Notes under the pieces: model-generated
Database searches by the model: none
What the model was told of the DNA's origin: nothing
What the model saw: the letters and a program-made list of their open reading frames with translations, nothing else
Position numbers and translations under genes: made by a program
Shown here: positions 1 to 64,000 of the stretch, piece after piece
Position numbering within the stretch: position 1 is the stretch's first letter
Layout of the letters: each line of letters starts with the position of its first letter
From: Chloroflexota bacterium
Lineage (GTDB): Bacteria; Chloroflexota; Limnocylindria; QHBO01
NCBI GenBank assembly: GCA_040902225.1
Contig: JBBDXT010000004.1
Coordinates: 54,060-118,059 of the forward strand
DNA: 64,000 bases
Direction of reading: 5' to 3'

Positions 1-1
1 T

Positions 2-2989
2 GGCTTCACCGGCGGCGGCACCGCCACGCTGCTGATCAACGGCGCCGGGGCGCAGACCATCACCGGCTTCCACACCACCGCCACCGGCTCCCTGCCCAAC
101 CTCAACATCGACAAGCCGTCAGGCACGCTGACCATCGCCGGCACCCTGCGCACCGCCCGCAACTGGACCTACACCAGCGGCGGGCTGAGCGCTACCGGCA
201 GCACTGTGATCTTCAACGGCACCCTGACGGTGAGCGGCTCCCACACCCTCGACGCCGTCGAGCTCCATGCCGGCAACGTGACGGTTGCGCCCGGCGACTC
301 ACTGAGCGTCGGCGGGCTTTTGACGCTGACCGATGGCAATCTCAACGGCGGCACGATCGAGGCGCTGGGTGACATCTCGCTGCTGGCCGGATTCGACGGC
401 GAGACCGGCACCATCCTGGTCGCCGGGAGCGGGAACCAGGCCCTGACCGGCTCAGCCAACACCACCTCCAGCGACGTCGCCAGCATCGTCATCGACAAGC
501 CGTCGGGGATCCTCTACCTAGTCGGCACGATCCGGATGACGACGGCGTCGTGGACCTGGCTGAGCGGCGCGGTGGATCCGGGCACCAGCACGCTCTACTT
601 CGACACTGCGGTCACCATCAACGGCACTCACAGTCTCTACAACGTATACCTCAGCGGCGGGACACACACCGTGGCGAGCGGCGACATCTTGACGGTCCTC
701 GGGACGCTGACCCTCGACAACGGGACCATCGACGGCGGCACGATTGCCGGAGCCGGGCCGATCAGCCAGGTCTCCACCTTCGACGGCGGCACCGGTCTGC
801 TCGCCGTCACCGGCAGCGCAGACCACACCTTCAACGGATCCGCCACATTCACTGCCGGGGACCTCCCGGATCTCCAGATCGCCACATCGGGCGGCACGCT
901 CACCCTGACCGGGACCATTCGAACCACGCACGACTGGACGCATTCGGCCGGAACCGTAGACCCGGGCGCCGGCACCGTCGTCTTCGCGGGGACCCTGACG
1001 ATCGACGCGGGAGGCATGGGCTTCAACGACGTCCTGCTGAATTCGGGCACGACCACCCTGGCTGCCAACCTGACCGTTGCCGGCGACCTCACGGTGGCCG
1101 CGGGCACCCTGGCGATCGGCTCCAATACCGTGTTTGTGGCGGGCGACGTGACAGTCAACGCCGGGCTGACGGTCTCGACCGGCACGCTCGAGATGAACGG
1201 TCTGACGGGCCAGATCCTTGGCGGCGCGACAGCCATCGGGCTGTACAACCTCACCATCGCCGATCCGGCGGGGGTCACCCAGACCACCACCGTATCGGCG
1301 GCCGGCACTCTCGACCTCGGCGGCCCTCTCGACTTCAGCGGCGAGAGCCTGAGCATCACGAATGCGATCACGGGCGTGCCGAACGACCTGACCGCCGACG
1401 CCACCTCGAGCCTGATCATCAACGGCAGCGGGTCGGGGATCGTCATCCCTACCAGCCTGACGGCCCTCCTGAACCTGGCCATCTCGAACGCCAATGGCGC
1501 GGCGCTCGCCGGCCCGCTGACCGTGGACGGAACCGTCTCGCTGGCCGGCGGGAACCTGGATGCCGGCAGCGACGTGCTCAGCATCGGTCTCGCCGGCACC
1601 GTCAACCGAACCTCAGGCCACGTGATCGGGCCCCTGCAGAAGTGGGTGGCGGCCGGATCGGGCGTGACCTTGACGTACGAGATCGGCGATGCGACTACCT
1701 ATGCGCCGGTGGCCCTGATCTTCGGCACGGTGGGCATCACCGGCCGGCTGACCGCGTTCACCACCCCCGGTGAGCACCCCAGCATCGGGACCTCGCCGGT
1801 CTTTGCCCCCCAGGATGTAAACCGATGGTGGACGCTCACCAACGCCGGCGTCGCGTTCACGACCCTCGACGTGGTCTTCACCTTTGCGCCGACCGATGTC
1901 GACCCCGGCGCGCAGACCAGCCAGTTCATCGTCGCCAAGTGGGATGGCGCCTGGACGACGCCCGCCTCCGGCACAAACACCGCCACCACGATCGCGGCGT
2001 TTGGCATGACCTCGCTCAGCGAGTTCGCGATCGGCGAAGCGGCGGCCGATCTCCTGGTCAGCAAAGCCGGGCCGGCGCTCGTCACGGCCGGCTACCCAGC
2101 AGGCTTCGACTACACCCTCACCGTTCATAACTCCGGCCCGTCCGACAATACCGGCGGCTTTTCAGTCACCGATCTGCTGCCAGCGGGGCTGACCTTCCAG
2201 TCGCTCGGCAGCGACGGTCGCTGCGTGGCGATCGGTCAGAACGTGACCTGCACAAACGCCTCAGGGCTCACCGACGACGCAAACGATGCCTTCGTCATCC
2301 ACGTCACACTGGACTCGAGCGTCGCCGCAGGGACGATCCTGGCCAACTCCGCAGCGGTCACATCGGCCAACGACCCAGACGGCAGCAACGATGCGAGCAA
2401 CGTGGTGAGCACAACGGTGACCACCCTCGCCGACATCGCAGACCTTGCGATCGACAGCCCAGATCCAGTGGCCGCCGGTGGCACGCTGATCTACACCATC
2501 ACGGTCACCAACCTCGGCCCGTCCGACGCCGTAGGCGTGACGCTCACCGACGTCCTCGACACATCTCTCTTGGGAGCGACCTACTGCCTGGACTTCGGGT
2601 CCGGCTGCGGTTCCTCGAGTCCCTGGACCGGCCCGGTAAACCTGGGGACGCTCCAGGCCGGGGCGTCGGTCGACGTCGTGATCTCGGCCACGGTCGACCC
2701 GACGACGCCGGACGGCACCATCATCCCGAACGCCGCCAGCGTGGGCGCGACAACACCGGACCCGAATAGCCTCAACAATGCGAGCTCCACCACGACCCGC
2801 GTGGTGGTGAGCGGATTGCGTTCGACGAGCCCGCCACCATCACCAACCGGCTCGTTGGCAGACACGGGCAGATCGACGTGGGCCGGTGAGGTCTCGCCGC
2901 TCATGCTGCTCGCCGTCTTCGCGGCCTGGATCGTGCTCCTTGGGGCGCTCGCCGCCGAGGGTGCCTGGCGCCGCCGCCCCAACAGCTAA
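2..2989 (+). CDS. Large repeat/DUF11 surface protein with LADTG anchor (5' end missing)
   Basis: The reading frame is open from the window edge, so the N-terminus and any signal peptide are missing; at least 995 residues are present. The first two thirds consist of beta-rich, Gly/Thr/Ser-rich repeats built around motifs such as IDKPSGTLTIAGTLRT and WTHSAGTVDPGAGTVVF, typical of extracellular beta-solenoid or adhesin proteins. Two DUF11-like modules follow (starting near ADLLVSKAG and ADIADLAID, each with YTLTVHNSGPSD or YTITVTNLGPSD). The C-terminus has LADTG at bases 2855-2869, a hydrophobic segment and an RRR tail. That is the layout of a sortase substrate, and LAXTG is the class E sortase consensus. 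It is probably an exported, wall- or membrane-anchored protein; the ligand is unknown. No sortase gene lies in the window. Confidence 0.8.
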   Translation, partial: GFTGGGTATLLINGAGAQTITGFHTTATGSLPNLNIDKPSGTLTIAGTLRTARNWTYTSGGLSATGSTVIFNGTLTVSGSHTLDAVELHAGNVTVAPGDSLSVGGLLTLTDGNLNGGTIEALGDISLLAGFDGETGTILVAGSGNQALTGSANTTSSDVASIVIDKPSGILYLVGTIRMTTASWTWLSGAVDPGTSTLYFDTAVTINGTHSLYNVYLSGGTHTVASGDILTVLGTLTLDNGTIDGGTIAGAGPISQVSTFDGGTGLLAVTGSADHTFNGSATFTAGDLPDLQIATSGGTLTLTGTIRTTHDWTHSAGTVDPGAGTVVFAGTLTIDAGGMGFNDVLLNSGTTTLAANLTVAGDLTVAAGTLAIGSNTVFVAGDVTVNAGLTVSTGTLEMNGLTGQILGGATAIGLYNLTIADPAGVTQTTTVSAAGTLDLGGPLDFSGESLSITNAITGVPNDLTADATSSLIINGSGSGIVIPTSLTALLNLAISNANGAALAGPLTVDGTVSLAGGNLDAGSDVLSIGLAGTVNRTSGHVIGPLQKWVAAGSGVTLTYEIGDATTYAPVALIFGTVGITGRLTAFTTPGEHPSIGTSPVFAPQDVNRWWTLTNAGVAFTTLDVVFTFAPTDVDPGAQTSQFIVAKWDGAWTTPASGTNTATTIAAFGMTSLSEFAIGEAAADLLVSKAGPALVTAGYPAGFDYTLTVHNSGPSDNTGGFSVTDLLPAGLTFQSLGSDGRCVAIGQNVTCTNASGLTDDANDAFVIHVTLDSSVAAGTILANSAAVTSANDPDGSNDASNVVSTTVTTLADIADLAIDSPDPVAAGGTLIYTITVTNLGPSDAVGVTLTDVLDTSLLGATYCLDFGSGCGSSSPWTGPVNLGTLQAGASVDVVISATVDPTTPDGTIIPNAASVGATTPDPNSLNNASSTTTRVVVSGLRSTSPPPSPTGSLADTGRSTWAGEVSPLMLLAVFAAWIVLLGALAAEGAWRRRPNS

Positions 2990-3022
2990 GCTGGATCCCC
3001 GGTCGGCTAGCCTAGGCCTCCC

Positions 3023-4237
3023 ATGACCCCCGATGCGCGCCTCCTGTTCGCCACGCGGATCGCCCGCATGTTCGGGTACGGCCTGCTCTCCGTCGTGCTG
3101 GTCCTGTACCTCGTGGCGCTGGGCGTGGACGGCGTCATGGTCGGGCTGATCCTTACGCTCACCCTGCTCGGCGACGCGGCCATCAGCCTCTGGCTGACGA
3201 CCCATGCTGATCGGCTCGGACGCAGGCGAATCCTGGCAGCCGGTGCAGGCCTGATGCTCCTGGCAGGGATCGTCTTCGCCATTGCCCACGATCCGTGGAT
3301 CCTGTTGGTAGCCGCCACGATCGGGGTCATCAGCCCCAGCGGCAACGAGGTCGGGCCGTTCCTGGCGGTCGAGCAGGCATCGCTCTCCCAGACGCTGCCC
3401 GACCGCGAGCGGACCCGCGTCTTCGGGTGGTACAACCTGGTCGGCTCCCTGGCGACCGCCAGCGGCGCCCTGGCGGCAGGACTCATCGCGCAGACCATCC
3501 AGGGATCGGGCGCCTCCGAGATCGACTCCTATCGGGCGATCGTGATCGCCTACGGGCTGATCGGGATCGTGTTGGCGGCCCTCTTCTGGCGCCTCTCGCC
3601 GGCGGTCGAGGTGCCGAGCGCGCAGCGTACATCGGTCGCTACTCGACTGGGGCTGCATCGGTCGCGCGGCATTGTCATCCGTCTCGCCGCCCTCTTCTCA
3701 CTCGACGCCTTTGCCGGCGGCTTCGTGATGCAGAGCCTGATCGCCTACTGGTTCCAGCAGCGCTTCGACGCCGATCCGGCCACCCTCGGCGCCATCTTCT
3801 TCGGGGCCAACATCCTGGCTGGGTTTTCGGCGCTGGCTGCCGCGCGGCTGGCCGCGCGCATCGGGCTCATCAACACCATGGTCTTCACCCACCTGCCGTC
3901 GAACGTGCTGCTGATCCTGGTGCCGCTGATGCCCACCCTGCCACTGGCGGTGGGCGTCCTCCTCGCCCGCTTCGCGATCAGCCAGATGGATGTTCCGACC
4001 CGCCAGTCCTACACGATCTCGGTGGTGGAGCCTGATGAGCGTTCGGCCGCGGCCGGCGTGACCGGTATCGCGCGCAGCCTCGGCGCGGCCGTCTCGCCCT
4101 CGCTCGCCACGCCACTGCTCCAGAGCGTCCCGTTGGCGGGGCTGCCATTCATCATCGGCGGCGGCCTGAAGATCCTCTACGACCTCCTGGTGCTGCGCGC
4201 ATTCAGCGCGGTGCGTCCGCCCGAGGAGCGGAGCTAG
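3023..4237 (+). CDS. MFS transporter
   Basis: A 404-residue integral membrane protein with about twelve hydrophobic segments and the MFS loop signature near residues 55-70 (THADRLGRRRIL). It resembles drug/multidrug efflux-type major facilitator permeases; the substrate cannot be told from sequence. The C-terminal half contains PTRQSYTISVVEPDERSAAAG, a loop seen in a subgroup of putative MFS exporters. It is preceded by TAGCCT nine bases before the ATG, fitting a leaderless promoter, so it is probably transcribed alone. The next gene is convergent. Confidence 0.85.
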   Translation: MTPDARLLFATRIARMFGYGLLSVVLVLYLVALGVDGVMVGLILTLTLLGDAAISLWLTTHADRLGRRRILAAGAGLMLLAGIVFAIAHDPWILLVAATIGVISPSGNEVGPFLAVEQASLSQTLPDRERTRVFGWYNLVGSLATASGALAAGLIAQTIQGSGASEIDSYRAIVIAYGLIGIVLAALFWRLSPAVEVPSAQRTSVATRLGLHRSRGIVIRLAALFSLDAFAGGFVMQSLIAYWFQQRFDADPATLGAIFFGANILAGFSALAAARLAARIGLINTMVFTHLPSNVLLILVPLMPTLPLAVGVLLARFAISQMDVPTRQSYTISVVEPDERSAAAGVTGIARSLGAAVSPSLATPLLQSVPLAGLPFIIGGGLKILYDLLVLRAFSAVRPPEERS

Positions 4238-4243
4238 CCCTGG

Positions 4244-5298
4244 TCAGGTCTGGATTGGCGGCCCGTACCAGACGCTCGCCGCGATGATCACGTAAAGGCC
4301 CAGAAGCGCGAGGCCCTCCAGCCATGTGCTCTCGCCGTCGAACACGATAAGCGCGGCGAGGATTGCCGTCAGCGCCACCGCCCCCAGCAGAAGCGGGCTG
4401 AGCACCAGGGTCATGGGGGTGCCGCCGACAAAGAGCGAGATGAGGACCAGCGCCGGAGTCAGCGCGATGGCCACCTGGAGGGCGCTGTTCAGGATCAGGG
4501 AGCTGGCCAGCTCGGTCTTGTTGCGCCATGCCATCTGCACCCCGACCACGTGCTCGACCGCGTTGCCGGCGATGGCCACGATCACCAGGCCGACGAACGC
4601 CTCCGAGATCCGCAGGTCGGCCATGGTCGGCCGCAGCGCATCGACGAACAGCTCCGAAGTCACCGCCGCGCCGATCGCCCCCAGCAGCAGCATCGCGACC
4701 GTCAGTCGCAGGGGCCACACCCGTTCGACCGACAGGTCCTCGACCTCGGCGCTCGCGCCAGGACCCCCACCCAGCGAGAAGGGGATCGACGCCGCGAAGA
4801 TGACCAGCAGCACGATCGACACGATCACGCTGAGGTCGACCGCGTGCCCGGCATTAGGGGCGCCGGGTGCAGTGGCCAGGGTCGGGATCGCCAGCGCCGC
4901 GACCGAGAGCAGGAGCAGGGTGGCCATGGACCGAACCGCGGGTCCGTGGAACTGCTGGGTGCCGTGCTTGAGTCCGCCCAGGAAGAAGGCCAGCCCAGCA
5001 CGAGCAACGCGTTGGCCAGGATCGACCCGATGAGGGCCGTCTGCACGACCACTACCAGGCCCGCCTGCAGGGCAAAGATCGAGATGAACAGCTCGGGCAG
5101 GTTGCCGAGCGCCGACTGCAGGATCCCCGTCGTGCGCGGACCGAACCGATGGCCGAGCTGCTCGGTCGCCTGGCCGATCAGGGTCGCCAGCCCGGCCAGC
5201 GCGACGGCGCTGGTCGCGAAGACGACGAGGTGGTCTGCGCCGATGGCGTTGAAGACCACGGCGGCCACGGTGGCAACGGCCGAGAGGGCGGCGGTCAC
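4244..5298 (-). pseudogene. cax: Calcium/proton antiporter (CaCA family), frameshifted
   Basis: Two overlapping frames together encode a complete Ca2+/H+ antiporter of about 350 residues. The 5' part (from GTG at 5298) carries alpha-1 repeat sequence, SALGNLPELFISIFALQAG followed by GSILANALLVLG. The 3' part carries the alpha-2 repeat, IAGNAVEHVVGVQMA. The protein continues as LAFFLGGLKHGTQQFHG in the other frame, and the break maps to about base 4993, where GGGCTGG reads as if one C is missing from GGGCCTGG. Everything else is intact, so either this is a recent single-base lesion or an assembly error. If functional it would export Ca2+ across the membrane using the proton gradient. Confidence 0.8.
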
Positions 5299-5404
5299 GC
5301 CCGCGGCAGGTCCCAGGGCCGCAGATTCACGCCGGAATCATGCACGGATCGCCTGGGACCCGGTCGGGTCGATCGACCGATGCGTGCCGGCCCTTTTGGG
5401 ACCG

Positions 5405-5830
5405 CTAGCTGATCGGTTGCACCCTGAAGGTGGGATGGTCTTGGGCGGCGGGTAGCTGCTCAAAGTCCCGACGGAACGGCTTGGGCGTCTTGGCCCGGAA
5501 GACCGCGATGACGCGCTCCCGCTCCGTGCGGTCGACCTCGACAGCCGTGAAGGGGGTGGTGCGCCCCTTGCGACGCAGCTCGCCGCGACCCGCGGCCCGG
5601 AGGTTGCGAACCCAGTTGCAGGCCCCGTATTGCGACAGGAGATACGTGGTCCCGTCGACCTGGATCGGGAAGAGCGCGACGCGCAACGGGCTGCCGCTGC
5701 GCCGGCCCGGCACCTCGAGAAGGACGGTGAAGCCGGTCCGCAGCCAGATCGGGCCGCCGATGCGGCGGACCAGAGCCAGCCCTCGGCTCGGAGTGATCAG
5801 TGCCTGGGCGGATTGCGGTCGCTGGTCCAT
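5405..5830 (-). CDS. DUF385/deazaflavin-dependent nitroreductase family protein
   Basis: A 141-residue protein of the DUF385 family (F420H2-dependent quinone/nitro reductases such as mycobacterial Ddn). The split beta-barrel core is recognisable from LLEVPGRRSGSPLRVALFPI, DGTTYLLSQYG and NWVRNLRAAG. The likely role is two-electron reduction of quinones or nitro compounds with reduced F420; the substrate is unknown. The ATG is preceded by a strong Shine-Dalgarno (AAGGAGGAGGG), unlike the many leaderless genes nearby. It could share a transcript with the downstream cax gene, about 106 bases away. Confidence 0.8.
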   Translation of the reverse strand: MDQRPQSAQALITPSRGLALVRRIGGPIWLRTGFTVLLEVPGRRSGSPLRVALFPIQVDGTTYLLSQYGACNWVRNLRAAGRGELRRKGRTTPFTAVEVDRTERERVIAVFRAKTPKPFRRDFEQLPAAQDHPTFRVQPIS

Positions 5831-5863
5831 TCGTCCCTCCTCCTTGAATGTCCCCTGAGTGCG

Positions 5864-8065
5864 CTATTCGGGCTCGACGTTTCCGGTGGTCCCGTCGACG
5901 GTGACCCGCATGCCCGTATGCAGCCGCGAGGTCGCGTCACCGCAGCCGACGACCGCCGGGATGCCGTACTCACGGGCGATGATCGAGGCGTGGGCCGCCG
6001 CGCTCCCCACGTCGGTCACGACCGCGGCCGCCCGTGTGAAGAGCGGCGTCCACGCCGGCGCGGTGAGCGGGGCCACGAGGATCTCGCCGGGCTGCAACTG
6101 GTCGAACTCGTCAGGTCCGCGGATCACTCGCACCGGCCCGCTCGCGCGACCAGGCGACGCCGGCACGCCGGAGACCAGGGCCTGATCCGATGGACGGGCG
6201 CCGATCAGCCCGGGGAAGCTGTCCCACACTCGCTGGATCATCGGGTTCACGCGGCCGACGAGAGGCGGCGGCACCAGCCGGGCCTGTTCCATACGCAACG
6301 ACCGCCGGCCGGGCACGTCGACGGTCGCCGGCAGCGGCGCCCCGTCGAGCGTCGCGAGGACCTCGGCCCGCGTCAGGAAGAAGACGTCGTCGGGGTCGGC
6401 AACCAGGCCGCGGTCGGCCAGCGCCCCGCCGATTCGAAGCACCGCTCGTCGCATGACCGGCCACGCGATCGTCAGCTCCTCGGTCTGCTCCTCGCGAATC
6501 GGGACGAGGTGCTGCGCGTCTGCCAGCAGCTGGCGGAACGCCCGGAGTCGCCGGGGCGACGAGGCGAGGGCCTCGAACGCCGCACGCTCGGCCGTCTCCC
6601 GCGCCTCGACCACCCGGCTGTGACTTTGGGCCGGGTTCGTCGCCGTCGCCTCGAGCGGCATGGGAGCGTGCCACCAGTCGAGAGACACGATGCCCTGGCG
6701 CTCCTGATCGGCCGGCGGTGCGAACCCTGCGAGGAGCGGCAGGTGGCCGCCGCCCAGCGAGGGAGCCAGATGGATCCGATAGAACCGGGCGAGGTTCATC
6801 TCCAGCTTGTACGCGGCACCGCTCAGTGCGGCGATCGAGGTGAAGTATTCGCCGGCGAGCTCGGCCAGCTCGTCAATCACTGACGGCAGGTCGGCGACAG
6901 GCAGGGTCTCGATGCGGCCTTCCGCGTCGGCGACTGATGCTCGGTAGCGCGGCTGCAGGTCGTCGCGCCACATCCGCTCGACGACGGGAAAGCTGTGGCG
7001 AACGGTAGGTGGGATGATCCCGGCGATGTAGCGTGGATGGCGAACGGCCTTCACCAGCATGCTGGGCAGGCTGCGGAGGAAGGCGCCTCCGGAGATGAAG
7101 TTGATCGAGTAGAAGTACCAGCCGTTGACCACGACGTGATACGGCCTCGGTGCGATCTGGCCGATCAACTCGCGGAAGTCGGCGTGCATCCGGTCCTCCA
7201 TCCGCGTCAGCAGCCAGGACTCGAAGAGGGGAGTGACCGGCTCGCCAATCCACTCGCCGAATCGGAGCATCCGGGTGTAGGCCCCGGGTGCTGGCGATTG
7301 CCACGACACGTCGGGCGGCAGCGCGGTCATCGGCCGGGCCTGGACGATCCAGAGCGCGCCCTCCGCGTCGATCGCCCACTCGATGTCCTGCGGGGTGCCA
7401 CGGGCATCCGCGATTCGTCGAGCCTCGGTCGCCACGCGCACGGCCCCTCGGCGATCGATGGCCTGCTCAGGCTGACGCCGGGGGGTGGCGACGGCTCCTC
7501 GCACGACCCACTCGTCACCTAGGGCGGCCCCGGACACCAGCCGATCCCCGATGCCCTGCACTGCGGTGACGACGGAGGCGTGCCGATCTCCGTTGATCGG
7601 ATCGGCGGTGAGGACCACGCCGGCCGCGGCGGGCGCAACCATCCGCTGGATGATCACGGCCATCCCCCTGCTGGTGGCGGGCTGGTACTCGGCAGCGCGC
7701 GAGATGTTGACGCTGGCCAGGCACCGCTCCGTGGCCGCCGGGATCTCGTCCGCCGTGACGTTCAGGACCGACTCGTACATGCCGGCATACGAGTGATCGG
7801 CGCCATCCTCGGAGATGGCGCTCGATCGGACGGCGAAGGGGCCGGCGCCCAGGTCGGGCGCGGCGTCGCGGAGCAGCGCCCAGCGGTCCTCCGCGGTCAT
7901 GTCGGCGGCCCTGGCGGTCAGCACCACCCCATCGGGGACGCGGACGCCAGCCGCCAGGAGCTCTCCGAGGTTGGCCGCCTTGCCGCCGACCTCGGCGACA
8001 TCGGCCATGCGCACGTCGGCCAGGCGCCGGATGGTTGCCGCGCGGATTGCTGTCGAGTTCATCAT
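5864..8065 (-). CDS. Rifampin phosphotransferase-like PEP/pyruvate-binding enzyme
   Basis: A 733-residue protein with an N-terminal ATP-grasp domain of the PPDK/PEP-synthase type (EVGGKAANLGELLAAGVRVPDG, residues about 15-280), a long helical middle region, and a C-terminal swivelling phosphohistidine domain ending in MRVTVDGTTGNVEPE. The catalytic histidine is about H692 in SAAAHASIIAREYGIPAVVG. This order (ATP, middle, His at the end) matches rifampin phosphotransferase, not PEP synthase, which puts the His domain in the middle and ends with a PEP-binding barrel. RPH enzymes phosphorylate an antibiotic with ATP, releasing AMP and phosphate. The start overlaps the end of the tetR gene by four bases (ATGA), so the two are co-transcribed. 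Substrate assignment is inference. Confidence 0.75.
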   Translation of the reverse strand: MMNSTAIRAATIRRLADVRMADVAEVGGKAANLGELLAAGVRVPDGVVLTARAADMTAEDRWALLRDAAPDLGAGPFAVRSSAISEDGADHSYAGMYESVLNVTADEIPAATERCLASVNISRAAEYQPATSRGMAVIIQRMVAPAAAGVVLTADPINGDRHASVVTAVQGIGDRLVSGAALGDEWVVRGAVATPRRQPEQAIDRRGAVRVATEARRIADARGTPQDIEWAIDAEGALWIVQARPMTALPPDVSWQSPAPGAYTRMLRFGEWIGEPVTPLFESWLLTRMEDRMHADFRELIGQIAPRPYHVVVNGWYFYSINFISGGAFLRSLPSMLVKAVRHPRYIAGIIPPTVRHSFPVVERMWRDDLQPRYRASVADAEGRIETLPVADLPSVIDELAELAGEYFTSIAALSGAAYKLEMNLARFYRIHLAPSLGGGHLPLLAGFAPPADQERQGIVSLDWWHAPMPLEATATNPAQSHSRVVEARETAERAAFEALASSPRRLRAFRQLLADAQHLVPIREEQTEELTIAWPVMRRAVLRIGGALADRGLVADPDDVFFLTRAEVLATLDGAPLPATVDVPGRRSLRMEQARLVPPPLVGRVNPMIQRVWDSFPGLIGARPSDQALVSGVPASPGRASGPVRVIRGPDEFDQLQPGEILVAPLTAPAWTPLFTRAAAVVTDVGSAAAHASIIAREYGIPAVVGCGDATSRLHTGMRVTVDGTTGNVEPE

Positions 8066-8670
8066 CCGTTCTCCGAAGCAGCCGAGGTGATGGCACGGAG
8101 GACCCAGTCCACGTCATCGGCCGCCTCGTCGACCGATGAGCCGAGCTGATCGCGCCACAGGCGCAGGGCGGACGACGCGGTGAGGATCACCAGCAGGCGT
8201 GCGATCCGATCCTGATTTACCTGCGAGGGCTTGGGCTCGATCGAATCCGCCACCCGACGGAACGCCGCGAGTCGACGCGGGATGTTGAGCCGCCGCACGT
8301 CGTCGGACGCTGGGCTGGCCATGGCCGCGCGTGCGAGGTCGCCAAGCGAGTCGGTGCGCTCGAAATAGGCGCGCAACCCCTGACGAAGCTCGTCCATCGA
8401 GCGGGGGATGACCTGTTCCTCCAGACCGGCACGGCGCATGGCGTGTGGGTAGACCGCCGCGAGGAGATCGTGCTTCGTTGCGAAATGACGGTAGACGGTC
8501 GGCACTGAGACGCCGGCCTCGCGCGCCACGCCGGGGACGGAGACGAATGCGAGGCCTCCGGCAATCACCCGGAGTGCGGCGTCAAGGATGCGTGCCCGCG
8601 TCTCCTCGGCCTGCTGGGCTCGGAGCTGGCTCCGGTAGGAGCGCACCTTCGTAGTAGCGACACGAGTCAT
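8062..8670 (-). CDS. TetR family transcriptional regulator
   Basis: A 202-residue regulator with a TetR helix-turn-helix near residues 20-65 (TRARILDAALRVIAGG, GVSVPTVYRHFATKHDLL) and a divergent C-terminal ligand domain. It is the first gene of a two-gene operon with the RPH-like enzyme. TATATT lies six bases before the ATG, and a perfect 14-bp inverted repeat covers both, so the protein most likely represses its own leaderless operon until an inducer binds. An alternative start is GTG at 8646, downstream of a TTGACA...TATGAC pair; either way the operator overlaps the promoter. Confidence 0.9.
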   Translation of the reverse strand: MTRVATTKVRSYRSQLRAQQAEETRARILDAALRVIAGGLAFVSVPGVAREAGVSVPTVYRHFATKHDLLAAVYPHAMRRAGLEEQVIPRSMDELRQGLRAYFERTDSLGDLARAAMASPASDDVRRLNIPRRLAAFRRVADSIEPKPSQVNQDRIARLLVILTASSALRLWRDQLGSSVDEAADDVDWVLRAITSAASENG

Positions 8671-8693
8671 ATTGTGAATATATGACTCGTGTC
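8659..8693. promoter_or_regulatory. TetR operator: perfect 14-bp inverted repeat
   Basis: gacacgagtcatat (8659-8672), a 7-base spacer, then its exact reverse complement (8680-8693). The site spans the TATATT hexamer (8677-8682) and start codon of the tetR gene on the minus strand. This is the expected size and placement for a TetR autoregulatory operator. Confidence 0.8.
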
Positions 8694-8747
8694 AACAGGC
8701 GAGGGTCACGACGATACGAGGGCGCTCTCAGCCCAAGAGTTGATGAT

Positions 8748-8823
8748 TGGAGCGGGAGACGAGGTTCGAACTCGCGACATCGACCTTGGAAGGGTCGCGC
8801 TCTGCCAACTGAGCTACTCCCGC
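8748..8823 (-). tRNA. tRNA-Gly (anticodon TCC)
   Basis: The minus strand folds as a cloverleaf. The acceptor stem is GCGGGAG/CTCCCGC, the D-loop is AGCTCAGTTGGCAGAGC, the anticodon loop is CTTCCAA with TCC in the centre, and the T-arm contains GTTCGAAC. The discriminator is T, and the CCA end is encoded in the DNA (8748-8750). The 5' end overlaps the last codons of the upstream HNH gene. Confidence 0.95.
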
Positions 8824-9458
8824 TCTGAGAGTCGTCCACGCCGGATGAGGGTCCGTGAGCGGTGGCAGTTGGCGCAGACGATATCGCACTTCGCCGCCTC
8901 CGCCAACATGCTCGCAATACCCGCTCGGCCAACCATCCGCGTAACACCGAAGCGCTTCATCGCCGGCTCGCGATGATCGAAGTCCATCGCACATGGAGGG
9001 AATCGCCTCCCGCAATCTGCACACGGCACATCGCGAAGCTGGTCGAGGAGCCCGGTCTGTTCTCGCCAGCGAGCGCGTTTGCGCTCGATGTATCTCGACG
9101 AGCCACGGAGGGGCGCAGGGCCGGTCACGCGTTCGACTTGCGCCGTGTGGGTGCGGAGTCGATGGCAATTCGCGCAGACGACGTCGCACTTGCCTACCTC
9201 AGACAGCAGACGCTCCCGCGACATCAGCATCGCGCGGCCAGCAGTCAAGCGGAACAACTTGTCTGCGGGATTTCGGTGGTCGAAGTCCATCTGATCGGGC
9301 CTGAACACGGTTCCACAGTCGGCACATGGTCCCTTACGAAGATTCCTCAGCATCTCTAAGGTCAAGGCCTGGCGGTCCCTTACGCGCTGAATCTCGCGCT
9401 GACGGTTTCGCCAGTAGTAGGTCACATTCGTCTGACGCTGGCTGGGGCGCTGGTGCAC
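8814..9458 (-). CDS. Tandem HNH-like zinc protein
   Basis: A 214-residue protein made of two copies of one module. Each has a CADCG zinc knuckle, a DFDHR core and a CD(V/I)VCANCHR second knuckle (first copy about residues 45-97, second about 140-195). CxxC...DHR...CxxC is the HNH/beta-beta-alpha-metal nuclease signature, so DNA binding or nicking is likely. The start chosen is GTG at 9458, because TATAAT (9465-9470) lies six bases upstream and the more upstream frame is antisense to the cupin gene. GTG at 9425 is the alternative. The stop codon TAG is formed by tRNA-Gly positions 8-10, so the gene ends inside the tRNA. Confidence 0.75.
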   Translation of the reverse strand: MHQRPSQRQTNVTYYWRNRQREIQRVRDRQALTLEMLRNLRKGPCADCGTVFRPDQMDFDHRNPADKLFRLTAGRAMLMSRERLLSEVGKCDVVCANCHRLRTHTAQVERVTGPAPLRGSSRYIERKRARWREQTGLLDQLRDVPCADCGRRFPPCAMDFDHREPAMKRFGVTRMVGRAGIASMLAEAAKCDIVCANCHRSRTLIRRGRLSERE

Positions 9459-9464
9459 AGGGTA

Positions 9465-9470
9465 ATTATA
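9465..9470 (-). promoter_or_regulatory. Consensus -10 box (TATAAT) for the HNH gene
   Basis: A perfect TATAAT on the minus strand, six bases before GTG at 9458, places the predicted transcription start on the start codon itself. No convincing -35 element is visible. Confidence 0.55.
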
Positions 9471-9551
9471 GAACGTCTGTTCTGGGTTGACCTTGGAGCC
9501 GCACCAAGGCGTACCGTGCGCTCGTCCGAACTCCCTTCGACTGGAGGAGCA

Positions 9552-9896
9552 GTGGCCATCATTGTCAAGAGCCTGGATACGCCCGACGAGGCGTACGACT
9601 TCGGCAAAGCGGGTCGATATGACATCTCGGTCATCGGCGACTCGATGGCCGCCCGCTCGGTGCTCAATCCCGGCTGGAGCTGGGAAGAGCACGTCAAGCA
9701 ATATGCGGAGGGCGCCCAGAGCTGTCCCGAGACCCACCACGAGTACGTCATCTCCGGCCACATGCGCTACCTGACCGATGAGGGGGACGAGATCCTCGCC
9801 AAGCCGGGAGATCACCTCGTCATTGGGCCAGGTCACCTGGCCTGGGTGATCGGCGACGAGCCGTGCATCACGATCGATATGGAGATCAGCGGGTAG
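9552..9896 (+). CDS. Cupin domain protein
   Basis: A 114-residue single-domain cupin. The conserved barrel motifs are ETHHEYVISGHMRYLTDEG and KPGDHLVIGPGHLAWVIGD, and the paired histidines of the first motif are potential metal ligands. GTG at 9552 was chosen because GGAGGA sits four bases upstream; the longer frame back to 9453 overlaps the divergent HNH promoter. Small cupins of this type bind metals or small molecules or act as isomerases; the substrate is unknown. Confidence 0.8.
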   Translation: MAIIVKSLDTPDEAYDFGKAGRYDISVIGDSMAARSVLNPGWSWEEHVKQYAEGAQSCPETHHEYVISGHMRYLTDEGDEILAKPGDHLVIGPGHLAWVIGDEPCITIDMEISG

Positions 9897-9905
9897 CGCG
9901 CCTAT

Positions 9906-10829
9906 CTAGCGACCGGCCAGCGCCTCGACCAAGGGGGCCATCGCCTCCATCGATCCCTGGCGGATGGCGTAGTGGCTGATCCCGTTGCGCGCGCGACGCC
10001 GCTCCAGCTGATCACGGAGAGTCGCCATCGTCCCATACAGGAAGTACGGGCTGCCGACGAGCCCAACCGACGCCAGCTTGGCCGCTGCCAGGAGCGAGTG
10101 CGGCGCGGGCCGACCGCTGCCGACCATCCCAGCATCCACGATGAACAGGTTCAGCTCCAGGCCGTCGAACCGGTCGCCCGCCGCCTCGCGGACGATCGCG
10201 ACCTTGCGATCGAGGGCGGCCTCGCCGACGTCGGTCAGGATCGGTCGGCCGCGACGGCTGAACTGGGGGATGAAGCCGACGATATCGGCCTCACGGGCAG
10301 CCAGGCGCAGCATTCGCGGGCCGCCGCCACCCATGATGATCGGCGGATGCGGCTGCTGGATCGGTCGTGGCCAGATGCGAGCCGCACCGAGCTCGTAATG
10401 CGGGCCGCGGTGGGTCACTGTCTCACCTGCCAGCAGCCGCTTGACCAGACCGCTCGCCTCGACCAGGCGGTCGATCCGGCGCCCGGGCGCGTCATAGGGC
10501 ATCCCCAGCTGCCGGTAGTCGGCGGTGCGCCAGCCAGCCCCCAGACCGAGCTCCAGCCGCCCGTTTGACAGGAGGTCGAGCGTCGCGGCCTCGCGCGCCA
10601 GCATCAATGGATGGCGAAAGTCATTGGCGAACACGAACCCGCCGACGCGCAGTGCGGTGGTGGCCGTCGCGGCTGTCGCCAGGGCGGCGATGGGGGACAG
10701 CTGCTGTCCCAGGTGGTCCGGGACGAGCAGCGCGCTGTAGCCGAGAGCCTCGGCGCGCCGGGCGAGCGCCACCCACGCATCGGCGCTGCGAGCGTGGCTG
10801 GCAGTGACGGCAAAGCGGAAGGCGCGCAC
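9906..10829 (-). CDS. LLM-class F420-dependent oxidoreductase
   Basis: A 307-residue luciferase-like monooxygenase fold protein (FRFAVTASH at the start, LGLGAGWRTADYRQLGMPY, PPIIMGGGGPRMLRLAAREADIVGF), resembling the TIGR03621-type F420 family. It probably transfers hydride between coenzyme F420 and an unidentified alcohol or ketone. GTG at 10829 is preferred over the TTG at 10853 because TACCGT lies six bases before it, the leaderless pattern seen across this window. It converges on the cupin gene. Confidence 0.85.
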   Translation of the reverse strand: MRAFRFAVTASHARSADAWVALARRAEALGYSALLVPDHLGQQLSPIAALATAATATTALRVGGFVFANDFRHPLMLAREAATLDLLSNGRLELGLGAGWRTADYRQLGMPYDAPGRRIDRLVEASGLVKRLLAGETVTHRGPHYELGAARIWPRPIQQPHPPIIMGGGGPRMLRLAAREADIVGFIPQFSRRGRPILTDVGEAALDRKVAIVREAAGDRFDGLELNLFIVDAGMVGSGRPAPHSLLAAAKLASVGLVGSPYFLYGTMATLRDQLERRRARNGISHYAIRQGSMEAMAPLVEALAGR

Positions 10830-10892
10830 CCGGCAACGGTACGCGACGCGCAACTGGCTGCGCGTCCTACACTCCGGTCAGGAGGTTTGCAC

Positions 10893-10955
10893 ATGGCCGA
10901 CAAGACACCCAAGCGACCACCCAAGCCGAAGAAGCCGAAGAAGCCGAAGGCCTAG
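10893..10955 (+). CDS. 20-residue Lys/Pro-rich microprotein
   Basis: A tiny ORF, MADKTPKRPPKPKKPKKPKA, too short for automatic callers. Its ATG is six bases after AGGAGG, a near-perfect Shine-Dalgarno, and the residues are dominated by Lys and Pro in KKPKKPK-type repeats. The polycationic character suggests nucleic-acid or membrane association, but no function can be assigned. It lies between two minus-strand genes and has its own short upstream region. Confidence 0.55.
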   Translation: MADKTPKRPPKPKKPKKPKA

Positions 10956-10965
10956 CGCAGCCGCG

Positions 10966-11940
10966 CTACGGGGTCGAGCCTGCCGTGAGACCGTGGACCG
11001 GCGGGATTGTTCCCATGCGCCCGGCCTGGTAATCCGCCACCGCCTGCAGGATCTCCTCGCGCGTATTCATCACGAACGGGCCGTAGTGGGCGATCGGCTC
11101 GCGGATCGGCTGACCGCCGAGCAGGAGGATCTCAAGGGTCGGTGACGGACCGGCCGGCGTGCGGTCGGCGCCGACCATGAGGTGGTCACCCGCTCCCAGG
11201 ACGGCGAGCTGTCCCTCGTAGATGGGTGCCTCCTCGGCACCGATGCGTCCGCTTCCCGCCAATACGTAGACCAGGGCGTTGAAGTCGGCGCGCCATGGGA
11301 CCTCGAGGCGAGCCTCGGGATGCAGCGTCGCGTGCGCGTAGGCGATCGGCGTGTAGGTGACCCCCGGTCCGGCGTGGCCGTCCAGCTCGCCGGCGATGAT
11401 GCGCACCAGCGCTGAGCCGTCGGTGTTGGTGATGAGCGCCACCCTGTCGGGAACGATGTCCTGGTAGCGTGGCGGGCTCCACTTCAGCCGGGCCGGCAGG
11501 TTGACCCACAGCTGCACACCATGGAACAGGCCGCCGCTGCGGACCAGGTACTCGGGCGGCATCTCCGAGTGCACGATCCCGGCTCCGGCGGTCATCCACT
11601 GGGTTGCGCCGTCGGTGATCATCCCGCCGCCACCCATGCTGTCGCGATGCTGCATCGCGCCGTCCAGCATGTAGGTCACGGTCTCGAAGCCGCGGTGCGG
11701 GTGGTCAGGTGCGCCCTTGGCCTCACCGGGGCCGTATTCGACGGCCCCCATCTGGTCGAGCAGGATGAATGGGTCGACGATCGACAGGTCGATCCCGGGA
11801 AACGGACGGCGCACCTGGAAGCCCTCGCCCTCGAGGGTCGTGATGGCGGTGACGATGCCTCGCAGCGGGCGCGCCACACTGCTGGGCGGCACGCTCGAAA
11901 GGCGGGGCAGGGTGAGAAGGTCGGCGGTCACGGCGGGCAT
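10966..11940 (-). CDS. Pirin family protein
   Basis: A 324-residue bicupin. Pirin signatures include DPFILLDQMG, HPHRGFETVTYMLDGAMQHRDS and GDGATQWMTAGAGIVHSEMP-like sequence with the N-domain metal-binding His/Glu set; a second cupin follows (GGQPIREPIAHYGPFVMNT). Bacterial pirins act as quercetinases or redox/stress-linked regulators; the substrate here is unknown. ATG at 11940 was chosen because GGAG sits about nine bases upstream and the TATAGT promoter would start transcription near 11966. An imperfect inverted repeat covers the promoter. Confidence 0.9.
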   Translation of the reverse strand: MPAVTADLLTLPRLSSVPPSSVARPLRGIVTAITTLEGEGFQVRRPFPGIDLSIVDPFILLDQMGAVEYGPGEAKGAPDHPHRGFETVTYMLDGAMQHRDSMGGGGMITDGATQWMTAGAGIVHSEMPPEYLVRSGGLFHGVQLWVNLPARLKWSPPRYQDIVPDRVALITNTDGSALVRIIAGELDGHAGPGVTYTPIAYAHATLHPEARLEVPWRADFNALVYVLAGSGRIGAEEAPIYEGQLAVLGAGDHLMVGADRTPAGPSPTLEILLLGGQPIREPIAHYGPFVMNTREEILQAVADYQAGRMGTIPPVHGLTAGSTP

Positions 11941-11951
11941 TGCGGGACTCC

Positions 11952-11984
11952 ATCGGTTTAGTTGCTGGGTCAACTATAACCGAT
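11952..11984. promoter_or_regulatory. Imperfect inverted repeat over the pirin promoter
   Basis: atcggtttagttg (11952-11964) and caactataaccgat (11971-11984) are reverse complements apart from one extra base. The repeat overlaps TATAGT (minus strand, 11973-11978) and the predicted start of transcription, so it may be a repressor site. The cognate regulator is not in the window. Confidence 0.45.
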
Positions 11985-12071
11985 TGTGTCGTTATGGCCC
12001 GGCCATTCATCGGTACGGGTTACTTCCGGGCGATGGTGGGGTCTGGTCTGGATCGATAGGGTCTGCTCCCG

Positions 12072-14183
12072 ATGGGATCCGCCGTATCGCGGCCGACCGA
12101 AGCAACTCCGCTGCCGCGCTATCGGCGAAGCGGACTGAGCTCGCGCGTCCGCCACCTCATTCGTCCGCGGGCGCGCCGTCACCTATTCCGTGACCCGTTC
12201 TTCCTGTACACCGCCGCGGTAGCGCCGATCGCGCTGACCGTTGCCGTGATCTCACGCGAGCCTCGCGACGTTCCCCTGGTCCTCGTCCTCAGTCCGATCT
12301 TCATCGGCCTGCAGGTTGTGCTGAGCCTCATCCCAACAAGGGTCCGGCCCTTGACGAAGCTTGGGTGGTCCTTCCTGCGGCTCGCCGTCAGCCTTCTCTA
12401 CGTGGCCGCATTGACCGAGGTGGTGGGAGGGCCGTCTCACCCGATGTTCGCCCTTTACGTCCCGGTGGTAGTCGCTGCCGCCGCGCTGGGGACGAGCCAG
12501 GCGGTGGTCATCGGTGCGGCGGCATCTCTCATCTATCTCGCGCCCGAGCTGGCCGTTCCCGGCTCCCGTGCCGAGGTCGTCCTGCGCGGCATCACCATGG
12601 CCGGCGTCAGCATCCTCGTGGCGATCGGGACACGGCGGCTGGTGATGGCCGTCGAACAGACGACTGGGCGGCTCCGTGCCGCGATGATCTCCGAGCGGCG
12701 CCATTCGCGCCAGATCGCCGGGATGGAGGCGGTCAGCCACCTTCTCGCGTCGGCGGGTCCCACGCCCGAGATGCTCGATCGGGCGCTGGGCGTGCTGGTC
12801 GACCAGTTCAACTACAACTATGTCTCGATCTACCTCGCCGAACGCGACCGGCTTCGGCTCGGCGCGCAACGCGGCTACCAGCAGCCGCCCGAGTCATTCG
12901 ATGGGACTGCCGGCGTGGTTGGGCGCGTGATGCGCAGCCACGAGCTCGCCTTCGTGCCGAATGTGGCACTTGATTCGGACTACGTGGCTGTCGATGACGA
13001 GGTGATGAGCGAGATCTGCGCGCCCCTGATCTACGACGGCGAGTTCCTGGGGATCCTGAACGTCGAGGCACTTGCGCCCCTGGACCGCACCGATCGTGAC
13101 CTGGTCGCCACCCTGGCCGGTCGGGTGGCCACGGAGGTGGCGCTCGGGCGCGACCGGCAGATGCTTTCCGACCGCGCCGCGGTCCTGCGCAGCCTGAGCG
13201 ACTTCACCAACGCGGTGAGCGGCGAGCTTGAGATGGCCCGTCTCGGTGCCGCCATGGTCGATGCCGTCCGCAAGGTGATCCCCGCCGACATCGTGACGCT
13301 CACCGTCCTGGAGCGCGAGACCGGCCGCTACCTCCTGCGGGCGGTGACCGATGTCGACCCGTCGATCCTGGGGCGCGAGATCAAGCCCGGCGAGGGGCTC
13401 GCGGGCCGGGCCATTCGCGATCGGACGGTCGTGGTCGACGAAAATTTTGACCGGGACCGATTCCCGGCCGCCTACCGAGACTCCTCGGAGCCGATGGCGT
13501 TGCTGGGCGCGGGGGTGCCGCTGCTACGGGATGGCGTGGTGGTGGGCGCCATCTCGATCCTGCGCCGCGATCGGTCCGACCTGTTCCGCCCGATCGAGCA
13601 TGAGGCGATGGAGCTGCTGGCCGGGCACGCTGGCCTGGCGATCTCGAATGCCTTCCTGCACGCCGAGGTCGAGCAGCTCGCAACCCACGATCCACTGACC
13701 GGCCTGTACAACCGGCGCTACTTCGACGAGGCCCTGACCCGCGTCGTCGCATCCTGGCGCCGCTCGCTTCACGCGGAGCGGCGTCCGGTGGCGGCGATCA
13801 TGTTCGACCTCGACCACTTCGGCGACTTCAACAGGCAGCACGGCCACCAGGTGGGCGACGAGGTGCTGCGCACGTTCGCCGGTCTCCTGCGCCGCCGATT
13901 CAGGGAGGCCGACCTGGTCGCGCGCTTCGGTGGGGAGGAGTTCGTGGCCGTCCTCGATGGCGCGACCCGCGACGCGGCAGTGGCGATCGCAGAGGAGATC
14001 CTGGCCGCGGTGGCCGACACGCCCGTCAAGGGCGACGACGGCACCCGACTGTCCGTCACCGTGTCGGCTGGCTGTGCCGAGCTGGACGAGTCCGAGCCGA
14101 CCAGCGAGCAGCTGCTGCGAACGGCAGACGTGGCCCTGTTCATGGCCAAGCGCGCGGGACGCAACCGGGTCGTGGCGGCCTAG
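12072..14183 (+). CDS. Membrane GAF-GAF-GGDEF diguanylate cyclase
   Basis: A 703-residue signalling protein. The N-terminal 200 residues contain about six hydrophobic segments, forming a membrane sensor unit. Two GAF domains follow (roughly 215-365 and 380-525), then a GGDEF domain (540-703). The catalytic motif is GGEEF at 620-624 and the product-inhibition site RxxD is R611-D614 (READ), so it should make c-di-GMP and be feedback-inhibited. DPLTGLYNRRYFDE opens the cyclase domain. TAGGGT lies nine bases before the ATG. Its TAG stop shares the tetranucleotide CTAG with the convergent ABC permease gene. Confidence 0.9.
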   Translation: MGSAVSRPTEATPLPRYRRSGLSSRVRHLIRPRARRHLFRDPFFLYTAAVAPIALTVAVISREPRDVPLVLVLSPIFIGLQVVLSLIPTRVRPLTKLGWSFLRLAVSLLYVAALTEVVGGPSHPMFALYVPVVVAAAALGTSQAVVIGAAASLIYLAPELAVPGSRAEVVLRGITMAGVSILVAIGTRRLVMAVEQTTGRLRAAMISERRHSRQIAGMEAVSHLLASAGPTPEMLDRALGVLVDQFNYNYVSIYLAERDRLRLGAQRGYQQPPESFDGTAGVVGRVMRSHELAFVPNVALDSDYVAVDDEVMSEICAPLIYDGEFLGILNVEALAPLDRTDRDLVATLAGRVATEVALGRDRQMLSDRAAVLRSLSDFTNAVSGELEMARLGAAMVDAVRKVIPADIVTLTVLERETGRYLLRAVTDVDPSILGREIKPGEGLAGRAIRDRTVVVDENFDRDRFPAAYRDSSEPMALLGAGVPLLRDGVVVGAISILRRDRSDLFRPIEHEAMELLAGHAGLAISNAFLHAEVEQLATHDPLTGLYNRRYFDEALTRVVASWRRSLHAERRPVAAIMFDLDHFGDFNRQHGHQVGDEVLRTFAGLLRRRFREADLVARFGGEEFVAVLDGATRDAAVAIAEEILAAVADTPVKGDDGTRLSVTVSAGCAELDESEPTSEQLLRTADVALFMAKRAGRNRVVAA

Positions 14184-14914
14184 GCTGGCTCGCCAGAGAT
14201 CTCGTACGCGCTGAGCCGGCGGATCGCGATCAGCGTTGCGACGACGAGGAGCGCGATGGCCACCACAAGCGCCGTGGTCAGGCTGAGCGGCGCGTCGAAG
14301 ATGTCGGCCGGGATGCCACCGATGCCATCGGCGAAGGCCAGGGTCAGCTGCCGGATGCTGAAGGTGCGCGTCCCGGCGAAGAGTCCGGCGAGCAGTCCCT
14401 CCCAGATCAGCACGTAGGCGAGGCCGAAGACCAGCGCGCGGCCCGTCACCAGGCTGACCGCAACGAAGACCGCGCAGTACAGCACGGAGCCGATCGCCGC
14501 CCCGGCCGTCATCCCGACCACCAGGCCCTCGCCGAGTCCGCCTGCCGCGATCAGGCCGGCCAGCAGCATCGGCCCGCAGGTGAGCGCTGCCGAGCAGAGG
14601 GCTGCCACCGCCAGCTTGGTGAGCACCACGGTCACACGGCTGATCGGCTTGGCCAGCAGGAAGATGGCGGTCCCGTCCTCGATCTCGGCGCCAAGCGCCC
14701 CCGTGCCGAAGATGAGCGCCACCAGCGGCATGAGCGTGCCGACACCCAGGTTGCTGAGCAGGCCGGCCGTAAACGGGAGCGCCCGCGCCTCCTCGCCGGC
14801 CAGGCGGAAGATCCCCGCCGCCAGCACCAGCACGCCGCCCAGCAGGAGCAGCAGCAGCGTCCGTCGCCGGGAGAGGAGCTGACGCAGCGTGATGCGCGCG
14901 ATGATCCCGTTCAC
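14180..14914 (-). CDS. ABC-2 type permease (last gene of four-gene ABC operon)
   Basis: A 244-residue protein with six hydrophobic segments and the cytoplasmic start typical of ABC-2 exporters (ITLRQLLSRRRTLLLLLLGG, then GTAIFLLAKPISR). It overlaps the preceding ATPase gene by four bases. It presumably pairs with that ATPase to export an unidentified lipid, peptide or drug. The layout is ATPase, permease, ATPase, permease, so two half-systems may form one heteromeric exporter. Confidence 0.8.
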   Translation of the reverse strand: MNGIIARITLRQLLSRRRTLLLLLLGGVLVLAAGIFRLAGEEARALPFTAGLLSNLGVGTLMPLVALIFGTGALGAEIEDGTAIFLLAKPISRVTVVLTKLAVAALCSAALTCGPMLLAGLIAAGGLGEGLVVGMTAGAAIGSVLYCAVFVAVSLVTGRALVFGLAYVLIWEGLLAGLFAGTRTFSIRQLTLAFADGIGGIPADIFDAPLSLTTALVVAIALLVVATLIAIRRLSAYEISGEPA

Positions 14915-15852
14915 CTCCGCACCAGGTAGCTGAAGACCGACTCGAGCGACTCGTCGGTGGGGAGCAGCTCGTGCAGGCTGATCTGGTGGCGCCGCGCAAT
15001 CCCGCTGACCGCGCGGCTGAACGCTCCGAAGTCGTTGGTGCGGACGGTCAGCAGCCCGCCGTCGAGCGCGGCGCCCGCGATCGTCGGCTCGGCCAGCAGG
15101 GCGGAGGCGAGTGCCCGGTCGTTGGAGGAGCGCACGGTGAACGTATGCGGCCGATCGGTCATCAGCCTGCGAATCTCGCGGAAGTCGCCCGACGCCGCGA
15201 GCCGCCCGGAGACGATCACCAGCACCCGCCCAGCGAGTCGCTCGACCTCCTCGAGGATGTGCGATGAGAAGAGGATGGTGCGGCCCTCGGCCGCCATTCG
15301 GTGCAGCAGGTCCATCATGTGCAGCCGCTGCCGAGGGTCCATCCCGTTGAAGGGCTCATCGAGGAGCAGGATCGGCGGGTCGTGGACCAGCCCGGCGGCC
15401 ACCTTGGCACGCTGCCGCATCCCCTTGGAATATGTGCCGATCGGCCGGTCGGCCGCGTATTCCAGCTCAACCAGGCCGATGGCCCGCGCTGCCGCCTCCT
15501 CGGCTTCCGCCGGTGCCATCCCCTGCAGCCGTGCGTTGGCGACCGCGAACTCACGGCCGGTGAGGAACGGGTAGACCGCTTCGCGCTCAGGGACCAGGCC
15601 GATGCGGCGGTACATCTCCGGGTGGCGCCAGGAGGGCGAGCCACCAACCGTCACGGTTCCCGATGAAGGAGCCAGGAAGCCCCCGACCATGTGCAGGATC
15701 GTCGACTTGCCTGCCCCGTTCGGTCCGAGCAGGCCGGTCACGCCCCCCTCCAGCCTGAAGCTGATGTCGTTGACCGCGACCACGTTGCCGTACCAGCGCG
15801 AGACGTTGGTGAGCTCCACCGCCTCCGCGCCCGCGACTCCCGCCTCGCTCAT
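14911..15852 (-). CDS. ABC transporter ATP-binding protein
   Basis: A 313-residue CcmA/NodI-type ATPase with Walker A GPNGAGKST, signature YSKGMRQR, Walker B LLLDEPFNGMDP and the H-loop SSHILEEVE, plus a C-terminal extension of about 80 residues as in ABC-2 exporters. ATG at 15852 overlaps the upstream permease stop by four bases; the longer frame upstream is antisense read-through. It drives the adjacent permeases. Confidence 0.9.
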   Translation of the reverse strand: MSEAGVAGAEAVELTNVSRWYGNVVAVNDISFRLEGGVTGLLGPNGAGKSTILHMVGGFLAPSSGTVTVGGSPSWRHPEMYRRIGLVPEREAVYPFLTGREFAVANARLQGMAPAEAEEAAARAIGLVELEYAADRPIGTYSKGMRQRAKVAAGLVHDPPILLLDEPFNGMDPRQRLHMMDLLHRMAAEGRTILFSSHILEEVERLAGRVLVIVSGRLAASGDFREIRRLMTDRPHTFTVRSSNDRALASALLAEPTIAGAALDGGLLTVRTNDFGAFSRAVSGIARRHQISLHELLPTDESLESVFSYLVRR

Positions 15853-16757
15853 GCGGCGATCCGCCGGTACCGCCACAGCACCGCGACGATGCCCACCAGG
15901 GTCAGGGCGGCCGTCAGGACTCCGAAGACCCACAGATCCAGGTCGGCACGGAAGACCGGAGAGTCCGGGATGCTCTGCCCGAGCAACCAGTCGCGGGTCC
16001 CGTCGAGCAGCACGAACGGATTGATCAGCGGCGCCACCAGCGACAGGCGCCCGCGGCCGGCCTCGGACAGGATGCCGCCCACCGCGGCCGTCACCAGGAA
16101 GACGGCAATGATCGCTCCGGTCGCATAAGCGCGCCGGGGCGTGAAGGAGGCGATCGCCATCCCCAGCGCCGCCAGCGGAAGCGCGTAGATCAAGGGCGCG
16201 CCGACGATCTGCGGCAGGTTGCCGAGCTGGTCACCGAACGCGGCGACGACGTCAGTCGAGGCGAGGATCGCCGCGAAATAGATGACCAGCAGTGGTGCGA
16301 GGGCCAGCATGAAGAGTGCGGCCGCCATCGCGCCGAACTTGGCGAGCGCGTAATCGCTGCGGGCCAGCGCGTGGCTGAAGTAGAGCGAGAGGACATGGTT
16401 GCGCTGGTCGCTGCTCACCAGCTCCGGCGCCTGCGCGGCGACGAAGAGGGCCAGGATGGGCTGCAGGTCCCACAGGTAGTTGTCGTAGTTGAAGGGCGAC
16501 AGGCCGCTTGGCGCGAGCGCCTGGATCGCTCCGGCCACCGCCGCCGGCACGATCATGATCGCGCTGAGACCCCAGGGAACGACCTTCGAGCGCCCGGGGC
16601 GACCGAGTCCGAAGGCGGCCCGCAGGCTGGCCACGAAGAGCGTCGCGAATGCTGCTCTCCGTCCAAGGCGGGGCCCATCGTAGCCGCGGTAGCCCAGGTC
16701 GTAGATCGCCCCGGTTGCGCTCTCACGCGGCGCGACCGCCGCCTCACGCCGCGTCAT
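15849..16757 (-). CDS. ABC-2 type permease
   Basis: A 302-residue membrane protein with a cytoplasmic N-terminal segment containing YDLGYRGYDGPRLGRR, a motif common in bacterial ABC-2 permeases paired with CcmA-like ATPases, and six hydrophobic spans. It overlaps its neighbours on both sides (14 bases upstream, four downstream), so translation is probably coupled. Substrate unknown. Confidence 0.8.
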   Translation of the reverse strand: MTRREAAVAPRESATGAIYDLGYRGYDGPRLGRRAAFATLFVASLRAAFGLGRPGRSKVVPWGLSAIMIVPAAVAGAIQALAPSGLSPFNYDNYLWDLQPILALFVAAQAPELVSSDQRNHVLSLYFSHALARSDYALAKFGAMAAALFMLALAPLLVIYFAAILASTDVVAAFGDQLGNLPQIVGAPLIYALPLAALGMAIASFTPRRAYATGAIIAVFLVTAAVGGILSEAGRGRLSLVAPLINPFVLLDGTRDWLLGQSIPDSPVFRADLDLWVFGVLTAALTLVGIVAVLWRYRRIAA

Positions 16758-17664
16758 CGGTTCGACCCTCCACGCGGAAGAGGTCCTCGAGCCGATGTCG
16801 TCGTTGCTCGAGCCGGGTGAGCGAGAGCCCCATCTCGTCGATCACGTCGCGCACAATGTCGTACGGGCGCTCGTCGGGGCAGTCGACCAGGACGCTGCGT
16901 CCATCGACGCGAGCGGTCAGGCCGGCGGCCACCAGGCGCTCGGCCAGGGCATCTGCCCCTTCCTCGACCTCCACGCCCAGGGTCCCGGTGCGTTCCACGA
17001 AGCTCGCGATCGGCGCCGACTGCAGCAGCTTGCCTGCGTCGATGGCCAGGAGGAAGGTGCAAACGCGCTCGATCTCGCCGAGCAGATGGCTGGCGACGAC
17101 GGTAGCGATCCCGAACTCGGTGCCGGTGCGGTGCACCAAGTCGAGCATCTCGTCGCGGCCGGCGGGGTCGAGGCCGTTGGTCGGCTCGTCGAGGAGGAGA
17201 AGCTTCGGGTCGTGGACGATCGCCTGCGCCAGCTTGACCCGTTGCTTCATGCCGGTCGAATAGCCGCCGATCGGGCGGTAGCGCTCCTCGTACAGCCCGA
17301 CGTGTCGAAGCACCTCGGCAGTCCGTTCGCGCGCCGCCGCGGGCGGGAGCCCGGCCATGCGCCCCATGTGGCTGACGAAATCGGTGGCCGAGACATCCGG
17401 GGGCAGGCAGTCGTGCTCCGGCAGGTAGCCGACGTACTGGCGGATCTCCGGCCCGCGGGTGGCGACATCCATATCCATCACGGTCGCGCTGCCGCTGGTG
17501 GGCTTGAGGAGGCCGAGCAGGATCTTGAGGAGCGTGCTCTTGCCTGCCCCGTTGGCGCCGACGAGACCGATGATCCCCGGCTCCACGTCCAGCGTGAGCC
17601 CGTCGAGGGCGGTGACCGACGACCCATACCGCTTCGTCAGCGACTGGGTCGAGATGAGGGGCAT
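16744..17664 (-). CDS. ABC transporter ATP-binding protein (first gene of operon)
   Basis: A 306-residue ATPase with Walker A GANGAGKST, Q-loop YLPEHD, signature YSTGMKQR and Walker B LLLDEPTNGLDP. The start at 17664 is supported by TAGACT eight bases upstream, which also marks the likely promoter of the four-gene operon 17664-14180. Roughly the last 80 residues form the accessory domain seen in exporter ATPases. Confidence 0.9.
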   Translation of the reverse strand: MPLISTQSLTKRYGSSVTALDGLTLDVEPGIIGLVGANGAGKSTLLKILLGLLKPTSGSATVMDMDVATRGPEIRQYVGYLPEHDCLPPDVSATDFVSHMGRMAGLPPAAARERTAEVLRHVGLYEERYRPIGGYSTGMKQRVKLAQAIVHDPKLLLLDEPTNGLDPAGRDEMLDLVHRTGTEFGIATVVASHLLGEIERVCTFLLAIDAGKLLQSAPIASFVERTGTLGVEVEEGADALAERLVAAGLTARVDGRSVLVDCPDERPYDIVRDVIDEMGLSLTRLEQRRHRLEDLFRVEGRTDDAA

Positions 17665-17748
17665 CGCACCCGAGTCTAGCGGCCGGCGCCTGATCGCCAT
17701 CGCCGCCGGCGAGCGCTCACCGCTCCTTGCCGAACTGCGCCTCCGCGG

Positions 17749-17946
17749 CTACATCCGAGGCCGGTAGTCCGGATCGAAGAAGCGCTTGGGGTCGTCGAGG
17801 AACTCGAGCCGGCAGCCGCGGCCACAGAAGTAGTAGCTCTGCCCTTCGTGCTCAGCCGTCAGCCCGGCGGCGCGCGCCACCTCGGGGTTCACGGTCATGC
17901 CGCAGACCGGATCGTGCGGCTGCGGGGTTGGCAGGGGAGTCTCCAT
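17749..17946 (-). CDS. YHS-domain metal-binding protein
   Basis: A 65-residue protein consisting of one YHS domain: DPVCGMTVNPEVA, then YYFCGRGCRLEFLDDPKRF. The cysteines are candidate copper ligands. It lies 17 bases downstream of copA and in the same direction, so it is almost certainly in the copper operon, where free-standing YHS proteins are thought to hand copper to, or sense it for, the P-type ATPase. Confidence 0.85.
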   Translation of the reverse strand: METPLPTPQPHDPVCGMTVNPEVARAAGLTAEHEGQSYYFCGRGCRLEFLDDPKRFFDPDYRPRM

Positions 17947-17963
17947 CGGTTCATTCGTCCTTT

Positions 17964-20201
17964 TCAGCTGGTTCGGAAGCGCCTGAGGCGGAGCGAGTTG
18001 GTTACCACGCTGACGCTCGAGAGCGCCATGGCGGCCGCGGCCAGAGCTGGGGAGAGAAGCCAGCCGGTGAGCGGGAAGAGAGCACCCGCTGCAACGGGGA
18101 TCAGGACCAGGTTGTAGCCGAAGGCCCAGGCCAGGTTCTGGCGAATCGTGCGCATCGTCGCGCGGGAGAGCCGGATCGCCCCCGGCACGGCGCGCAGGTC
18201 GTCCCCGACCAGCGTGATGTCCGAGGCCTCGACCGCGACGTCCGCGCCCGTCCCGATCGCCACGCCCACGTCGGATTGCGCCAGCGCGGGCGCGTCATTG
18301 ATCCCGTCACCGACCATGGCGACCACTGCTCCCTCAGCCTGGAGCTCCTTCACCCGGGCGGCTTTCTCCCCGGGGCGGACCTCAGCCAGGAGCCGATCCT
18401 GCGCGATCCCGACCTGCGAGCCGATCGCCTCGGCTACCGCTACTCGATCGCCGGTCAGCATCCAGACCTCGAGCCCGGCCTCCTGCAGGCGATGCACTGC
18501 CTCGGCCGACTCCGGCTTGACGGTGTCGGCGATGGCGAGCAGCCCAATCGCCACGCGCTCCACCGCCACCAGCACCGGGGTGTGGCCGTTCGCCGCAGCC
18601 TCGCGCGCCAGCGCGTGGACCGGCCCGATGTCCACGCCCTGCTGGACCAGCATCCGCTCGCTGCCGACGACTGTCCGCCGGCCCTCAACCGTCGCCTGCA
18701 CGCCTCCGCCAGGGGCCGCGAGGAAGCCTGTTGCGGTCGGCAGCTCCATGCCTCGATCGGCTGCCAGCCGGACGATCGCCTCGGCCAGGGGATGCTCGCT
18801 CCCGCGCTCCGCAGAGGCGGCCAGGCGGAGCAGCTCGGCCTCGGACGTCCCGGGCGATGGTCGCAGCTCCACAACTGACGGTTGTCCTTGGGTGATCGTG
18901 CCGGTCTTGTCGAGGATCACGGCCGTGATCCGTCGCGCCTGCTCCAGTGCCGCGCCGTCGCGCACCAGGATCCCGGCCTCGGCGCCCTTCGCGGTCCCGA
19001 CCATGATGGCGGTGGGGGTCGCCAGGCCCATGGCGCACGGGCAGGCGATGATGAGGACGGCCACCGCAGCGGTCAGCGCGGCCGGAAGCCGCGGCTCGGG
19101 GCCAAGCAGCAGCCACAGGCCGAACGTGGCGGCCGCCAACAGCACGACCGCCGGGACGAAGCGGGCCGTGACCTGGTCGACCACGCGCTGGATCGGCGCC
19201 TTTGAGCCCTGGGCCTGCTCGACCATTCGGGCAATCTGTGCCAGCGTCGTGTCCGTCCCCACTCGTTCCGCGCGCATCACGAAGGAGCCTGATGCGTTCA
19301 TGGTCGCGCCCGTCACGCGGTCGCCCTCGCGCTTGTCGACGGGTATCGACTCGCCGCTCAGCATTGACTCGTCCACCGCCGAGGCACCATCGACGATGGA
19401 GCCGTCGGCCGGTACGCGTTCTCCCGGTCGGACGCGCAGCAGGTCGCCGGGTCGGACTTCGTCGATCGGCAGATCGGCTTCGCGTCCGTCGCGGAGCACG
19501 CGTGCGGTGGTCGGACGCAGTTTGAGGAGGGCCTTGATGGCGCCAGTGGCCTGGCTCTTGGCGCGTGCCTCGAGCCATCGGCCCAAGAGCACCAGGCCGA
19601 TGATCACCGCCGCGCTGTCGAAGTAGGTGGGGTCCGCGGAGCCGATCAGCGTGATCGCCAGCGAGTAGCCGTAGGCAGCCAGCGTCCCGAGCGAGACGAG
19701 GGTGTCCATGGTCAGCTCACCGTGGCGCAGGCCCCTCGCCGCGGCGACCAGGAAGCGCCGGCCGAAGACGAACTGCACGACGGTCGCCGGGGCGAGCATC
19801 CAGACATTGACCCGCTCCATCGGCCACGGAACGCCGCTGGGCCAGAGGGAGACGACCATCATGGCCAGGCCGATGCCGGTCGCGAGCAGGGCGTCGCGCA
19901 GCAGGGCCTGACGCTCGGTGGCCCGCGCCGCGTCTGCCTCATCGACCGCTGCCGCGCCCGCGGATGCCGGCGCCGCCACCTCGTAGCCGGCCGCCTCGAT
20001 GGCGGCCACGATCCCGCCGCGGTCGATGAGCCGGGGATCGAACTGCACGGTGGCGCGCTCGGTGGCCAGGTTGACGGCGGCGTCCGCCACGCCGTCCGCG
20101 CGCGCCAGGAAGCGCTCGATGCGGGTCACGCACGAGGCGCAGGTCATGCCGACGACGGGCAGCGAGAGCTCCGGCAGGGGCGCGGCGGCGGGGCTGGTCA
20201 T
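17964..20201 (-). CDS. copA: Copper-translocating P-type ATPase
   Basis: A 745-residue P1B-1 ATPase. An N-terminal heavy-metal-associated domain carries GMTCASC (residues 18-24). The transmembrane metal site is CPC ([13 protein letters not shown]), the phosphorylation site is DKTGT, and the SEHPLA and GDGIN motifs are present. It exports cytoplasmic Cu+ at the expense of ATP. ATG at 20201 follows TATCCT by nine bases and a dyad typical of copper repressors overlaps that box. The YHS gene is directly downstream. Confidence 0.95.
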
Positions 20202-20212
20202 AGGGCCTTCAG

Positions 20213-20231
20213 GATACTACAGGGGAGTATC
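20213..20231. promoter_or_regulatory. Candidate copper-repressor operator upstream of copA
   Basis: On the minus strand GATACTCCCCTGTAGTATC reads as a dyad with GATACT/AGTATC arms around a C-rich core, similar in form to CsoR-type operators. It overlaps the TATCCT box (20211-20216) of copA, so binding would block transcription. No csoR or copY gene is visible in the window. Confidence 0.5.
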
Positions 20232-20294
20232 TCAACCCGCGGTGGGGAGAGCCGGGGCTCCGCCCGGCGAAACCCGCGCTACGCTGGCCGCGGT

Positions 20295-21518
20295 ATGAAG
20301 GCGCTCCTCCTGACCAACGAGTACCCGCCCAACGTCTACGGCGGCGCCGGGATGCACGTGGCCGAGCTGTCCCGCCGGCTGCGGACCCGGATCTCGCTCG
20401 AGGTCAGGACCTTCGGCGAGCAGCGCGAAGAGGCGCCTGGCTGGCTGGTACGAGGCTACCCGGCATCTGCCGAGTGGCGATCGCGCGACGATCGCCTTCG
20501 CCCGGCCTGGGATGCCTTCGCCCGCTGCCTCGCCATGGCGGCCGATCCCAGCGACGCCGACCTCGTGCATTGCCACACCTGGTACACCCACCTCGGCGGG
20601 CTGCTGGTGCAGCAGGCGAACCAGATCCCGCTGGTCATCACGGTGCACTCGCTCGAGCCGCTCCGACCCTGGAAGCGCGAGCAGCTGGGTGGCGGCTACG
20701 ACCTCTCCAGCTGGGTGGAGCGGACCGCGCTCGAGTCGGCCGATGCGGTGATCGCGGTGAGCCGCGGCACGCGCGACGACGTCCTCCGCCATTTCGCCGT
20801 GAAGCCCGAGCGGGTGCACATCATCCACAACGGGATCGATGCCGAGTTCTTCGCGACCGATCCCGCGACGGATGCGTTGGAGCGCCACGGGATCGACCCT
20901 GATCGGCCGTACGTGCTTTTCGTGGGACGCATCACGCGGCAGAAGGGGATCGTGCACCTCGTCCGAGCCATCGGCCGGCTCGATCCCGAGATCGGCGTGG
21001 TCCTGGCAGCCGGGCAGCCGGATACCCCTGAGCTCGCCGCGGAGGTCGAGGCCGGCGTGACAGCCGCGCAGCGGGAGCGGCCGAACGTGGTCTGGATCCC
21101 CGACATGCTCAGCCGCGAGGAGATCCGCCAGCTCTACAGCCACGCGGCGATCTTCGTCTGTCCATCGGTCTATGAGCCGTTCGGGATCACGAACCTGGAG
21201 GCGATGGCCTGCGAACGTCCGGTGGTGGCGACCGCGGTCGGTGGCATCCCGGAGGTGGTCGTCGACGGCGAGACGGGGCTCCTTGTCCCCGTCGCATTCC
21301 GCCCCGACGAGCCGATGAGCCCCGCCGACCCGGATCAGCTTGCCAGCGACCTGGCGGCTGCCATCAACGGGCTGATGGCCGACCCCGCCAGGCGGGCGCT
21401 CATGGGATCCGCCGGTCGACACCGCGCTGTCGAGCAGTTCAGCTGGTCGTCGATCGCCGCCCAGACGGTGGCCCTCTACGGCACGCTCGGGGGGTCGGCT
21501 AGGATTCCGCCTCCATGA
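20295..21518 (+). CDS. glgA: Glycogen synthase, actinobacterial GT4 type
   Basis: A 407-residue GT-B glycosyltransferase close to the TIGR02149 family (mycobacterial GlgA/GlgM). It has NEYPPNVYGGAGMHVAELSRR near the N-terminus, HIIHNGID, the donor-site VGRITRQKGI and the retaining-enzyme E-x7-E motif in YEPFGITNLEAMACERPVV. It transfers glucose from ADP-glucose to a glucan or to glucose-1-phosphate, giving maltose-1-phosphate; which of these applies cannot be told. The start at 20295 follows TACGCT by nine bases. The TGA stop overlaps the ATG of the ABC ATPase gene. Confidence 0.9.
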   Translation: MKALLLTNEYPPNVYGGAGMHVAELSRRLRTRISLEVRTFGEQREEAPGWLVRGYPASAEWRSRDDRLRPAWDAFARCLAMAADPSDADLVHCHTWYTHLGGLLVQQANQIPLVITVHSLEPLRPWKREQLGGGYDLSSWVERTALESADAVIAVSRGTRDDVLRHFAVKPERVHIIHNGIDAEFFATDPATDALERHGIDPDRPYVLFVGRITRQKGIVHLVRAIGRLDPEIGVVLAAGQPDTPELAAEVEAGVTAAQRERPNVVWIPDMLSREEIRQLYSHAAIFVCPSVYEPFGITNLEAMACERPVVATAVGGIPEVVVDGETGLLVPVAFRPDEPMSPADPDQLASDLAAAINGLMADPARRALMGSAGRHRAVEQFSWSSIAAQTVALYGTLGGSARIPPP

Positions 21519-22279
21519 CGGGACCGATCGTGACTGCGCACGACCTTCGCAAGCGCTACGGGAGCCTGCAGGCGGTCGACGGCGTCAGCTTCGAGATCGC
21601 GGAGGGCGAGGTGTTCGGGATCCTCGGTCCCAACGGGGCGGGCAAGACGACCACGCTCGAGATGATCGAGGGGATGCGACCGATCGATTCCGGGAGTGCG
21701 ATCGTCGACGGGATCGATGTCACTCGCGACCCGCGCGGGGTGAAGGCCCGCATCGGCATTCAGCTCCAGGCGTCGAGCTTCTTCGATGAGCTGAACCTGG
21801 TCGAGCTGCTCGAGCTCTTCGGCCACCTGTATGAGAGCAGGGTCGACGCCATGGCGCTCCTCGGGGACGTGGAACTCACCGAGAAGGCGCGCTCGCAGGT
21901 GAAGACCCTCTCCGGCGGGCAGAAGCAGCGATTCAGCATCGCCTCCGCCCTCGTCAACGAGCCGCGTGTCCTCTTCCTCGACGAGCCGACCACCGGGCTC
22001 GATCCGCAGGCCCGCCACCACCTCTGGGGCCTCGTGCGCCAGATTCGCGAGCGCGGGCACACGGTCGTGCTGACGACGCACTACATGGAGGAGGCGGAGG
22101 AGCTATGCGACCGGGTGGCGATCATGGATCGCGGCGTGATCGTCGCCCTCGACACGCCGCAGCGACTCATCGACGCGCTCATCGGGCGCGGCTTTACGAA
22201 GGCCCGCGTCGAGCGGCTCGCCAACCTCGAGGACGTATTCCTCGACATCACCGGTCACGATCTGCGGGAGGCGGGCTGA
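21515..22279 (+). CDS. ABC transporter ATP-binding protein (DrrA-like)
   Basis: A 254-residue ATPase with Walker A GPNGAGKTT, signature LSGGQKQR, Walker B LFLDEPTTGLDP and the H-loop TTHYMEEAEELCDR, typical of ABC-2 drug or lipid exporters. It overlaps glgA by four bases but also has TAGGAT nine bases before its ATG, so it may be made both by read-through and from its own promoter. Its permease partner follows three bases later. Confidence 0.9.
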   Translation: MTGPIVTAHDLRKRYGSLQAVDGVSFEIAEGEVFGILGPNGAGKTTTLEMIEGMRPIDSGSAIVDGIDVTRDPRGVKARIGIQLQASSFFDELNLVELLELFGHLYESRVDAMALLGDVELTEKARSQVKTLSGGQKQRFSIASALVNEPRVLFLDEPTTGLDPQARHHLWGLVRQIRERGHTVVLTTHYMEEAEELCDRVAIMDRGVIVALDTPQRLIDALIGRGFTKARVERLANLEDVFLDITGHDLREAG

Positions 22280-22282
22280 CCG

Positions 22283-23395
22283 ATGCGCCCCTTTGGGATC
22301 CGCGTCGGGGTGTTCTGGGCGCTCTTCGTGGCGAGCGTCCTGATGTTCGTGCGCAACCGCGCCGCCGTCTTCTTCAGCCTCTTCCTGCCGCTGATCATCA
22401 TGCTGATCTTCGGCGTGCTGAACTTCGAGGGCCCCACCACCATTCAGCTCGGCGTGGTCGACGAGGCGCAGAACGAGGCGAGCGCCGCGCTGATCGACGG
22501 CCTCGCTGCCTTCGACTACATCGAGCAATCGAGCGGGTCGCGCGAGGCGGAACTCGCTGAGCTCGAGGACGGCGGTCTCGACTTCGTCCTGCTCATCCCG
22601 TCCGGGTTCGATCCCCAGCCCGAGCAGGAGACCGGGCTGGTGGCATACGCCTCGACCGCCGATCCACAGGGGGCGCAGGTCGGGCAGGGGCTGCTGCAGC
22701 AGGCCGTCGGCCAGGCCCTCTTCGCGCCGGCTGGCGACAATCCACCAGGCGGCGTGTTTGGGGCACCGCCGGTCCGTTTCGAGTCGGTCGAGTCGCGTGA
22801 CCTGGGCTACATCGACTTCCTGGCGCCGGGGATCGTGGGCATGACCGTGATGCAGCTCGGCCTGTTCGGGGTCGCCTTCGGCTTCGTGCGCCTGAAGAGG
22901 ACCGGTGCGCTCCGCCGCCTCTTCGCCACACCCACCTCGCCCGCGTACTTCCTGGCGGCGCAGGTAGCGTCTCGGCTGATGATCGGCTTCGTCCAGGTGG
23001 TGATCCTGTTCGGCATCGCCATCTGGTTTGGACTCCAGATGTTCGGCGACTACGGCAGCCTGGCGGTCATCGTGCTGCTCGGCTCGGTCATCTTCCTTGC
23101 GGTTGGGTACTCGATCGCAGGCTGGGCGAAGAACGAGGACCAGGCGGCACCGGTCGCCAACCTGATCAGCCTGCCGATGATGTTCCTCTCCGGCGTCTTC
23201 TTCCCGCGGGATGCGATGCCGGATCTCCTGGCCAGCATCACGCAGTTCATGCCGCTCACCTACGTCAACGAGGCGCTGCGCGCCGTGGTCAACGACGGCG
23301 CCAGCCTCGCGTCGCTCGGACCGCAGCTGCTGGGGATGGGCGTCTGGGCGGCCATCACCTTCGTGCTTGCGGTTAGGCTGTTCCGGTGGGAGTAG
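22283..23395 (+). CDS. ABC-2 type permease (DrrB/YhhJ-like)
   Basis: A 370-residue permease with one N-terminal membrane segment, an extracytoplasmic domain of about 170 residues (IQLGVVDEAQNEASAALIDG and following), and five C-terminal segments including the ABC-2 signature region LPMMFLSGVFFPRDAMP. The large external domain suggests a hydrophobic or lipid-like substrate. It forms an exporter with the adjacent ATPase. Confidence 0.9.
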   Translation: MRPFGIRVGVFWALFVASVLMFVRNRAAVFFSLFLPLIIMLIFGVLNFEGPTTIQLGVVDEAQNEASAALIDGLAAFDYIEQSSGSREAELAELEDGGLDFVLLIPSGFDPQPEQETGLVAYASTADPQGAQVGQGLLQQAVGQALFAPAGDNPPGGVFGAPPVRFESVESRDLGYIDFLAPGIVGMTVMQLGLFGVAFGFVRLKRTGALRRLFATPTSPAYFLAAQVASRLMIGFVQVVILFGIAIWFGLQMFGDYGSLAVIVLLGSVIFLAVGYSIAGWAKNEDQAAPVANLISLPMMFLSGVFFPRDAMPDLLASITQFMPLTYVNEALRAVVNDGASLASLGPQLLGMGVWAAITFVLAVRLFRWE

Positions 23396-23772
23396 GGGCC
23401 GGAAAGCCGATGGGCGGGCTTGCGCTGCTGCTGCGCGCCGAATGGCTGGCCACCTTCATCGCCGGCGTGGTCATCTACCTGGAGTTCGGCGGCCACCCAC
23501 TGCTCCTGCTACCGCTGCTGCTGGGACCGGATCTGTCGATGGTCGGCTACCTCGCCGGGCCGCGCGTCGGCGCCCTGACCTACAACTCGGTCCACAACCT
23601 GGTGGTGGCGCTCGGCCTCCTCGCCGTCGGCTGGTTCGCGCCGGTCGCGCCCCTGGCGCTGGCTGGGGCGATCCTCATCGCCCATTCCGGCATGGACCGA
23701 TCGCTCGGCTACGGGCTCAAGCTGCCGACCGACTTTCGCGACACGCACCTGGGCCGCATCGGCCGGAGCTGA
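23386..23772 (+). CDS. DUF4260 family membrane protein
   Basis: A 128-residue protein with about four hydrophobic segments and the DUF4260 signature PDLSMVGYLAGPRVGALTYN followed by IAHSGMDRSLGYGLKLPTDF and TDFRDTHLGRIG. The function of this family is unknown. GTG at 23386 overlaps the permease gene by ten bases; ATG at 23410 is the alternative. The membrane location and overlap suggest co-expression with the ABC exporter. Confidence 0.8.
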   Translation: MGVGAGKPMGGLALLLRAEWLATFIAGVVIYLEFGGHPLLLLPLLLGPDLSMVGYLAGPRVGALTYNSVHNLVVALGLLAVGWFAPVAPLALAGAILIAHSGMDRSLGYGLKLPTDFRDTHLGRIGRS

Positions 23773-23788
23773 CCGCATCGGCCTCCTG

Positions 23789-24004
23789 TCAGCGAGCCGC
23801 GTCGTACGGCCACGCCCGCCCATCCGCGGCACACGACAGGCGAGGATCGCGCTCGTCCTCGAGGGTCTCGAGCCGATGACAGTCGAGGCATTGGCTGACC
23901 GGGACCAGCCCACGCCGCGGACAGTCGACGCGACCACGGACGACATCGCGCGTGACGGCGTCGCAGACTATCCAGGATCCTCGGGGCGAATGGGTCTCAT
24001 GCAC
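23789..24004 (-). CDS. Small CxxC zinc-ribbon-like protein
   Basis: A 71-residue protein starting with GTG at 24004. Its core, DCPRRGLVPVSQCLDCHRLE, has a Cys-Pro pair and a CxxC pair and probably binds one zinc. A further Cys (SCAADG) lies near the end. The start overlaps the shifted reading frame of the CBS gene upstream (GTGCATGA), so the two were probably translated in series. It converges on the DUF4260 gene. No function is known. Confidence 0.6.
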   Translation of the reverse strand: MHETHSPRGSWIVCDAVTRDVVRGRVDCPRRGLVPVSQCLDCHRLETLEDERDPRLSCAADGRAWPYDAAR

Positions 24005-24149
24005 CGCGTGCACCGATCGAGCGCACCAGATCGGTCGTCGACAGGATCCCGATGGGCAGGCCGCCATCCGGCTCGACGACCACCAGTCGGTGGACGCGAT
24101 GCTCCTCCATGCTGGCAGCGGCATCCGTCAGAGAGACATCGGCTCCGAC
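23997..24149 (-). pseudogene. Out-of-frame second CBS motif of the upstream CBS gene
   Basis: Directly beyond the frame change at 24149/24150 the minus strand encodes VGADVSLTDAAASMEEHRV and then RLVVVEPDGGLPIGILSTTD, a normal second CBS motif ending in TGA at 23997-23999. It cannot be translated with the first part as the sequence stands. Confidence 0.65.
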
Positions 24150-24649
24150 GTCAGTCCGGGAGCTTTCATCGCAGTCGCGACGGGGAGGCCTTGCCAGGCA
24201 GCGTAACGCGGGCCACTGGCCGCTGCCATCACATCGGTGCGGCTGAGCACACCAATCAGGGCGCCGTCCTGGTCGACCACCGGCAGCCCGCTCACCCTGC
24301 GCTCTCGCATGAGGCGTTCCGCGACGGTGAGCGGTGTGTTGTCACGGATGGTGACGGGCTGGTTGGTCATCACGTCGCGGACCCGAACCTGGCGGCCCTC
24401 GGCGGCGGCCTCCACGACGGCCAGACGGGTGTAGTAGTCGGGCAACTCCCGCAGGTGGGCAAGTGCGATCTTGGCGGTGAGGAGCGGATCGTCATCGGTC
24501 ACGTTCGTGAGCGGATCACGGCGTCCGTGCTCGAGCTCGACCTCCATGCCGATGCGCAACTGCTCCGGGTCGACCTCACCGGTAACGCCCAGCTGAACGG
24601 CCAGGGCGACTACCTGTTCAGGGCTAAACGATGCGGTGGTGGCAGTCAT
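24128..24649 (-). CDS. DUF5661-CBS protein, truncated by a frameshift
   Basis: The in-frame product is 173 residues. Residues about 8-80 match the DUF5661 module (VELEHGRRDPLTNVTDDDP, KIALAHLRELPDYYTRL). A first CBS motif follows (VRDVMTNQPVTIRDNTPL, VSGLPVVDQDGALIGVLSR). The second CBS motif begins (ATAMKAPGLT) and then breaks; the rest lies in another frame down to 23997. Inserting one base at 24149/24150 restores a two-CBS protein of about 217 residues. Paired CBS motifs bind adenosine nucleotides and often act as energy-stress sensors. A good Shine-Dalgarno (AAGGAGAAG) precedes the ATG. Confidence 0.8.
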   Translation of the reverse strand: MTATTASFSPEQVVALAVQLGVTGEVDPEQLRIGMEVELEHGRRDPLTNVTDDDPLLTAKIALAHLRELPDYYTRLAVVEAAAEGRQVRVRDVMTNQPVTIRDNTPLTVAERLMRERRVSGLPVVDQDGALIGVLSRTDVMAAASGPRYAAWQGLPVATAMKAPGLTSEPMSL

Positions 24650-24740
24650 CGGTCTTCTCCTTGCGTCTCATGCGGGTCCTGGCCGGCGTTGCCGCGCCGG
24701 CACGGCGGGGGGCCCGAGCACCCGCGCTCCCTGCGTTGCT

Positions 24741-25385
24741 CTAGGACGTGGATCGGGTTGCCCACACGAGGCCGGCGCCAATGAGCAGGAACGTGGCGCC
24801 CACGCCCGCGACCAGGCCGGCCAGTGCCAGGCCCAGTTGGAGCGCGGAAGCCGTGACGGTGCCGACCCCCAGCTCGCCGATCAGGCCGTGAGCGGTGCCG
24901 CTCCACGCCTGGGCGCGAGCGGGTCCCTCGATCGGATGCGCCCGATCGAACTGGCTGAAGTAGCGCCCGTCGACCTCGAACTCGTACGTCCCGGCCTTGA
25001 AGAGCTCGCCTTCGTACTCGACGTCCTCGGTCAGCACCACGGTCTGCACGCCGTTCAGGGTGTGGTAGGCGATCGTCGCCATCTGGAACATGTATTCGCT
25101 GGCGGTGTTGACGATCGGGTCGTTGGGGTCGAGCTCCGAGTCCACAACCGGGTAACCCCAGTCGTCAGTCAGCAGCGCCATGATGGCTTGCGCGCCCTCG
25201 GTCTCGCCGCGGTCGACCAACACGCCCTCCTCGTTGTAGGTGAGCTGAACGTCCTGCGCCGCACTGAAGGCCTTCAGGGACGCAGTCCCCTCCTGGACCT
25301 TGAGGAAAGCAAAGCCACCGGCCGCGAGGAATGCGAGGCCGATGAGCCCGAGGACGATGCCAAGTGCTCGCAGTCGACTGGTCAT
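24741..25385 (-). CDS. Conserved two-TM membrane protein of unknown function
   Basis: A 214-residue protein with an N-terminal membrane segment (ALGIVLGLIGLAFLAAGG), an external domain of about 135 residues, and a C-terminal membrane segment (LALAGLVAGVGATFLLIG). The external part has conserved-looking blocks LLTDDWGYPV, EYMFQMATIAYHTLNG and VDGRYFSQFDRAHPIEGPAR. Similar actinobacterial proteins are often annotated as LigA dioxygenases, but I see no dioxygenase motif. It is divergent from the multicopper oxidase gene and shares its regulatory region. Confidence 0.7.
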   Translation of the reverse strand: MTSRLRALGIVLGLIGLAFLAAGGFAFLKVQEGTASLKAFSAAQDVQLTYNEEGVLVDRGETEGAQAIMALLTDDWGYPVVDSELDPNDPIVNTASEYMFQMATIAYHTLNGVQTVVLTEDVEYEGELFKAGTYEFEVDGRYFSQFDRAHPIEGPARAQAWSGTAHGLIGELGVGTVTASALQLGLALAGLVAGVGATFLLIGAGLVWATRSTS

Positions 25386-25484
25386 TTGGATTTCCCTTCC
25401 GTGCGTGCGGGTCTTTTTCGTTGCCCATACCCACTGTCGTCGCCCGCCTGGCTGGAGGCACGTGTCGCATGGACCGATTCGGAA

Positions 25485-25521
25485 CGGCCGTGCGGCCCGC
25501 GAGGACCGGGCCGTTTGGCCC
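25485..25521. promoter_or_regulatory. Tandem palindromes upstream of the multicopper oxidase
   Basis: Two 14-bp sites of the form NNNCC-N4-GGCNC, CGGCCGTGCGGCCC (25485-25498) and GGGCCGTTTGGCCC (25508-25521), have centres 23 bp apart. The nirK-like promoter at 29312-29348 has the same arrangement. They lie 69 bases before the oxidase ATG and are good candidates for binding by the NarL-type regulator encoded nearby. Confidence 0.55.
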
Positions 25522-25590
25522 TAGGGTCTCCGTCCCACGCTCACCTACCGTGCCGGGGACGTCCTGTTCCTTAATCGCCACGGAGAAGCA

Positions 25591-26913
25591 ATGCCTCGCT
25601 CCCTCGCCCTCTGGCTCGCCTTCACCATTGCGGGCTCGATGTTCGCGCTGGTGCTGCTCCTGGCCGCCGTCGTTCTCGGCACGCCCGGCAGCGGAGGTGA
25701 TGCGCAGTTTTCACCTGCCGCGTCAGCTGCCGCAGGACCACTGGGCACCATCGAGATCCACGCATACGACCTGGGCTTCGAGCCGGCGATGGCCCACGTC
25801 ACTTCGCCGGGCCGCTACCGCGTCAGCTTCGTAAACGACGGAGGCGTCCGCCACGACCTCACCTTCGCGGACGGGACGAAGATCGAGGCGGCGCCTCACG
25901 CCACCGCGGCCGGCGAGGTGACCATCTCCGCGGCCGGCCTGACGTTCATCTGCTCGGTCCCCGGCCACGCCGACGCCGGGATGCGCGGCGAGGTGATGGT
26001 CACCGGCGGCCCGGCGATGACGCCGGCGCCCTCGGCGCCGATCAGCGCCGAGGAGCTGCGTGACGCCGATGCGGCGCGCACGGCCCAGTTCCCTGCCGAG
26101 ACGGAGGGCAGGGGCAACCAGATCTTGGAGCCCACAATCCTCGACGACGAAACCAGGCAGTGGGAGATAACCGCCTCAGTCATCCAGTGGGACACCGAGC
26201 CGGGAACGATCCTCGAGGCGTACGCCTACAACGGGACCGTCCCGGGGCCCCAGTTGCGCGCCGAGGTCGGCGACAGGGTGCGGATCATCCTCCACAACGA
26301 GCTGCCGGTCCCGACCACCATCCATTCGCACGGGCTGATGGTGCCGAGCGCCATGGACGGGGTGCCGGTCATCAGCCAGCCGGCCGTCATGCCCGGCGAG
26401 TCCTTCACCTACGAATTCACGCTGCGCAATGCGGGCAGCCACATGTACCACAGTCACTTCATGGCCGACCACCAGGTGCCGATGGGCCTCCTGGGCGCGT
26501 TCGTGGTGACGGATCCGGAAGACTCGGCCGAGCCGGCCGCGGACATCGACTACACGATAATCATCAACGACGGGCCGCTTGGCTTCACGCTCAACGGTAA
26601 GGGCTTCCCGGCGACTGAGCCGATCGTCGCCACCCAAGGGCAGACGATCCGGGTGCGCTACATGAACGAGGGGCTCCAGATCCACCCGATGCACCTGCAC
26701 GGGATGCGGCAGCTCGTCATCGCCAAGGACGGGTACCTCCTCCCCGATCCGCACTTCGAGGACACGGTGCTGGTCGCGCCAGGCGAGCGGATCGATGTCC
26801 TGGTTGAGGCGACGGAGCTGGGCGCATGGGCCTTCCACTGCCACATCCTGACCCATGCCGAGGGGCCGGACGGCATGTTCGGGATGGTCACGGCGCTCAT
26901 CGTCGAGGAGTAG
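25591..26913 (+). CDS. Multicopper oxidase with extra N-terminal blue-copper domain
   Basis: A 440-residue exported copper protein with a membrane anchor or signal (residues 8-30). Domain 1 (48-138) is a plastocyanin-like cupredoxin with a full type 1 site (H88, C121, H126, M131). Domains 2 and 3 (about 190-440) are a two-domain multicopper oxidase with trinuclear-centre histidines H245/H247, H287/H289, H368/H370 and H416/H418; the type 1 site is in the last domain (H365, C417, H422). Domain 2 has HSH where a type 1 Cys would be. It probably oxidises an extracytoplasmic donor with O2, or reduces nitrite; the donor is unknown. It is flanked by regulatory palindromes. Confidence 0.85.
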   Translation: MPRSLALWLAFTIAGSMFALVLLLAAVVLGTPGSGGDAQFSPAASAAAGPLGTIEIHAYDLGFEPAMAHVTSPGRYRVSFVNDGGVRHDLTFADGTKIEAAPHATAAGEVTISAAGLTFICSVPGHADAGMRGEVMVTGGPAMTPAPSAPISAEELRDADAARTAQFPAETEGRGNQILEPTILDDETRQWEITASVIQWDTEPGTILEAYAYNGTVPGPQLRAEVGDRVRIILHNELPVPTTIHSHGLMVPSAMDGVPVISQPAVMPGESFTYEFTLRNAGSHMYHSHFMADHQVPMGLLGAFVVTDPEDSAEPAADIDYTIIINDGPLGFTLNGKGFPATEPIVATQGQTIRVRYMNEGLQIHPMHLHGMRQLVIAKDGYLLPDPHFEDTVLVAPGERIDVLVEATELGAWAFHCHILTHAEGPDGMFGMVTALIVEE

Positions 26914-26917
26914 GGCG

Positions 26918-27400
26918 ATGGCCGGCTCACAACCCGCGCCGGCCCGGCTCAGCCACCTTGTCGTGCATCGCGCGTCCGCCGTCGACCAGGCCAGGCTCGC
27001 GTGGGCGGTCCGGGCGGCGCGAGCGTGGCTCGGCCCCGAGGTCGATGAGGCGCCCGAGGGGATGCACCGCCACCACACCGACCTTCGGCTCAGGGTCGGT
27101 AATCGTCCGTCGCTGGTCACCTTCCGCAAGGCAGCATATGTCGACATCGGGCCGGTCGAACAGCTCAACGACGGCTGGCAGGTGGAGATCAGCTGGCGGG
27201 CCGCGACCATGGCTCCGCTCTTCCCGGTCTTCTCCGGCTCGCTCGTGGTCCGCGCCGGGGAGATGACGCTGTCGGGCTGGTACGCGCCGCCGGGCGGGGA
27301 GTTGGGCCGGTTTGCGGATCGCGCGCTGCTGCACATTGCCGCCACGGGCACCGCCAACTGGCTGCTGGGCGAGCTCGAGCGTGCGGCGCGCGGATCCTGA
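26918..27400 (+). CDS. Hypothetical protein, SRPBCC/START-like
   Basis: A 160-residue protein with no signal peptide. The layout (WQVEISWRAATMAPLFPVFSG, LTLSGWYAPPGGELGRF-like turn, then a final helix ADRALLHIAATGTANWLLGEL) resembles small SRPBCC lipid-binding folds, but I recognise no catalytic motif. ATG at 26918 is four bases after the oxidase stop, so it is co-transcribed with that gene. It converges on the response regulator gene. Confidence 0.6.
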   Translation: MAGSQPAPARLSHLVVHRASAVDQARLAWAVRAARAWLGPEVDEAPEGMHRHHTDLRLRVGNRPSLVTFRKAAYVDIGPVEQLNDGWQVEISWRAATMAPLFPVFSGSLVVRAGEMTLSGWYAPPGGELGRFADRALLHIAATGTANWLLGELERAARGS

Positions 27401-27409
27401 GGACGACGT

Positions 27410-28093
27410 TCAGCTGTCGCCGGGCGACCCGAGGCGATGCTTGGCCACGAATGCGGCGGCCTGCCCCCGGCGCTGGAGCTCGAGCTTCGAGAGGATGCTG
27501 CTGACGTAATTCTTGACGGTCTTGTCCGAGAGGAACACCTCGGCGGCGATCTCCTTGTTGGTCTTCCCTTCGGCCACGAGCAGCACGATCCTGCGTTCCT
27601 GCGCTGTCAGCTTGCTCAGCTCATCCTGCTCGCCGCCGGACGCCGCGCGCCGGACACGCTCGAGGACCCGTTCGGTGACCGCGGGGTCGAGGAGCGAGTC
27701 GCCGCGCCCCACCGCCTCGAGCGCAGCCACCAGGTCGCGGCCGCGGATCTGCTTGAGCAGATAGCCGCTGGCGCCGGCAAGGATGGCCGACAGCACCGCT
27801 TCCTCATCGGGGTAGCTGGTCAGCATCACGACGCGCGTCGCGGGCAGCTCGGCGCGGATGTCGCGGCAAGCCTCGATACCGGAGCCATCGGGCAGACGCA
27901 CGTCCATCACCACCAGGTCGGGCTCGAACCGGCGCACTGCGGCGAGCGACTCGGCAACGGTCCCGGCCTCGGCCACGACCTGGAACTCGTCGCGACGAGA
28001 GAGGAGCGCCACCAATCCCTCGCGCACGACCTCGTGGTCATCGACGATGAGGAGCCGCAGCGGCGGGCGGCCCGGCGTCGGGTCGCTGCTCAT
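27410..28093 (-). CDS. NarL/FixJ-type response regulator (DevR-like)
   Basis: A 227-residue regulator with a receiver domain (phospho-acceptor D64 in VVMDVRLPDG, K near 113 in YLLKQI) and a C-terminal LuxR-type helix-turn-helix (LTAQERRIVLLVAEGKTNKE, VKNYVSSILSKL). It follows the sensor kinase by 25 bases. The order and architecture match the DevS/DevR (DosS/DosR) family that answers oxygen, NO or redox signals. The likely targets are the two copper-enzyme promoters that share palindromes. Confidence 0.9.
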   Translation of the reverse strand: MSSDPTPGRPPLRLLIVDDHEVVREGLVALLSRRDEFQVVAEAGTVAESLAAVRRFEPDLVVMDVRLPDGSGIEACRDIRAELPATRVVMLTSYPDEEAVLSAILAGASGYLLKQIRGRDLVAALEAVGRGDSLLDPAVTERVLERVRRAASGGEQDELSKLTAQERRIVLLVAEGKTNKEIAAEVFLSDKTVKNYVSSILSKLELQRRGQAAAFVAKHRLGSPGDS

Positions 28094-28118
28094 GGCCTGT
28101 CCATCCTTCACGTTGCGC

Positions 28119-29279
28119 CTACTCGGGGAGCGGCAGCACGACGATGATACGGGTCCCACGGCCCGGCCCGCTCTCGACCAGCAGGCTCCCGCCGAGCGAC
28201 TCCGCGCGGCGAAGCATGTTGGCGAGCCCGTGGTGGCCGCCCCGACCGGGCGTACGGGCGTCAAAGCCTTTGCCGTCGTCCGCGATCTCGAGTCGGACCT
28301 CGCCGTTCGCGGCCGTGACCTCCATCGTGGCGCGCGAGGCGTCGGCATGGCGGACGACGTTGCTGAGTGCCTCGCGCGCGATGCTGATCAACTCAGCGCC
28401 GATGGTCGGCGCGAGCCTCGTGTCCCCGACCGACTTGACCTCGATGGGCATCGAGCCGTTGAGGCGTGCCTCCTCGGCGAGCGTCTCGAGGGCCGAGGCC
28501 ACCACTCCCGGGCCATCGAGACCGGGTCGCAGCCCGTAGATGAAGGTCCGGATCTCGGCAATCGCGGCGTGGAGGGCGTCAATAGCACGATCAACCCGCT
28601 CGGCCGCCGCCGCCGGGTCCTGCAGGGCGATCTCGGGCACGTCGTCGAGGCCGAGCGTCACCCCATAGATACGCTGGATGATGCCGTCATGCAGGTCGCG
28701 ACCGATCCGCTCCCGCTCCTCCACCACCGCCAGCGCCTGCACACGCTCACTGAGCCGTGCGTTCTCGATTGCCAGCCCGGCATGGGCTGCGAAGCGCTCG
28801 ACGAGCGTCTGGTCCTCCGCGCTGAACTCCGCGGCGCCCCGCTTGTTCGTGAGGTACAGATCCCCAACCGCCTGCCCCTTGACGGTGATCGGGACGCCCA
28901 GGAAGGAGTGCATCTCAGGGTGATTCGGCGGGAAGCCGTGGCGGCGCGGATCCTCGGCGATCTCGGGGATCCTGAAGGTCTGCCCATTGCGGATGATCAG
29001 CCCCAGCAGCCCATGGCCGCGCGGCAGGGCGCCGATCCGCTCCCGCGCAATCGCGCTGAGCCCGCTGGTCATGAATCGCTGAATGACCCCGTCGGGGCGG
29101 GCGATCCCGAGGGCCGCATATTCCGCATCGGCCAGGTCGCGCACGCGGTCGACGATCAGATGCAGGACGGCCTCCAGCGCAAGCACGCCCGAGATGCCCT
29201 GGACCGCGACGTCGAGCGCGGCCAGGTGCGCCTCGGCGCGGCGGGCGCGCACCTCCCAGCTCACCTCCGCCTCGTTCAC
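28119..29279 (-). CDS. GAF-domain sensor histidine kinase (DevS-like)
   Basis: A 386-residue cytoplasmic kinase. One GAF domain (about residues 25-185; LDVAVQGISGVLALEAVLHL, HSFLGVPITVKGQAVGDLYL) is followed by a HisKA_3 dimerisation domain with the phospho-acceptor His in ERERIGRDLHDGIIQRIYG, and an HATPase domain (EALSNVVRHADAS, DDGKGFD). There is no membrane segment, so the signal is intracellular, possibly a haem- or flavin-linked redox cue as in DevS. GTG at 29279 is supported by TACGCT six bases upstream. It shares its promoter region with the nirK-like gene. Confidence 0.9.
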   Translation of the reverse strand: MNEAEVSWEVRARRAEAHLAALDVAVQGISGVLALEAVLHLIVDRVRDLADAEYAALGIARPDGVIQRFMTSGLSAIARERIGALPRGHGLLGLIIRNGQTFRIPEIAEDPRRHGFPPNHPEMHSFLGVPITVKGQAVGDLYLTNKRGAAEFSAEDQTLVERFAAHAGLAIENARLSERVQALAVVEERERIGRDLHDGIIQRIYGVTLGLDDVPEIALQDPAAAAERVDRAIDALHAAIAEIRTFIYGLRPGLDGPGVVASALETLAEEARLNGSMPIEVKSVGDTRLAPTIGAELISIAREALSNVVRHADASRATMEVTAANGEVRLEIADDGKGFDARTPGRGGHHGLANMLRRAESLGGSLLVESGPGRGTRIIVVLPLPE

Positions 29280-29311
29280 GCTCTTAGCGTAGCCGCCGGC
29301 CGTCGCCCTTA

Positions 29312-29348
29312 GGTGCCATCGGCCCACCACGGATGTGCCGAATGGCAC
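29312..29348. promoter_or_regulatory. Tandem palindromes between sensor kinase and nirK-like gene
   Basis: GGTGCCATCGGCCC (29312-29325) and the perfect dyad GTGCCGAATGGCAC (29335-29348) have centres 23 bp apart, the same spacing as at 25485-25521. They lie 79 bases before the nirK-like ATG and 33 bases from the kinase GTG. One bound regulator could therefore control both directions. Confidence 0.55.
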
Positions 29349-29427
29349 GTGATGCGCTCACCTGCGCTCTGGCCCAATGCACGGGTCGGACTCCCAGCGC
29401 CCGTCGAAGCCGGGCAGAGAAGGAATC

Positions 29428-30501
29428 ATGGGCCGTATCGTCCTCTTCGCCTCCGCGGTCGCAAGCGTGCTGCTGCTGACCCTCATCTACGCCTTCATCG
29501 CAGTGCAGAACAGAGGGAGCGCCGCCGCGTCGCCGACGCCACCCGGCGGTCAGTCGCCGGTTAGTAGCATCGAGCCGCCCCCCGCCGGGGTGGCCAAGGA
29601 TCCGAACGCGCCGCCCTACGCGCTGCGCGACCCCGTCGCCCCCAAGCTCGGGGACTCGAGGGAGATCGCGATCGACCTCTCCATCGTCGAGAAGCAGATG
29701 ACCGTGGCCGACGGCTTCGTCCAGACCGTCTACGCCTACGGTCTGACCACAGAAACGGCCACCGCCCCCGGTCCAACCCTGCGCGTCAGGGTGGGCGACA
29801 CGCTGCGTGTCACCTTCAAGAATCCGGCAAGCAACGCCATGCCGCATTCGCTCGACTTTCACGCCTCGATGGTCGCCTGGAACGACGAGATGCGTGACAT
29901 CAACCCCGGCGAGGAGCTGCTGTATGAGTTCACGGCCACCAAGGCAGGCGTGTTCATGTACCACTGCGGGACGGCGGGGGTCCTGAGCCATCTGATGAAC
30001 GGGATGCACGGGATGATCATCGTCGAGCCGGAGGGCGGCCTGGCGCCGGTCGACCGTGAGTTCTTCATGGTCCAGGGCGAGTGGTACCTTGGGCCCCAGG
30101 GCCAGGTTGGCGACCTTGCCAAGGCGACCGCGGGCGCGCCGGATCCTGAGTTCGTGACCTTCAACGGGATCGCCACCCAGTACAAGGACAATCCGATCCA
30201 GGTCGACCTGGGAGAGCGGATCCGTGTCTTCGTCCTCGATGCCGGCCCGAATCTGGACTCCTCCTTTCATATCGTCGGCACGATCTTCGACGAGGTGATC
30301 AAGGAGGGCATTGCGCTGCGCCGTGGGAACGAAGGCAACTGGGGTTCGCAGGCCGTCGACCTGAGCCCGGCGCAAGGCGGCATCGTCGAGTTCACCCTGG
30401 CGGAAGACGGGCTGTACCCATTCGTCACCCACGCCTTCAACTTCCCGGATAACGGTGCCGTGGGCCTGTTCCAGGCGGGGGACGGCGATCCACTGAACTG
30501 A
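29428..30501 (+). CDS. nirK: NirK-like copper nitrite reductase
   Basis: A 357-residue two-cupredoxin protein with an N-terminal membrane anchor or signal (residues 4-25). The type 1 site is H140, C180, H188, M193 and the type 2 site is H145, H179, H335, with catalytic D143 and H281. The spacings reproduce those of characterised NirK (H95/C136/H145/M150; H100/H135/H306; D98/H255), with only an 8- instead of 9-residue C-H step. It probably reduces nitrite to NO outside the cytoplasmic membrane. ATG at 29428 follows GAAGGAAT. No nor, nos or nar genes are visible here. It is divergent from the DevS-like kinase. Confidence 0.8.
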   Translation: MGRIVLFASAVASVLLLTLIYAFIAVQNRGSAAASPTPPGGQSPVSSIEPPPAGVAKDPNAPPYALRDPVAPKLGDSREIAIDLSIVEKQMTVADGFVQTVYAYGLTTETATAPGPTLRVRVGDTLRVTFKNPASNAMPHSLDFHASMVAWNDEMRDINPGEELLYEFTATKAGVFMYHCGTAGVLSHLMNGMHGMIIVEPEGGLAPVDREFFMVQGEWYLGPQGQVGDLAKATAGAPDPEFVTFNGIATQYKDNPIQVDLGERIRVFVLDAGPNLDSSFHIVGTIFDEVIKEGIALRRGNEGNWGSQAVDLSPAQGGIVEFTLAEDGLYPFVTHAFNFPDNGAVGLFQAGDGDPLN

Positions 30502-30546
30502 CCGACCGCGATGCGCGGTGGAAGCTCGGAGCTGCCGCGCACGATG

Positions 30547-30574
30547 AGGGCCGGTCCAGCATTGGGCCGGCCCT
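30547..30574. terminator. Bidirectional hairpin between convergent genes
   Basis: agggccgg (30547-30554) pairs with ccggccct (30567-30574) around a 12-base loop, between the nirK-like stop and the convergent DUF385 stop. It lacks a long T-run, so strength is uncertain. Confidence 0.5.
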
Positions 30575-30576
30575 TG

Positions 30577-30972
30577 TTACGCCGCCTTGTCGAACGTGAC
30601 CTCGACCAGGGGTGAGCGTTGCAGCATCACGTCGAGGTCAGTGCGGCGCCAGTTCTGCGCCACCCGCTCCATGACCGCCCTTCGCTCGACCGGCTCGACG
30701 ATCGCCCGGGCCGTGGCCGGCAGGTCAGCCTGTACCGCTCGCTTGAGGTGAAAGATGAGGCGGGGATTGGCGAGCAGATTGGCGTACCAGCTGCGGCGTC
30801 CCGGGAGGCCGCTGATGATGATGCGGCCGTCCATGTTGTGGAAGACGAGCTCGACCCGTCGCGGCTGGCCGCTCCGGCGTCCGATGGTGGTGATGTCGAT
30901 GGTGTGGCCCCGTGTCAGGGCCCGCGCGATGCGCTCGTCGACGGCGCTGCTCGCGGTGGTTTGGTTGCTCAT
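30577..30972 (-). CDS. DUF385/deazaflavin-dependent nitroreductase family protein
   Basis: A 131-residue member of the DUF385 family, a second paralogue beside the gene at 5405-5830. The core reads DITTIGRRSGQPRRVELVFH, RIIISGLPGRRSWYANLLAN and PRLIFHLKRAVQADLPATAR. It is likely an F420H2-dependent reductase of a quinone or nitro compound. TATAAT (30980-30985) lies seven bases before the ATG, predicting a leaderless transcript. Confidence 0.85.
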   Translation of the reverse strand: MSNQTTASSAVDERIARALTRGHTIDITTIGRRSGQPRRVELVFHNMDGRIIISGLPGRRSWYANLLANPRLIFHLKRAVQADLPATARAIVEPVERRAVMERVAQNWRRTDLDVMLQRSPLVEVTFDKAA

Positions 30973-30979
30973 GCAACCA

Positions 30980-30985
30980 ATTATA
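30980..30985 (-). promoter_or_regulatory. Consensus -10 box (TATAAT), leaderless promoter
   Basis: A perfect TATAAT on the minus strand seven bases before ATG at 30972. The predicted start of transcription coincides with the start codon. Confidence 0.55.
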
Positions 30986-31065
30986 GTCCGATTCGGCCGC
31001 GGACGGATCGAACCGGAATAGAACGGGTGTTCGCATGGGGCCGGGGGCGCTAGACTGACGGAGTC

Positions 31066-34000
31066 GTGTCCGGGACCGATCCTCTCGCACCCTTCTCGGC
31101 GCCCACTCGGGCCTGGTTCGCCGAGGCCTTCGCCGAACCGACCCGCGCGCAGGTTCTGGGCTGGGCAGCCGTCTCTGCCGGGCGGCATACCCTGCTGCAC
31201 GCCCCGACCGGGAGCGGCAAGACATTGGCCGCCTTCCTTTGGTGCCTCGACCGCCTCTTCACCGATGCGGCACGTCGCCCCCGCGAACGGCGATTGCGGG
31301 TCCTGTACGTCTCGCCGCTCAAGGCCCTCACCTACGACGTGGAGCGCAACCTGCGCGCCCCGCTGGCCGGCATCCGGCGCACGGCCGAGCGCCTGGGCAC
31401 GGAACTGCCGGAGGTGCGCGTCGCGTCGCGGACGGGTGACACTCCGGCCGAAGCGCGGCGCCAACTCGTGCGCGACCCGCCCGAGATCCTCGTCACCACG
31501 CCCGAATCGCTCTACCTGTTGCTGACCAGCCAGGCGCGCGAGGCGCTGCGCGGCGTCGAGTACGTGATCGTCGACGAGGTGCACGCCATGGCCGGCACCA
31601 AGCGTGGGGCGCACCTGGCGATATCCCTGGAACGCCTCTGCGCCCTGACCGACGCCGAGCCGCAACGGATCGGCCTGTCCGCCACGCAGCGCCCGCTATC
31701 GGCGATCGCCGCCTTCCTGGGCGGCACGGGTCGGGTGGTGGAAGTTGCCGATGCGGGTGCCGGCAAGACCCTCGAGCTGGAGGTGATCGTCCCGGTCGAG
31801 GATCTCAGCCACCTTGCCGACGGGGCCGCCGAGGACGACGCCCCGGAGAAGCGCCACTCGATCTGGCCGAGCATCTACCCGGCTCTGCTGGAGCTGATCC
31901 GGGCGCATCGGTCCACCCTGGTATTCGTCAACTCGCGTCGCCTGGCGGAGCGCATGAGCAGCCGCCTGAACGAGCTGGCCGGCGAGGAGCTGGTGCTGGC
32001 GCATCACGGCAGCATCGCTCGCGAGCAGCGGCTGCGGATCGAGGAGGAGCTGAAGGCCGGGCGGCTGCCGGCGCTGGTGGCGACCTCCAGCCTCGAGCTG
32101 GGGATCGACATGGGAGCGATCGACCTGGTCGTGCAGATCGAGGCGCCGCCCAGCGTGGCCGCAGGACTGCAGCGAATCGGGCGGGCGGGGCACCAGGTCG
32201 GCGAACCCTCGATCGGCAAGATCTTCCCGAACCACCGCAGCGGCCTGCTGGAGGCCGCCGTGGTGGTGCGCCGCATGCTCGACGGGGCGATCGAGGAGAC
32301 GCGCATCCCACGCAACCCGCTCGACGTCCTGGCGCAGCAGATCGTGGCCATCTGCTCCGTGGATCCCTGGACGGTGGACGCGCTGCACGGGCTCCTCATC
32401 CGGGCCGAGCCGTTCCGCGACCTCTCACGGCAGCAGCTCGAGGGGGTGCTCGACATGCTCTCCGGCCGCTACCCGTCCGACGAATTCGCCGAGCTGAAGC
32501 CCCGCGTGGTGTGGGATCGGGGCGCCGATACGATACAGAGCCGGAACGACGCCCGGGTGGTGGCCGTCGTCTCGGGCGGGACGATCCCGGATCGAGGTCT
32601 CTTCGGCGTCTTCCTGGCCGGGGAGGAGGGCGGCAAGGGACACCGCGTCGGCGAGCTTGACGAGGAGATGGTCTACGAGAGCCGGGTCGGCGAGGTGTTC
32701 CTGCTCGGCGCCTCGTCCTGGCGCATCGACGAGATCCGCGCTGACCGCGTCATCGTCACGCCCGCTCCCGGGCAGCCCGGGAAGATGCCGTTCTGGCATG
32801 GCGACGCTCTGGGCCGTCCGGTCGAGCTGGGGCGGGCCATCGGGGCCTTCGTGCGTGAGATGGACGGCCTGGAGCCTGCCGTCGCCGAGGCTCGGCTGCG
32901 CGACGACCACTTCCTGGACGAGCGGGCCGCGCGGAACCTGCTCGCCTACCTCGCCGAGCAGCGCGAGGCAACCGGCACCCTGCCCTCGGACCAGGTCGTG
33001 GTGGTCGAGCGCTTCCGCGACGAGCTCGGCGACTGGCGGGTCTGCCTCCTGTCGCCGTTCGGAGGCCGCGTGCATGCCCCCTGGGCGATGGCCATCGAGG
33101 CGCGCCTCGCCGAACAGGGGCAGCTGGTGCAGACGATCTGGACCGATGACGGCATCGCCCTGCGCCTGCCGGAGGCAACGGAGCCGCCGCCCGAGGATCT
33201 CTTCCTGCTCGATCCCGACGAGATCGAGCGATTGGTGACCGATGCGCTGGGCGGAACCGCTCTCTTCGCCTCGCGCTTCCGCGAAAACGCGGCGCGTGCG
33301 CTGCTCCTCCCACGCCGGCGACCGGGCCAGCGCACGCCGCTCTGGATGCAGCGCCAGCGATCCTCCGACCTGCTGGCGGTGGCGAGCCGCTACGGCTCGT
33401 TCCCGATCATCCTCGAGACGTACCGCGAGGTCCTGCGTGACGTCTTCGACCTCCCTGCGCTGGGCGACGTGCTGCGAGGGATCCGCGCCCGCCAGATGCG
33501 GGTGGTCAGCGTCGAGACGAGCTCGGCGTCCCCGTTTGCCTCCGGGCTCCTGTTCAACTGGGTCGCCGCCTACATGTACGAGGGCGACGCCCCACTGGCG
33601 GAGCGACGTGCGCAGGCCTTGGCGCTGGACCCCGAGCTGCTCGCCGAGCTGCTCGGCGAGGAGGAGCTCCGGGAGCTGCTCGATCCCGCAGCGACCGCCG
33701 ATCTCGAGCTCGAACTGCAGGGCCTCGTGGGCGGGCGGCGGGTGCGCACCCTCGACGGGATCCACGACCTGTTGCGGCGGGTCGGCGACCTGCGATCCGA
33801 CGAGGTTGCCGCGCGGACCGACCTTCCCGACCCGCTGGCGGCGCTCGCCGCGCTCGAGGCAGATCGCCGCATCGTGCGGCTGCGCCTGGGCGGCGAGCCG
33901 CGCTGGATCGGGATCGAGGACGTGGCGCGATACCGCGATGCCGTTGGCGCCAGCCCACCGGCCGGCGTGGCGGAGACCTGGCTGGAGGCCACTGGCGATG

Positions 34001-35499
34001 GGCAGCCGCCGCTGGACGGACTGCTGCTGCGCTGGGCCCGGACACACGCCCCGTTCATGGCCGGCGCCCCGGCCGGGCGCTGGGGAGTCGCCACGGAGCG
34101 CGTCGGCGAGCGGTTGCGGGTCCTGGTCGAGTCCGGCGCGCTGGTGGAGGGATCGTTCCGCCCCGGCGAGTCGGAGCATGAGTTCGCCGATCCCGAGGTG
34201 ATGCGCGCCCTGCGCCGGCGCTCGCTGGCGCGGCTGCGTCGCGAGGTCGAGCCGGTGCCGGTCGAGGCACTCGCCCGCTTCCTGCCCGCCTGGCATGGAA
34301 TCGGCAGCCGAGCGTCGGGCGCCTCGCGTCTGCTCGAGGTCATCACCCAGCTGGAGGGCTATCCAATCCCGGCCTCGATCCTCGAGCGCGATGTGCTCGC
34401 GTCACGCGTGGCCGGCTACGCGCCGCGACTCCTCGATGAGCTCGGCGCGGCGGGGGAGGTCGTCTGGATCGGGCGTGGGCCGATCGGCCGCGACGACGGC
34501 CGCCTGGCGCTCTTCCGCCGGGAGCGGGCCGAACTGCTCGCATCGGCTGGGGCGTTCGAGCCCGGCGACCGACCGAGCGGCCCGCTGCACGACGCCATCC
34601 GGCAGCAGCTCGAGCGTCGCGGGGCGACCTTCTTCGGCCCGCTTCGGGTGAACGTCCGGGACGCCCGCACCGACGATGAGCTGCTGGACGCGCTGTGGGA
34701 CCTGGTCTGGTCGGGTGAGGTCACGAATGACACGCTGGCGCCGCTCCGCGCGCTGTCGCTGCCGCGCTCGCGCTCACGCACGAAGCGACCGGGGCGCCCC
34801 GGCGGCACCGGGCCGCCGCGCGCCGCCGGCCGCTGGTCGCTGGTGGCCGACCTGGTCGGCGAGGGCCGCTCTCCCACCGAGCGCAGCCATGCCCAGGCGC
34901 TCGCTCTCCTCGAGCGACACGGCGTGGTCACCCGGGAGGCAGTGCTTGCCGAGGGGCTCGCCGGTGGCTTTGCCTCCGTCTATCCCGTCCTCAAGGCGAT
35001 GGAGGAGGCCGGGCGGGCCCGGCGCGGGTACTTCGTGGCGGGCCTTGGCGCGGCGCAGTTCGCGATGCCGGGAGCGGTCGATCGCCTGCGCGCGGCGCGG
35101 GACACGGACGCGGAGGGCGGTCCGGAGATCCTGATCCTGGCGGCCGCTGACCCGGCCCAGCCATACGGCGCCTCGCTGCCGTGGCCGCGCGACGCCGAGT
35201 CCGAGCGCCTGTCGTTGGCGCGGGCTCCGGGTGCCTACGTCGTGACCGCGGACGGCGTCCCCGCCCTGTATGTCGAGCGCGGTGGGCGCGGTCTGGTAAC
35301 GCTGCCCGCCGTGAGGGAGGAGGAGATAGCGTCGCTCGCGCTGGCAGCGCTGCCACGGCTGCTCGCCCCATCCGGTCCGCTGAAGGAATTGCGCCTCGAG
35401 CGAGTGGACCGGGCGCCGCCTGGGGAATCGGTGCTGGCCGGTGCGCTGCGCGGCCTGGGGTTCCGACCTTCGTATCGGTCCTGGCTGCTGCGGCCCTGA
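31066..35499 (+). CDS. lhr: Lhr family ATP-dependent helicase
   Basis: A 1477-residue superfamily 2 helicase of the large Lhr type, the usual full length. Motif I is HAPTGSGKT (about residues 47-55), motif II DEVH (VIVDEVHAMAG), motif III LSATQRP, and motif VI QRIGRAGHQ. These are followed by a winged helix, the Lhr core beta-sheet domain and a C-terminal region of about 600 residues. Lhr unwinds RNA:DNA hybrids and branched DNA and is linked to DNA damage tolerance. GTG at 31066 follows TAGACT by nine bases. Transcribed alone. Confidence 0.95.
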   Translation: MSGTDPLAPFSAPTRAWFAEAFAEPTRAQVLGWAAVSAGRHTLLHAPTGSGKTLAAFLWCLDRLFTDAARRPRERRLRVLYVSPLKALTYDVERNLRAPLAGIRRTAERLGTELPEVRVASRTGDTPAEARRQLVRDPPEILVTTPESLYLLLTSQAREALRGVEYVIVDEVHAMAGTKRGAHLAISLERLCALTDAEPQRIGLSATQRPLSAIAAFLGGTGRVVEVADAGAGKTLELEVIVPVEDLSHLADGAAEDDAPEKRHSIWPSIYPALLELIRAHRSTLVFVNSRRLAERMSSRLNELAGEELVLAHHGSIAREQRLRIEEELKAGRLPALVATSSLELGIDMGAIDLVVQIEAPPSVAAGLQRIGRAGHQVGEPSIGKIFPNHRSGLLEAAVVVRRMLDGAIEETRIPRNPLDVLAQQIVAICSVDPWTVDALHGLLIRAEPFRDLSRQQLEGVLDMLSGRYPSDEFAELKPRVVWDRGADTIQSRNDARVVAVVSGGTIPDRGLFGVFLAGEEGGKGHRVGELDEEMVYESRVGEVFLLGASSWRIDEIRADRVIVTPAPGQPGKMPFWHGDALGRPVELGRAIGAFVREMDGLEPAVAEARLRDDHFLDERAARNLLAYLAEQREATGTLPSDQVVVVERFRDELGDWRVCLLSPFGGRVHAPWAMAIEARLAEQGQLVQTIWTDDGIALRLPEATEPPPEDLFLLDPDEIERLVTDALGGTALFASRFRENAARALLLPRRRPGQRTPLWMQRQRSSDLLAVASRYGSFPIILETYREVLRDVFDLPALGDVLRGIRARQMRVVSVETSSASPFASGLLFNWVAAYMYEGDAPLAERRAQALALDPELLAELLGEEELRELLDPAATADLELELQGLVGGRRVRTLDGIHDLLRRVGDLRSDEVAARTDLPDPLAALAALEADRRIVRLRLGGEPRWIGIEDVARYRDAVGASPPAGVAETWLEATGDGQPPLDGLLLRWARTHAPFMAGAPAGRWGVATERVGERLRVLVESGALVEGSFRPGESEHEFADPEVMRALRRRSLARLRREVEPVPVEALARFLPAWHGIGSRASGASRLLEVITQLEGYPIPASILERDVLASRVAGYAPRLLDELGAAGEVVWIGRGPIGRDDGRLALFRRERAELLASAGAFEPGDRPSGPLHDAIRQQLERRGATFFGPLRVNVRDARTDDELLDALWDLVWSGEVTNDTLAPLRALSLPRSRSRTKRPGRPGGTGPPRAAGRWSLVADLVGEGRSPTERSHAQALALLERHGVVTREAVLAEGLAGGFASVYPVLKAMEEAGRARRGYFVAGLGAAQFAMPGAVDRLRAARDTDAEGGPEILILAAADPAQPYGASLPWPRDAESERLSLARAPGAYVVTADGVPALYVERGGRGLVTLPAVREEEIASLALAALPRLLAPSGPLKELRLERVDRAPPGESVLAGALRGLGFRPSYRSWLLRP

Positions 35500-35679
35500 G
35501 TGCACCGGCGGGGGAGAATCCAAAGAGGGCGTGAAAAATGTCCCGGAGGAACCTCACCCCGACCCCTTGATGCAATCTCGGGACCGTGGTCCGGCTCCTC
35601 CGGAACAAAAAGAACTGTAGGGGCTGCCGCCAACCCTGCCTAGGGGACTTCTCCACGACTTTTCAGCCGGGCGACGGAG

Positions 35680-35699
35680 TTATCCACGCCTCATCCACA
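35680..35699 (+). other. Two DnaA-box-like 9-mers
   Basis: TTATCCACG (35680-35688) and TCATCCACA (35691-35699) each differ by one base from the DnaA box TTATCCACA. They lie in the 209-base convergent gap between lhr and ecfT, which otherwise holds a small dyad (ggaccgtggtcc) and no ORF I trust. Two sites are too few to call an origin. Confidence 0.35.
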
Positions 35700-35708
35700 G
35701 CACCACGG

Positions 35709-36554
35709 CTACCCGCCCACCAGGAACGGCAGCAGGTAGTGCGGCGAGCGACCGCTGAAATTCAGGAAGGTGGCGGCGGCAACGAAGGCCACGAACAGGC
35801 CGATGACGGCCCAGTCTGATCGACCGTAGCGCAGTTCGCGCAGCCATGTGCGGCGCTGCACGCCAAAGGCGCGCAGATCCATGGCATCGATCGTGTCCTC
35901 CGCTCCGGCGATCGAGCCCACCGTGACGGGGACGAGGATCGGTGCGGCGCGGCGCAGCCTGCTGATGAGCCCGCCCTTGCGAGCGGTGGGGTCATACCCA
36001 CGAACACGTTGCGCGTCAATTGTCTCGACGACCTCCGCCGCCAGGGTTGGAATGAACCGGATGGTCAGGTCGACCATCACCGCGATCCGATCGCCGATGC
36101 CCAGGCGTCGGAGGGCGACTCCCATATCGCCGGGCGCGACGGCGTAGGCCACCGGAAACCCCACCGCCGCGAATGCGAGGTAGCGAACCAGCTGGCTGGC
36201 GCCCAGGCTGATCCCCTCTGCGGTCAGTTCGGCTCCGAACGGCGGGATCGTCAGGATCACGTGGGTCGAGGCGCCCGCGAAGGTGCCGGATTGTCCACCG
36301 GTGATCAATGCGTTGACGAGGGCGAAGACCGCGATCACCACGATCAGGTACGTCCACTGCAGGCGGACCGAGCGCCACGGGATGCCGGCGGTGGCGTAGT
36401 AGCCAAGGGCCAGGATCAGCACGACACCCAATTGGCGCACATCTCGCAGCTGGATGGCCCCGAACACCACGAGGAGCGGTGCGAGGATCAAAACGCGAGG
36501 GTCCCGGCGTGAAAGCCAGGACCCTCGCCCGAGATAGGGGAACGCAGCCCGCAT
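35709..36554 (-). CDS. ecfT: ECF transporter transmembrane T component
   Basis: A 281-residue membrane protein with about six hydrophobic segments and two coupling helices carrying the Ala-Arg-Gly-type signatures (AQRVRGYD and MDLRAFG), which contact the two ATPase units of energy-coupling factor transporters. It follows the S component by 23 bases and is last in the operon SAM hydrolase, EcfAA', EcfS, EcfT. Confidence 0.85.
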   Translation of the reverse strand: MRAAFPYLGRGSWLSRRDPRVLILAPLLVVFGAIQLRDVRQLGVVLILALGYYATAGIPWRSVRLQWTYLIVVIAVFALVNALITGGQSGTFAGASTHVILTIPPFGAELTAEGISLGASQLVRYLAFAAVGFPVAYAVAPGDMGVALRRLGIGDRIAVMVDLTIRFIPTLAAEVVETIDAQRVRGYDPTARKGGLISRLRRAAPILVPVTVGSIAGAEDTIDAMDLRAFGVQRRTWLRELRYGRSDWAVIGLFVAFVAAATFLNFSGRSPHYLLPFLVGG

Positions 36555-36577
36555 CGTTCAGCTGGCTGCAGTCATGG

Positions 36578-37156
36578 TCAGCGTCCGAGCTGCTCGCGAA
36601 GCGGCTCCCACGCATACACCAGGATCGGCGTCACGACGGCCGCAGCAATCGAGTTGCCGATCACGGTTGGGATGTACTCGGTGGTGAGGATCGTGTTGAA
36701 ACCCAGCTCGGGCTGGATGATCAGCTCGATCCAGATGAAGAGGAACCCGATGACCGTGCCGACCACCCCAGCAACCGCTGAGGTCACCGCCCTGCTGTTC
36801 AGGGTCGTCATGCGGCTGGCCATCCAGAACGGGAAGAGGCCCGCTACCAGTCCGGCAAGCCCGCCGGCCACGCTCCACCACCACGAGCCAAACGCGCTCC
36901 CGTAGGCCAGCTGATCTCCCAGGGTGTTCCCGACGAAGCCCACCAGAAAGCCTGCAAGTGGGCCGAAGGCGAAGCCGAAGAACGTGACCAGGCCGAACTG
37001 CGGGCGAATGTTGACGTTCTGGGTTCCAGGGATCTGGATGGCAAATGTCGCCCAGTTGAGAACCGCGTACAGCGCAGCGCCGATCGCCGAGTAGACGATC
37101 ACACGCGTGGTCAGTGACCAGGCCCCATCGGGCTTTTCCATGCTCATGGTTGTCAT
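36578..37156 (-). CDS. ECF transporter substrate-binding S component
   Basis: A 192-residue membrane protein with six hydrophobic segments in the pattern of ECF S components. Identifiable features are RVIVYSAIGAALYAVLNWAT, the NVNIRPQFGLVTFFG loop and GPLAGFLVGFVGNTLGDQL. It is closest in appearance to the general S-component family that includes riboflavin-type transporters (PF07155-like), but the ligand is not deducible. The neighbouring SAM hydrolase suggests a nucleoside-, methionine- or cofactor-related substrate. Confidence 0.8.
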   Translation of the reverse strand: MTTMSMEKPDGAWSLTTRVIVYSAIGAALYAVLNWATFAIQIPGTQNVNIRPQFGLVTFFGFAFGPLAGFLVGFVGNTLGDQLAYGSAFGSWWWSVAGGLAGLVAGLFPFWMASRMTTLNSRAVTSAVAGVVGTVIGFLFIWIELIIQPELGFNTILTTEYIPTVIGNSIAAAVVTPILVYAWEPLREQLGR

Positions 37157-37188
37157 AGGTCTCCTCTGCCTCCCTCGTGGTCAGGCGC

Positions 37189-38862
37189 TCAACCGAGCGC
37201 CTGACCGATCTCCCCCGCCTCCCTCTTTGACCTGGCCACGATCCAGCCTGCAAGCTCTTCGGCGGCCAGGAATGACCCGGTCCTGCTGCCCCACTCCGTG
37301 TTCGCCTCCATCAGCGATGTGTAGCGGAGATTGCATGCGGTCCAGCGATCGCGGTCCGCGATCACCTCCAGTGGCGGCCCGTCGGCGACGATTCGACCGT
37401 CGCGCATCAGCAGGATTCGATCGGCGTGGGCCAGTGCCAGGTCTGCATCATGCGTCACGAAATAGACGCTTTCGAGTCCCTCGATCCTCTCAACCTCCTT
37501 CATGAACCCCGTTGCGCTCCGATGGTCCTGCCCCGAGGACGGCTCGTCAAGCACCAGCGTGCGTGGCTCAATGGCCAGCGCTACCGCGATCGCCAGGCGC
37601 TTCTGCTGCCCGAACGACAGGGTAAGCGGTGGCCGCGACTGGATATCCGGCTCGTCTGCCAGGTTGACGCGTGTCAGGGCATCGGTCACCAACGAGTCAA
37701 AGCGGGCAGGGTCCCTTGCCAGGTTGATCGGTCCGAACAGGATCTCGTCGCGAACGGTGCGAGCAAAGAGCATCTGGGATGGATTCTGGAACACGTAGCC
37801 GAACGTGCCCGCCAGGTCGGCGACGCTGCGGCCGGCGGTCGGCTCCCCGTCCACGACGATCTCGCCATGCATCGTCTGGATGAGGCCGATGGCGGCCTTG
37901 AACAGCGTCGTCTTGCCGGATCCATTTGGTCCGAGCACGGCGACCGTCTCCCGCTTGCCGAGCGACGCGCTGACCTCGTGGAGGACCTGCCTGCCGTCGT
38001 AGCCGGCGTCAACCGCTGACCACTCCAGTCGTGCGGGTCCGGCGTCCATACCCTTGGCCACGGCTCGCGACGCAGCCGCCGCCCGATGCTGCTGCCCAAT
38101 CGCACGCTCGAGCACGATGGCGAAGGGAAGCTTCACGCTCGCAGGATCGGCCATGGCCAGAAAGCCCTCCACCCCGCCGAGGTAGTGCGGCGATCCATCC
38201 TCGAGGTAGAGCACGCGATCCGGCAGGGCGTCGAGGACGTCCTCGACCCGGTGTTCGACGATCACGACGGCCGTGCCGTTGTCAGCCAGCCGTCGCACCA
38301 GCGCCAGGAGGCGGTGCGCAGCAGCCGGATCGAGGTTGGCCAGCGGCTCGTCGAGGACCAGCAGGCGCGGCTGCAGCATGAGCGCGCCGGCGATCGCCAG
38401 CTGCTGGCTCTCCCCACCCGACAGCTCGTCGGTGGTCCGTGAGGTGAGATGGTCGATGCCGCTCGCCGCCGCGAGCTCCACCAGGCGCCGACGAATCTCT
38501 GCCCTGGGGACTCCCAGGTTTTCCGGACCGAAGGCCAGCTCGCCCTCAACCGTGGATGCCACGAGCTGCTTGCGCGGATCCTGGAGAACCGTGCCCACCA
38601 GCAGGGCGAGGTCGCGGAGTCGGAGGTCAGCTGTGGCCCGGCCGTCGATTGCCACGCGACCTGAGAGCTCGCCTCGGTACGCGTGCGGGATCAGGCCGTT
38701 GATGGCGCGAATCAGGGTGGACTTGCCGCAGCCGGAGGGTCCAGCCACCAGGAGCACTTCACCTGCCTGGACGGTGAACGAGAGGTCCCGAATCGCCGGC
38801 TCGGTGGCGCGTCGATAGCGAAAGGTGAGGGATTCGACCTCGAGCAGCGGGCCGTCGGCCAT
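37189..38862 (-). CDS. ecfA: Fused ECF transporter ATPase (EcfA-EcfA')
   Basis: A 557-residue protein with two complete ABC domains in one chain. Domain 1 (residues about 1-250) has GPSGCGKST, LSGGESQQ and LVLDEPLANLDP. Domain 2 (about 285-520) has GPNGSGKTT, LSFGQQKR and LVLDEPSSGQD. In most ECF systems these are separate subunits, and the fusion fixes their stoichiometry. It energises the S and T components encoded downstream. ATG at 38862 is four bases after the SAM hydrolase stop; the longer frame is antisense. Confidence 0.9.
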   Translation of the reverse strand: MADGPLLEVESLTFRYRRATEPAIRDLSFTVQAGEVLLVAGPSGCGKSTLIRAINGLIPHAYRGELSGRVAIDGRATADLRLRDLALLVGTVLQDPRKQLVASTVEGELAFGPENLGVPRAEIRRRLVELAAASGIDHLTSRTTDELSGGESQQLAIAGALMLQPRLLVLDEPLANLDPAAAHRLLALVRRLADNGTAVVIVEHRVEDVLDALPDRVLYLEDGSPHYLGGVEGFLAMADPASVKLPFAIVLERAIGQQHRAAAASRAVAKGMDAGPARLEWSAVDAGYDGRQVLHEVSASLGKRETVAVLGPNGSGKTTLFKAAIGLIQTMHGEIVVDGEPTAGRSVADLAGTFGYVFQNPSQMLFARTVRDEILFGPINLARDPARFDSLVTDALTRVNLADEPDIQSRPPLTLSFGQQKRLAIAVALAIEPRTLVLDEPSSGQDHRSATGFMKEVERIEGLESVYFVTHDADLALAHADRILLMRDGRIVADGPPLEVIADRDRWTACNLRYTSLMEANTEWGSRTGSFLAAEELAGWIVARSKREAGEIGQALG

Positions 38863-38866
38863 CGGC

Positions 38867-39706
38867 TCAGGCAGGCTCGAGTCGCACGGGGGTGTCGAGA
38901 TCGAGACCAAGCTGCTCGGCGGCCGATCCGAGGTTGACGGCCAGTGCCGGCCCGGCGTAGTCGGCATCCTCGAAGAGGAGTGGCGAGCCGACCGCGACGT
39001 CCGCGAAGGTCGCCACCCACGGCACCTTCACGCGTGCCGCATGGTGCGCGCGGCGCGCCGGAAGGACGAGGTCGAACCAGCGGCCGCGTTCCATCTCGCC
39101 GAAGGCGGTGACCAGGTCCGAGGTCTCGCCCGCGAGACGACAGTTGCCGAATGCGTCGATGAGCAGGACCGACGTGTCGAGTCCGCCGTCGCGGGGCGTG
39201 GCTATCGGCAACTCGAGCTGTGTAATGTCGGTCGGGTCGAGCGTGGGGCCGACCGTTTCGAATGGCGTGCCACCGGCGAGGTGTGCCGCAACCGGCGCGA
39301 AGATGTCGCGCCCGTGGAAGGTATGCGACACACTCGGCAGCCAGAGTGCGCGGTTCTCGAGGGCTCGCGCCGCCACGATGCCACCCAGGGCATGAGCAGC
39401 CGGCACCAGCAGCCCGTTGTCAGGCCCTACCAGGTAGTCGCCGCGACCCACCTGCAGGGCAATCGGCCGACGGGCCGTGCCGACCCCCGGGTCGACGACG
39501 GCCACGTGGACGCCGATCGGGAAGTACGGGACGCTGCGCGCCAGCAGGAACGCCCCGTCCCGCAACGCGAAATGGCGGATTGCGTGGGTCACGTCGACCA
39601 ATCGCGCGTCGGGGGCGATGTCAAGCATCACGCCACGGCACACCGCTGGCGCGCTCGAGCCGACACCGAAGTCGGTCATGAACGAGATGAACGGTCGGTC
39701 GGTCAT
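38867..39706 (-). CDS. S-adenosyl-L-methionine hydrolase (adenosine-forming), DUF62
   Basis: A 279-residue DUF62 protein (SAM hydroxide adenosyltransferase), which splits SAM with water or hydroxide into adenosine and methionine. Family motifs are ISFMTDFGVGS, VVDPGVGTARRP (catalytic Asp and Arg), GPDNGLLVPA and FHGRDIFAPVAAHLA (catalytic His). TAGCAT seven bases before ATG 39706 suggests that the ECF operon begins here, 29 bases after the beta-CASP gene. Context implies a link between SAM breakdown and an imported or salvaged compound. Confidence 0.85.
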   Translation of the reverse strand: MTDRPFISFMTDFGVGSSAPAVCRGVMLDIAPDARLVDVTHAIRHFALRDGAFLLARSVPYFPIGVHVAVVDPGVGTARRPIALQVGRGDYLVGPDNGLLVPAAHALGGIVAARALENRALWLPSVSHTFHGRDIFAPVAAHLAGGTPFETVGPTLDPTDITQLELPIATPRDGGLDTSVLLIDAFGNCRLAGETSDLVTAFGEMERGRWFDLVLPARRAHHAARVKVPWVATFADVAVGSPLLFEDADYAGPALAVNLGSAAEQLGLDLDTPVRLEPA

Positions 39707-39735
39707 GGGCGGCATGCTAGCCAACCCCGGCGCGC

Positions 39736-41256
39736 TCAGCGCAGCTGGACTGTCTCCAGGTAGGCCGGCAGATGAGCCTCCAGCCCCAAGGAACGGATCC
39801 GTGTGGCAAAGGCCTCGGCCGCATCGGGGTCGCCATGGGTGACGAACACTCGCTTCGGCTTGCCGTCGCCGCCATTGGCGCCGCCCGCCTTCGCGAAATT
39901 GCCGAGCCAGTCGTCGAGCTCGTGCTTATCGGCGTGCGCGGAAAAGCCCGAGATCACGCGCACCCGGCACTTGATCTCATACGCCACACCGTCGATCTTG
40001 GCCGCCTTGGCGCCCGATTGGATGTGACGTCCGAGCGTCCCCTCGCCCTGGTAGCCGATGAACAGCAGCGTGCAGGCGGGGTCCGGCAGGAAGTCCTTGA
40101 GGTGATGCATGATCCGCCCGCCGGTGAGCATCCCGGAGCTGGCGACGATCATCAGCGGCCGCGGCTGGGTCCTGATCCCCTTCGACTCGTCAACCTCGTT
40201 GGTGTAGGTCTCGCCGGGATAGGCGAGCGGGGATTCCCCGGAGCGCAGCAGGACGGCGGTCTCCTCGTCGTAATCCTCCGGGTGACGGAGATACACGTCG
40301 CTGGCGCGGCTTGCCATGGGGGAGTCGAGGTAGAGCGGCAGGCGCGGAATGCGCTGGTTGCGATGGAGCTCGTCGAGCACCCAGACCAGTTCCTGCGTGC
40401 GCCCAATCGCGAAGCTGGGGACCAGCAGCACCCCGCGATCGGTGGCGACCTCGTTGATCGCCGTCGCCAGCTCTTCGATGGCCTGCTCGTGCGGCGCGTG
40501 CTCGCGGTTGCCGTAGGTCGACTCGACCAGCACGAAGTCGCCGTGGCTGATTGGCGTCGGGTCGCGCAGGATCGGCGTCTCGTCGCGCCCGAGGTCGCCG
40601 GAGAAGACGATCGTGGTTTCGGCCGCCCCCTCGCTGATCCGCAGCTCGATGATCGACGAGCCGAGGATGTGACCTGCATCACGAAAGATGGCCGTGACAC
40701 CGTCGAGCACCTCCACCCGGGTGTCATAGCCAACCGGCCTGAACTGGGTCGCGGTCTGCTCGACGTCGGCCATCGAATAGAGGGCGACGCGCGTCATCGT
40801 TGTCCCCTCGGCGGGCGCCGCTCGCAGCCTGGCGGGCATCTCGGCGTTGTTCTCGACCGCGGCCACCTCACTGGCCAAGTCGGCATCGTGCGTGGCCGCC
40901 TGGTCCGGGTGCTTCCTGCGCCAGCGCGATTCGGCCTCTTCCTGGAGCTTGGCGGCGTCGCGCAGGACGATCTCGGCGAGGTCGGCGGTGCCCGAGGTGG
41001 CGTAGATCGGTCCGCGGAAGCCCGCCTTGACCAGGGCCGGGATGCGGCCGCAATGGTCGAAATGGGCGTGGGTCAAGAGCACGGCATCGAGGGCCGCGGG
41101 CTCAAAGGCGAACGGCAACCGATTGCGGCTGACCTCATCCGGCGAGCCCTGGAACATGCCGCAGTCGACGACGATGCGGCGATCACCTGCGGTGACCAGG
41201 AACTGAGAGCCGGTGACCGTTCCCACGGCACCGAGGAACTGCAGGGTGATGCCCAT
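39736..41256 (-). CDS. MBL-fold beta-CASP ribonuclease
   Basis: A 506-residue metallo-beta-lactamase/beta-CASP nuclease. The zinc motif is THAHFDHCGRIP, the beta-CASP insert carries VESTYGNREH and LLVPSFAIGRTQELVWVL, and the final block holds SSGMLTGGRIMHHLKDFL and SGFSAHADKHELDDWL. It resembles bacterial CPSF/YSH1-type RNA exonucleases, without a KH domain. It probably takes part in RNA processing or decay. ATG at 41256 follows TACTCT by six bases, and it is divergent from ligC across a 57-base gap. Confidence 0.9.
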   Translation of the reverse strand: MGITLQFLGAVGTVTGSQFLVTAGDRRIVVDCGMFQGSPDEVSRNRLPFAFEPAALDAVLLTHAHFDHCGRIPALVKAGFRGPIYATSGTADLAEIVLRDAAKLQEEAESRWRRKHPDQAATHDADLASEVAAVENNAEMPARLRAAPAEGTTMTRVALYSMADVEQTATQFRPVGYDTRVEVLDGVTAIFRDAGHILGSSIIELRISEGAAETTIVFSGDLGRDETPILRDPTPISHGDFVLVESTYGNREHAPHEQAIEELATAINEVATDRGVLLVPSFAIGRTQELVWVLDELHRNQRIPRLPLYLDSPMASRASDVYLRHPEDYDEETAVLLRSGESPLAYPGETYTNEVDESKGIRTQPRPLMIVASSGMLTGGRIMHHLKDFLPDPACTLLFIGYQGEGTLGRHIQSGAKAAKIDGVAYEIKCRVRVISGFSAHADKHELDDWLGNFAKAGGANGGDGKPKRVFVTHGDPDAAEAFATRIRSLGLEAHLPAYLETVQLR

Positions 41257-41313
41257 CGGCGGAGAGTATGCGGGACCGACCATGCCCGGCACATGGCGCT
41301 ACGATCCGCGCGC

Positions 41314-42399
41314 ATGTCGTTTCCATTTCCACCACCGATCGAGCCGATGCTGGCCAAGCCCACCCCGGAGCTCCCGGTCGGCGAGGGCTGGCGCTACGAG
41401 CCGAAGTGGGACGGCTTCCGGGCGCTCGTCTTTCGAGATGGTCCAGAGCTATACCTCCAGTCGCGGGAGCTGAAGCCACTGGACCGATACTTCCCGGAGC
41501 TCCTCGAGCCCCTTCGCGCGGTGGGTGGTCCCGAGGCTCGCTTCGTGCTCGACGGAGAGATCGTCATCGCCCGCGACGGCGGGCTGGAGTTCGAGTCGCT
41601 GCTGCTGCGCATCCATCCCGCGGCATCCCGCGTCGCGATGCTGGCGGCCGAGATGCCCGCCTCGTACGTCGCCTTCGACTGCCTGGCCGAAGGGACCGAT
41701 GACCTGCGTGAGGCACCGCTTGACGAACGCCGCGGCCGGCTGGAGAGGCTGCTGGCCGACCCGCCGGCATCGGTCCTGCTCACGCCGGCGACCAGCGATC
41801 CGGTGGTGGCGCGCCACTGGTTCGACGTCTTCGAGGGGGCCGGGCTGGATGGCGTGATCGCCAAGCGCGCCGATCTGCGGTACCTGCCCGGCAAGCGTGA
41901 GATGGCCAAGATCAAGCACCTCCGCACCGCCGACTGCGTGGTGGCCGGCTTCCGCTGGCACAGGAAGGGGCCCGGCACGATGGTCGGCTCGCTGCTGCTG
42001 GGCCTCTGGAACGATGCCGGCCAGCTGCAGCACGTCGGCGTCACCTCATCGTTCACCGAGGTGAAGCGCCGCGAGCTGGTTGCCTTCCTGGAGCCATACC
42101 GGGTGGACGCCCTTGACGGCCATCCCTGGCGTGAGTGGAAGGAATGGGAGGCCGCGGCCGAGGGGAATCGCATGCCGGGAGCAACGTCGCGCTGGAACCG
42201 CGGCAAGGACCTTTCGTGGGAGCCGCTGCGCCCGGAGCTGGTGTGCGAGGTCGCGTTCGACCACCTGCAGGGCGACCGCTTCCGGCACGGGACGACCTTC
42301 AAGCGCTGGCGGCCGGATAAGCCTCCTGCGGAGTGCCGCTATGACCAGCTCGAGGAGACGCCACCCGCCCTGCTGGCCGACCTGTTCGGCGGCCGATGA
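41314..42399 (+). CDS. ligC: ATP-dependent DNA ligase, LigC type
   Basis: A 361-residue ATP-dependent ligase. The nucleotidyl-lysine motif is EPKWDGFRAL (Lys adenylated), followed by VLDGEIVI, DGVIAKRADLRYLPGKREMAKIKH and an OB-fold ending in FKRWRPDKPP. Mycobacterial LigC acts as a backup or short-gap repair ligase. ATG at 41314 lies eight bases after TACGAT. Other repair genes in the window (Lhr, LigD-type polymerase) are on separate transcripts. Confidence 0.9.
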   Translation: MSFPFPPPIEPMLAKPTPELPVGEGWRYEPKWDGFRALVFRDGPELYLQSRELKPLDRYFPELLEPLRAVGGPEARFVLDGEIVIARDGGLEFESLLLRIHPAASRVAMLAAEMPASYVAFDCLAEGTDDLREAPLDERRGRLERLLADPPASVLLTPATSDPVVARHWFDVFEGAGLDGVIAKRADLRYLPGKREMAKIKHLRTADCVVAGFRWHRKGPGTMVGSLLLGLWNDAGQLQHVGVTSSFTEVKRRELVAFLEPYRVDALDGHPWREWKEWEAAAEGNRMPGATSRWNRGKDLSWEPLRPELVCEVAFDHLQGDRFRHGTTFKRWRPDKPPAECRYDQLEETPPALLADLFGGR

Positions 42400-42451
42400 C
42401 CGGGTACACTCCACGCCGCCTCGATCGTCCAGACAAGGAGACCCTGCGCCC

Positions 42452-44158
42452 GTGAGTCACGACGACCCGAACGCCGCCGTCAATGAGCTTGCTGATCGCT
42501 TCTGGGACGGAGTCCTCGAGCGAGACCCGGTGTATGCCACCATCCTGGGCGACGACCGCTTTGACGACCGCCTCCCGGACCTCGGTGAGGCCGGCAGGGC
42601 CGCGGACGAGGCCTCCTTCCGCGAGACGCTGGCCGAGGCGGAGGCGATCGATCCGGCCGCGCTCGACCCCGAGCAGGTCATCACGCGCGACATGCTGATC
42701 CTGGTCGCCAGCACGCACCTCGAGGCACTCGAACAGAGGCAGTACCAGCTGGCGATCAACCACATCTTCGGCACACAGACCATGCCGGTCCGCATCGCCC
42801 AGTACCAGATCTCCGACACGCCCGAGGGGCTCGAGCGCCTGCTGACCCGTTTCGGTGCCTATCCTGCCGCAATCCAGCAGGAGATCAAGACCCTGCGCGA
42901 GGGGGTGGAGGATGGTCGCACCGGGGCGGCGATCCCGGTGCGCAAGGAGATCGAGCAGATCGAGCGCATGCTTGCCGTTCCCGCCGAGTCCTTCCCCGCG
43001 GTGGCCATGGCACACGTCGCCGATGACGCCGCCCGGGAGCGCGTTCGCGCCTCGGTCGAGGCAGACATCTATCCGGCCCTGCAGCGGCTGCGCGATTTCC
43101 TGGCCGATGAATACGAGGCTCAGGCCCGCCCTGAGCCCGGCCTCTCGACCACGCCCGGCGGCGAGGAGGCGTATCGGCTCGGGATCCGCATGAACACGAC
43201 CATTGACACCACCCCGGACGAGGTGCATGCGTTCGGGATGGAGGACTTGGCGCACATCGAGGCCGAAAAGGACGAGATCGCGCGGCGGGCCGGATATGGC
43301 GACCGCGTCGCCTACGCCAAGGCGCTTGGCGAGGATCCGGCCAATCACACCTCCTCGCGAGAGCGCATCGTGGAGCTGGCGGCCGAGCAGACCGCTCGCG
43401 CGTTCGCCACGGCGCCCCGCTATTTCGGCCGCCTGCCCCGAGCCGATTGCGAGGTCAAGGCCGTCGAGGAGTACCGCGAGCGCGAGGTGCCGCCCGCCTT
43501 CTACATGCCGCCCTCGATCGACGGTTCGCGGTCCGGCCAGTACTACCTGAATACGTACCAGTCCGAGGCGCGGGACCTGCACAAGATCGCCGCGATCACC
43601 TTCCACGAGGCCACGCCTGGGCACCACTTCCAGCTCGCCATCGAGATGGAGCTCACCGGTCTGCCGGCCTTCCGGACTCTCGGCTCCCGCCTGGCCGGGG
43701 CGGCCTACTCGGAGGGTTGGGGCCTGTACTGCGAGCGGCTCGCCGACGAGATGGACCTCTACCGCTCCGAAGCCGAGCGGCTCGGGATGCTGGACGCGCA
43801 GTCCTTCCGCGCTGCCCGCCTGGTCGTTGACTCGGGGCTGCACGCATTCGGCTGGAGCCGCGCCCGGGCCATCGAGTTCATGCACGAGCGCGGTTCGCTG
43901 CCCCCGATCGATGCGGAGATCGAGGTGGACCGCTACACCATCTGGCCGGGCCAGGCGCTCGCCTACAAGATCGGTCAGCGGGAGATCGAGCGTGCTCGGC
44001 GCGAGGTGAGCGAGTTCATGGGAGACCGATTCGACCTGCGCGCCTTCCACGACGAGGTGCTGGCGCACGGCTCCCTGCCGCTGGCGACCCTCCGCCGCGA
44101 GATCCCCGGCTGGGTCGAAGCGGCCGTGACGGCGCGCGAGGGCGCCCCCGCGGGCTGA
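42452..44158 (+). CDS. DUF885 family metallopeptidase-like protein
   Basis: A 568-residue cytoplasmic protein of the DUF885 family. The zinc-type motif is HEATPGHHFQ in a helical context, with EGWGLYCERLADEM downstream, a layout resembling gluzincin peptidases. The GTG start at 42452 is 14 bases after AAGGAG. The physiological substrate is unknown. Confidence 0.85.
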   Translation: MSHDDPNAAVNELADRFWDGVLERDPVYATILGDDRFDDRLPDLGEAGRAADEASFRETLAEAEAIDPAALDPEQVITRDMLILVASTHLEALEQRQYQLAINHIFGTQTMPVRIAQYQISDTPEGLERLLTRFGAYPAAIQQEIKTLREGVEDGRTGAAIPVRKEIEQIERMLAVPAESFPAVAMAHVADDAARERVRASVEADIYPALQRLRDFLADEYEAQARPEPGLSTTPGGEEAYRLGIRMNTTIDTTPDEVHAFGMEDLAHIEAEKDEIARRAGYGDRVAYAKALGEDPANHTSSRERIVELAAEQTARAFATAPRYFGRLPRADCEVKAVEEYREREVPPAFYMPPSIDGSRSGQYYLNTYQSEARDLHKIAAITFHEATPGHHFQLAIEMELTGLPAFRTLGSRLAGAAYSEGWGLYCERLADEMDLYRSEAERLGMLDAQSFRAARLVVDSGLHAFGWSRARAIEFMHERGSLPPIDAEIEVDRYTIWPGQALAYKIGQREIERARREVSEFMGDRFDLRAFHDEVLAHGSLPLATLRREIPGWVEAAVTAREGAPAG

Positions 44159-44303
44159 GTGTCCGCCGATATTCGTCCCGCGAATCGGATCACACCGATG
44201 GCGCCTCTCCCGCGACGCCTGATTCGTCCCACACATGACTCGATGCGGGAAGGCGGTTATCGGCGCGATTTGATGCACCCTGTGAATAAGGGGACAGGTC
44301 GTC

Positions 44304-44888
44304 GTGCGTCAACCTGAGCGGATCGTCCTGGAGGGACGCTTCGTGCGTCTCGAGCCGCTGGAGGAGAAGCACCGCGACGACCTGCTGGCGGCCGCCGCGC
44401 AGGACCCGGCGACGTTCCGCTACCTGTTCACCGACCTGTCGGCCGGCACGGCCACCTGGCCGGCGTACCTGGCGGATGCGCTCCGCTCCGAGTACATCTC
44501 GTGGGCGACCGTCGACGCGGCCAGCGGCCGCGCGGTGGGCTCGACGCGCTTCCTCGACATCGCCACCGAGCATGGACGGCTGGAGATCGGCTGGACCTGG
44601 ATCGCGCCGTCCCACCAGCGGACCGCGACCAACACCGAGGCCAAGCTGCTGCAGCTCGGCTACGCCTTCGACGAGCTCGGGGCGACGCGCGTGGCGCTCA
44701 AGACCGACGAGCGCAACGAGCGATCGCAGCGAGCCATGGAGCACCTCGGGGCGGTGCGAGAGGGCGTCCTGCGCCATCAGTTCCGCATGCCCGATGGATT
44801 CATGCGCAGCAGCGTGTACTACTCGATCCTCGCCGACGAGTGGCCCGCTGTGAAGGCTCGCCTCGAACAGCGGCTTACGACGGATTGA
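44304..44888 (+). CDS. GNAT N-acetyltransferase (RimJ/RimL-like)
   Basis: A 194-residue acetyltransferase of the RimJ/RimL branch (LEGRFVRLEPLEEKHRDDLL, VGSTRFLDIATEHGRLEIGW, ALKTDERNERSQRAMEHLGA). It should transfer acetyl from acetyl-CoA to an amine; the target is unknown. GTG at 44304 is 14 bases after AAGGGGAC. The 145-base region before it holds a short ATTCG/CGAAT dyad (about 44173-44187). Confidence 0.85.
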   Translation: MRQPERIVLEGRFVRLEPLEEKHRDDLLAAAAQDPATFRYLFTDLSAGTATWPAYLADALRSEYISWATVDAASGRAVGSTRFLDIATEHGRLEIGWTWIAPSHQRTATNTEAKLLQLGYAFDELGATRVALKTDERNERSQRAMEHLGAVREGVLRHQFRMPDGFMRSSVYYSILADEWPAVKARLEQRLTTD

Positions 44889-44945
44889 AGGCGTAGATGA
44901 ATTCGCCACCGCCGTTTGAGATCAAGATCCTCCGCCAGGGGTGGA

Positions 44946-45896
44946 CTACGGATTCAGGGTTGGATGCGGCGCGCCAAGGTATGGAAACTCCTCCAGCAGG
45001 TCCGTGTGCGGGCCGACAAGGTCCGAGGTCACGCGGCCACGGGTGAGGAGGCTGGCGAGGAGGTCGGCCGTGTCGTCCGTCAGGCGACGGCCGTTCGGGT
45101 AGCCAGGCGGCTGGGCCGAGTCGTAGGGGAGGACGTCCGGGAGATAGTCAGGGAGAAGATCGGCGGCCTCGGCGTCGGAATAGCCGAGCGACCCGAGGAA
45201 CGCCAGGAACCGGTCGCGGAAGCGGGTGAGTTGCTCGGTCGGCGGCGTCGCATCGAACTCGAGCCGGTCAACCTCTGGCTCGTTGAATGCATTGTTCGTC
45301 CCTGGGCGACCTGCCTGGTCGACCGTCACGACCTCGCCGTCGACCGCGACTATGGTTCGACCCCAGATCCGGATCGGGCCGCCCGCTCCGAGTTCTGCCT
45401 TTGGCACCTCGAGCACGATCCCGATCACATTGCGCTCCGCGACCGGGTCGTGGCCGGTGAACTGGAAATCGTTGCGGAAGCCATGCACGTCCTTGAAGTG
45501 CGGGTCGCTACGGATGCCGGTGAAGAACCGGTAGCCGCCGGACTGCGCGATGTGCGCCGACTCTCCGATCGACATCGGGGCATCTGCGATGATAATCTCG
45601 CCGACAGCGCCAGTCCGGCGCGCGGTCTCCCCCGTCGCGCGGTACAGCGTCGCGGTCGCCTCGGTCCCGGAGGTCGGCGTGAACAGCACGTGGAAGGCGA
45701 TGTCGGCCTCGAGATCGCCGTTGGTGTCGACCTTGAACTCGTAGCTGGCGGCCGGATCGAAGCTGAGCTCGAGCGCGGAGGGCTCGGGGTTGAAGTCAAG
45801 GACGAGCACCGACCGGTCGTCGCGTCCGCGCGCGGGGAAGAGGTACAGGTCGGTGATATCGGTCCGCCCGTCCTCGGTGTCGAAGTGATCCGACAT
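44946..45896 (-). CDS. DUF4331 family protein
   Basis: A 316-residue DUF4331 protein (SDHFDTEDGRTDITDLYLFP, GYRFFTGIRSDPHFKDVHGF, NVIGIVLEVPK, RLTDDTADLL). The family's function is unknown; many members are exported, but this one begins directly with the domain and has no signal peptide, so it is probably cytoplasmic. A clear Shine-Dalgarno (GGAGG) precedes ATG 45896. It may be co-transcribed with the NHEJ polymerase gene 46 bases upstream. Confidence 0.8.
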   Translation of the reverse strand: MSDHFDTEDGRTDITDLYLFPARGRDDRSVLVLDFNPEPSALELSFDPAASYEFKVDTNGDLEADIAFHVLFTPTSGTEATATLYRATGETARRTGAVGEIIIADAPMSIGESAHIAQSGGYRFFTGIRSDPHFKDVHGFRNDFQFTGHDPVAERNVIGIVLEVPKAELGAGGPIRIWGRTIVAVDGEVVTVDQAGRPGTNNAFNEPEVDRLEFDATPPTEQLTRFRDRFLAFLGSLGYSDAEAADLLPDYLPDVLPYDSAQPPGYPNGRRLTDDTADLLASLLTRGRVTSDLVGPHTDLLEEFPYLGAPHPTLNP

Positions 45897-45942
45897 TGAA
45901 TTCCTCCACTCCCAGGTTTGTCGCAGCCTCAACGAAGGGCAG

Positions 45943-47382
45943 TCATTCGGCGAGCTTGCTGTTCGGTGCTCGCTCGTCCGTATCTGTCCGATCAGGCGGT
46001 TCGTAGCCCTGCCAAGGGCTGTAGTCCGGGTCCGGCGGCTCCGCTGCCGGGCGCTCTGCCTCCGGTACATGGCGCAGGTTGACGCGGATCCGATACCAGA
46101 GCGATGACCGGCCGCGCATCCCGTCGACCAGGATGTCGTCCTCGGCAAGCAGCTTCGCCGCCTTGGGGTGGCGCTTCTTCCAGCGTTCCAGTCCCGCCTC
46201 CGCATCCTTCCTGGTCTTTGCCTGCGAGATCACGATCAGCGGATGCGCCGACCGGCGCCGTCCGGTCGGGGCGGCGGTGCCATCGGCACGACGGGCAGGT
46301 GGCGATGGCATGGCCGGGGCAACTGACCCGACGCGACCACGAGGCGCCGCGGGATCGCGGGGTGCTGGCGGCTCAGCCGGCATGCGTCGCTTCGACGGCT
46401 GGACGCGCGGCGGCTCGCCAGGCTGCTTGGCGTAGTTCGGCGGCCACGGCGCGTCGCCCAACCCGGTGGCCTCGTCACGGGCGGAGAGCTCGAGCAGGCC
46501 GTCCAGCGACCCGACCGCATCGTCGATCCCGGCGCCTACGTCGCCGAGGCGGGCGTATCGGTCCGGCATCGTCTTCACCGTGAAGTCGGTGAGCTCCGCG
46601 GTGGGGACCTCCGACCAGAGGAGGGGTGCGGAGACGCGGGCATCCGGCACGGGCCGCACCGAATAGACCGAGGCGACCGTGCGGTCCTTGGCATTCTGGT
46701 TGTAGTCGATGAAGACCCCGTGCCGCTCCTCCTTCCACCACTTGCTGGTGGCCAGCTCCGGCACGCGACGCTCGACCTCGCGCCCCAGGGCCAGGGCCGC
46801 TCGACGGACCTCTCCGAAGGTCCAGCGCGGCTCGATGCGGGCATAGACATGGATCCCCCGTGACCCCGACGTCTTGGGCCAGCCGGTCAGGCCGTGGTCC
46901 GCGAGGACCTCGCCCGCCACCACGGCCACGTCGCGCACCGTGCTCCACGCCACCCCGGGACCGGGATCGAGGTCGACGCGCAGCTCATCGGGGTGGTCGA
47001 GGTCGTCGGCGCGCACAGGGTGCGGGTTGAGGTCGATGCAGCCGAGGTTCACGACCCAGGCCAGCGCGGCGCCGTTGCTGACCACGACCTCGTCCGCTGT
47101 CCGGCCGGATGGGAACGAGAGCTCCACCGTGCGTACGAACTCGGGAACGGAGGCCGGTGCCCGCTTCTGGAAGAAGGCCTCGCCGCCGGCGCCGTTGACG
47201 AATCGCTTGAGCGCCATCGGCCGGTTCATCACGCCCCGCAGCGCCCCAGGCGCCACGGCAAGGTAGTAGTTGACGAGGTCGAGCTTGGTGATCGCGGCCT
47301 GCGCGAAGAAGACCTTGCCCGGATTGCTGATGGCAACCTCGAAGCCGTCGATCTCGAGCTGGACCGATGCGTCAGCCGGCAT
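45943..47382 (-). CDS. LigD-type NHEJ polymerase (archaeo-eukaryotic primase superfamily)
   Basis: A 479-residue protein. Residues 1-300 form the LigD polymerase domain (ISNPGKVFF, RVDLDPGPGVAW with the catalytic Asp pair, KTSGSRGIHVYA, IDYNQNAKDRTVASVYSVRP). A Pro/Arg-rich linker follows, then a C-terminal block (LIVISQAKTRKDAEAGLERW, DILVDGMRGRSSLWYRIRVN) found in actinobacterial relatives. It fills in DNA ends during non-homologous end joining. TACCCT six bases before ATG 47382 is the likely promoter. No Ku gene is in the window. Confidence 0.9.
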   Translation of the reverse strand: MPADASVQLEIDGFEVAISNPGKVFFAQAAITKLDLVNYYLAVAPGALRGVMNRPMALKRFVNGAGGEAFFQKRAPASVPEFVRTVELSFPSGRTADEVVVSNGAALAWVVNLGCIDLNPHPVRADDLDHPDELRVDLDPGPGVAWSTVRDVAVVAGEVLADHGLTGWPKTSGSRGIHVYARIEPRWTFGEVRRAALALGREVERRVPELATSKWWKEERHGVFIDYNQNAKDRTVASVYSVRPVPDARVSAPLLWSEVPTAELTDFTVKTMPDRYARLGDVGAGIDDAVGSLDGLLELSARDEATGLGDAPWPPNYAKQPGEPPRVQPSKRRMPAEPPAPRDPAAPRGRVGSVAPAMPSPPARRADGTAAPTGRRRSAHPLIVISQAKTRKDAEAGLERWKKRHPKAAKLLAEDDILVDGMRGRSSLWYRIRVNLRHVPEAERPAAEPPDPDYSPWQGYEPPDRTDTDERAPNSKLAE

Positions 47383-47388
47383 CCCGAC

Positions 47389-47398
47389 AGGGTAGCCT
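47389..47398. promoter_or_regulatory. Overlapping divergent -10 boxes in a 23-base gap
   Basis: TACCCT (minus, 47389-47394) serves the polymerase gene and TAGCCT (plus, 47393-47398) serves yihY. The boxes share two bases. Both genes start 6-7 bases beyond, so the whole divergent promoter is only 23 bases long. Confidence 0.5.
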
Positions 47399-47405
47399 CT
47401 CACCC

Positions 47406-48302
47406 ATGGGCGAGCGCTGGAATCGACTCCTGGAGGCGGCGGATCGCTGGGCGTCCCAGTGGCGGACCACCCGTGTGGGGCGCCGCGCGCTCGCAGGCTT
47501 CGCCCTTCACGACGGACCGAGCGTGGCGAGCAGCATGGCCTACTTCGCCATCCTCTCCCTCTTCCAGGTCATCGTGCTGGGCGTGATCGTGTTCAGCCTG
47601 CTGATCGGGGAGGGGGAGGCGCGGCGGATCATGATCGGACGTCTCGAGTCGGCGCTCCCGCTCCAGCCCGGCACGGTGACCGCCGTGGTCGAGACCATCA
47701 TCGAGTCGCGCGGAGGGGTCACGATCATCAGTGTTCCCCTGCTGGCGTGGGGAGCGATCGGCTTCTTCGGAGCCTTGAGCACCGGCGTGGGCCGTGCCTT
47801 CGCGACCTCGACGCGGCGCCCGTTCTGGCAGGACAAGCTGATCGCCCTGTTCCTCCTTGGAGGGTCAGGCCTGCTGACCCTGATCGCGGTCGGGATCGGC
47901 TTGGCGGAGAGCATCGCCGGCCGGTTGGCCGACCGCCTCCCGGGAGGCGGCAGTGGCGGCCAGCTGCTGGTGGACCTGCTCCGGTTCGCCCTCCCGATCC
48001 TGCTGGTGCTGATCGCCCTGCTCGTCATCTACCGCGTCGTTCCGAACCGGCCGGTCACCTTCCGCCAGGTGCTGCCCGGGGCGATCGTGGCCACCATCCT
48101 GTTCACGGTGCTGCGCGCCAGCTTCACCTGGTACGCCACCGACGTTGCCCGCTACGAGAGCTTCTTCGGCCCCATCTCGACCGTCATCTCGCTCCTGGTA
48201 TTCCTCCATTTCGCCAGCATGGTGGTCCTGCTGGGCGCGGAGATCGCCCGCGCAAACGTGCTCGAGGATGACGAGGAGCTGGATAAAAAGGTGGACTCTT
48301 GA
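47406..48302 (+). CDS. YihY/virulence factor BrkB family membrane protein
   Basis: A 298-residue inner-membrane protein with about six hydrophobic segments and the family markers SMAYFAILSLFQVIVLGVIV, NRPVTFRQVLPGAIVATILF and SLLVFLHFASMVVLLGAEI. The function of YihY/UPF0761 proteins is unsettled; despite older names they are not RNase BN. ATG at 47406 follows TAGCCT by seven bases. Confidence 0.9.
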   Translation: MGERWNRLLEAADRWASQWRTTRVGRRALAGFALHDGPSVASSMAYFAILSLFQVIVLGVIVFSLLIGEGEARRIMIGRLESALPLQPGTVTAVVETIIESRGGVTIISVPLLAWGAIGFFGALSTGVGRAFATSTRRPFWQDKLIALFLLGGSGLLTLIAVGIGLAESIAGRLADRLPGGGSGGQLLVDLLRFALPILLVLIALLVIYRVVPNRPVTFRQVLPGAIVATILFTVLRASFTWYATDVARYESFFGPISTVISLLVFLHFASMVVLLGAEIARANVLEDDEELDKKVDS

Positions 48303-48419
48303 CTAGATCAGGTGGTACCTTCCGGCCACGTCACGCGCTCTGCATGCGCGGCTAGGATCGCGACAGGAGCACGTAGACGGGGCATCTGGGCCGATGGAAC
48401 AACTACAGATGATTGTCGT

Positions 48420-49745
48420 ATGAGGCGACGATCTCACCTGGCCATCATGGTGATTGCCCTCCTGATGGTCGGAACGAGCATCGTCACCACCTCCCCCCGC
48501 GACCAGGCCCAGGCCGCGGATCCGCTCGCCGAAGCGAAGGCGCAGCAGAAGGCGCTCGAGGCAACTCTGAGCGCACAGCGCGCTGCGCTCGCCCAGCTCA
48601 GGACCAAGGCGTCGACGCTTGCCGGAAAGCTGGACGACGCGAGGGCGCAGCTCGCATCGGTGACCGCGGAGTACAACCGCGTCAGCGGGCTCCTGGCCGA
48701 GGTGCAGGTCCAGGTGGCCGACATCACGGCCCGCCTGGCTGACCTGCGTGCCCAGATCGCCAGCCTTGACGAGCAGCTCGTGGAGGTCGCGGCAGAGATC
48801 GTCGCCCAGACCGCGGAGCTGCACGCCCGCGAGTCGCTCCTGCAGGACCACATCCGCTCCGCCTATGAGCGCAGCCAGACCTCGGTGCTCGAGCTCCTCC
48901 TCTCGGCCGATTCGCTCGACGCCGCCACCACCCAGGTCGGCTACATGATCACCGTCTCCGACCAGGACAAGCAGCTGGCTCTCGAGATCAGGGACCTGCG
49001 AGCCAGCCTCGAGGCGAAGGAGGAGTCGCTTCGCGATGGGCGCCAGCAGGTCGCCGAAGCGCGCGATCAGGCCGATGCCGAGGCCAAGCTCCTTGCCCAG
49101 CGCGAGGCCGAGCTGGCGGCGATGAAGGCCGAGCTGGCGAGGCTGAAGGCAGCCGCAGAGCAGAAGCGTCGCGACCAGGAGGCCGCCCTGAACGCCGCCC
49201 TCGAGGCGAAGGGCGATGTCGCGCAGCAGGTCGCGGACAACCAGAAGGCGTTTGAAGCGCAGACCAAGCTGGTCGCCAAGCTCCAGGCGGAAGAGGATGC
49301 GCGGCGCCAGGCACCGTCCGCGTTCGGCTTCAAGTGGCCCGAGCTCACCTTCCGCGTGACACAGGAGTGGGGTCCCACGAACTTCCTGCTGGAGCCGTCA
49401 TATACGTACCGGGGTGTCTACTACAGGCACTTCCATGGCGGGATCGACATCGCCAACGGCTGCGGAACCCCGATCCTGGCGGTCGGCACCGGGACGGTCC
49501 GGGCGTCAGGGCAGCCGCTCTGGCCGTGGGACTCGGGCTACGGGGTCGTCATCAGCCACGGTTCCGGTGTCCAGAGCTGGTACTGGCACCTGCGCGCCCA
49601 GGTGGTCGTGAGTCCTGGCCAGGTGGTCAGCCGCGGGCAGGTGATCGGCTACGAGGGCAACACCGGCAACTCAACCGGATGCCATCTCCATTTCGCGATC
49701 AACGACCACGGCATCTGGGAGAACCCCCGGGTCTACCTGCCCTAG
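48420..49745 (+). CDS. Coiled-coil M23 (LytM) peptidase
   Basis: A 441-residue exported protein. The signal peptide is about residues 1-32 (IMVIALLMVGTSIVTTS, cut near AQA), followed by a long coiled coil rich in Ala, Glu, Gln and Lys (about 35-300) and a C-terminal LytM domain (about 310-441) with the zinc ligands in HFHGGIDIANGCGTP and GCHLHFAIND. It resembles EnvC/PcsB-type murein hydrolases or their activators at the septum. The zinc ligands appear intact, so it may be catalytic. The TAG stop shares CTAG with the convergent glgP gene. Confidence 0.9.
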   Translation: MRRRSHLAIMVIALLMVGTSIVTTSPRDQAQAADPLAEAKAQQKALEATLSAQRAALAQLRTKASTLAGKLDDARAQLASVTAEYNRVSGLLAEVQVQVADITARLADLRAQIASLDEQLVEVAAEIVAQTAELHARESLLQDHIRSAYERSQTSVLELLLSADSLDAATTQVGYMITVSDQDKQLALEIRDLRASLEAKEESLRDGRQQVAEARDQADAEAKLLAQREAELAAMKAELARLKAAAEQKRRDQEAALNAALEAKGDVAQQVADNQKAFEAQTKLVAKLQAEEDARRQAPSAFGFKWPELTFRVTQEWGPTNFLLEPSYTYRGVYYRHFHGGIDIANGCGTPILAVGTGTVRASGQPLWPWDSGYGVVISHGSGVQSWYWHLRAQVVVSPGQVVSRGQVIGYEGNTGNSTGCHLHFAINDHGIWENPRVYLP

Positions 49746-51925
49746 CCCGATCTCGCGGCCGCCGGCTCGGCGGCCCGGGCAGCCGGGCGGTACATCCTCT
49801 CGACGTACTCGCCGAGCATGCGTGCGGTGCTGAACTGCCAGATCGCAGCCGCGATGGCCTCGCGCATGGTGCCGATCCAATCGCCGGGCATACCCTGGGC
49901 ATCCCGGGCGTAGAAGCGCGGCACTACCTCCTCTTCGAGAAGCCGATACAGCTCGGATGCATCCGCCTCGTCCTGGGCGGCGCTATCGGCAAGTGACTGC
50001 CGCCCGCCGATGGCCCAGCCATTGCGCCCGTTGAACCCCTCGTCCCACCACCCGTCGAGGATGCTGATCGAGGGGATACCGTTCATCGCTGCCTTCATGC
50101 CGGAGGTGCCCGACGCCTCCATCGGGCGGCGCGGATTGTTCAGCCAGATGTCCACCCCACCCACCATGAAGCGGGCGATGCGCATGTCGTAGTCCTCGAG
50201 GATGAAGATCCGACCGCGCAATGGCTCGGTACGAGAGAGCGTGAAGATGCGCTGGATCACCTGTTGGCCTGGGCGGTCGGCAGGGTGCGCCTTGCCCGCC
50301 AGGACGAGCTGCACCGGGCGCTCCGCGTCGGCCATCAGCCGTGCCAGGCGATGCTCATCGTGGAAGAGCAGGTCTGCTCGCTTGTACGTCGCGAAGCGTC
50401 TCGCGAAGCCGATTGTCATCATCTCCGGATCGAAGGCCTCGTGGAGCTCCCGGAGCACATCGGGTGACTCGCCGTGACGCGCGAATTGTCTCGCCAGGCG
50501 ACTGCGCATGAACTCGATCAGCTCCCGCTTCTGCTGTCGGTGGGCGCCCCACAGGTCGGTCTCGAGCACCTCCGCCAGCTTGTCGAAGACCTCCGGCCGC
50601 GGGGCGTCGCTGCCCAGCGAGCGAGCCGTGGCGCGCTCGAACAGGCGCCGCAACGGGCGACCGATCCAGGTCGCGGCGTGGACCCCGTTGGTAATGGCTG
50701 AGATCGGCTGGGGACGCAACGGGGCCCAGGTGGCGTTAGCGGTCTCGCCGTGGAGGCGGCTGACCGCATTGGCGGCGGTGGCGTGGCGAAGCACGAAAGC
50801 CGTCATGTCGAACGGCGGCTCGACCTCGTCGCCGAGGCCGCGTCCGAGCTCCATGAGCTGTTCGGCCGGCATGCCGCAGGCCTTCAGCCAGGGGCTCAAC
50901 AACCTGCTGGCCAGCGCGCGCTCGAATTGCTCGTTCCCGTCCTTGACCGGCGTGTGAATCGTGAAGACCGAGTTGTTGCCGACGCGCCGCAGCGCCTCAT
51001 CGGCTCCCAGGCCTGGCTCGGCCGCGACCAGCTCCCGCGCGCGCTCGAGGAGCAGGAAGGCCGAATGTCCCTCGTTCAGGTGCCATGCCGCCGGCTCGAT
51101 CCCGAGAGCCCGTAGCGCCCGGACGCCGCCGATCCCCAACACGATCTCCTGGCAGAGCCGCATCTCGCGGCCGCGGACGTAGAGGATGTGCGTGATCGGG
51201 CGGTCGCTCCCCTCGTTGGCGGGGATGTCGGTGTCCAGCAGCAGGAGTGGGACCCGACCCACCTGCGCCAGCCAGACGGCGACCTGGACCTTGCGATCCG
51301 GGAAGTCGACGCTCACCTGCAGCGGAGCGCCGTCACGCCCTCGTGCGCGCCGGAGTGGCAGCATGGCGGGGTCGAGGTCCGGCTGCGCGTGCTCCTGGTG
51401 ACCATCCGCATCGATCTGCTGACGGAAATAGCCGCGTCGATAGAGGAGCCCAACTCCAATGAACGGCAGCGCCGCGTCCGAGGCAGACTTGCAGTGGTCG
51501 CCGGCGAGGATGCCGAGCCCGCCGGAGTAGATCTGCATCGACTCGTGGATGCCGTACTCGGCGCAGAAGTACGCGACAGGACCGGGAAGCGATGCCGCCG
51601 GATCCGCGTCGGTAGCGGCCCGGTACCAGGAGTCCGATCCGTTGGCGAGGTAGCGCTCGAACTCGTCCAGGACGCGGCTGGCATCGACCATGAAATCCTC
51701 GTCGGCCAGCAGCTCGGTCCATCGGCCCGGCTCGACCGCGGCGAGGACGGGGATCGGGCTGCGGTAGCGCGACCACGCCGCAGAGTCGATCCGGGCGAAG
51801 AGCGCACCCGCGCGCGGGGTCCAGCTCCACCACAGGTTGTAGGCCAGCTCGCCCAGGCCTTCGAGTGCGGGCGGGAGCCCGAAATCGTAGCCTGGCTGAC
51901 TTGGCACCCGGACCGGGGACGTCAT
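49742..51925 (-). CDS. glgP: Alpha-glucan (glycogen) phosphorylase
   Basis: A 727-residue GT35 phosphorylase of the short TIGR02094 type. PYFCAEYGIHESMQIYSGGL-like sequence lies near residue 120, HLNEGHSAFLLLERARELV in the middle, and the pyridoxal phosphate region EASGTSGMKAAMNGIPSIS near residue 620. It releases glucose-1-phosphate from glycogen or other alpha-glucans. TATCAT nine bases before ATG 51925 suggests its own promoter, divergent from the HTH protein gene. It complements glgA at 20.3 kb. Confidence 0.9.
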   Translation of the reverse strand: MTSPVRVPSQPGYDFGLPPALEGLGELAYNLWWSWTPRAGALFARIDSAAWSRYRSPIPVLAAVEPGRWTELLADEDFMVDASRVLDEFERYLANGSDSWYRAATDADPAASLPGPVAYFCAEYGIHESMQIYSGGLGILAGDHCKSASDAALPFIGVGLLYRRGYFRQQIDADGHQEHAQPDLDPAMLPLRRARGRDGAPLQVSVDFPDRKVQVAVWLAQVGRVPLLLLDTDIPANEGSDRPITHILYVRGREMRLCQEIVLGIGGVRALRALGIEPAAWHLNEGHSAFLLLERARELVAAEPGLGADEALRRVGNNSVFTIHTPVKDGNEQFERALASRLLSPWLKACGMPAEQLMELGRGLGDEVEPPFDMTAFVLRHATAANAVSRLHGETANATWAPLRPQPISAITNGVHAATWIGRPLRRLFERATARSLGSDAPRPEVFDKLAEVLETDLWGAHRQQKRELIEFMRSRLARQFARHGESPDVLRELHEAFDPEMMTIGFARRFATYKRADLLFHDEHRLARLMADAERPVQLVLAGKAHPADRPGQQVIQRIFTLSRTEPLRGRIFILEDYDMRIARFMVGGVDIWLNNPRRPMEASGTSGMKAAMNGIPSISILDGWWDEGFNGRNGWAIGGRQSLADSAAQDEADASELYRLLEEEVVPRFYARDAQGMPGDWIGTMREAIAAAIWQFSTARMLGEYVERMYRPAARAAEPAAARSG

Positions 51926-52031
51926 CGAAGGCCGATGATAGGGAGTCCGAGCTGCATCCCGCCGCTTCCGCGCGCGAAGCGAGTCCGAGGGTATCGCCGT
52001 TTTTCGTGCCAGGGCGTACCCTATCGGACCC

Positions 52032-54020
52032 GTGATGGACGGCTACTCGGTACAGGAAGCAGCGTCAGTCCTCGGGGTGGCTGAAGGGCGCGTCTGGGAG
52101 CTGTTGGCCAGAGGCGTGCTGCTCGGCACCCCCGAGGGCGACTCCATGCGCGTTTTCCTCAAGACGCAGCCCGGACCGATCGCGTCCGCCGCGCACGACG
52201 AGCCGCCGCGCACGAACGGCAACGGCGGCACGCATGGCCAAACCGGCGAGGCCAGTGCCTTTCGGGAGCTGCTGACCGAGTTTCGCAACCTGACCGAGCG
52301 TTATGGGCAGGCACTGCTAGCCCTTGGAGAATCACGCGGCGAGGTGGCGGGCCTGCGCTCGCGGGTCGATCAGCTCGAGGCGCGCCTCGACCTTCGGTTG
52401 CCGCCGCCAGTCGATGCCGCCCCGATGGCCTGGGACTCGCTGAGCGTCCCCGCCTTGACGCCCGAGCCATCCCCCCCGATGCCTCCGCCGGCCGCTCCGC
52501 GCCCGCGGGGCGCGCCCCGCCCGCCGGCTCGCCGCAAGCCGCGCCCAGGCAAGGCCCGCTCCCCTCGTGAAGCAGTGGCCGGCTTCGCGGATGCGCTGGC
52601 TCGCGCGCAGGATCCGAATGCCGCGGATCTCGGGGAGTCCCGTTTGGAGGCGGACCGTGACTCGCAGGAAAGCGCTGAGGCCACCGGGGCAGCTGTCGCA
52701 GCGCCGGACGAGGCGATTCAGGAGGCTGGCGAGGCGACGGATGTCGCCGCGGAGGTGACGGCCGAGGAGGTCGGGGCCGCGGAGGTGACGGCCGAGGAGG
52801 TCGGGGCCGAGGAAGTGGCAGCCGAGGAAGTGGCAGCCGGGGAGGAGATCCCCGACGAGCAGGAGGCGGCGGTGCCTAAGCCGGTTGCCGCTGCAGAAGC
52901 CGCGGCTGCGGAGGTTGCGGTCGAGGATAGAGCCGAGGCGCCGACGGCCGAGGTCGAACCACCGACCTACAGCACCGTTGTCGTGGAGCCGGATTGGTTC
53001 GCAGATGGCGACTTCGCTTGGCTCGACGCGGCGGAGATGGAAAGCAGCGTCCAGGTCGCTCCGCCCACGCCGACGCCGGATCAAGCTGAGCCGGAGCCCG
53101 AAAGCTCGTCCGTCGCGACAGGGGCGCTGGAAGAGCCGGAGCCAGAAGCCCAGGCACTGCAGGAGCCGGAGGCGCCGGGCGAGGCGATCCGCCCGCCCGA
53201 GCCGGAGCCTGCTCTTGATTTCGAGTCTGCTCTTGATTTCGAGCCTGCGGCCGATTTCGAGCCATGGCAGCCGCCTGAGCCGGCGGCCCCGGAATTTCCT
53301 GCCGAACCGGCCGACGCCGAACCGGTCGACGCCGAAGCGGAAGTCGCCGAACCGGTGGTCGCCGAACCGGCAGTCGCCGAACCGGCAGTCGCCGAAACGG
53401 CGGCCTCGGACGCGCCCGAACCGCCAACCATGAGCACGGCCGTCGCGGTGGAGGAGGTCGAGGAGGAGGTCATGTGGCTCGGCGGCGAGCCCGATCCGAG
53501 TCCCATCGTGCGCGATGAGCCGCGCCCGGAATTCCGGGCCGAGGCGGACCTGTGGCCGGCGGTCGATGCCGCTCCGGTCGTGGAGATCGTTCGGCCGCCG
53601 CTGGCCATGACCGAGGATGAGCTTGCCCGCCTCGCGCTCGACGAGGGCTGGGATGACGCCGAGGTGGCCGCGATCCGCGCGATGATCACCCCCCCGCCCT
53701 CGTCGACGGTCGACCTGCCGGGCGCCGCCGAGCTCCACGAGGCAATGGCCGCGCTCGAGGCGGTCCCGGTCCAGGCCGATCCTTCATACGACGTGTCTCG
53801 GCAGTGGGCAAAGCCTGCCGCGGACGACAACGAGCCGGCCCGTCACGACGACTGGGCATTCGAGCCTGAGCCGGCTCCGCCACCGCCCACCACCAGCCGT
53901 TCGCCTTCTGACGTGACCTCCGCGCTACGGCGCACGGCAGCAGACCCCGGTTGGCTTCGGCGTCGCCAGGGGCCGGCTGCGGCCGCATATCGCAGGCTGC
54001 GGCGTCTCTTCCCCGGTTGA
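52032..54020 (+). CDS. HTH protein with long acidic, repeat-rich disordered region
   Basis: A 662-residue protein. Residues 3-30 (YSVQEAASVLGVAEGRVWEL) form a MerR/excisionase-type helix-turn-helix. A coiled coil of about 50 residues follows (FRNLTERYGQALLALGESRG), then a disordered stretch of about 400 residues dominated by Ala, Glu, Pro and Val. A short conserved-looking helix (LARLALDEGWDDAEVAAIRA) and a basic tail (RRLRRLFPG) close it. The architecture suggests a DNA-binding or scaffolding protein. GTG at 52032 follows TACCCT by nine bases; ATG at 52035 is equally possible. Confidence 0.75.
   Translation: MMDGYSVQEAASVLGVAEGRVWELLARGVLLGTPEGDSMRVFLKTQPGPIASAAHDEPPRTNGNGGTHGQTGEASAFRELLTEFRNLTERYGQALLALGESRGEVAGLRSRVDQLEARLDLRLPPPVDAAPMAWDSLSVPALTPEPSPPMPPPAAPRPRGAPRPPARRKPRPGKARSPREAVAGFADALARAQDPNAADLGESRLEADRDSQESAEATGAAVAAPDEAIQEAGEATDVAAEVTAEEVGAAEVTAEEVGAEEVAAEEVAAGEEIPDEQEAAVPKPVAAAEAAAAEVAVEDRAEAPTAEVEPPTYSTVVVEPDWFADGDFAWLDAAEMESSVQVAPPTPTPDQAEPEPESSSVATGALEEPEPEAQALQEPEAPGEAIRPPEPEPALDFESALDFEPAADFEPWQPPEPAAPEFPAEPADAEPVDAEAEVAEPVVAEPAVAEPAVAETAASDAPEPPTMSTAVAVEEVEEEVMWLGGEPDPSPIVRDEPRPEFRAEADLWPAVDAAPVVEIVRPPLAMTEDELARLALDEGWDDAEVAAIRAMITPPPSSTVDLPGAAELHEAMAALEAVPVQADPSYDVSRQWAKPAADDNEPARHDDWAFEPEPAPPPPTTSRSPSDVTSALRRTAADPGWLRRRQGPAAAAYRRLRRLFPG
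52749..52838 (+). repeat. In-frame tandem repeats (2 x 30 bp, 2 x 15 bp)
   Basis: Two identical 30-bp units (52749-52778, 52779-52808) and two identical 15-bp units (52809-52838) encode AEVTAEEVGA and EEVAA repeats. The perfect identity points to recent slippage expansion. Confidence 0.85.
53211..53264 (+). repeat. Three 18-bp in-frame repeats
   Basis: Units at 53211-53228, 53229-53246 and 53247-53264 encode ALDFES, ALDFEP and AADFEP. The first two differ at one base. Confidence 0.75.
53301..53405 (+). repeat. Seven 15-bp in-frame repeats
   Basis: Seven consecutive units of the form gccgaaccggNNgtc or close variants encode AEPAD/AEPVV/AEPAV pentapeptides. Units 5 and 6 are identical. Confidence 0.8.
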
Positions 54021-54532
54021 CGACCGGCGCTCCAACTGCCCCTGGCGGGCGACGACTCCCGGATCTGGGACCCCGCGGTGAAGGGTGGGTCGTCGGTCAG
54101 TTCGCACTGATCGGCCTGCTCATCATCGTGGGCTTGTCAGGGGAACCAACATTCTGGCCGGCCAGCTCCATCGGCTGGGTGGGATTCCTCGCTGGCGTGG
54201 CCGCGCTTGCCGTTGGTGGATGGCTCGCGTTCCGCGCGATGGCCGATCTGGGCGCGAGCATGACCCCGGTGCCGCGACCGCGACCTGATGGCCGCCTGAT
54301 CGATTCGGGCATCTACACCCGTCTGCGTCATCCCATCTACGCGGGCCTGATGCTCGCGGGCTTCGGGTGGAGCGCAGTCACCCAGAGCGTTGGGGCCTTT
54401 GTCGTGGCGCTGCTGCTGGCAGCCTTCCTGGATGCCAAGACGCGCCGCGAGGAGACGTGGCTGCTCGAGCGATACGACGCATACGAGGCCTACCGACGCA
54501 GAACGAAGCGCTTCGTGCCCGGAATCTACTGA
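54017..54532 (+). CDS. Isoprenylcysteine carboxyl methyltransferase-like membrane protein
   Basis: A membrane protein of about 171 residues with 4-5 hydrophobic segments and the ICMT/PEMT signature YTRLRHPIYAGLMLAG followed by EETWLLERYDAYEAYRRRT. It is a probable SAM-dependent methyltransferase of lipids or small isoprenoids; the substrate is unknown. The only credible start is TTG at 54017, which overlaps the TGA of the preceding gene (TTGA), so translation is probably coupled. Confidence 0.75.
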   Translation: MTTGAPTAPGGRRLPDLGPRGEGWVVGQFALIGLLIIVGLSGEPTFWPASSIGWVGFLAGVAALAVGGWLAFRAMADLGASMTPVPRPRPDGRLIDSGIYTRLRHPIYAGLMLAGFGWSAVTQSVGAFVVALLLAAFLDAKTRREETWLLERYDAYEAYRRRTKRFVPGIY

Positions 54533-54619
54533 TCCTCGTGGCCCGCGTGCCGGCAGTCTTGGGTGGAGCAAGCGGTGACGGCCGGCGCCAATCGCGCCGC
54601 CTGGACTACCTTTGGCCGC

Positions 54620-55204
54620 ATGACCGGCTATGACGCATCGACCGCGCTGGTGGTGGTCGACCTCCAGAACGACTTCGCCGACCCCGCCGGCAGCCTCCAC
54701 GTGAGCGGCGCGAGCGAGGTCGTGTCGCGGATGAATGACGAGATTCAGGTGGCCGTGAGCGAGGAGGCCATGGTGGTCTATACGCAGGACTGGCATCCGA
54801 CATCGACTCCGCATTTCGCGAAGGACGGCGGAGTGTGGCCGGTGCATTGCGTCGCCGAGACATGGGGAGCCGAGCTGCACCCGGAGTTGGTGGTGGCGGG
54901 TCCGAGCGTCCGCAAGGGGAGCAACGGGGAGGACGGGTACTCGGGCTTTACGATGCGCGACCCCGTCTCGGGCGTTGATCTTCCGACCGAGCTTGCCGCG
55001 CTTCTGCGGGACCGGGGTGTGACGAGGGTTGTCGTGGGCGGGCTCGCCACCGACTACTGCGTGCTTGGAACGGTCCTCGACGCGCGAAGGCTCGGCTTCG
55101 AGACGATCGTACTGACGGCGGCAGTGGCGGCGGTCGAGCTGACCGCCGGCGACGGAGCACGTGCCCTGGCGCAGATGGCCGAGGCGGGAGCTCAGCTCGA
55201 CTAG
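54620..55204 (+). CDS. pncA: Nicotinamidase/isochorismatase family hydrolase
   Basis: A 194-residue cysteine hydrolase with VVVDLQNDFADPAGSL (catalytic Asp), the metal-binding segment TQDWHPTSTPHFA, GPSVRKGSNGEDGYSGF (catalytic Lys) and GGLATDYCVLGTVLDA (nucleophile Cys). The pattern matches nicotinamidase, which converts nicotinamide to nicotinate for NAD salvage. ATG at 54620 follows TACCTT by seven bases. Confidence 0.9.
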   Translation: MTGYDASTALVVVDLQNDFADPAGSLHVSGASEVVSRMNDEIQVAVSEEAMVVYTQDWHPTSTPHFAKDGGVWPVHCVAETWGAELHPELVVAGPSVRKGSNGEDGYSGFTMRDPVSGVDLPTELAALLRDRGVTRVVVGGLATDYCVLGTVLDARRLGFETIVLTAAVAAVELTAGDGARALAQMAEAGAQLD

Positions 55205-55214
55205 CTGACCGCGA

Positions 55215-55403
55215 TCATGACTGCCGCCGCGCCCGTCTGAAGATCGCAAAGCCAACCGCGACGGCTACGAATCCGAGGACGATCCAGGTCCGATCCGCGG
55301 TCATGAAGCTGCGCGGCGCAAACGGCAGATTTAGGCCCTGCGCGATCCACACAGCTCCGGCCAGGGCGAGCAACACGGCGAGCACGCTGACAATCGATCG
55401 CAT
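55215..55403 (-). CDS. Small two-TM membrane protein
   Basis: A 62-residue protein with two hydrophobic helices (IVSVLAVLLALAGAVWIAQG and WIVLGFVAVAVGFAIF), a GLNLPFAPRSFMTADRTW loop and an RRARRQS tail. This is a common small membrane-protein pattern in high-GC bacteria with no known role. TATCCT seven bases before ATG 55403 supports the start. Confidence 0.7.
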   Translation of the reverse strand: MRSIVSVLAVLLALAGAVWIAQGLNLPFAPRSFMTADRTWIVLGFVAVAVGFAIFRRARRQS

Positions 55404-55441
55404 GCCGCTCAGGATAGCCAGATCGGGCCAGACTTGACCTC

Positions 55442-55469
55442 TTGCGTGCCGGGAATCTGTCGGTATACT
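55442..55469 (+). promoter_or_regulatory. Promoter of the zinc-ribbon protein, long leader
   Basis: TTGCGT (55442-55447) and TATACT (55464-55469) are 16 bases apart, a good sigma-70-type pair. Transcription would begin near 55476, giving a leader of about 150 nt before GTG 55625. Confidence 0.5.
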
Positions 55470-55624
55470 CGGCCGCAAGTCGGGCCGCATGAGAGCGGCG
55501 CCAGCAGCCTTCCCTCCCCCTCCCACCACGTCCATCGTCGGCTCACGGGGTAGCGGCAAGACCCGTGGCCGGCGCTGATCGAGGCGTAGTGCTCGACGTG
55601 GTAACTCTATGTGGGAGGGTCCTC

Positions 55625-55957
55625 GTGGCCTACACCGATCAGGTGCTCACCTGTGCGGACTGCGGAATCGACTTCGTCTTCTCCGCGTCTGAGCAGGAAT
55701 TCTTTGCGCAGAAGGGGTTCACCTCTGCGCCCAAGCGCTGCTCCTCGTGTCGAGCGCAGCGGCGTGCCACGGGCGGCGGCAGCAGCTACGCGGCGAGCGG
55801 CGGCGGCGGCTACAACGGCGGCGGCTACAGCCGCGGTCCGCGCGAGATGTTCGATGCGGTCTGCGCGCGCTGCGGCAAGGACACGCAGGTCCCCTTCCGC
55901 CCAACCGGTGCGCGCCCGGTCTACTGCAGCGACTGCTTCCGGCTGATGCGCGGCTAG
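55625..55957 (+). CDS. Double zinc-ribbon (CxxC) protein
   Basis: A 110-residue protein. The N-terminal zinc ribbon (LTCADCGIDFVFSASEQEFF, KRCSSCRAQRR) is of the zf-trcl type. A Gly/Ser/Tyr-rich linker follows (about residues 52-75), then a second CxxC pair (VCARCGKDTQVPFRPTGARP, YCSDCF). Such proteins are common in Chloroflexota and suspected RNA-binding or cold/stress proteins, unproven. GTG at 55625 follows GGAGGGT. An intrinsic terminator lies 26 bases after the stop. Confidence 0.8.
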   Translation: MAYTDQVLTCADCGIDFVFSASEQEFFAQKGFTSAPKRCSSCRAQRRATGGGSSYAASGGGGYNGGGYSRGPREMFDAVCARCGKDTQVPFRPTGARPVYCSDCFRLMRG

Positions 55958-55982
55958 TCCAGCATCGGCTCACAGCCAAGAT

Positions 55983-56022
55983 AGGCGGCGCCCCGTTCGC
56001 GGGGGGCCGCCTCTTCGTTTTT
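55983..56022 (+). terminator. Intrinsic terminator after the zinc-ribbon gene
   Basis: aggcggc-gcccc pairs with gggg-ggccgcct around a short loop, giving a strong GC-rich hairpin, followed by cttcgttttt. It separates the zinc-ribbon gene from the pentose-phosphate operon. Confidence 0.85.
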
Positions 56023-56042
56023 CGCAGCGCCGATCGGTCCCT

Positions 56043-57902
56043 ATGATGATCAGCAACATGGACGATCGAGCATCCTGGGCCGAGCTCGCTGCGCAGCTCC
56101 GCGTCGACTCGATCCGCTCCAGTTCGGCGGCGGGCTCGGGGCACCCGACCAGCTCGATGTCGGCGGCCGACCTCATGGCGGTGCTGCTCTCGAAGTACCT
56201 GCACTACGACTTCGAGGCGCCCGAGGATCCGTGCAACGACCATCTGATCCTGAGCAAGGGTCACGCCTCGCCGCTGCTGTACGCCGCATACAAGGCGGCC
56301 GGCGCCATCACGGACGCCGAGATGCTCACCTTCCGCAGGGCCGGCAGCCGCATCGAGGGGCATCCGACTCCCGTGCTGCCGTGGGTCGACGTGGCCACCG
56401 GCTCGCTGGGACAGGGGCTGCCGATCGCGGTTGGCGTGGCACTTGCCGGCAAGCTGCTGGACCGGCTCCCGTACCGGGTCTGGTGCATCTGCGGCGACTC
56501 GGAGATGGCGGAGGGCTCCATCTGGGAGGCGTTCGAGTCAGCCGCATTCCGCGGCCTCGCCAACCTGACCGCGATCGTCGACGTCAATCGGCTGGGCCAG
56601 ACCGGCGAGACGATGCACGGCTGGGACCTTGATCTTTTCTCCGCGAGGGCGCGCGCCTTCGGCTGGCATGCGATCGAGATCGACGGCCACGACCTTGGCG
56701 CCATCGACGGAGCGTACGCCGAGGCGCTTGGCGTGGACGACAGGCCGACCGTCGTGCTGGCGCGCACCGAGAAGGGCCACGGGGTGGCCGCGGTCGCCAA
56801 CAAGAACGGGTTTCACGGCAAGCCGCTCGCCGACCCCGACGTGGCGATCGCGGAGCTGGGCGGGATCCGCAACCTGAGCGTCGCCGTCGCCAAGCCGAGC
56901 GGGCCGGCCGACCCGCACCGATTCCCGGCGAGCGGGGAGCTGCACCTGCCGGAGTACGAAGTCGGCAGCAAGGAGGCCACGCGCAAGGCCTACGGCGACG
57001 CGCTGGTCGCACTCGGGGCAGCGCGTGGCGACGTGGTGGCGCTCGACGGCGAGGTCGGCAACTCGACCTACTCCGAGGAGTTCGCGGCCGCGTACCCAGA
57101 ACGCTTCATCCAGTGCTACATCGCCGAGCAGCAGATGGTTGCGATGGCGGTTGGCCTCCAGGTGCGCGGCTGGCGCCCGTACGCCGCGACCTTCGCGGCG
57201 TTCCTGTCGCGCGCCTACGACTTTGTACGCATGGCCGCGGTCAGCCGGGCCGACATCGTGCTGACCGGCTCGCACGCGGGGGTGAGCATCGGTGAGGACG
57301 GGCCCTCGCAGATGGCGCTCGAGGACATCGCCTCGATGCGGGCGGTATACGGCAGCACGGTCCTCTATCCATCGGACGCCAACCAGACCGCCGCCCTGTT
57401 GGCCAAAGTCCTCCACCGCAAGGGGATCGTCTTCATCCGTACCACCCGCGAGAAGGTGCCGGTCCTGTATCCGTCGACTGAGCCATTCGAGATCGGCGGC
57501 AGCCGGGTCGTCCGCCAGACCGATGCCGACCGGGTCACCCTGGTCGGGGCGGGGATCACGCTGCACGAGGCCATCTCGGCGGCTGAGCTGCTGGCAGCCG
57601 AGGGGATTGCCGCTCGGGTCATCGACTGCTACTCGGTGAAGCCGATCGACGCCGCCACGCTGCGGGCCGCCGCTGCGGAGACCGGCGGCATCATCACCAT
57701 CGAGGACCATTGGCCGGAGGGCGGGCTCGGCGACGCGGTGCTCGAGGTCTTCGCCGCCGACTCCGTCCGTCCACGCATCGTCAAGCTGGCAGTTCGCCAC
57801 ATGCCCGGGTCGGCGACGCCGGCCGAGCAGCTCGCCATGGCCGGTATCGATGCCGCCCACATCGCCGCCGCTGCCCGAGACCTCGTACAGGAGATCCGAT
57901 GA
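56043..57902 (+). CDS. tkt: Transketolase
   Basis: A single-chain transketolase of up to 619 residues, the short human-like type. The thiamine diphosphate motif is GDSEMAEGSIWEAFESAAFR with DVN after it; SGHPTSSMSAADL opens the N-domain and EDGPSQMALEDIASMRAVYG lies in the pyrimidine-binding domain. It interconverts C5 with C3/C7 and C4/C6 sugar phosphates. ATG at 56058 (MDDRASW) is an alternative start, because TATGAT lies ten bases before it. First gene of the six-gene pentose-phosphate operon. Confidence 0.9.
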   Translation: MMISNMDDRASWAELAAQLRVDSIRSSSAAGSGHPTSSMSAADLMAVLLSKYLHYDFEAPEDPCNDHLILSKGHASPLLYAAYKAAGAITDAEMLTFRRAGSRIEGHPTPVLPWVDVATGSLGQGLPIAVGVALAGKLLDRLPYRVWCICGDSEMAEGSIWEAFESAAFRGLANLTAIVDVNRLGQTGETMHGWDLDLFSARARAFGWHAIEIDGHDLGAIDGAYAEALGVDDRPTVVLARTEKGHGVAAVANKNGFHGKPLADPDVAIAELGGIRNLSVAVAKPSGPADPHRFPASGELHLPEYEVGSKEATRKAYGDALVALGAARGDVVALDGEVGNSTYSEEFAAAYPERFIQCYIAEQQMVAMAVGLQVRGWRPYAATFAAFLSRAYDFVRMAAVSRADIVLTGSHAGVSIGEDGPSQMALEDIASMRAVYGSTVLYPSDANQTAALLAKVLHRKGIVFIRTTREKVPVLYPSTEPFEIGGSRVVRQTDADRVTLVGAGITLHEAISAAELLAAEGIAARVIDCYSVKPIDAATLRAAAAETGGIITIEDHWPEGGLGDAVLEVFAADSVRPRIVKLAVRHMPGSATPAEQLAMAGIDAAHIAAAARDLVQEIR

Positions 57903-59005
57903 TGAACACACTGCAACGGCTGCATGCCGAGCAGGACCAGAGCCCGTGGATCGACTTCATCGACCGTCAGCTGATCGACAGCGGGAAGCTGGCCGAGCGA
58001 GTCGAGATGGGGATCCGTGGCCTCACCAGCAACCCGACCATCTTCGGGAAGGCGGTCGCCAGCGGCCAGTACGACGACCTGATTCGCCGCGAGATTGCCG
58101 CCGGCCACGACGCACGAGAGATCTTCGAGGAGATCGAAGTCGCCGATTGCGGCGACGCGGCCGATATCCTGCGGCCCGTCTACGACAAGGCGGATGGCGC
58201 CGACGGGTTCGTCTCGATCGAGGTCGAGCCGGACCTCGCCGAGGACTCGGAATCAACGCTGGAACGGGCGCGGCATCTGTGGGGCCGCCTGGCGCGCCCC
58301 AACGTCTTCATCAAGATCCCTGCCACCCCGGCTGGTCTGCCCGCCATCGAGTCGGCGATCGCCGAGGGGATCAACATCAACATCACGCTGATGTTCAGCG
58401 TGGACGTCTACCGGGACGTGGCCCGTGCGTACATCGCCGGATTGCGACACCGGCGCGATGCCGGTGGGGAGATTGGGCGGGTGGCATCGGTCGCGTCGTT
58501 CTTCGTGAGCCGGGTCGACACCAAGGTCGACAAGGCGCTCGACGCGATCGGCACGCCGGCCGCCCTGGCGGCACGCGGACAGGCTGCCATCGCCAACGCG
58601 AAGCTCGCGTATCACGCCTACAAGGAGATCTTCGAGGGGGGAGAGTTCGACGACCTGGCGGCTGCCGGGGCCCGGGTGCAGCGCTGCCTGTGGGCGAGCA
58701 CCTCGACCAAGAACCCCGCCTACCGCGACGTCATGTACGCCGAGGAGCTGATCGGTCCCAAGACGGTTGACACGCTGCCGACCGAGACGATCGAGGCCTT
58801 CCTCGATCACGGCGTGGTGAGCCGCACTCTGGACGTGGGCCTGGATGAGGCCATCGCGGCGATTCGCGCGGTGGAGGCGCTCGGGATCCCGATGGCGACC
58901 GTCACCGATGAGCTGATCGTCGAGGGCGTGGCTTCCTTCACGAAATCGTTCGAGGAGCTGATGGGCGTCATCGACGCGCAGCGCAAGGCGCTCGCTCCGG
59001 CGTGA
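57899..59005 (+). CDS. tal: Transaldolase
   Basis: A 368-residue class I transaldolase of the actinobacterial TalB/Tal length. GIRGLTSNPTIFGKA lies near residue 45, the Schiff-base lysine in VFIKIPATPAGLPAI, then NINITLMFSVDVYRD and SFFVSRVDTKVD. It moves a dihydroxyacetone unit between sedoheptulose-7-phosphate and glyceraldehyde-3-phosphate. ATG overlaps the tkt stop (ATGATG), and its own stop overlaps the pgi start (GTGA). Confidence 0.9.
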   Translation: MMNTLQRLHAEQDQSPWIDFIDRQLIDSGKLAERVEMGIRGLTSNPTIFGKAVASGQYDDLIRREIAAGHDAREIFEEIEVADCGDAADILRPVYDKADGADGFVSIEVEPDLAEDSESTLERARHLWGRLARPNVFIKIPATPAGLPAIESAIAEGININITLMFSVDVYRDVARAYIAGLRHRRDAGGEIGRVASVASFFVSRVDTKVDKALDAIGTPAALAARGQAAIANAKLAYHAYKEIFEGGEFDDLAAAGARVQRCLWASTSTKNPAYRDVMYAEELIGPKTVDTLPTETIEAFLDHGVVSRTLDVGLDEAIAAIRAVEALGIPMATVTDELIVEGVASFTKSFEELMGVIDAQRKALAPA

Positions 59006-60711
59006 CCGCCGCGGCAGGCTCCGCCTCGCTGGCATCCGCGGTGGCTGCACGCCTCTCCCGCTGGACCGATGAGCGGGTCGCTGAGCGGCTGTGGGCGCAG
59101 GACGGCAGCCTGTGGGCCGCGGCGGGCAAGCCACCCGCGGAGGTGGCGGCGTGGCTCGGCTGGCTGGATCTGCCGGTTGCGATGCAGCCTCGGATCGGCG
59201 AGCTCGAGCGCCTCAGCCGGGAAGTCCGCGCCGACGGCTACACCCGCGCCGCCGTGCTCGGTATGGGAGGCTCAAGCCTAGCCCCGGAGCTCTTCAGCCG
59301 CCTGTTCGGCGACTCCCTGGGGGGTTCGACGGCGGGTGGCCTGGAGCTGCGCATCCTCGACTCGACCCACCCCGATGCGGTGCGTGGCTTTCGAGAGTGG
59401 GCCGAGTCGGCTCGGACCATCTTCTGCGTGAGCAGCAAGTCCGGCTCGACCACCGAGCCGAACGCGTTTCACGCCGCCATGAGCGCGCACGCACCCGCGC
59501 TCGACTTCATCGCGATCACGGATCCGGACACCGCGCTCGCCGACCTCGCACGATCGCAGGGCTTCCGGGCGATCGTCGAAGGGCCGACAGACGTGGGCGG
59601 CCGCTACAGCGCCCTCTCGGTGTTCGGGCTGCTGCCGGCCGCGCTGCATGGGGTCGACCTCGGGGGCCTGCTGCAGCGGGCCGCGGCGATGGCCGATGAG
59701 TGCCGGCGCCCGGCTGTCGAGAACCCCGGCCTCCAGCTGGGCGCGGCGATCGGGGAGGCGGCGCTCGCCGGCCGCGACAAGCTGACGCTCCTCACCTCGC
59801 CCCGGCTGGCCAGCCTCGGCGACTGGATCGAGCAGCTGGTGGCGGAGAGCACGGGCAAGGCCGACCGCGGCATCATCCCGGTGGTCGGCGAGCCGCCGGC
59901 CGACGCGCAGGCGTATGGGGAGGATCGACAGTTTGTCGTTATCGCCCTGGCGGGCGACTCCATTCTCGAAGCGGAAGCACTGGCAGGCGAGCTGGAGCGC
60001 GTCGGCCATCCTGTCGTGCGCCTGGAGCTGGCGGATCGCCTGGACATCGGCGCCGAATTCGTGCGCTGGGAGGTCGCGACCGCCGCCGCCGGCATGCTGC
60101 TCGGGATCGACCCCTTCGACCAGCCCAACGTGCAGGAGGCCAAGGACGCCACCCGCGCGCTGCTGGATGCCTACCGCGCGAATGGCGCGCTTCCACAGCC
60201 GGCCCCCCTGGTGGCGGAGGCCGGGATCGCCGCCTACGGCGACGCAACGGTCCTGCGCGACGATCCGGTGACCGTCGAAGGCGCGCTGCGCGCGCTGGTC
60301 GACACGGCACGGCCGTCCGACTACTTCGCGCTGCTGGCCTACCTCCCCGGGGACCTTGCCACGATCGAGCTGCTTCAGCGCATACGAACGCTGGTCCGGG
60401 ACCGCCTTGGGCTGGCGACCAGTCTGGGGATCGGCCCGCGCTTCCTCCACTCGACCGGCCAGCTGCACAAGGGAGGTCCGCCATCCGGCATCTTTGTGCA
60501 GCTCACCGCGGAGCCACGCCGCGACCTGCCGATCCCCGGCTGGCCGGAGAGCTTCGGGACGTTGATCGCAGCCCAGGCCGCCGGCGACCTCGCCGCGCTG
60601 GAGCGGCGCGGACGACGCGTCGTGCGCCTCCATCTTGCTGAACCGGAGGCAGGTCTTGCCCGCCTGGAGGCGATGATGCATGCCACGCTTGGCGAGCCGG
60701 CACGCGCCTGA
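59002..60711 (+). CDS. pgi: Glucose-6-phosphate isomerase
   Basis: A 569-residue phosphoglucose isomerase-like SIS protein (AAVLGMGGSSLAPELFSRLF, FCVSSKSGSTTEPNAFHAA, QLHKGGPPSGIFVQLT near the C-terminus). In many relatives this domain is fused to transaldolase as one Tal-Pgi polypeptide; here they are separate genes overlapping by four bases (GTGA). It links fructose-6-phosphate made by tkt/tal back to glucose-6-phosphate for zwf. Confidence 0.85.
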   Translation: MTAAAGSASLASAVAARLSRWTDERVAERLWAQDGSLWAAAGKPPAEVAAWLGWLDLPVAMQPRIGELERLSREVRADGYTRAAVLGMGGSSLAPELFSRLFGDSLGGSTAGGLELRILDSTHPDAVRGFREWAESARTIFCVSSKSGSTTEPNAFHAAMSAHAPALDFIAITDPDTALADLARSQGFRAIVEGPTDVGGRYSALSVFGLLPAALHGVDLGGLLQRAAAMADECRRPAVENPGLQLGAAIGEAALAGRDKLTLLTSPRLASLGDWIEQLVAESTGKADRGIIPVVGEPPADAQAYGEDRQFVVIALAGDSILEAEALAGELERVGHPVVRLELADRLDIGAEFVRWEVATAAAGMLLGIDPFDQPNVQEAKDATRALLDAYRANGALPQPAPLVAEAGIAAYGDATVLRDDPVTVEGALRALVDTARPSDYFALLAYLPGDLATIELLQRIRTLVRDRLGLATSLGIGPRFLHSTGQLHKGGPPSGIFVQLTAEPRRDLPIPGWPESFGTLIAAQAAGDLAALERRGRRVVRLHLAEPEAGLARLEAMMHATLGEPARA

Positions 60712-60748
60712 CGGCGCGGCCATAGGAAAGCAGACGATCGAGGAAGAG

Positions 60749-61678
60749 ATGCAGGTCGCGATTGCAGGGCTGGGGCGGATCGGCGCAGGGATGGCCCGGC
60801 GCCTCGCGCGCAACGGACATGATGTGATTGCCTGGAATCGCACTGCGGCGGTGGCCACCGCCCTGGCCGCAGAACCGGAAAACGGCGGCCACGTGACGGT
60901 CGCCGAATCGCTCGAGGCCATCGCGGCACTCATGAGCGCCCCACGACACGTCGCCGTCAGCGTTCCTTCCGGCGATGCGACTGGCGAGCTGGTGGAGCAC
61001 CTGGCCGGCGTCCTGGAGGCCGGTGACGTCATCATCGACGCCGGCAACAGCAACTTCCACGATTCGCAGCAGCGCTTCGCGCAGCTCGAGGCACGTGGCA
61101 TCGAGTTCCTGGACATGGGCGTCAGCGGCGGCATCTGGGGCGTGCAGGTCGGCTTCTGCGCCATGGTCGGCGGCAAGCGCGAGGTCTTTGACCGCTTCGA
61201 GCCGGCCGTGAAGTCACTGGCCCCAGAGGGCGGCTACCTGTACTGCGGACCGTCGGGGGCGGGCCACTACGTGAAGATGGTGCACAACGGGATCGAGTAC
61301 GGCCTGATGCAGGCATACGGCGAAGGATTCGACATCCTGCACGCGTCCGAGTTCGAGATCGACCTCGCGGCCGTCTCGCGCCTGTGGAACAACGGGTCGG
61401 TGATCCGCTCCTGGCTGCTCGAGCTGGCGGGTGACGCATTCGATAAGGAGGGCAACGACCTCGCCGACATCCGCGGCTTTGTCGCCGATTCGGGTGAAGG
61501 GCGCTGGACGGTGGCCGATGCGATCGAGCACGACGTGCCGGCCCCGATCATCACCCTCTCGCTGCTCCAGCGCCTCCGCAGCCGGCGCGACCCGGACAGC
61601 TTTAGCGATCGGGTCCTGGCCGCGCTGCGCAACGAGTTCGGCGGGCACGCGGTCAAGTCCTCGGACGAGGGCTCCTGA
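60749..61678 (+). CDS. gnd: 6-phosphogluconate dehydrogenase, decarboxylating (short type)
   Basis: A 309-residue enzyme of the short GndL/YqeC class. The Rossmann start is VAIAGLGRIGAGMARRLA; VIIDAGNSNFHDSQQR, MGVSGGIWGVQVGF and KMVHNGIEYGLMQAYGEG (catalytic Lys) follow. It oxidises 6-phosphogluconate to ribulose-5-phosphate and CO2. ATG at 60749 follows AGGAAGAG. The longer frame back to 60680 overlaps pgi and is not supported. Confidence 0.9.
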   Translation: MQVAIAGLGRIGAGMARRLARNGHDVIAWNRTAAVATALAAEPENGGHVTVAESLEAIAALMSAPRHVAVSVPSGDATGELVEHLAGVLEAGDVIIDAGNSNFHDSQQRFAQLEARGIEFLDMGVSGGIWGVQVGFCAMVGGKREVFDRFEPAVKSLAPEGGYLYCGPSGAGHYVKMVHNGIEYGLMQAYGEGFDILHASEFEIDLAAVSRLWNNGSVIRSWLLELAGDAFDKEGNDLADIRGFVADSGEGRWTVADAIEHDVPAPIITLSLLQRLRSRRDPDSFSDRVLAALRNEFGGHAVKSSDEGS

Positions 61679-61684
61679 CCGGCG

Positions 61685-63280
61685 ATGACGATCCGCAGCG
61701 AATTGGACGACAAGGCACCCTCGCGGCCGGCGAGCGCACGCAACCCCCTTCGAGCGGGCCTGCGGCTCGAGCGAATGCCGGAGCCCTGCACCATGGTCAT
61801 CATCGGCGCCACCGGCGACCTCACCGAACGCAAGCTGGCCCCCGCCCTATACAACCTGATGCTGGGCGGCGCCCTGCCGCCCGAATTCACGGTTGTGGGC
61901 TTCGCGCGGCGCGACCTCAGCGTAGACGATTTCCGCGCCCATCTGCGCAAGGGGATCGACAAGTACAGCCGCAACCGCCCGATCAAGGCATCGATCTGGG
62001 AGTCGTTCAGCGCCGGGATCGAATACCAGCGCGGCGAATTCCACCACCCGGAGGCGTGGGCTGCGCTGGCGAAGAAGCTGGAGCGGATCGATCGCGATCG
62101 GGGAACCTCCGGCAACCGCCTCTTCTACCTGGCGGTGCCGCCTGCCCTGCACGCCGAGATCGTGCGCCAGATCGGTGCAGCCGGACTCTCCGGAACGGGG
62201 AGCGGGACCGCCCCGCGCTATCGCGGCTGGTCAAGGGTGATCGTCGAGAAGCCGTTCGGGTTCGACCTGCCGAGCGCCAGGAAGCTCAACCGGGAGCTGC
62301 GCGAGGTCTTCGACGAGGAGCAGATCTTCAGGATCGATCACTACCTGGGCAAGGAGACGGTCCAGAACCTGTCGGTCTTCCGCTTCGGCAACGGCCTGTT
62401 CGAGCCGATCTGGAATCGACGCTACATCGACTCGGTCCAGATCACCGTCGCGGAGACGGTCGGGATCGAGGGTCGCGGCGAGTCGTACGACGAGACCGGG
62501 GCCCTGCGCGACATCGTGCAGAACCACGTCCTGCAGCTGATGGCCGTCTTCGCCATGGAGCCGCCGATCGAGTTCAGGGCGGTTGACCTGCGCGACGAGA
62601 AGGTGAAGGTGCTGCGCGCGGTGAAGCGGATGTCGCCGGCCGAGGTCGAGGCATCCACCATTCGCGGCCAATACGTGTCGGGCTGGGTGGAGGGTGAGAA
62701 GGTCCCCGCCTTCCGAGAGGAGCCCGAGGTTCCACCGAACTCGGAGTGCGAGACATACGTCGCCCTCAAGCTGGCGATCGAGTCGTGGCGATGGGCCGGC
62801 GTGCCCTTCTACGTTCGAACCGGCAAGGCGCTCGCCACGCGCGTGACCGAGATCGCGGTCCAGTTCAAGCAGGCACCGCTCGCCCTCTTCTCGCGCGCCG
62901 GCGCCGCGCCCATGGAGCCGAACATCCTGGCCATCCGCGTCCAGCCGGACGAGGGGATCCTGCTGCGCTTCGGCGCCAAGGTGCCGGGTCCCGGGCTCCA
63001 GATCCGGGGCGTGAACATGGACTTCCGATACGGGTCGAGCTTCGCGGTGGACTCACCGGATGCGTATGAGACGCTCCTGCTCGACTGCATGATCGGCGAC
63101 GCGTCCCTGTTCACGCGCGACGACGAGGTGGAGCGCGCCTGGGAGATCCTGGATCCAATGTTGGAGGCATGGGCGTCGGGCGAGGGGGGCCGCCTGCACT
63201 TCTACCCGGCGGGGAGCTGGGGTCCGGCGGCCGCCGACGAGCTGCTCGAGCGCGACGGACGGGCATGGCGGCGACCGTAG
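61685..63280 (+). CDS. zwf: Glucose-6-phosphate dehydrogenase
   Basis: A 531-residue G6PDH, slightly longer than usual because of an N-terminal extension of about 35 residues before CTMVIIGATGDLTERKLAPAL. The active-site motif is RIDHYLGKETVQNL. It oxidises glucose-6-phosphate to 6-phosphogluconolactone with NADP+. The 3' end overlaps opcA by 16 bases, consistent with an OpcA-dependent enzyme as in cyanobacteria and actinobacteria. Confidence 0.95.
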   Translation: MTIRSELDDKAPSRPASARNPLRAGLRLERMPEPCTMVIIGATGDLTERKLAPALYNLMLGGALPPEFTVVGFARRDLSVDDFRAHLRKGIDKYSRNRPIKASIWESFSAGIEYQRGEFHHPEAWAALAKKLERIDRDRGTSGNRLFYLAVPPALHAEIVRQIGAAGLSGTGSGTAPRYRGWSRVIVEKPFGFDLPSARKLNRELREVFDEEQIFRIDHYLGKETVQNLSVFRFGNGLFEPIWNRRYIDSVQITVAETVGIEGRGESYDETGALRDIVQNHVLQLMAVFAMEPPIEFRAVDLRDEKVKVLRAVKRMSPAEVEASTIRGQYVSGWVEGEKVPAFREEPEVPPNSECETYVALKLAIESWRWAGVPFYVRTGKALATRVTEIAVQFKQAPLALFSRAGAAPMEPNILAIRVQPDEGILLRFGAKVPGPGLQIRGVNMDFRYGSSFAVDSPDAYETLLLDCMIGDASLFTRDDEVERAWEILDPMLEAWASGEGGRLHFYPAGSWGPAAADELLERDGRAWRRP

Positions 63281-64000
63281 GGCGCTCGACCGCCGCGCGG
63301 CGTGCGCTGGCGGTCCACCGCCACCTGATGCGCTTCGGCGAGGCTGAATCGACCGTCGCCGAGCCATGGATCGAGCGCGGCACGACCGTGCAGGCCATTG
63401 CCGCCCATCTGGCGCAACTGTGGACCAGCCCGGCCAGCGGCGATGACCCCAGGGTCACCGAGAAGGGGATGTCGCATGCTCGTGCATCGGTGCTGAACCT
63501 GATCGTGATGGTGCCCGAAGAGGCATCCGCCACCCGCGTGGTGGAGACGATGATCGGCCTCGGCGTCCGCCACCCGTCTCGCGCGATCGTGCTGGCCGCG
63601 GATCCGAAGGCGGGCGGGCCGGCGTTGAGCGCCAGCATCACCGCCCACTGTCACGCTGGGCCGGAGGGCGCGGGCCCGATCTGCTTCGAGGTGGTGGTGC
63701 TCACCGTTCACGGCCAGGCAGCCGAGCACCTCTCCGGGATCGTCGCTCCGCTCCTGATCCACGACCTGCCGACCCACATCTGGTGGCCGGGCGATCCACC
63801 CTTCGCCGACCCGATTTTCGACCAGCTGGTCGAGATGGGCGACCGCGTGGTGGTCGACAGCGATGAATTCGGCGATCTGCTGCACGGCTTGCGGCGCTTG
63901 ACGACCCTTCGTCGCCGAAGCGGGGTCGGGGACCTCGCCTGGCGCCGGCTGGCCTGGTGGCAGGAGCTGACCGCCGAGTTCTTCGACGCACCGCGCTTCC
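63265..64000 (+). CDS. opcA: Glucose-6-phosphate dehydrogenase assembly protein OpcA (3' end missing)
   Basis: About 245 residues are present before the window ends. MSHARASVLNLIVMVPEEA, SRAIVLAADPKAGGPALSAS and IHDLPTHIWWPGDPPFADPI are characteristic OpcA blocks. OpcA activates and stabilises G6PDH, coupling it to redox state in cyanobacteria. ATG at 63265 lies inside the zwf end, so the two proteins are probably made in coupled fashion. A gluconolactonase (devB/pgl) might follow outside the window. Confidence 0.9.
   Translation, partial: MAATVGRSTAARRALAVHRHLMRFGEAESTVAEPWIERGTTVQAIAAHLAQLWTSPASGDDPRVTEKGMSHARASVLNLIVMVPEEASATRVVETMIGLGVRHPSRAIVLAADPKAGGPALSASITAHCHAGPEGAGPICFEVVVLTVHGQAAEHLSGIVAPLLIHDLPTHIWWPGDPPFADPIFDQLVEMGDRVVVDSDEFGDLLHGLRRLTTLRRRSGVGDLAWRRLAWWQELTAEFFDAPRF

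Follow-up and report, generated by a model that had tools for sequence, protein, structure and literature searches.

A putatively autorepressed TetR operon for a small-molecule dikinase of rifampin phosphotransferase architecture in a soil-type Chloroflexota bacterium

Operon layout and the palindrome at the tetR start

The analysed stretch of 64 kb (the window) comes from a soil-type Chloroflexota bacterium and carries on its minus strand a gene for a TetR/AcrR-type regulator (tetR; 8062–8670, 202 aa), followed by a gene for a small-molecule dikinase with the architecture of rifampin phosphotransferase (RPH) (5864–8065, 733 aa; PPDK_N and C-terminal PEP-utilizers in Pfam). The tetR product contains an N-terminal helix-turn-helix matching TetR_N (PF00440; E-value, 4.3e-13; 49 bits versus a cut-off of 24), in which the recognition region SVPTVYRHF is almost invariant among orthologues. 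The dikinase gene starts in a 4-nt ATGA overlap with tetR, with GGAG located upstream. Following the dikinase gene by 33 nt, and preceded by a strong Shine-Dalgarno sequence (AAGGAGGAGG), a third gene (5405–5830, minus strand, 141 aa; F420H2_quin_red in Pfam) encodes a member of the F420H2-dependent quinone reductase/deazaflavin nitroreductase family, and probably completes the operon; it was absent from the initial annotation. The tetR–enzyme synteny extends throughout the host family and into a second family of the same class, lying mostly within one class, and the reductase neighbour is kept only within the genus (L004/L027). A substrate of quinone or nitro type would be in keeping with an F420-type reductase in third position. 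Further along the minus strand, a calcium/proton exchanger gene (cax; 4244–5298) is split between two reading frames by a single frame change near 4993. Its orthologue beside this operon in L027 (381 aa, 84% identical) is uninterrupted; the split reflects either an error of assembly or recent pseudogene formation.

The initial annotation had described a 14-bp perfect inverted repeat over the −10 box and start codon of tetR, which is confirmed by the arms, the coordinates, and the uniqueness of the repeat. The putative TetR operator (8659–8693) is composed of two fully (100%) complementary arms of 14 nt (8659–8672 and 8680–8693) with a 7-nt spacer, reads GACACGAGTCATATATTCACAATATGACTCGTGTC on the minus strand, and includes the tetR ATG (8670–8668) within its right arm. 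In the 64-kb window no other exact inverted repeat reaches 14 nt (spacer of up to 20 nt), and a scan of the 2.28-Mb genome with up to three mismatches gave no second match to either the 35-bp operator or its 29-bp core. Lacking a second genomic copy, the palindrome would thus be a private site, and the regulator would serve only the tetR–dikinase operon.

The conserved core of the operator (8662–8670 and 8682–8690; arms of 9 nt with a spacer of 11 nt, at −20 to −12 and +1 to +9 of the start codon) was compared among 11 distinct orthologous promoters from six genera of the host class. The operator register is common to all 11 promoters, with ATG or GTG at +1. Watson–Crick pairing is found in 86 of the 99 core arm pairs, with eight double (compensatory) changes at three positions, namely G–C to T–A at −16/+5, A–T to G–C at −17/+6, and C–G to T–A at −19/+8; the second and third tetR codons accordingly change in step with the promoter arm. 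Slid (wrong) registers of the promoter alignment yield at most 39 pairs, and row-shuffling of the arms attained 86 pairs in 31 of 20,000 trials, a count to be taken as a guide and not as a probability because the promoter sequences are related. The conservation and the compensatory changes together argue that the palindrome is the TetR operator.

Promoter and predicted leaderless start of tetR

A −10 box (TATATT; 8677–8682, minus strand) is located at −12 to −7 of the tetR ATG, between and partly inside the operator arms, and the 6-nt spacing of TATATT-N6-ATG/GTG is the same in all of the 11 distinct orthologous promoters. A TANNNT box near −12 has been published as a mark of leaderless genes in bacteria (PMC3160421), and the tetR promoter matches it exactly. 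Over 458 kb of contig C4, TANNNT at −12 precedes 21 ATG and 13 GTG candidate starts, as compared with roughly one at the majority of other offsets and none in the out-of-frame control. For the ATG starts of this contig, the TANNNT peak takes in −13 to −15 as well as −12. Leaderless mRNAs appear to be common in the host lineage, and leaderless transcription of tetR, as had been suggested in the initial annotation, is predicted with good support from the invariant spacing and from the genome-wide peak of TANNNT at −12 of start codons.

A further motif, TTGACA (8690–8695, minus strand; −25 to −20), is kept in 10 of the 11 relatives. It was considered and rejected as a −35 box, its partners at 17–18 nt (ATATGA/TATGAC and their equivalents) being neither −10-like nor conserved; with its spacing wrong for a −35 box, TTGACA is probably outer operator sequence. 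The L157 promoter lacks TTGACA and keeps the palindrome, which also counted against the −35 reading. A sigma-70 scan near tetR identified no promoter and no terminator. Upstream, a tRNA-Gly(TCC) gene (8748–8823, minus strand) ends ~55 nt before the operator, and no rho-independent terminator was recognised in the interval between it and tetR, so that leader-bearing read-through transcripts into tetR are possible.

It had also been proposed that the bound repressor would block both transcription and the start codon. The first part, autoregulation through an operator over the −10 box and the ATG, is supported, but the second adds nothing at the RNA level, because the repressor binds DNA; the overlap of operator and start codon would simply follow from leaderless transcription. 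The same design is seen elsewhere on contig C4, near 19,620, where the promoter of a leaderless gene (L137; ArsR plus SRPBCC-like fusion, named from its sequence appearance) has a palindrome, ATATGTGACT-N4-AGTCACATAT, that overlaps its −10 box TATAGT.

Domain structure of the dikinase and comparison with rifampin phosphotransferase

The overall architecture of the dikinase follows the RPH domain order of ATP-grasp, middle, and C-terminal His domains, as noted at the outset and now borne out by the domain scan and fold matches. The AlphaFold model of the whole enzyme (mean pLDDT, 89.7) has RPH-Lm (PDB 5FBS/5HV1) as its top PDB matches (E-value, 4.9e-36). In the compact ATP-grasp domain (7322–8032, minus strand; residues ~12–248), Lys29, Arg80, Glu229, Gln242, and Arg244 align with Lys22, Arg117, Glu297, Gln309, and Arg311 of RPH-Lm, respectively, with Ser99 in place of Thr136. 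The middle (substrate) domain (6182–7312, minus strand; residues 252–628) contains Arg524–Glu525 (6491–6496), the equivalent of the catalytic Arg666–Glu667 of RPH-Lm, whose catalytic residue roles are taken from PMC4844700. The C-terminal swivel phosphohistidine domain (5876–6172, minus strand) retains the catalytic His692 (5990–5992), corresponding to His825 of RPH-Lm. With the three-domain swivel architecture and the ATP-grasp and His motifs all present, the enzyme belongs to the small-molecule dikinases of the RPH superfamily in the broad sense.

Modelling of the middle domain against RPH had been recommended in the initial annotation, and its fold does match the rifampin-binding domain. 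Modelled alone, it gave significant PDB matches to RPH-Lm only (E-value, 7e-7; TM-score, 0.60; 13% identity), and a profile comparison agreed (E-value, 8e-17; 15% identity). The modelled fold and these low identities (~13–15%) mark the middle domain as remotely homologous to the rifampin-binding domain, sharing its fold but probably not its specificity.

In the comparisons with NCBIfam models, the scores to RPH, PEP synthase, PigC, and RedH were all ~220–250 bits and far under the cut-offs, and the best-scoring stretches were the ATP-grasp and swivel parts. PEP synthase (PpsA), the other activity raised at the outset, was rejected: the ATP-grasp domain and the swivel His are common to both enzymes, but the His domain of the dikinase is C-terminal and is followed by no pyruvate/PEP-binding domain (Pfam), and the score to TIGR01418 is 235 bits versus a cut-off of 739.75. 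The enzyme might instead be a ligase or perform other chemistry, like PigC and RedH, and not be a phosphotransferase that releases a phospho-compound. The PigC and RedH models score level with RPH (221–238 bits), and the prodigiosin enzymes have the same architecture; these scores are, however, far under the cut-offs of 1300–1350, and prodigiosin genes were not noticed near the operon, making such a chemistry very unlikely.

The membership in RPH itself was likewise rejected, on the family score and the tree position. The dikinase scores 229 bits to the RPH model (NF041857) versus the cut-off of 999, with the C-terminal part matching best and the rifampin domain unmatched. Of 400 Chloroflexota genomes sampled, 41 contain true RPHs above this cut-off (1000–1600 bits), and none of the 41 belongs to the host family. 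A tree built from 60 sequences places the window dikinase within a 20-member clade (support, 0.994) and the six RPHs within another (support, 0.998). Among the rifampin contacts compared (Gln336, Gln337, Lys670, and Met673; the hydrophobic cradle is not reliably mappable), Lys670 and Met673 are not kept, being replaced by Thr528 and Leu531, and Gln336/Gln337 align with Gly/Glu in a region of uncertain alignment. The dikinase is also shorter than RPH-Lm (733 versus 867 residues) with its compact ATP-grasp domain, and has a dedicated TetR upstream. For RPH genes already known, control lies with a rifampin-associated element or with convergent promoters (PMC12802891). An approximate pattern of this element has no match in the window. 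Despite the domain order, the overall fold, and the catalytic Arg–Glu and His shared with RPH, we therefore find it highly improbable that the enzyme is a genuine rifampin phosphotransferase inactivating rifamycins under a rifamycin-sensing TetR; neither the resistance gene proposed in the initial annotation nor a specificity for rifamycins is supported.

Regulators of the dikinase clade and proposed function

Besides the host family, the clade of the window dikinase takes in further genomes of the host class, a Ktedonobacterales, several Actinomycetota, and a plasmid copy from Rubrobacter tropicus. In 13 of the 18 clade loci whose upstream DNA is readable, the gene immediately upstream, on the same strand, encodes a TetR, an arrangement seen for 1 of 65 other members of the superfamily and for none of eight true RPHs; the search profile was built from the clade TetRs and may under-detect generic TetRs elsewhere, although it matched the TetR beside L057 strongly. 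Clade members without TetR are L037, L038, and L161, and at L180, where the profile score is weak, the regulator is a MerR. PadR genes adjoin L039 and L040. The TetRs of L036, L162–L164, and L184 are unrelated to the window TetR outside the DNA-binding part, indicating that the pairing of TetR and dikinase recurs, and L162/L164 have a palindrome of their own (CGGTACGGTAC-a-GTACCGTACCG) that abuts the ATG and lies over a TACAGT box. The recurrence of different ligand-sensing regulators beside the clade supports an inducible enzyme acting on a small molecule.

Several related loci have features of their own. The Rubrobacter tropicus pair (L184:7170–10169; plasmid NZ_CP045120.1, 85008–88007, from a cultured bacterium) consists of a TetR and a clade enzyme 42% identical to that of the window, and adjoins an arsenic-resistance region and a Tn3 transposase. 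At L169 (3248–6540), the clade enzyme (47% identical) has a 4-nt overlap with an O-methyltransferase gene, which may hint at a hydroxylated aromatic substrate. Two natural versions of the enzyme in genus g34 (L165:396–1898 and L166:6228–7763) have no ATP-grasp domain, and could therefore not work alone; at L165 the tetR gene and the ATGA overlap are retained. They may borrow phosphate from another ATP-grasp protein, or their function may differ. A search of their genomes for a stand-alone ATP-grasp partner found no dedicated one, because the ATP-grasp genes there adjoin swivel-domain partners of their own. In Nocardia (L043–L046), open frames of ~1970 aa include a relative of the dikinase and are possibly large multi-domain fusions.

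Relatives with known activity bear on the substrate. HpeHI is a two-component RPH homologue that phosphorylates hydroxyphenylethanones (PMC12167813). HpeHI, CreHI, and PpsAB resemble the window dikinase in their three functional domains and swivel mechanism, and act on small hydroxylated aromatics; they consist of two proteins with a separate ATP-grasp subunit, whereas the window dikinase is one chain (the g34 copies excepted). It is possible, though on balance rather unlikely, that the dikinase works in catabolism as a one-piece counterpart of phenol-type kinases such as HpeHI, CreHI, or phenylphosphate synthase, trapping and priming an aromatic compound for growth, with TetR as the sensor of a catabolite. 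The activity of HpeHI, the appearance of HpeI among the top fold matches of the ATP-grasp part, and the clade neighbours (PadR, a vanillate-demethylase-type oxygenase, or an O-methyltransferase) are consistent with such a role, but the homologues are in two pieces, the genome is small (2.3 Mb), and no aromatic ring-cleavage cluster was seen beside the window operon. Detoxification or antibiotic resistance, in which TetR, the kinase, and the F420-dependent reductase would inactivate a toxic hydroxylated or quinone natural product, is a serious possibility, though somewhat short of evenly balanced. AcrR-type ligand-responsive repressors, MerR, and PadR recur near the dikinase relatives, the third gene encodes a quinone/nitro reductase of F420 type, and the unique operator implies a regulator dedicated to the operon; against this, the linkage of the reductase is genus-limited, and neither an efflux pump nor a biosynthetic cluster was seen beside the operon.

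Taken together, we consider it likely that the locus is a three-gene autorepressed operon, with a ligand-released TetR regulating a small-molecule dikinase whose predicted role is the phosphorylation of a hydroxylated compound, perhaps a phenolic or an antibiotic. Judging from the sequence comparisons, TetR binding, repression, the exact transcription start, and the dikinase activity may be pictured as follows. In the absence of ligand, TetR dimers on the palindrome over the −10 box and the first tetR codons would stop RNA polymerase. The 5′ end of the tetR mRNA would lie at or beside the A of the ATG, so that tetR would be translated without a Shine-Dalgarno sequence, and the dikinase would be translated by coupling through ATGA and from its own GGAG. 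On entering the cell, a small molecule would bind TetR and open the operon. The β-phosphate of ATP would then be transferred to His692 at the ATP-grasp domain, and the swivel domain would swing to the middle domain, where the phosphate would pass to a substrate hydroxyl with the aid of Arg524–Glu525. We infer that the inducer and the substrate are the same or related molecules (a xenobiotic, a phenolic, or an antibiotic). A known operon of similar layout is AcuR–AcuI–DddL of Rhodobacter sphaeroides, with a TetR autorepressor, a measured leaderless mRNA from the AUG, and an operator over the promoter (PMC3017554). The window operon, as predicted, has in common with it an autorepressor as the first gene, an inverted-repeat operator over the promoter, and downstream Shine-Dalgarno sites; the AcuR operon differs in having another TetR, another operator (TAATAGAC-n6-GTCTATTA), and enzymes of acrylate/DMSP metabolism.

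The operator, lying partly in coding sequence with promoter and codons changing together, makes a clean comparative case. The RPH-type dikinases have been described as a large group, still unexplored, whose substrates are unknown (PMC4844700), and the dedicated ligand-sensing repressor with its mapped putative operator would offer a direct route to the substrate of the dikinase, the repressor serving as a sensor of the inducer. We tentatively suggest, with appreciably less than even confidence, that the clade represents a distinct set of TetR-linked one-piece small-molecule dikinases, found in several Chloroflexota groups and on a Rubrobacter plasmid, that phosphorylate toxic or signalling compounds, and whose repressors may report the class of compound.

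Follow-up and report, generated by a model that had tools for sequence, protein, structure and literature searches.

The four-gene operon

The window, a 64,000-nucleotide stretch of Chloroflexota DNA, carries on its minus strand, from position 39706 to position 35709, four genes that read in the 5' to 3' direction DUF62, fused EcfA, S component and EcfT, with intergenic gaps of 4, 32 and 23 bases (Table 1). The initial annotation had described these genes as tightly packed, and all four were recovered with the support of Pfam and NCBIfam profiles. Both halves of the EcfA fusion score above the NCBIfam cut-offs for ECF ATPases, and a complete dedicated ECF module, made of S, T and two ATPase domains, is thus encoded side by side. 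A 14-pair hairpin followed by GTTTT just within the start of ecfT could be an attenuator or a chance occurrence; the scan that detected it returned 3 terminator-like sites where 2.2 were expected.

Table 1. Features of the DUF62-ECF locus in the window.
Feature	Coordinates	Strand	Evidence
DUF62 SAM hydroxide adenosyltransferase (predicted SAM hydrolase), operon gene 1	38867..39706	-	SAM_HAT_N (PF01887) 168 bits; SAM_HAT_C (PF20257) 33 bits; Asp72-Arg79-His131 present
EcfA fusion, two ABC ATPase domains in a single chain	37189..38862	-	Two ABC_tran stretches; TIGR04520 339 bits (cut-off 315); TIGR04521 333 bits (cut-off 330)
ECF S component, PF07155 (UPF0397 / 'ECF-ribofla_trS') family	36578..37156	-	PF07155 77 bits; S-component fold in model
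EcfT transmembrane component	35709..36554	-	CbiQ PF02361 64 bits
Beta-CASP metallo-beta-lactamase gene, 5' of DUF62, outside the transporter	39736..41292	-	tblastn to relatives; Pfam of L072 homologue
Hairpin at the start of ecfT	36495..36528	-	14 pairs, then GTTTT

The S component and its family name

The S protein matches PF07155 far above threshold (77.2 bits, cut-off 26.7), a family that Pfam and NCBIfam both call 'ECF-type riboflavin transporter', but it misses the NCBIfam riboflavin equivalog NF010182 (81 bits against a cut-off of 99); its earlier description as an S component of unknown ligand was right in substance. Among its residues, R51, N77, D81 and W94 are conserved. The AlphaFold2 model (pLDDT 93, pTM 0.88) has the ECF S-component fold. 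Its top Foldseek match is RibU (5kbw), and the nearest chains are ThiT (Z 16.1, rmsd 3.2 over 167 residues), PanT and RibU, solved S components to which the window protein is about 15-20% identical; a family missing among these fold matches is no sign that the folds differ. Being common to all S components, the modeled fold says nothing on the ligand. The window operon shares this fold and the A-A-T module with ECF-RibU, ThiT and other vitamin ECF transporters, but has its own fused ATPase and T gene, and neither vitamin genes nor a riboswitch. The conserved-neighborhood comparison proposed in the initial annotation disclosed, among the loci scanned, no vitamin genes recurring beside the S gene and no S orthologues next to a known vitamin pathway. 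The name 'riboflavin transporter' should be doubted for these PF07155 S components.

Other architectures occur in the family. Membrane domains of the PF07155 S type are fused to Ser/Thr protein kinase domains in L215 (8178-9797 and 10208-11926) and L230 (5828-6982), the latter with an additional HAMP domain, which suggests S-component-like sensors. A link between the S fold and sensor histidine kinases appears in the literature (a passage of PMC11109136); the fusions found here involve a different type of kinase. A longer S form of about 300-340 amino acids, matched by the profile in two blocks, lies within EcfA-S-T operons (L218-L225). In the sample of 400 genomes described below, this form (about 320 amino acids) mostly has no adjacent DUF62, with adjacency in G337 and G431.

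The DUF62 enzyme

Both domains of the window DUF62 protein exceed their Pfam cut-offs, and the residues of the catalytic triad were matched by motif. The triad is intact in every sequence with a letter at the site (118-119 of 119), tandem copies included. As stated in a passage of a review (PMC10491745), the His-Arg-Asp triad is confined to DUF62 proteins and lacking in halogenases, and the score for adenosyl-fluoride synthase lies far below the cut-off (TIGR04507, 57.6 against 400 bits). StDUF62 and PH0463, (R,S)-SAM hydrolases, likewise have both domains and the triad; the window protein differs from them in its genetic coupling to an importer and in scores below both curated NCBIfam equivalog cut-offs for (R)-SAM hydrolases (NF058624, 159.5 against 350 bits; NF053629, 115.5 against 470 bits). 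By sequence it is a predicted SAM hydrolase. The initial annotation had the enzyme destroy SAM, which calls for one qualification: a DUF62 protein that has been studied favors the (R,S) epimer, though a later study questions whether acting on it is the protein's physiological role (as reported in part of PMC12120602).

Two tandem DUF62 genes, both with the full triad, share one ECF operon at several loci (L108, L113, L114, L117, L120, L122, L125, L132, L149, L159 and L177; also L128 and L146). Of these loci, L149 is from the cultured Leptolinea tardivitalis. Perhaps there is one copy per SAM epimer, or one copy acts on another sulfonium substrate.

Methionine auxotrophy as the reason for the operon was ruled out in the window organism by a full-length MetE (open frame of 737 amino acids), MetH giving only a weak match (E 1e-5). 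Given MetE, the unit would help the cell to scavenge and not be its sole methionine supply.

Conservation in Chloroflexota

Named genomes were scanned, and the best 80 loci among the 243 relatives found were considered, all Chloroflexota by title. DUF62 lies within 52 of these 80 loci: directly 5' of EcfA on the same strand in 48, of which 11 have two tandem copies, and elsewhere in the locus in four, on the opposite strand in two of them. EcfA-S-T without DUF62, with at least 1.1 kb of upstream sequence present, was found at ten loci; the sequence ends too early at another ten, and eight have neither EcfA nor DUF62. The arrangement recurs at identities to the window S protein that drop to about 35% across these best 80 loci, and is far from chance. 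Among 25 genomes whose loci have no directly upstream DUF62, 14 gave no PF01887 match, an absence that is uncertain as most are drafts; eight of the 14 form a single lineage with common synteny, a pattern suggesting that the hydrolase was lost and the importer retained.

An even sample of 400 Chloroflexota genomes of at least 80% completeness gives a fairer rate than the best-80 set. The S profile matched 95 of them and PF01887 matched 271. Of 41 genomes with a strong S match (E < 1e-50), DUF62 is adjacent in 17 (G396 included), elsewhere in 17 and not found in three, while four were left unassigned because the genes are split over contigs (G001, G045) or come without coordinates (G143, G447). 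The association with DUF62 that the initial annotation predicted for other genomes is thus frequent and not universal (52 of the best 80 of 243 loci; 17 of 41 adjacent in the even sample). All but one of the 17 genomes with DUF62 elsewhere belong to one family (code f21), mostly of large genomes. EcfA-S-T is present in the six genomes of this family that were inspected, and no recurrent vitamin or methionine gene lies beside it in those six. In L026 (genome G005) the chromosomal slot of the window operon has an S gene alone (8790-9326), flanked by the beta-CASP and helicase genes; DUF62, EcfA and EcfT are missing there, and PF01887 was not found in that genome.

DUF62 itself often occurs without an importer across much of the phylum. 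Nineteen regions were chosen around DUF62 matches, and 17 were usable, the gene caller having given no DUF62 label in L237 and L242; an ECF set is present in one (L251, chosen for its known ECF genes), an ABC set in none, and gatB-secG upstream in five. This tight gatB-secG-DUF62 order, seen in genomes from several families (L232, L247, L248, L249 and L250), is a housekeeping setting of DUF62; its reading as a third importer type, a symporter with a small subunit, was ruled out by Pfam and NCBIfam. Because DUF62 is commonly importer-less in the phylum, the importer link is a lineage-bound specialization and not the general role of DUF62.

Exchange of the ECF transporter for amino-acid ABC importers

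In 12 relatives without ECF genes, the genes that come after DUF62 on its strand encode a family-3 solute-binding protein, an HEQRo-type permease and an ATPase, the contig ending inside the ABC set in some of them. Judged from its components, this set (SBP_bac_3, HEQRo permease, ATPase) is a polar-amino-acid ABC importer. Such PAAT importers occupy the place of the ECF transporter behind DUF62; they are absent at the window locus, and their architecture of binding protein, permease and ATPase is unrelated. Fifty-five relative loci were sorted into 15 with ECF, 11 with ABC, 21 with neither (in five of these, L083, L089, L097, L101 and L104, DUF62 lies at a contig end or close to one) and eight without a DUF62 label; L103, added later, is the twelfth ABC locus. 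A link of L080 and L081 to an ECF transporter was ruled out, the ATPase there adjoining a thiamin pyrophosphokinase gene and another CbiQ. The beta-CASP gene 5' of DUF62 is common to the window, six ECF relatives and three ABC loci (L069, L072 and L073), and was found by tblastn in L026 as well. One chromosomal slot thus holds either importer.

In the LAO-binding protein, Ser72, Arg77, Thr121 and Asp161 are the residues that hold the alpha-carboxylate and alpha-amino groups of the amino acid. Ser72, Arg77 and Asp161 (LAO numbering) are kept in all 12 DUF62-linked binding proteins, and Thr121 in 11, with Ser in the remaining one. Genes for two DUF62-linked binding proteins lie at 4115-5038 in L088 and 7403-8326 in L078. 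Residue 30, Asp in LAO, is Glu in all 12; acidic residues at this position are common in the binding-protein family, and the Glu is for that reason not taken as proof of a cationic side chain in the ligand.

A quick tree of DUF62 proteins was built from 119 sequences, reduced to 103 after dropping contained duplicates and those shorter than 180 amino acids. At least seven changes are required on it to account for the ECF and ABC labels (84 rows, the 19 with neither importer left out). A single specialized clade of ECF-linked DUF62 is therefore unsupported, and repeated swaps or losses of the importers are probable. The Enterococcus DUF62 sits on a very long branch of this tree, and its placement is unsure. 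The simplest account of the swap is that both importers serve a single ligand, an amino acid.

The Enterococcus operon and its T-box leader

On both Enterococcus faecium plasmid records with this S type (at least 99% identity), DUF62, S, fused ATPase and EcfT also form one operon, in the order DUF62-S-A-T against DUF62-A-S-T in Chloroflexota. The window proteins are 30% (DUF62), 27% (S), 31% (A) and 26% (T) identical to their Enterococcus counterparts, and genes for IS1216 transposases flank the operon of one record (L200) on both sides. The same four-gene block, diverged and reordered, thus occurs in both groups, which suggests that the four genes are retained, or move, together. DUF62 was absent near S-A-T in Lactobacillus amylolyticus, Cetobacterium and Vibrio, within the stretch read of one record each. 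In Escherichia coli, DUF62 is found in 2374 of 5426 complete genomes, so its presence varies inside one species; in the genome inspected (L203, 6923-7825) yigE and uvrD flank it, and there is no importer.

A T-box leader precedes the Enterococcus operon (110.5 bits, gathering score 93). Others precede the neighboring Enterococcus permease-mmuM (mmuP-mmuM) pair (100.1 bits) and a lone Listeria DUF62 gene with no adjoining importer (107.4 bits); DUF62 can thus belong to a methionine regulon with no importer linked to it. All three have the specifier region AA-A-AUG-G and the antiterminator bulge UGGU. By the T-box rules as we understand them, AUG combined with UGGU denotes tRNA-Met, whereas reading the specifier as AAU (Asn) would call for UGGC. 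The choice of frame rests on these rules and on one internal control, the leader of permease-mmuM (homocysteine methyltransferase); no further T-box that could serve as a control was found in 200 kb of a Listeria record.

Rfam revealed no regulatory RNA, and hence no methionine-type leader, near the window operon, and none near the operon in 11 relatives, 13 Anaerolineae loci and 10 further S loci. The only SAM riboswitch found (L159, 10422-10533) lies about 2 kb beyond EcfT, and riboswitch control of the Chloroflexota operons was rejected, nothing having been detected near those scanned. We infer that regulation in Enterococcus informs function in Chloroflexota.

A methionine-regulated ECF transporter of Firmicutes, Mts, was reportedly described by Rodionov et al. 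in 2009, and its S components presumably belong to PF07155. Mts and the E. faecium operon are alike in that an ECF importer is tied to methionine by regulation, and the latter, in which a PF07155-type S component is combined with a Met T-box, seems to belong to the Mts kind. The E. faecium and Chloroflexota sets differ from Mts in having DUF62 as first gene, and the Chloroflexota sets also in having no recognized leader RNA and the order A-S-T instead of S-A-T. 'Mts' is used as an annotation name for a methionine-regulated ECF transporter of Firmicutes in a passage of PMC5408102.

Function of the enzyme-importer unit

On balance, the four genes probably constitute a methionine-salvage unit, in which the transporter would bring in a methionine-family compound, perhaps SAM, and DUF62 would release methionine. 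The ECF transporter would import a small methionine-family compound with an alpha-amino-acid group, such as SAM, S-methylmethionine or methionine, and cytosolic DUF62 would split SAM into methionine and adenosine, perhaps with a preference for the (R,S) epimer, which accumulates as SAM ages. We infer both the ligand class and import as the direction. The product of DUF62 (methionine), the T-box (methionine) and the replacement importer (an amino acid) converge on methionine supply, and this points to a methionine-family ligand, not to a vitamin or adenosine. Conservation as a unit, the Enterococcus Met T-box, the ECF/ABC swap and the intact triad count in favor of salvage; S-A-T sets without DUF62, importer-less DUF62, MetE in the window genome and the lack of a leader RNA in Chloroflexota count against it. 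In its more specific form, which we put forward only tentatively, S is a SAM importer, and Chloroflexota and plasmid-bearing Enterococcus take up extracellular, largely (R,S)-epimerized SAM, which DUF62 cleaves to methionine and adenosine.

The importer could also carry plain methionine or a precursor, DUF62 being co-expressed only so that methionine is regained from SAM that has aged inside the cell, two activities with a common purpose and different substrates. We regard this as rather unlikely, even though the AUG specifier of the Enterococcus T-box and the importer-less Listeria DUF62 behind such a leader both suit it, and plain methionine would suit the amino-acid ABC importers no less than SAM. 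The repeated tight pairing is more directly explained by a substrate link between importer and DUF62, which favors SAM as cargo; prototrophy through MetE lessens the need for a methionine importer, but equally for any other methionine source.

Import of riboflavin or another vitamin, with DUF62 as a neighbor without functional link, is improbable. The name of PF07155, the presence of RibU and ThiT among the nearest folds and the S-A-T sets found without DUF62 speak for it, but the fold shared by all S components is no argument for riboflavin, the riboflavin equivalog cut-off is missed (81 against 99), and neither vitamin genes nor riboswitches recur beside S in the loci scanned. The Met-type T-box in Enterococcus and the exchange of ECF for amino-acid ABC systems in relatives also stand against it. 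The initial annotation had proposed an uncharacterized salvage or adenosine-based route, of which the salvage half is supported by the conservation, the Enterococcus block and the importer swap. Uptake of adenosine or another nucleoside, with DUF62 in an adenosine route, could draw on adenosine being one product of DUF62 hydrolysis (as given in a passage of PMC10491745). Such a route is very improbable, because in the replacement binding proteins (12 of 12) the Arg and Asp that clamp an alpha-amino-acid group, which nucleosides lack, are retained, and because the Enterococcus T-box reads a methionine codon.

Implications

The enzyme-importer unit is real, conserved and little described, a new combination of known parts. 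Among the matches listed, no literature links an ECF transporter to DUF62 or SAM hydrolase, and none on bacterial SAM uptake concerns, by title or start of abstract, an ABC or ECF importer of SAM. For these PF07155 proteins, 'riboflavin transporter' is a poor guide, and the importer partner, the two unrelated importer types and the Met T-box narrow the question to a few methionine-family candidates for S. Should S import SAM, it would be, to our knowledge, the first ECF transporter to carry a sulfonium amino acid, and part of the DUF62 family would gain its missing physiological role.
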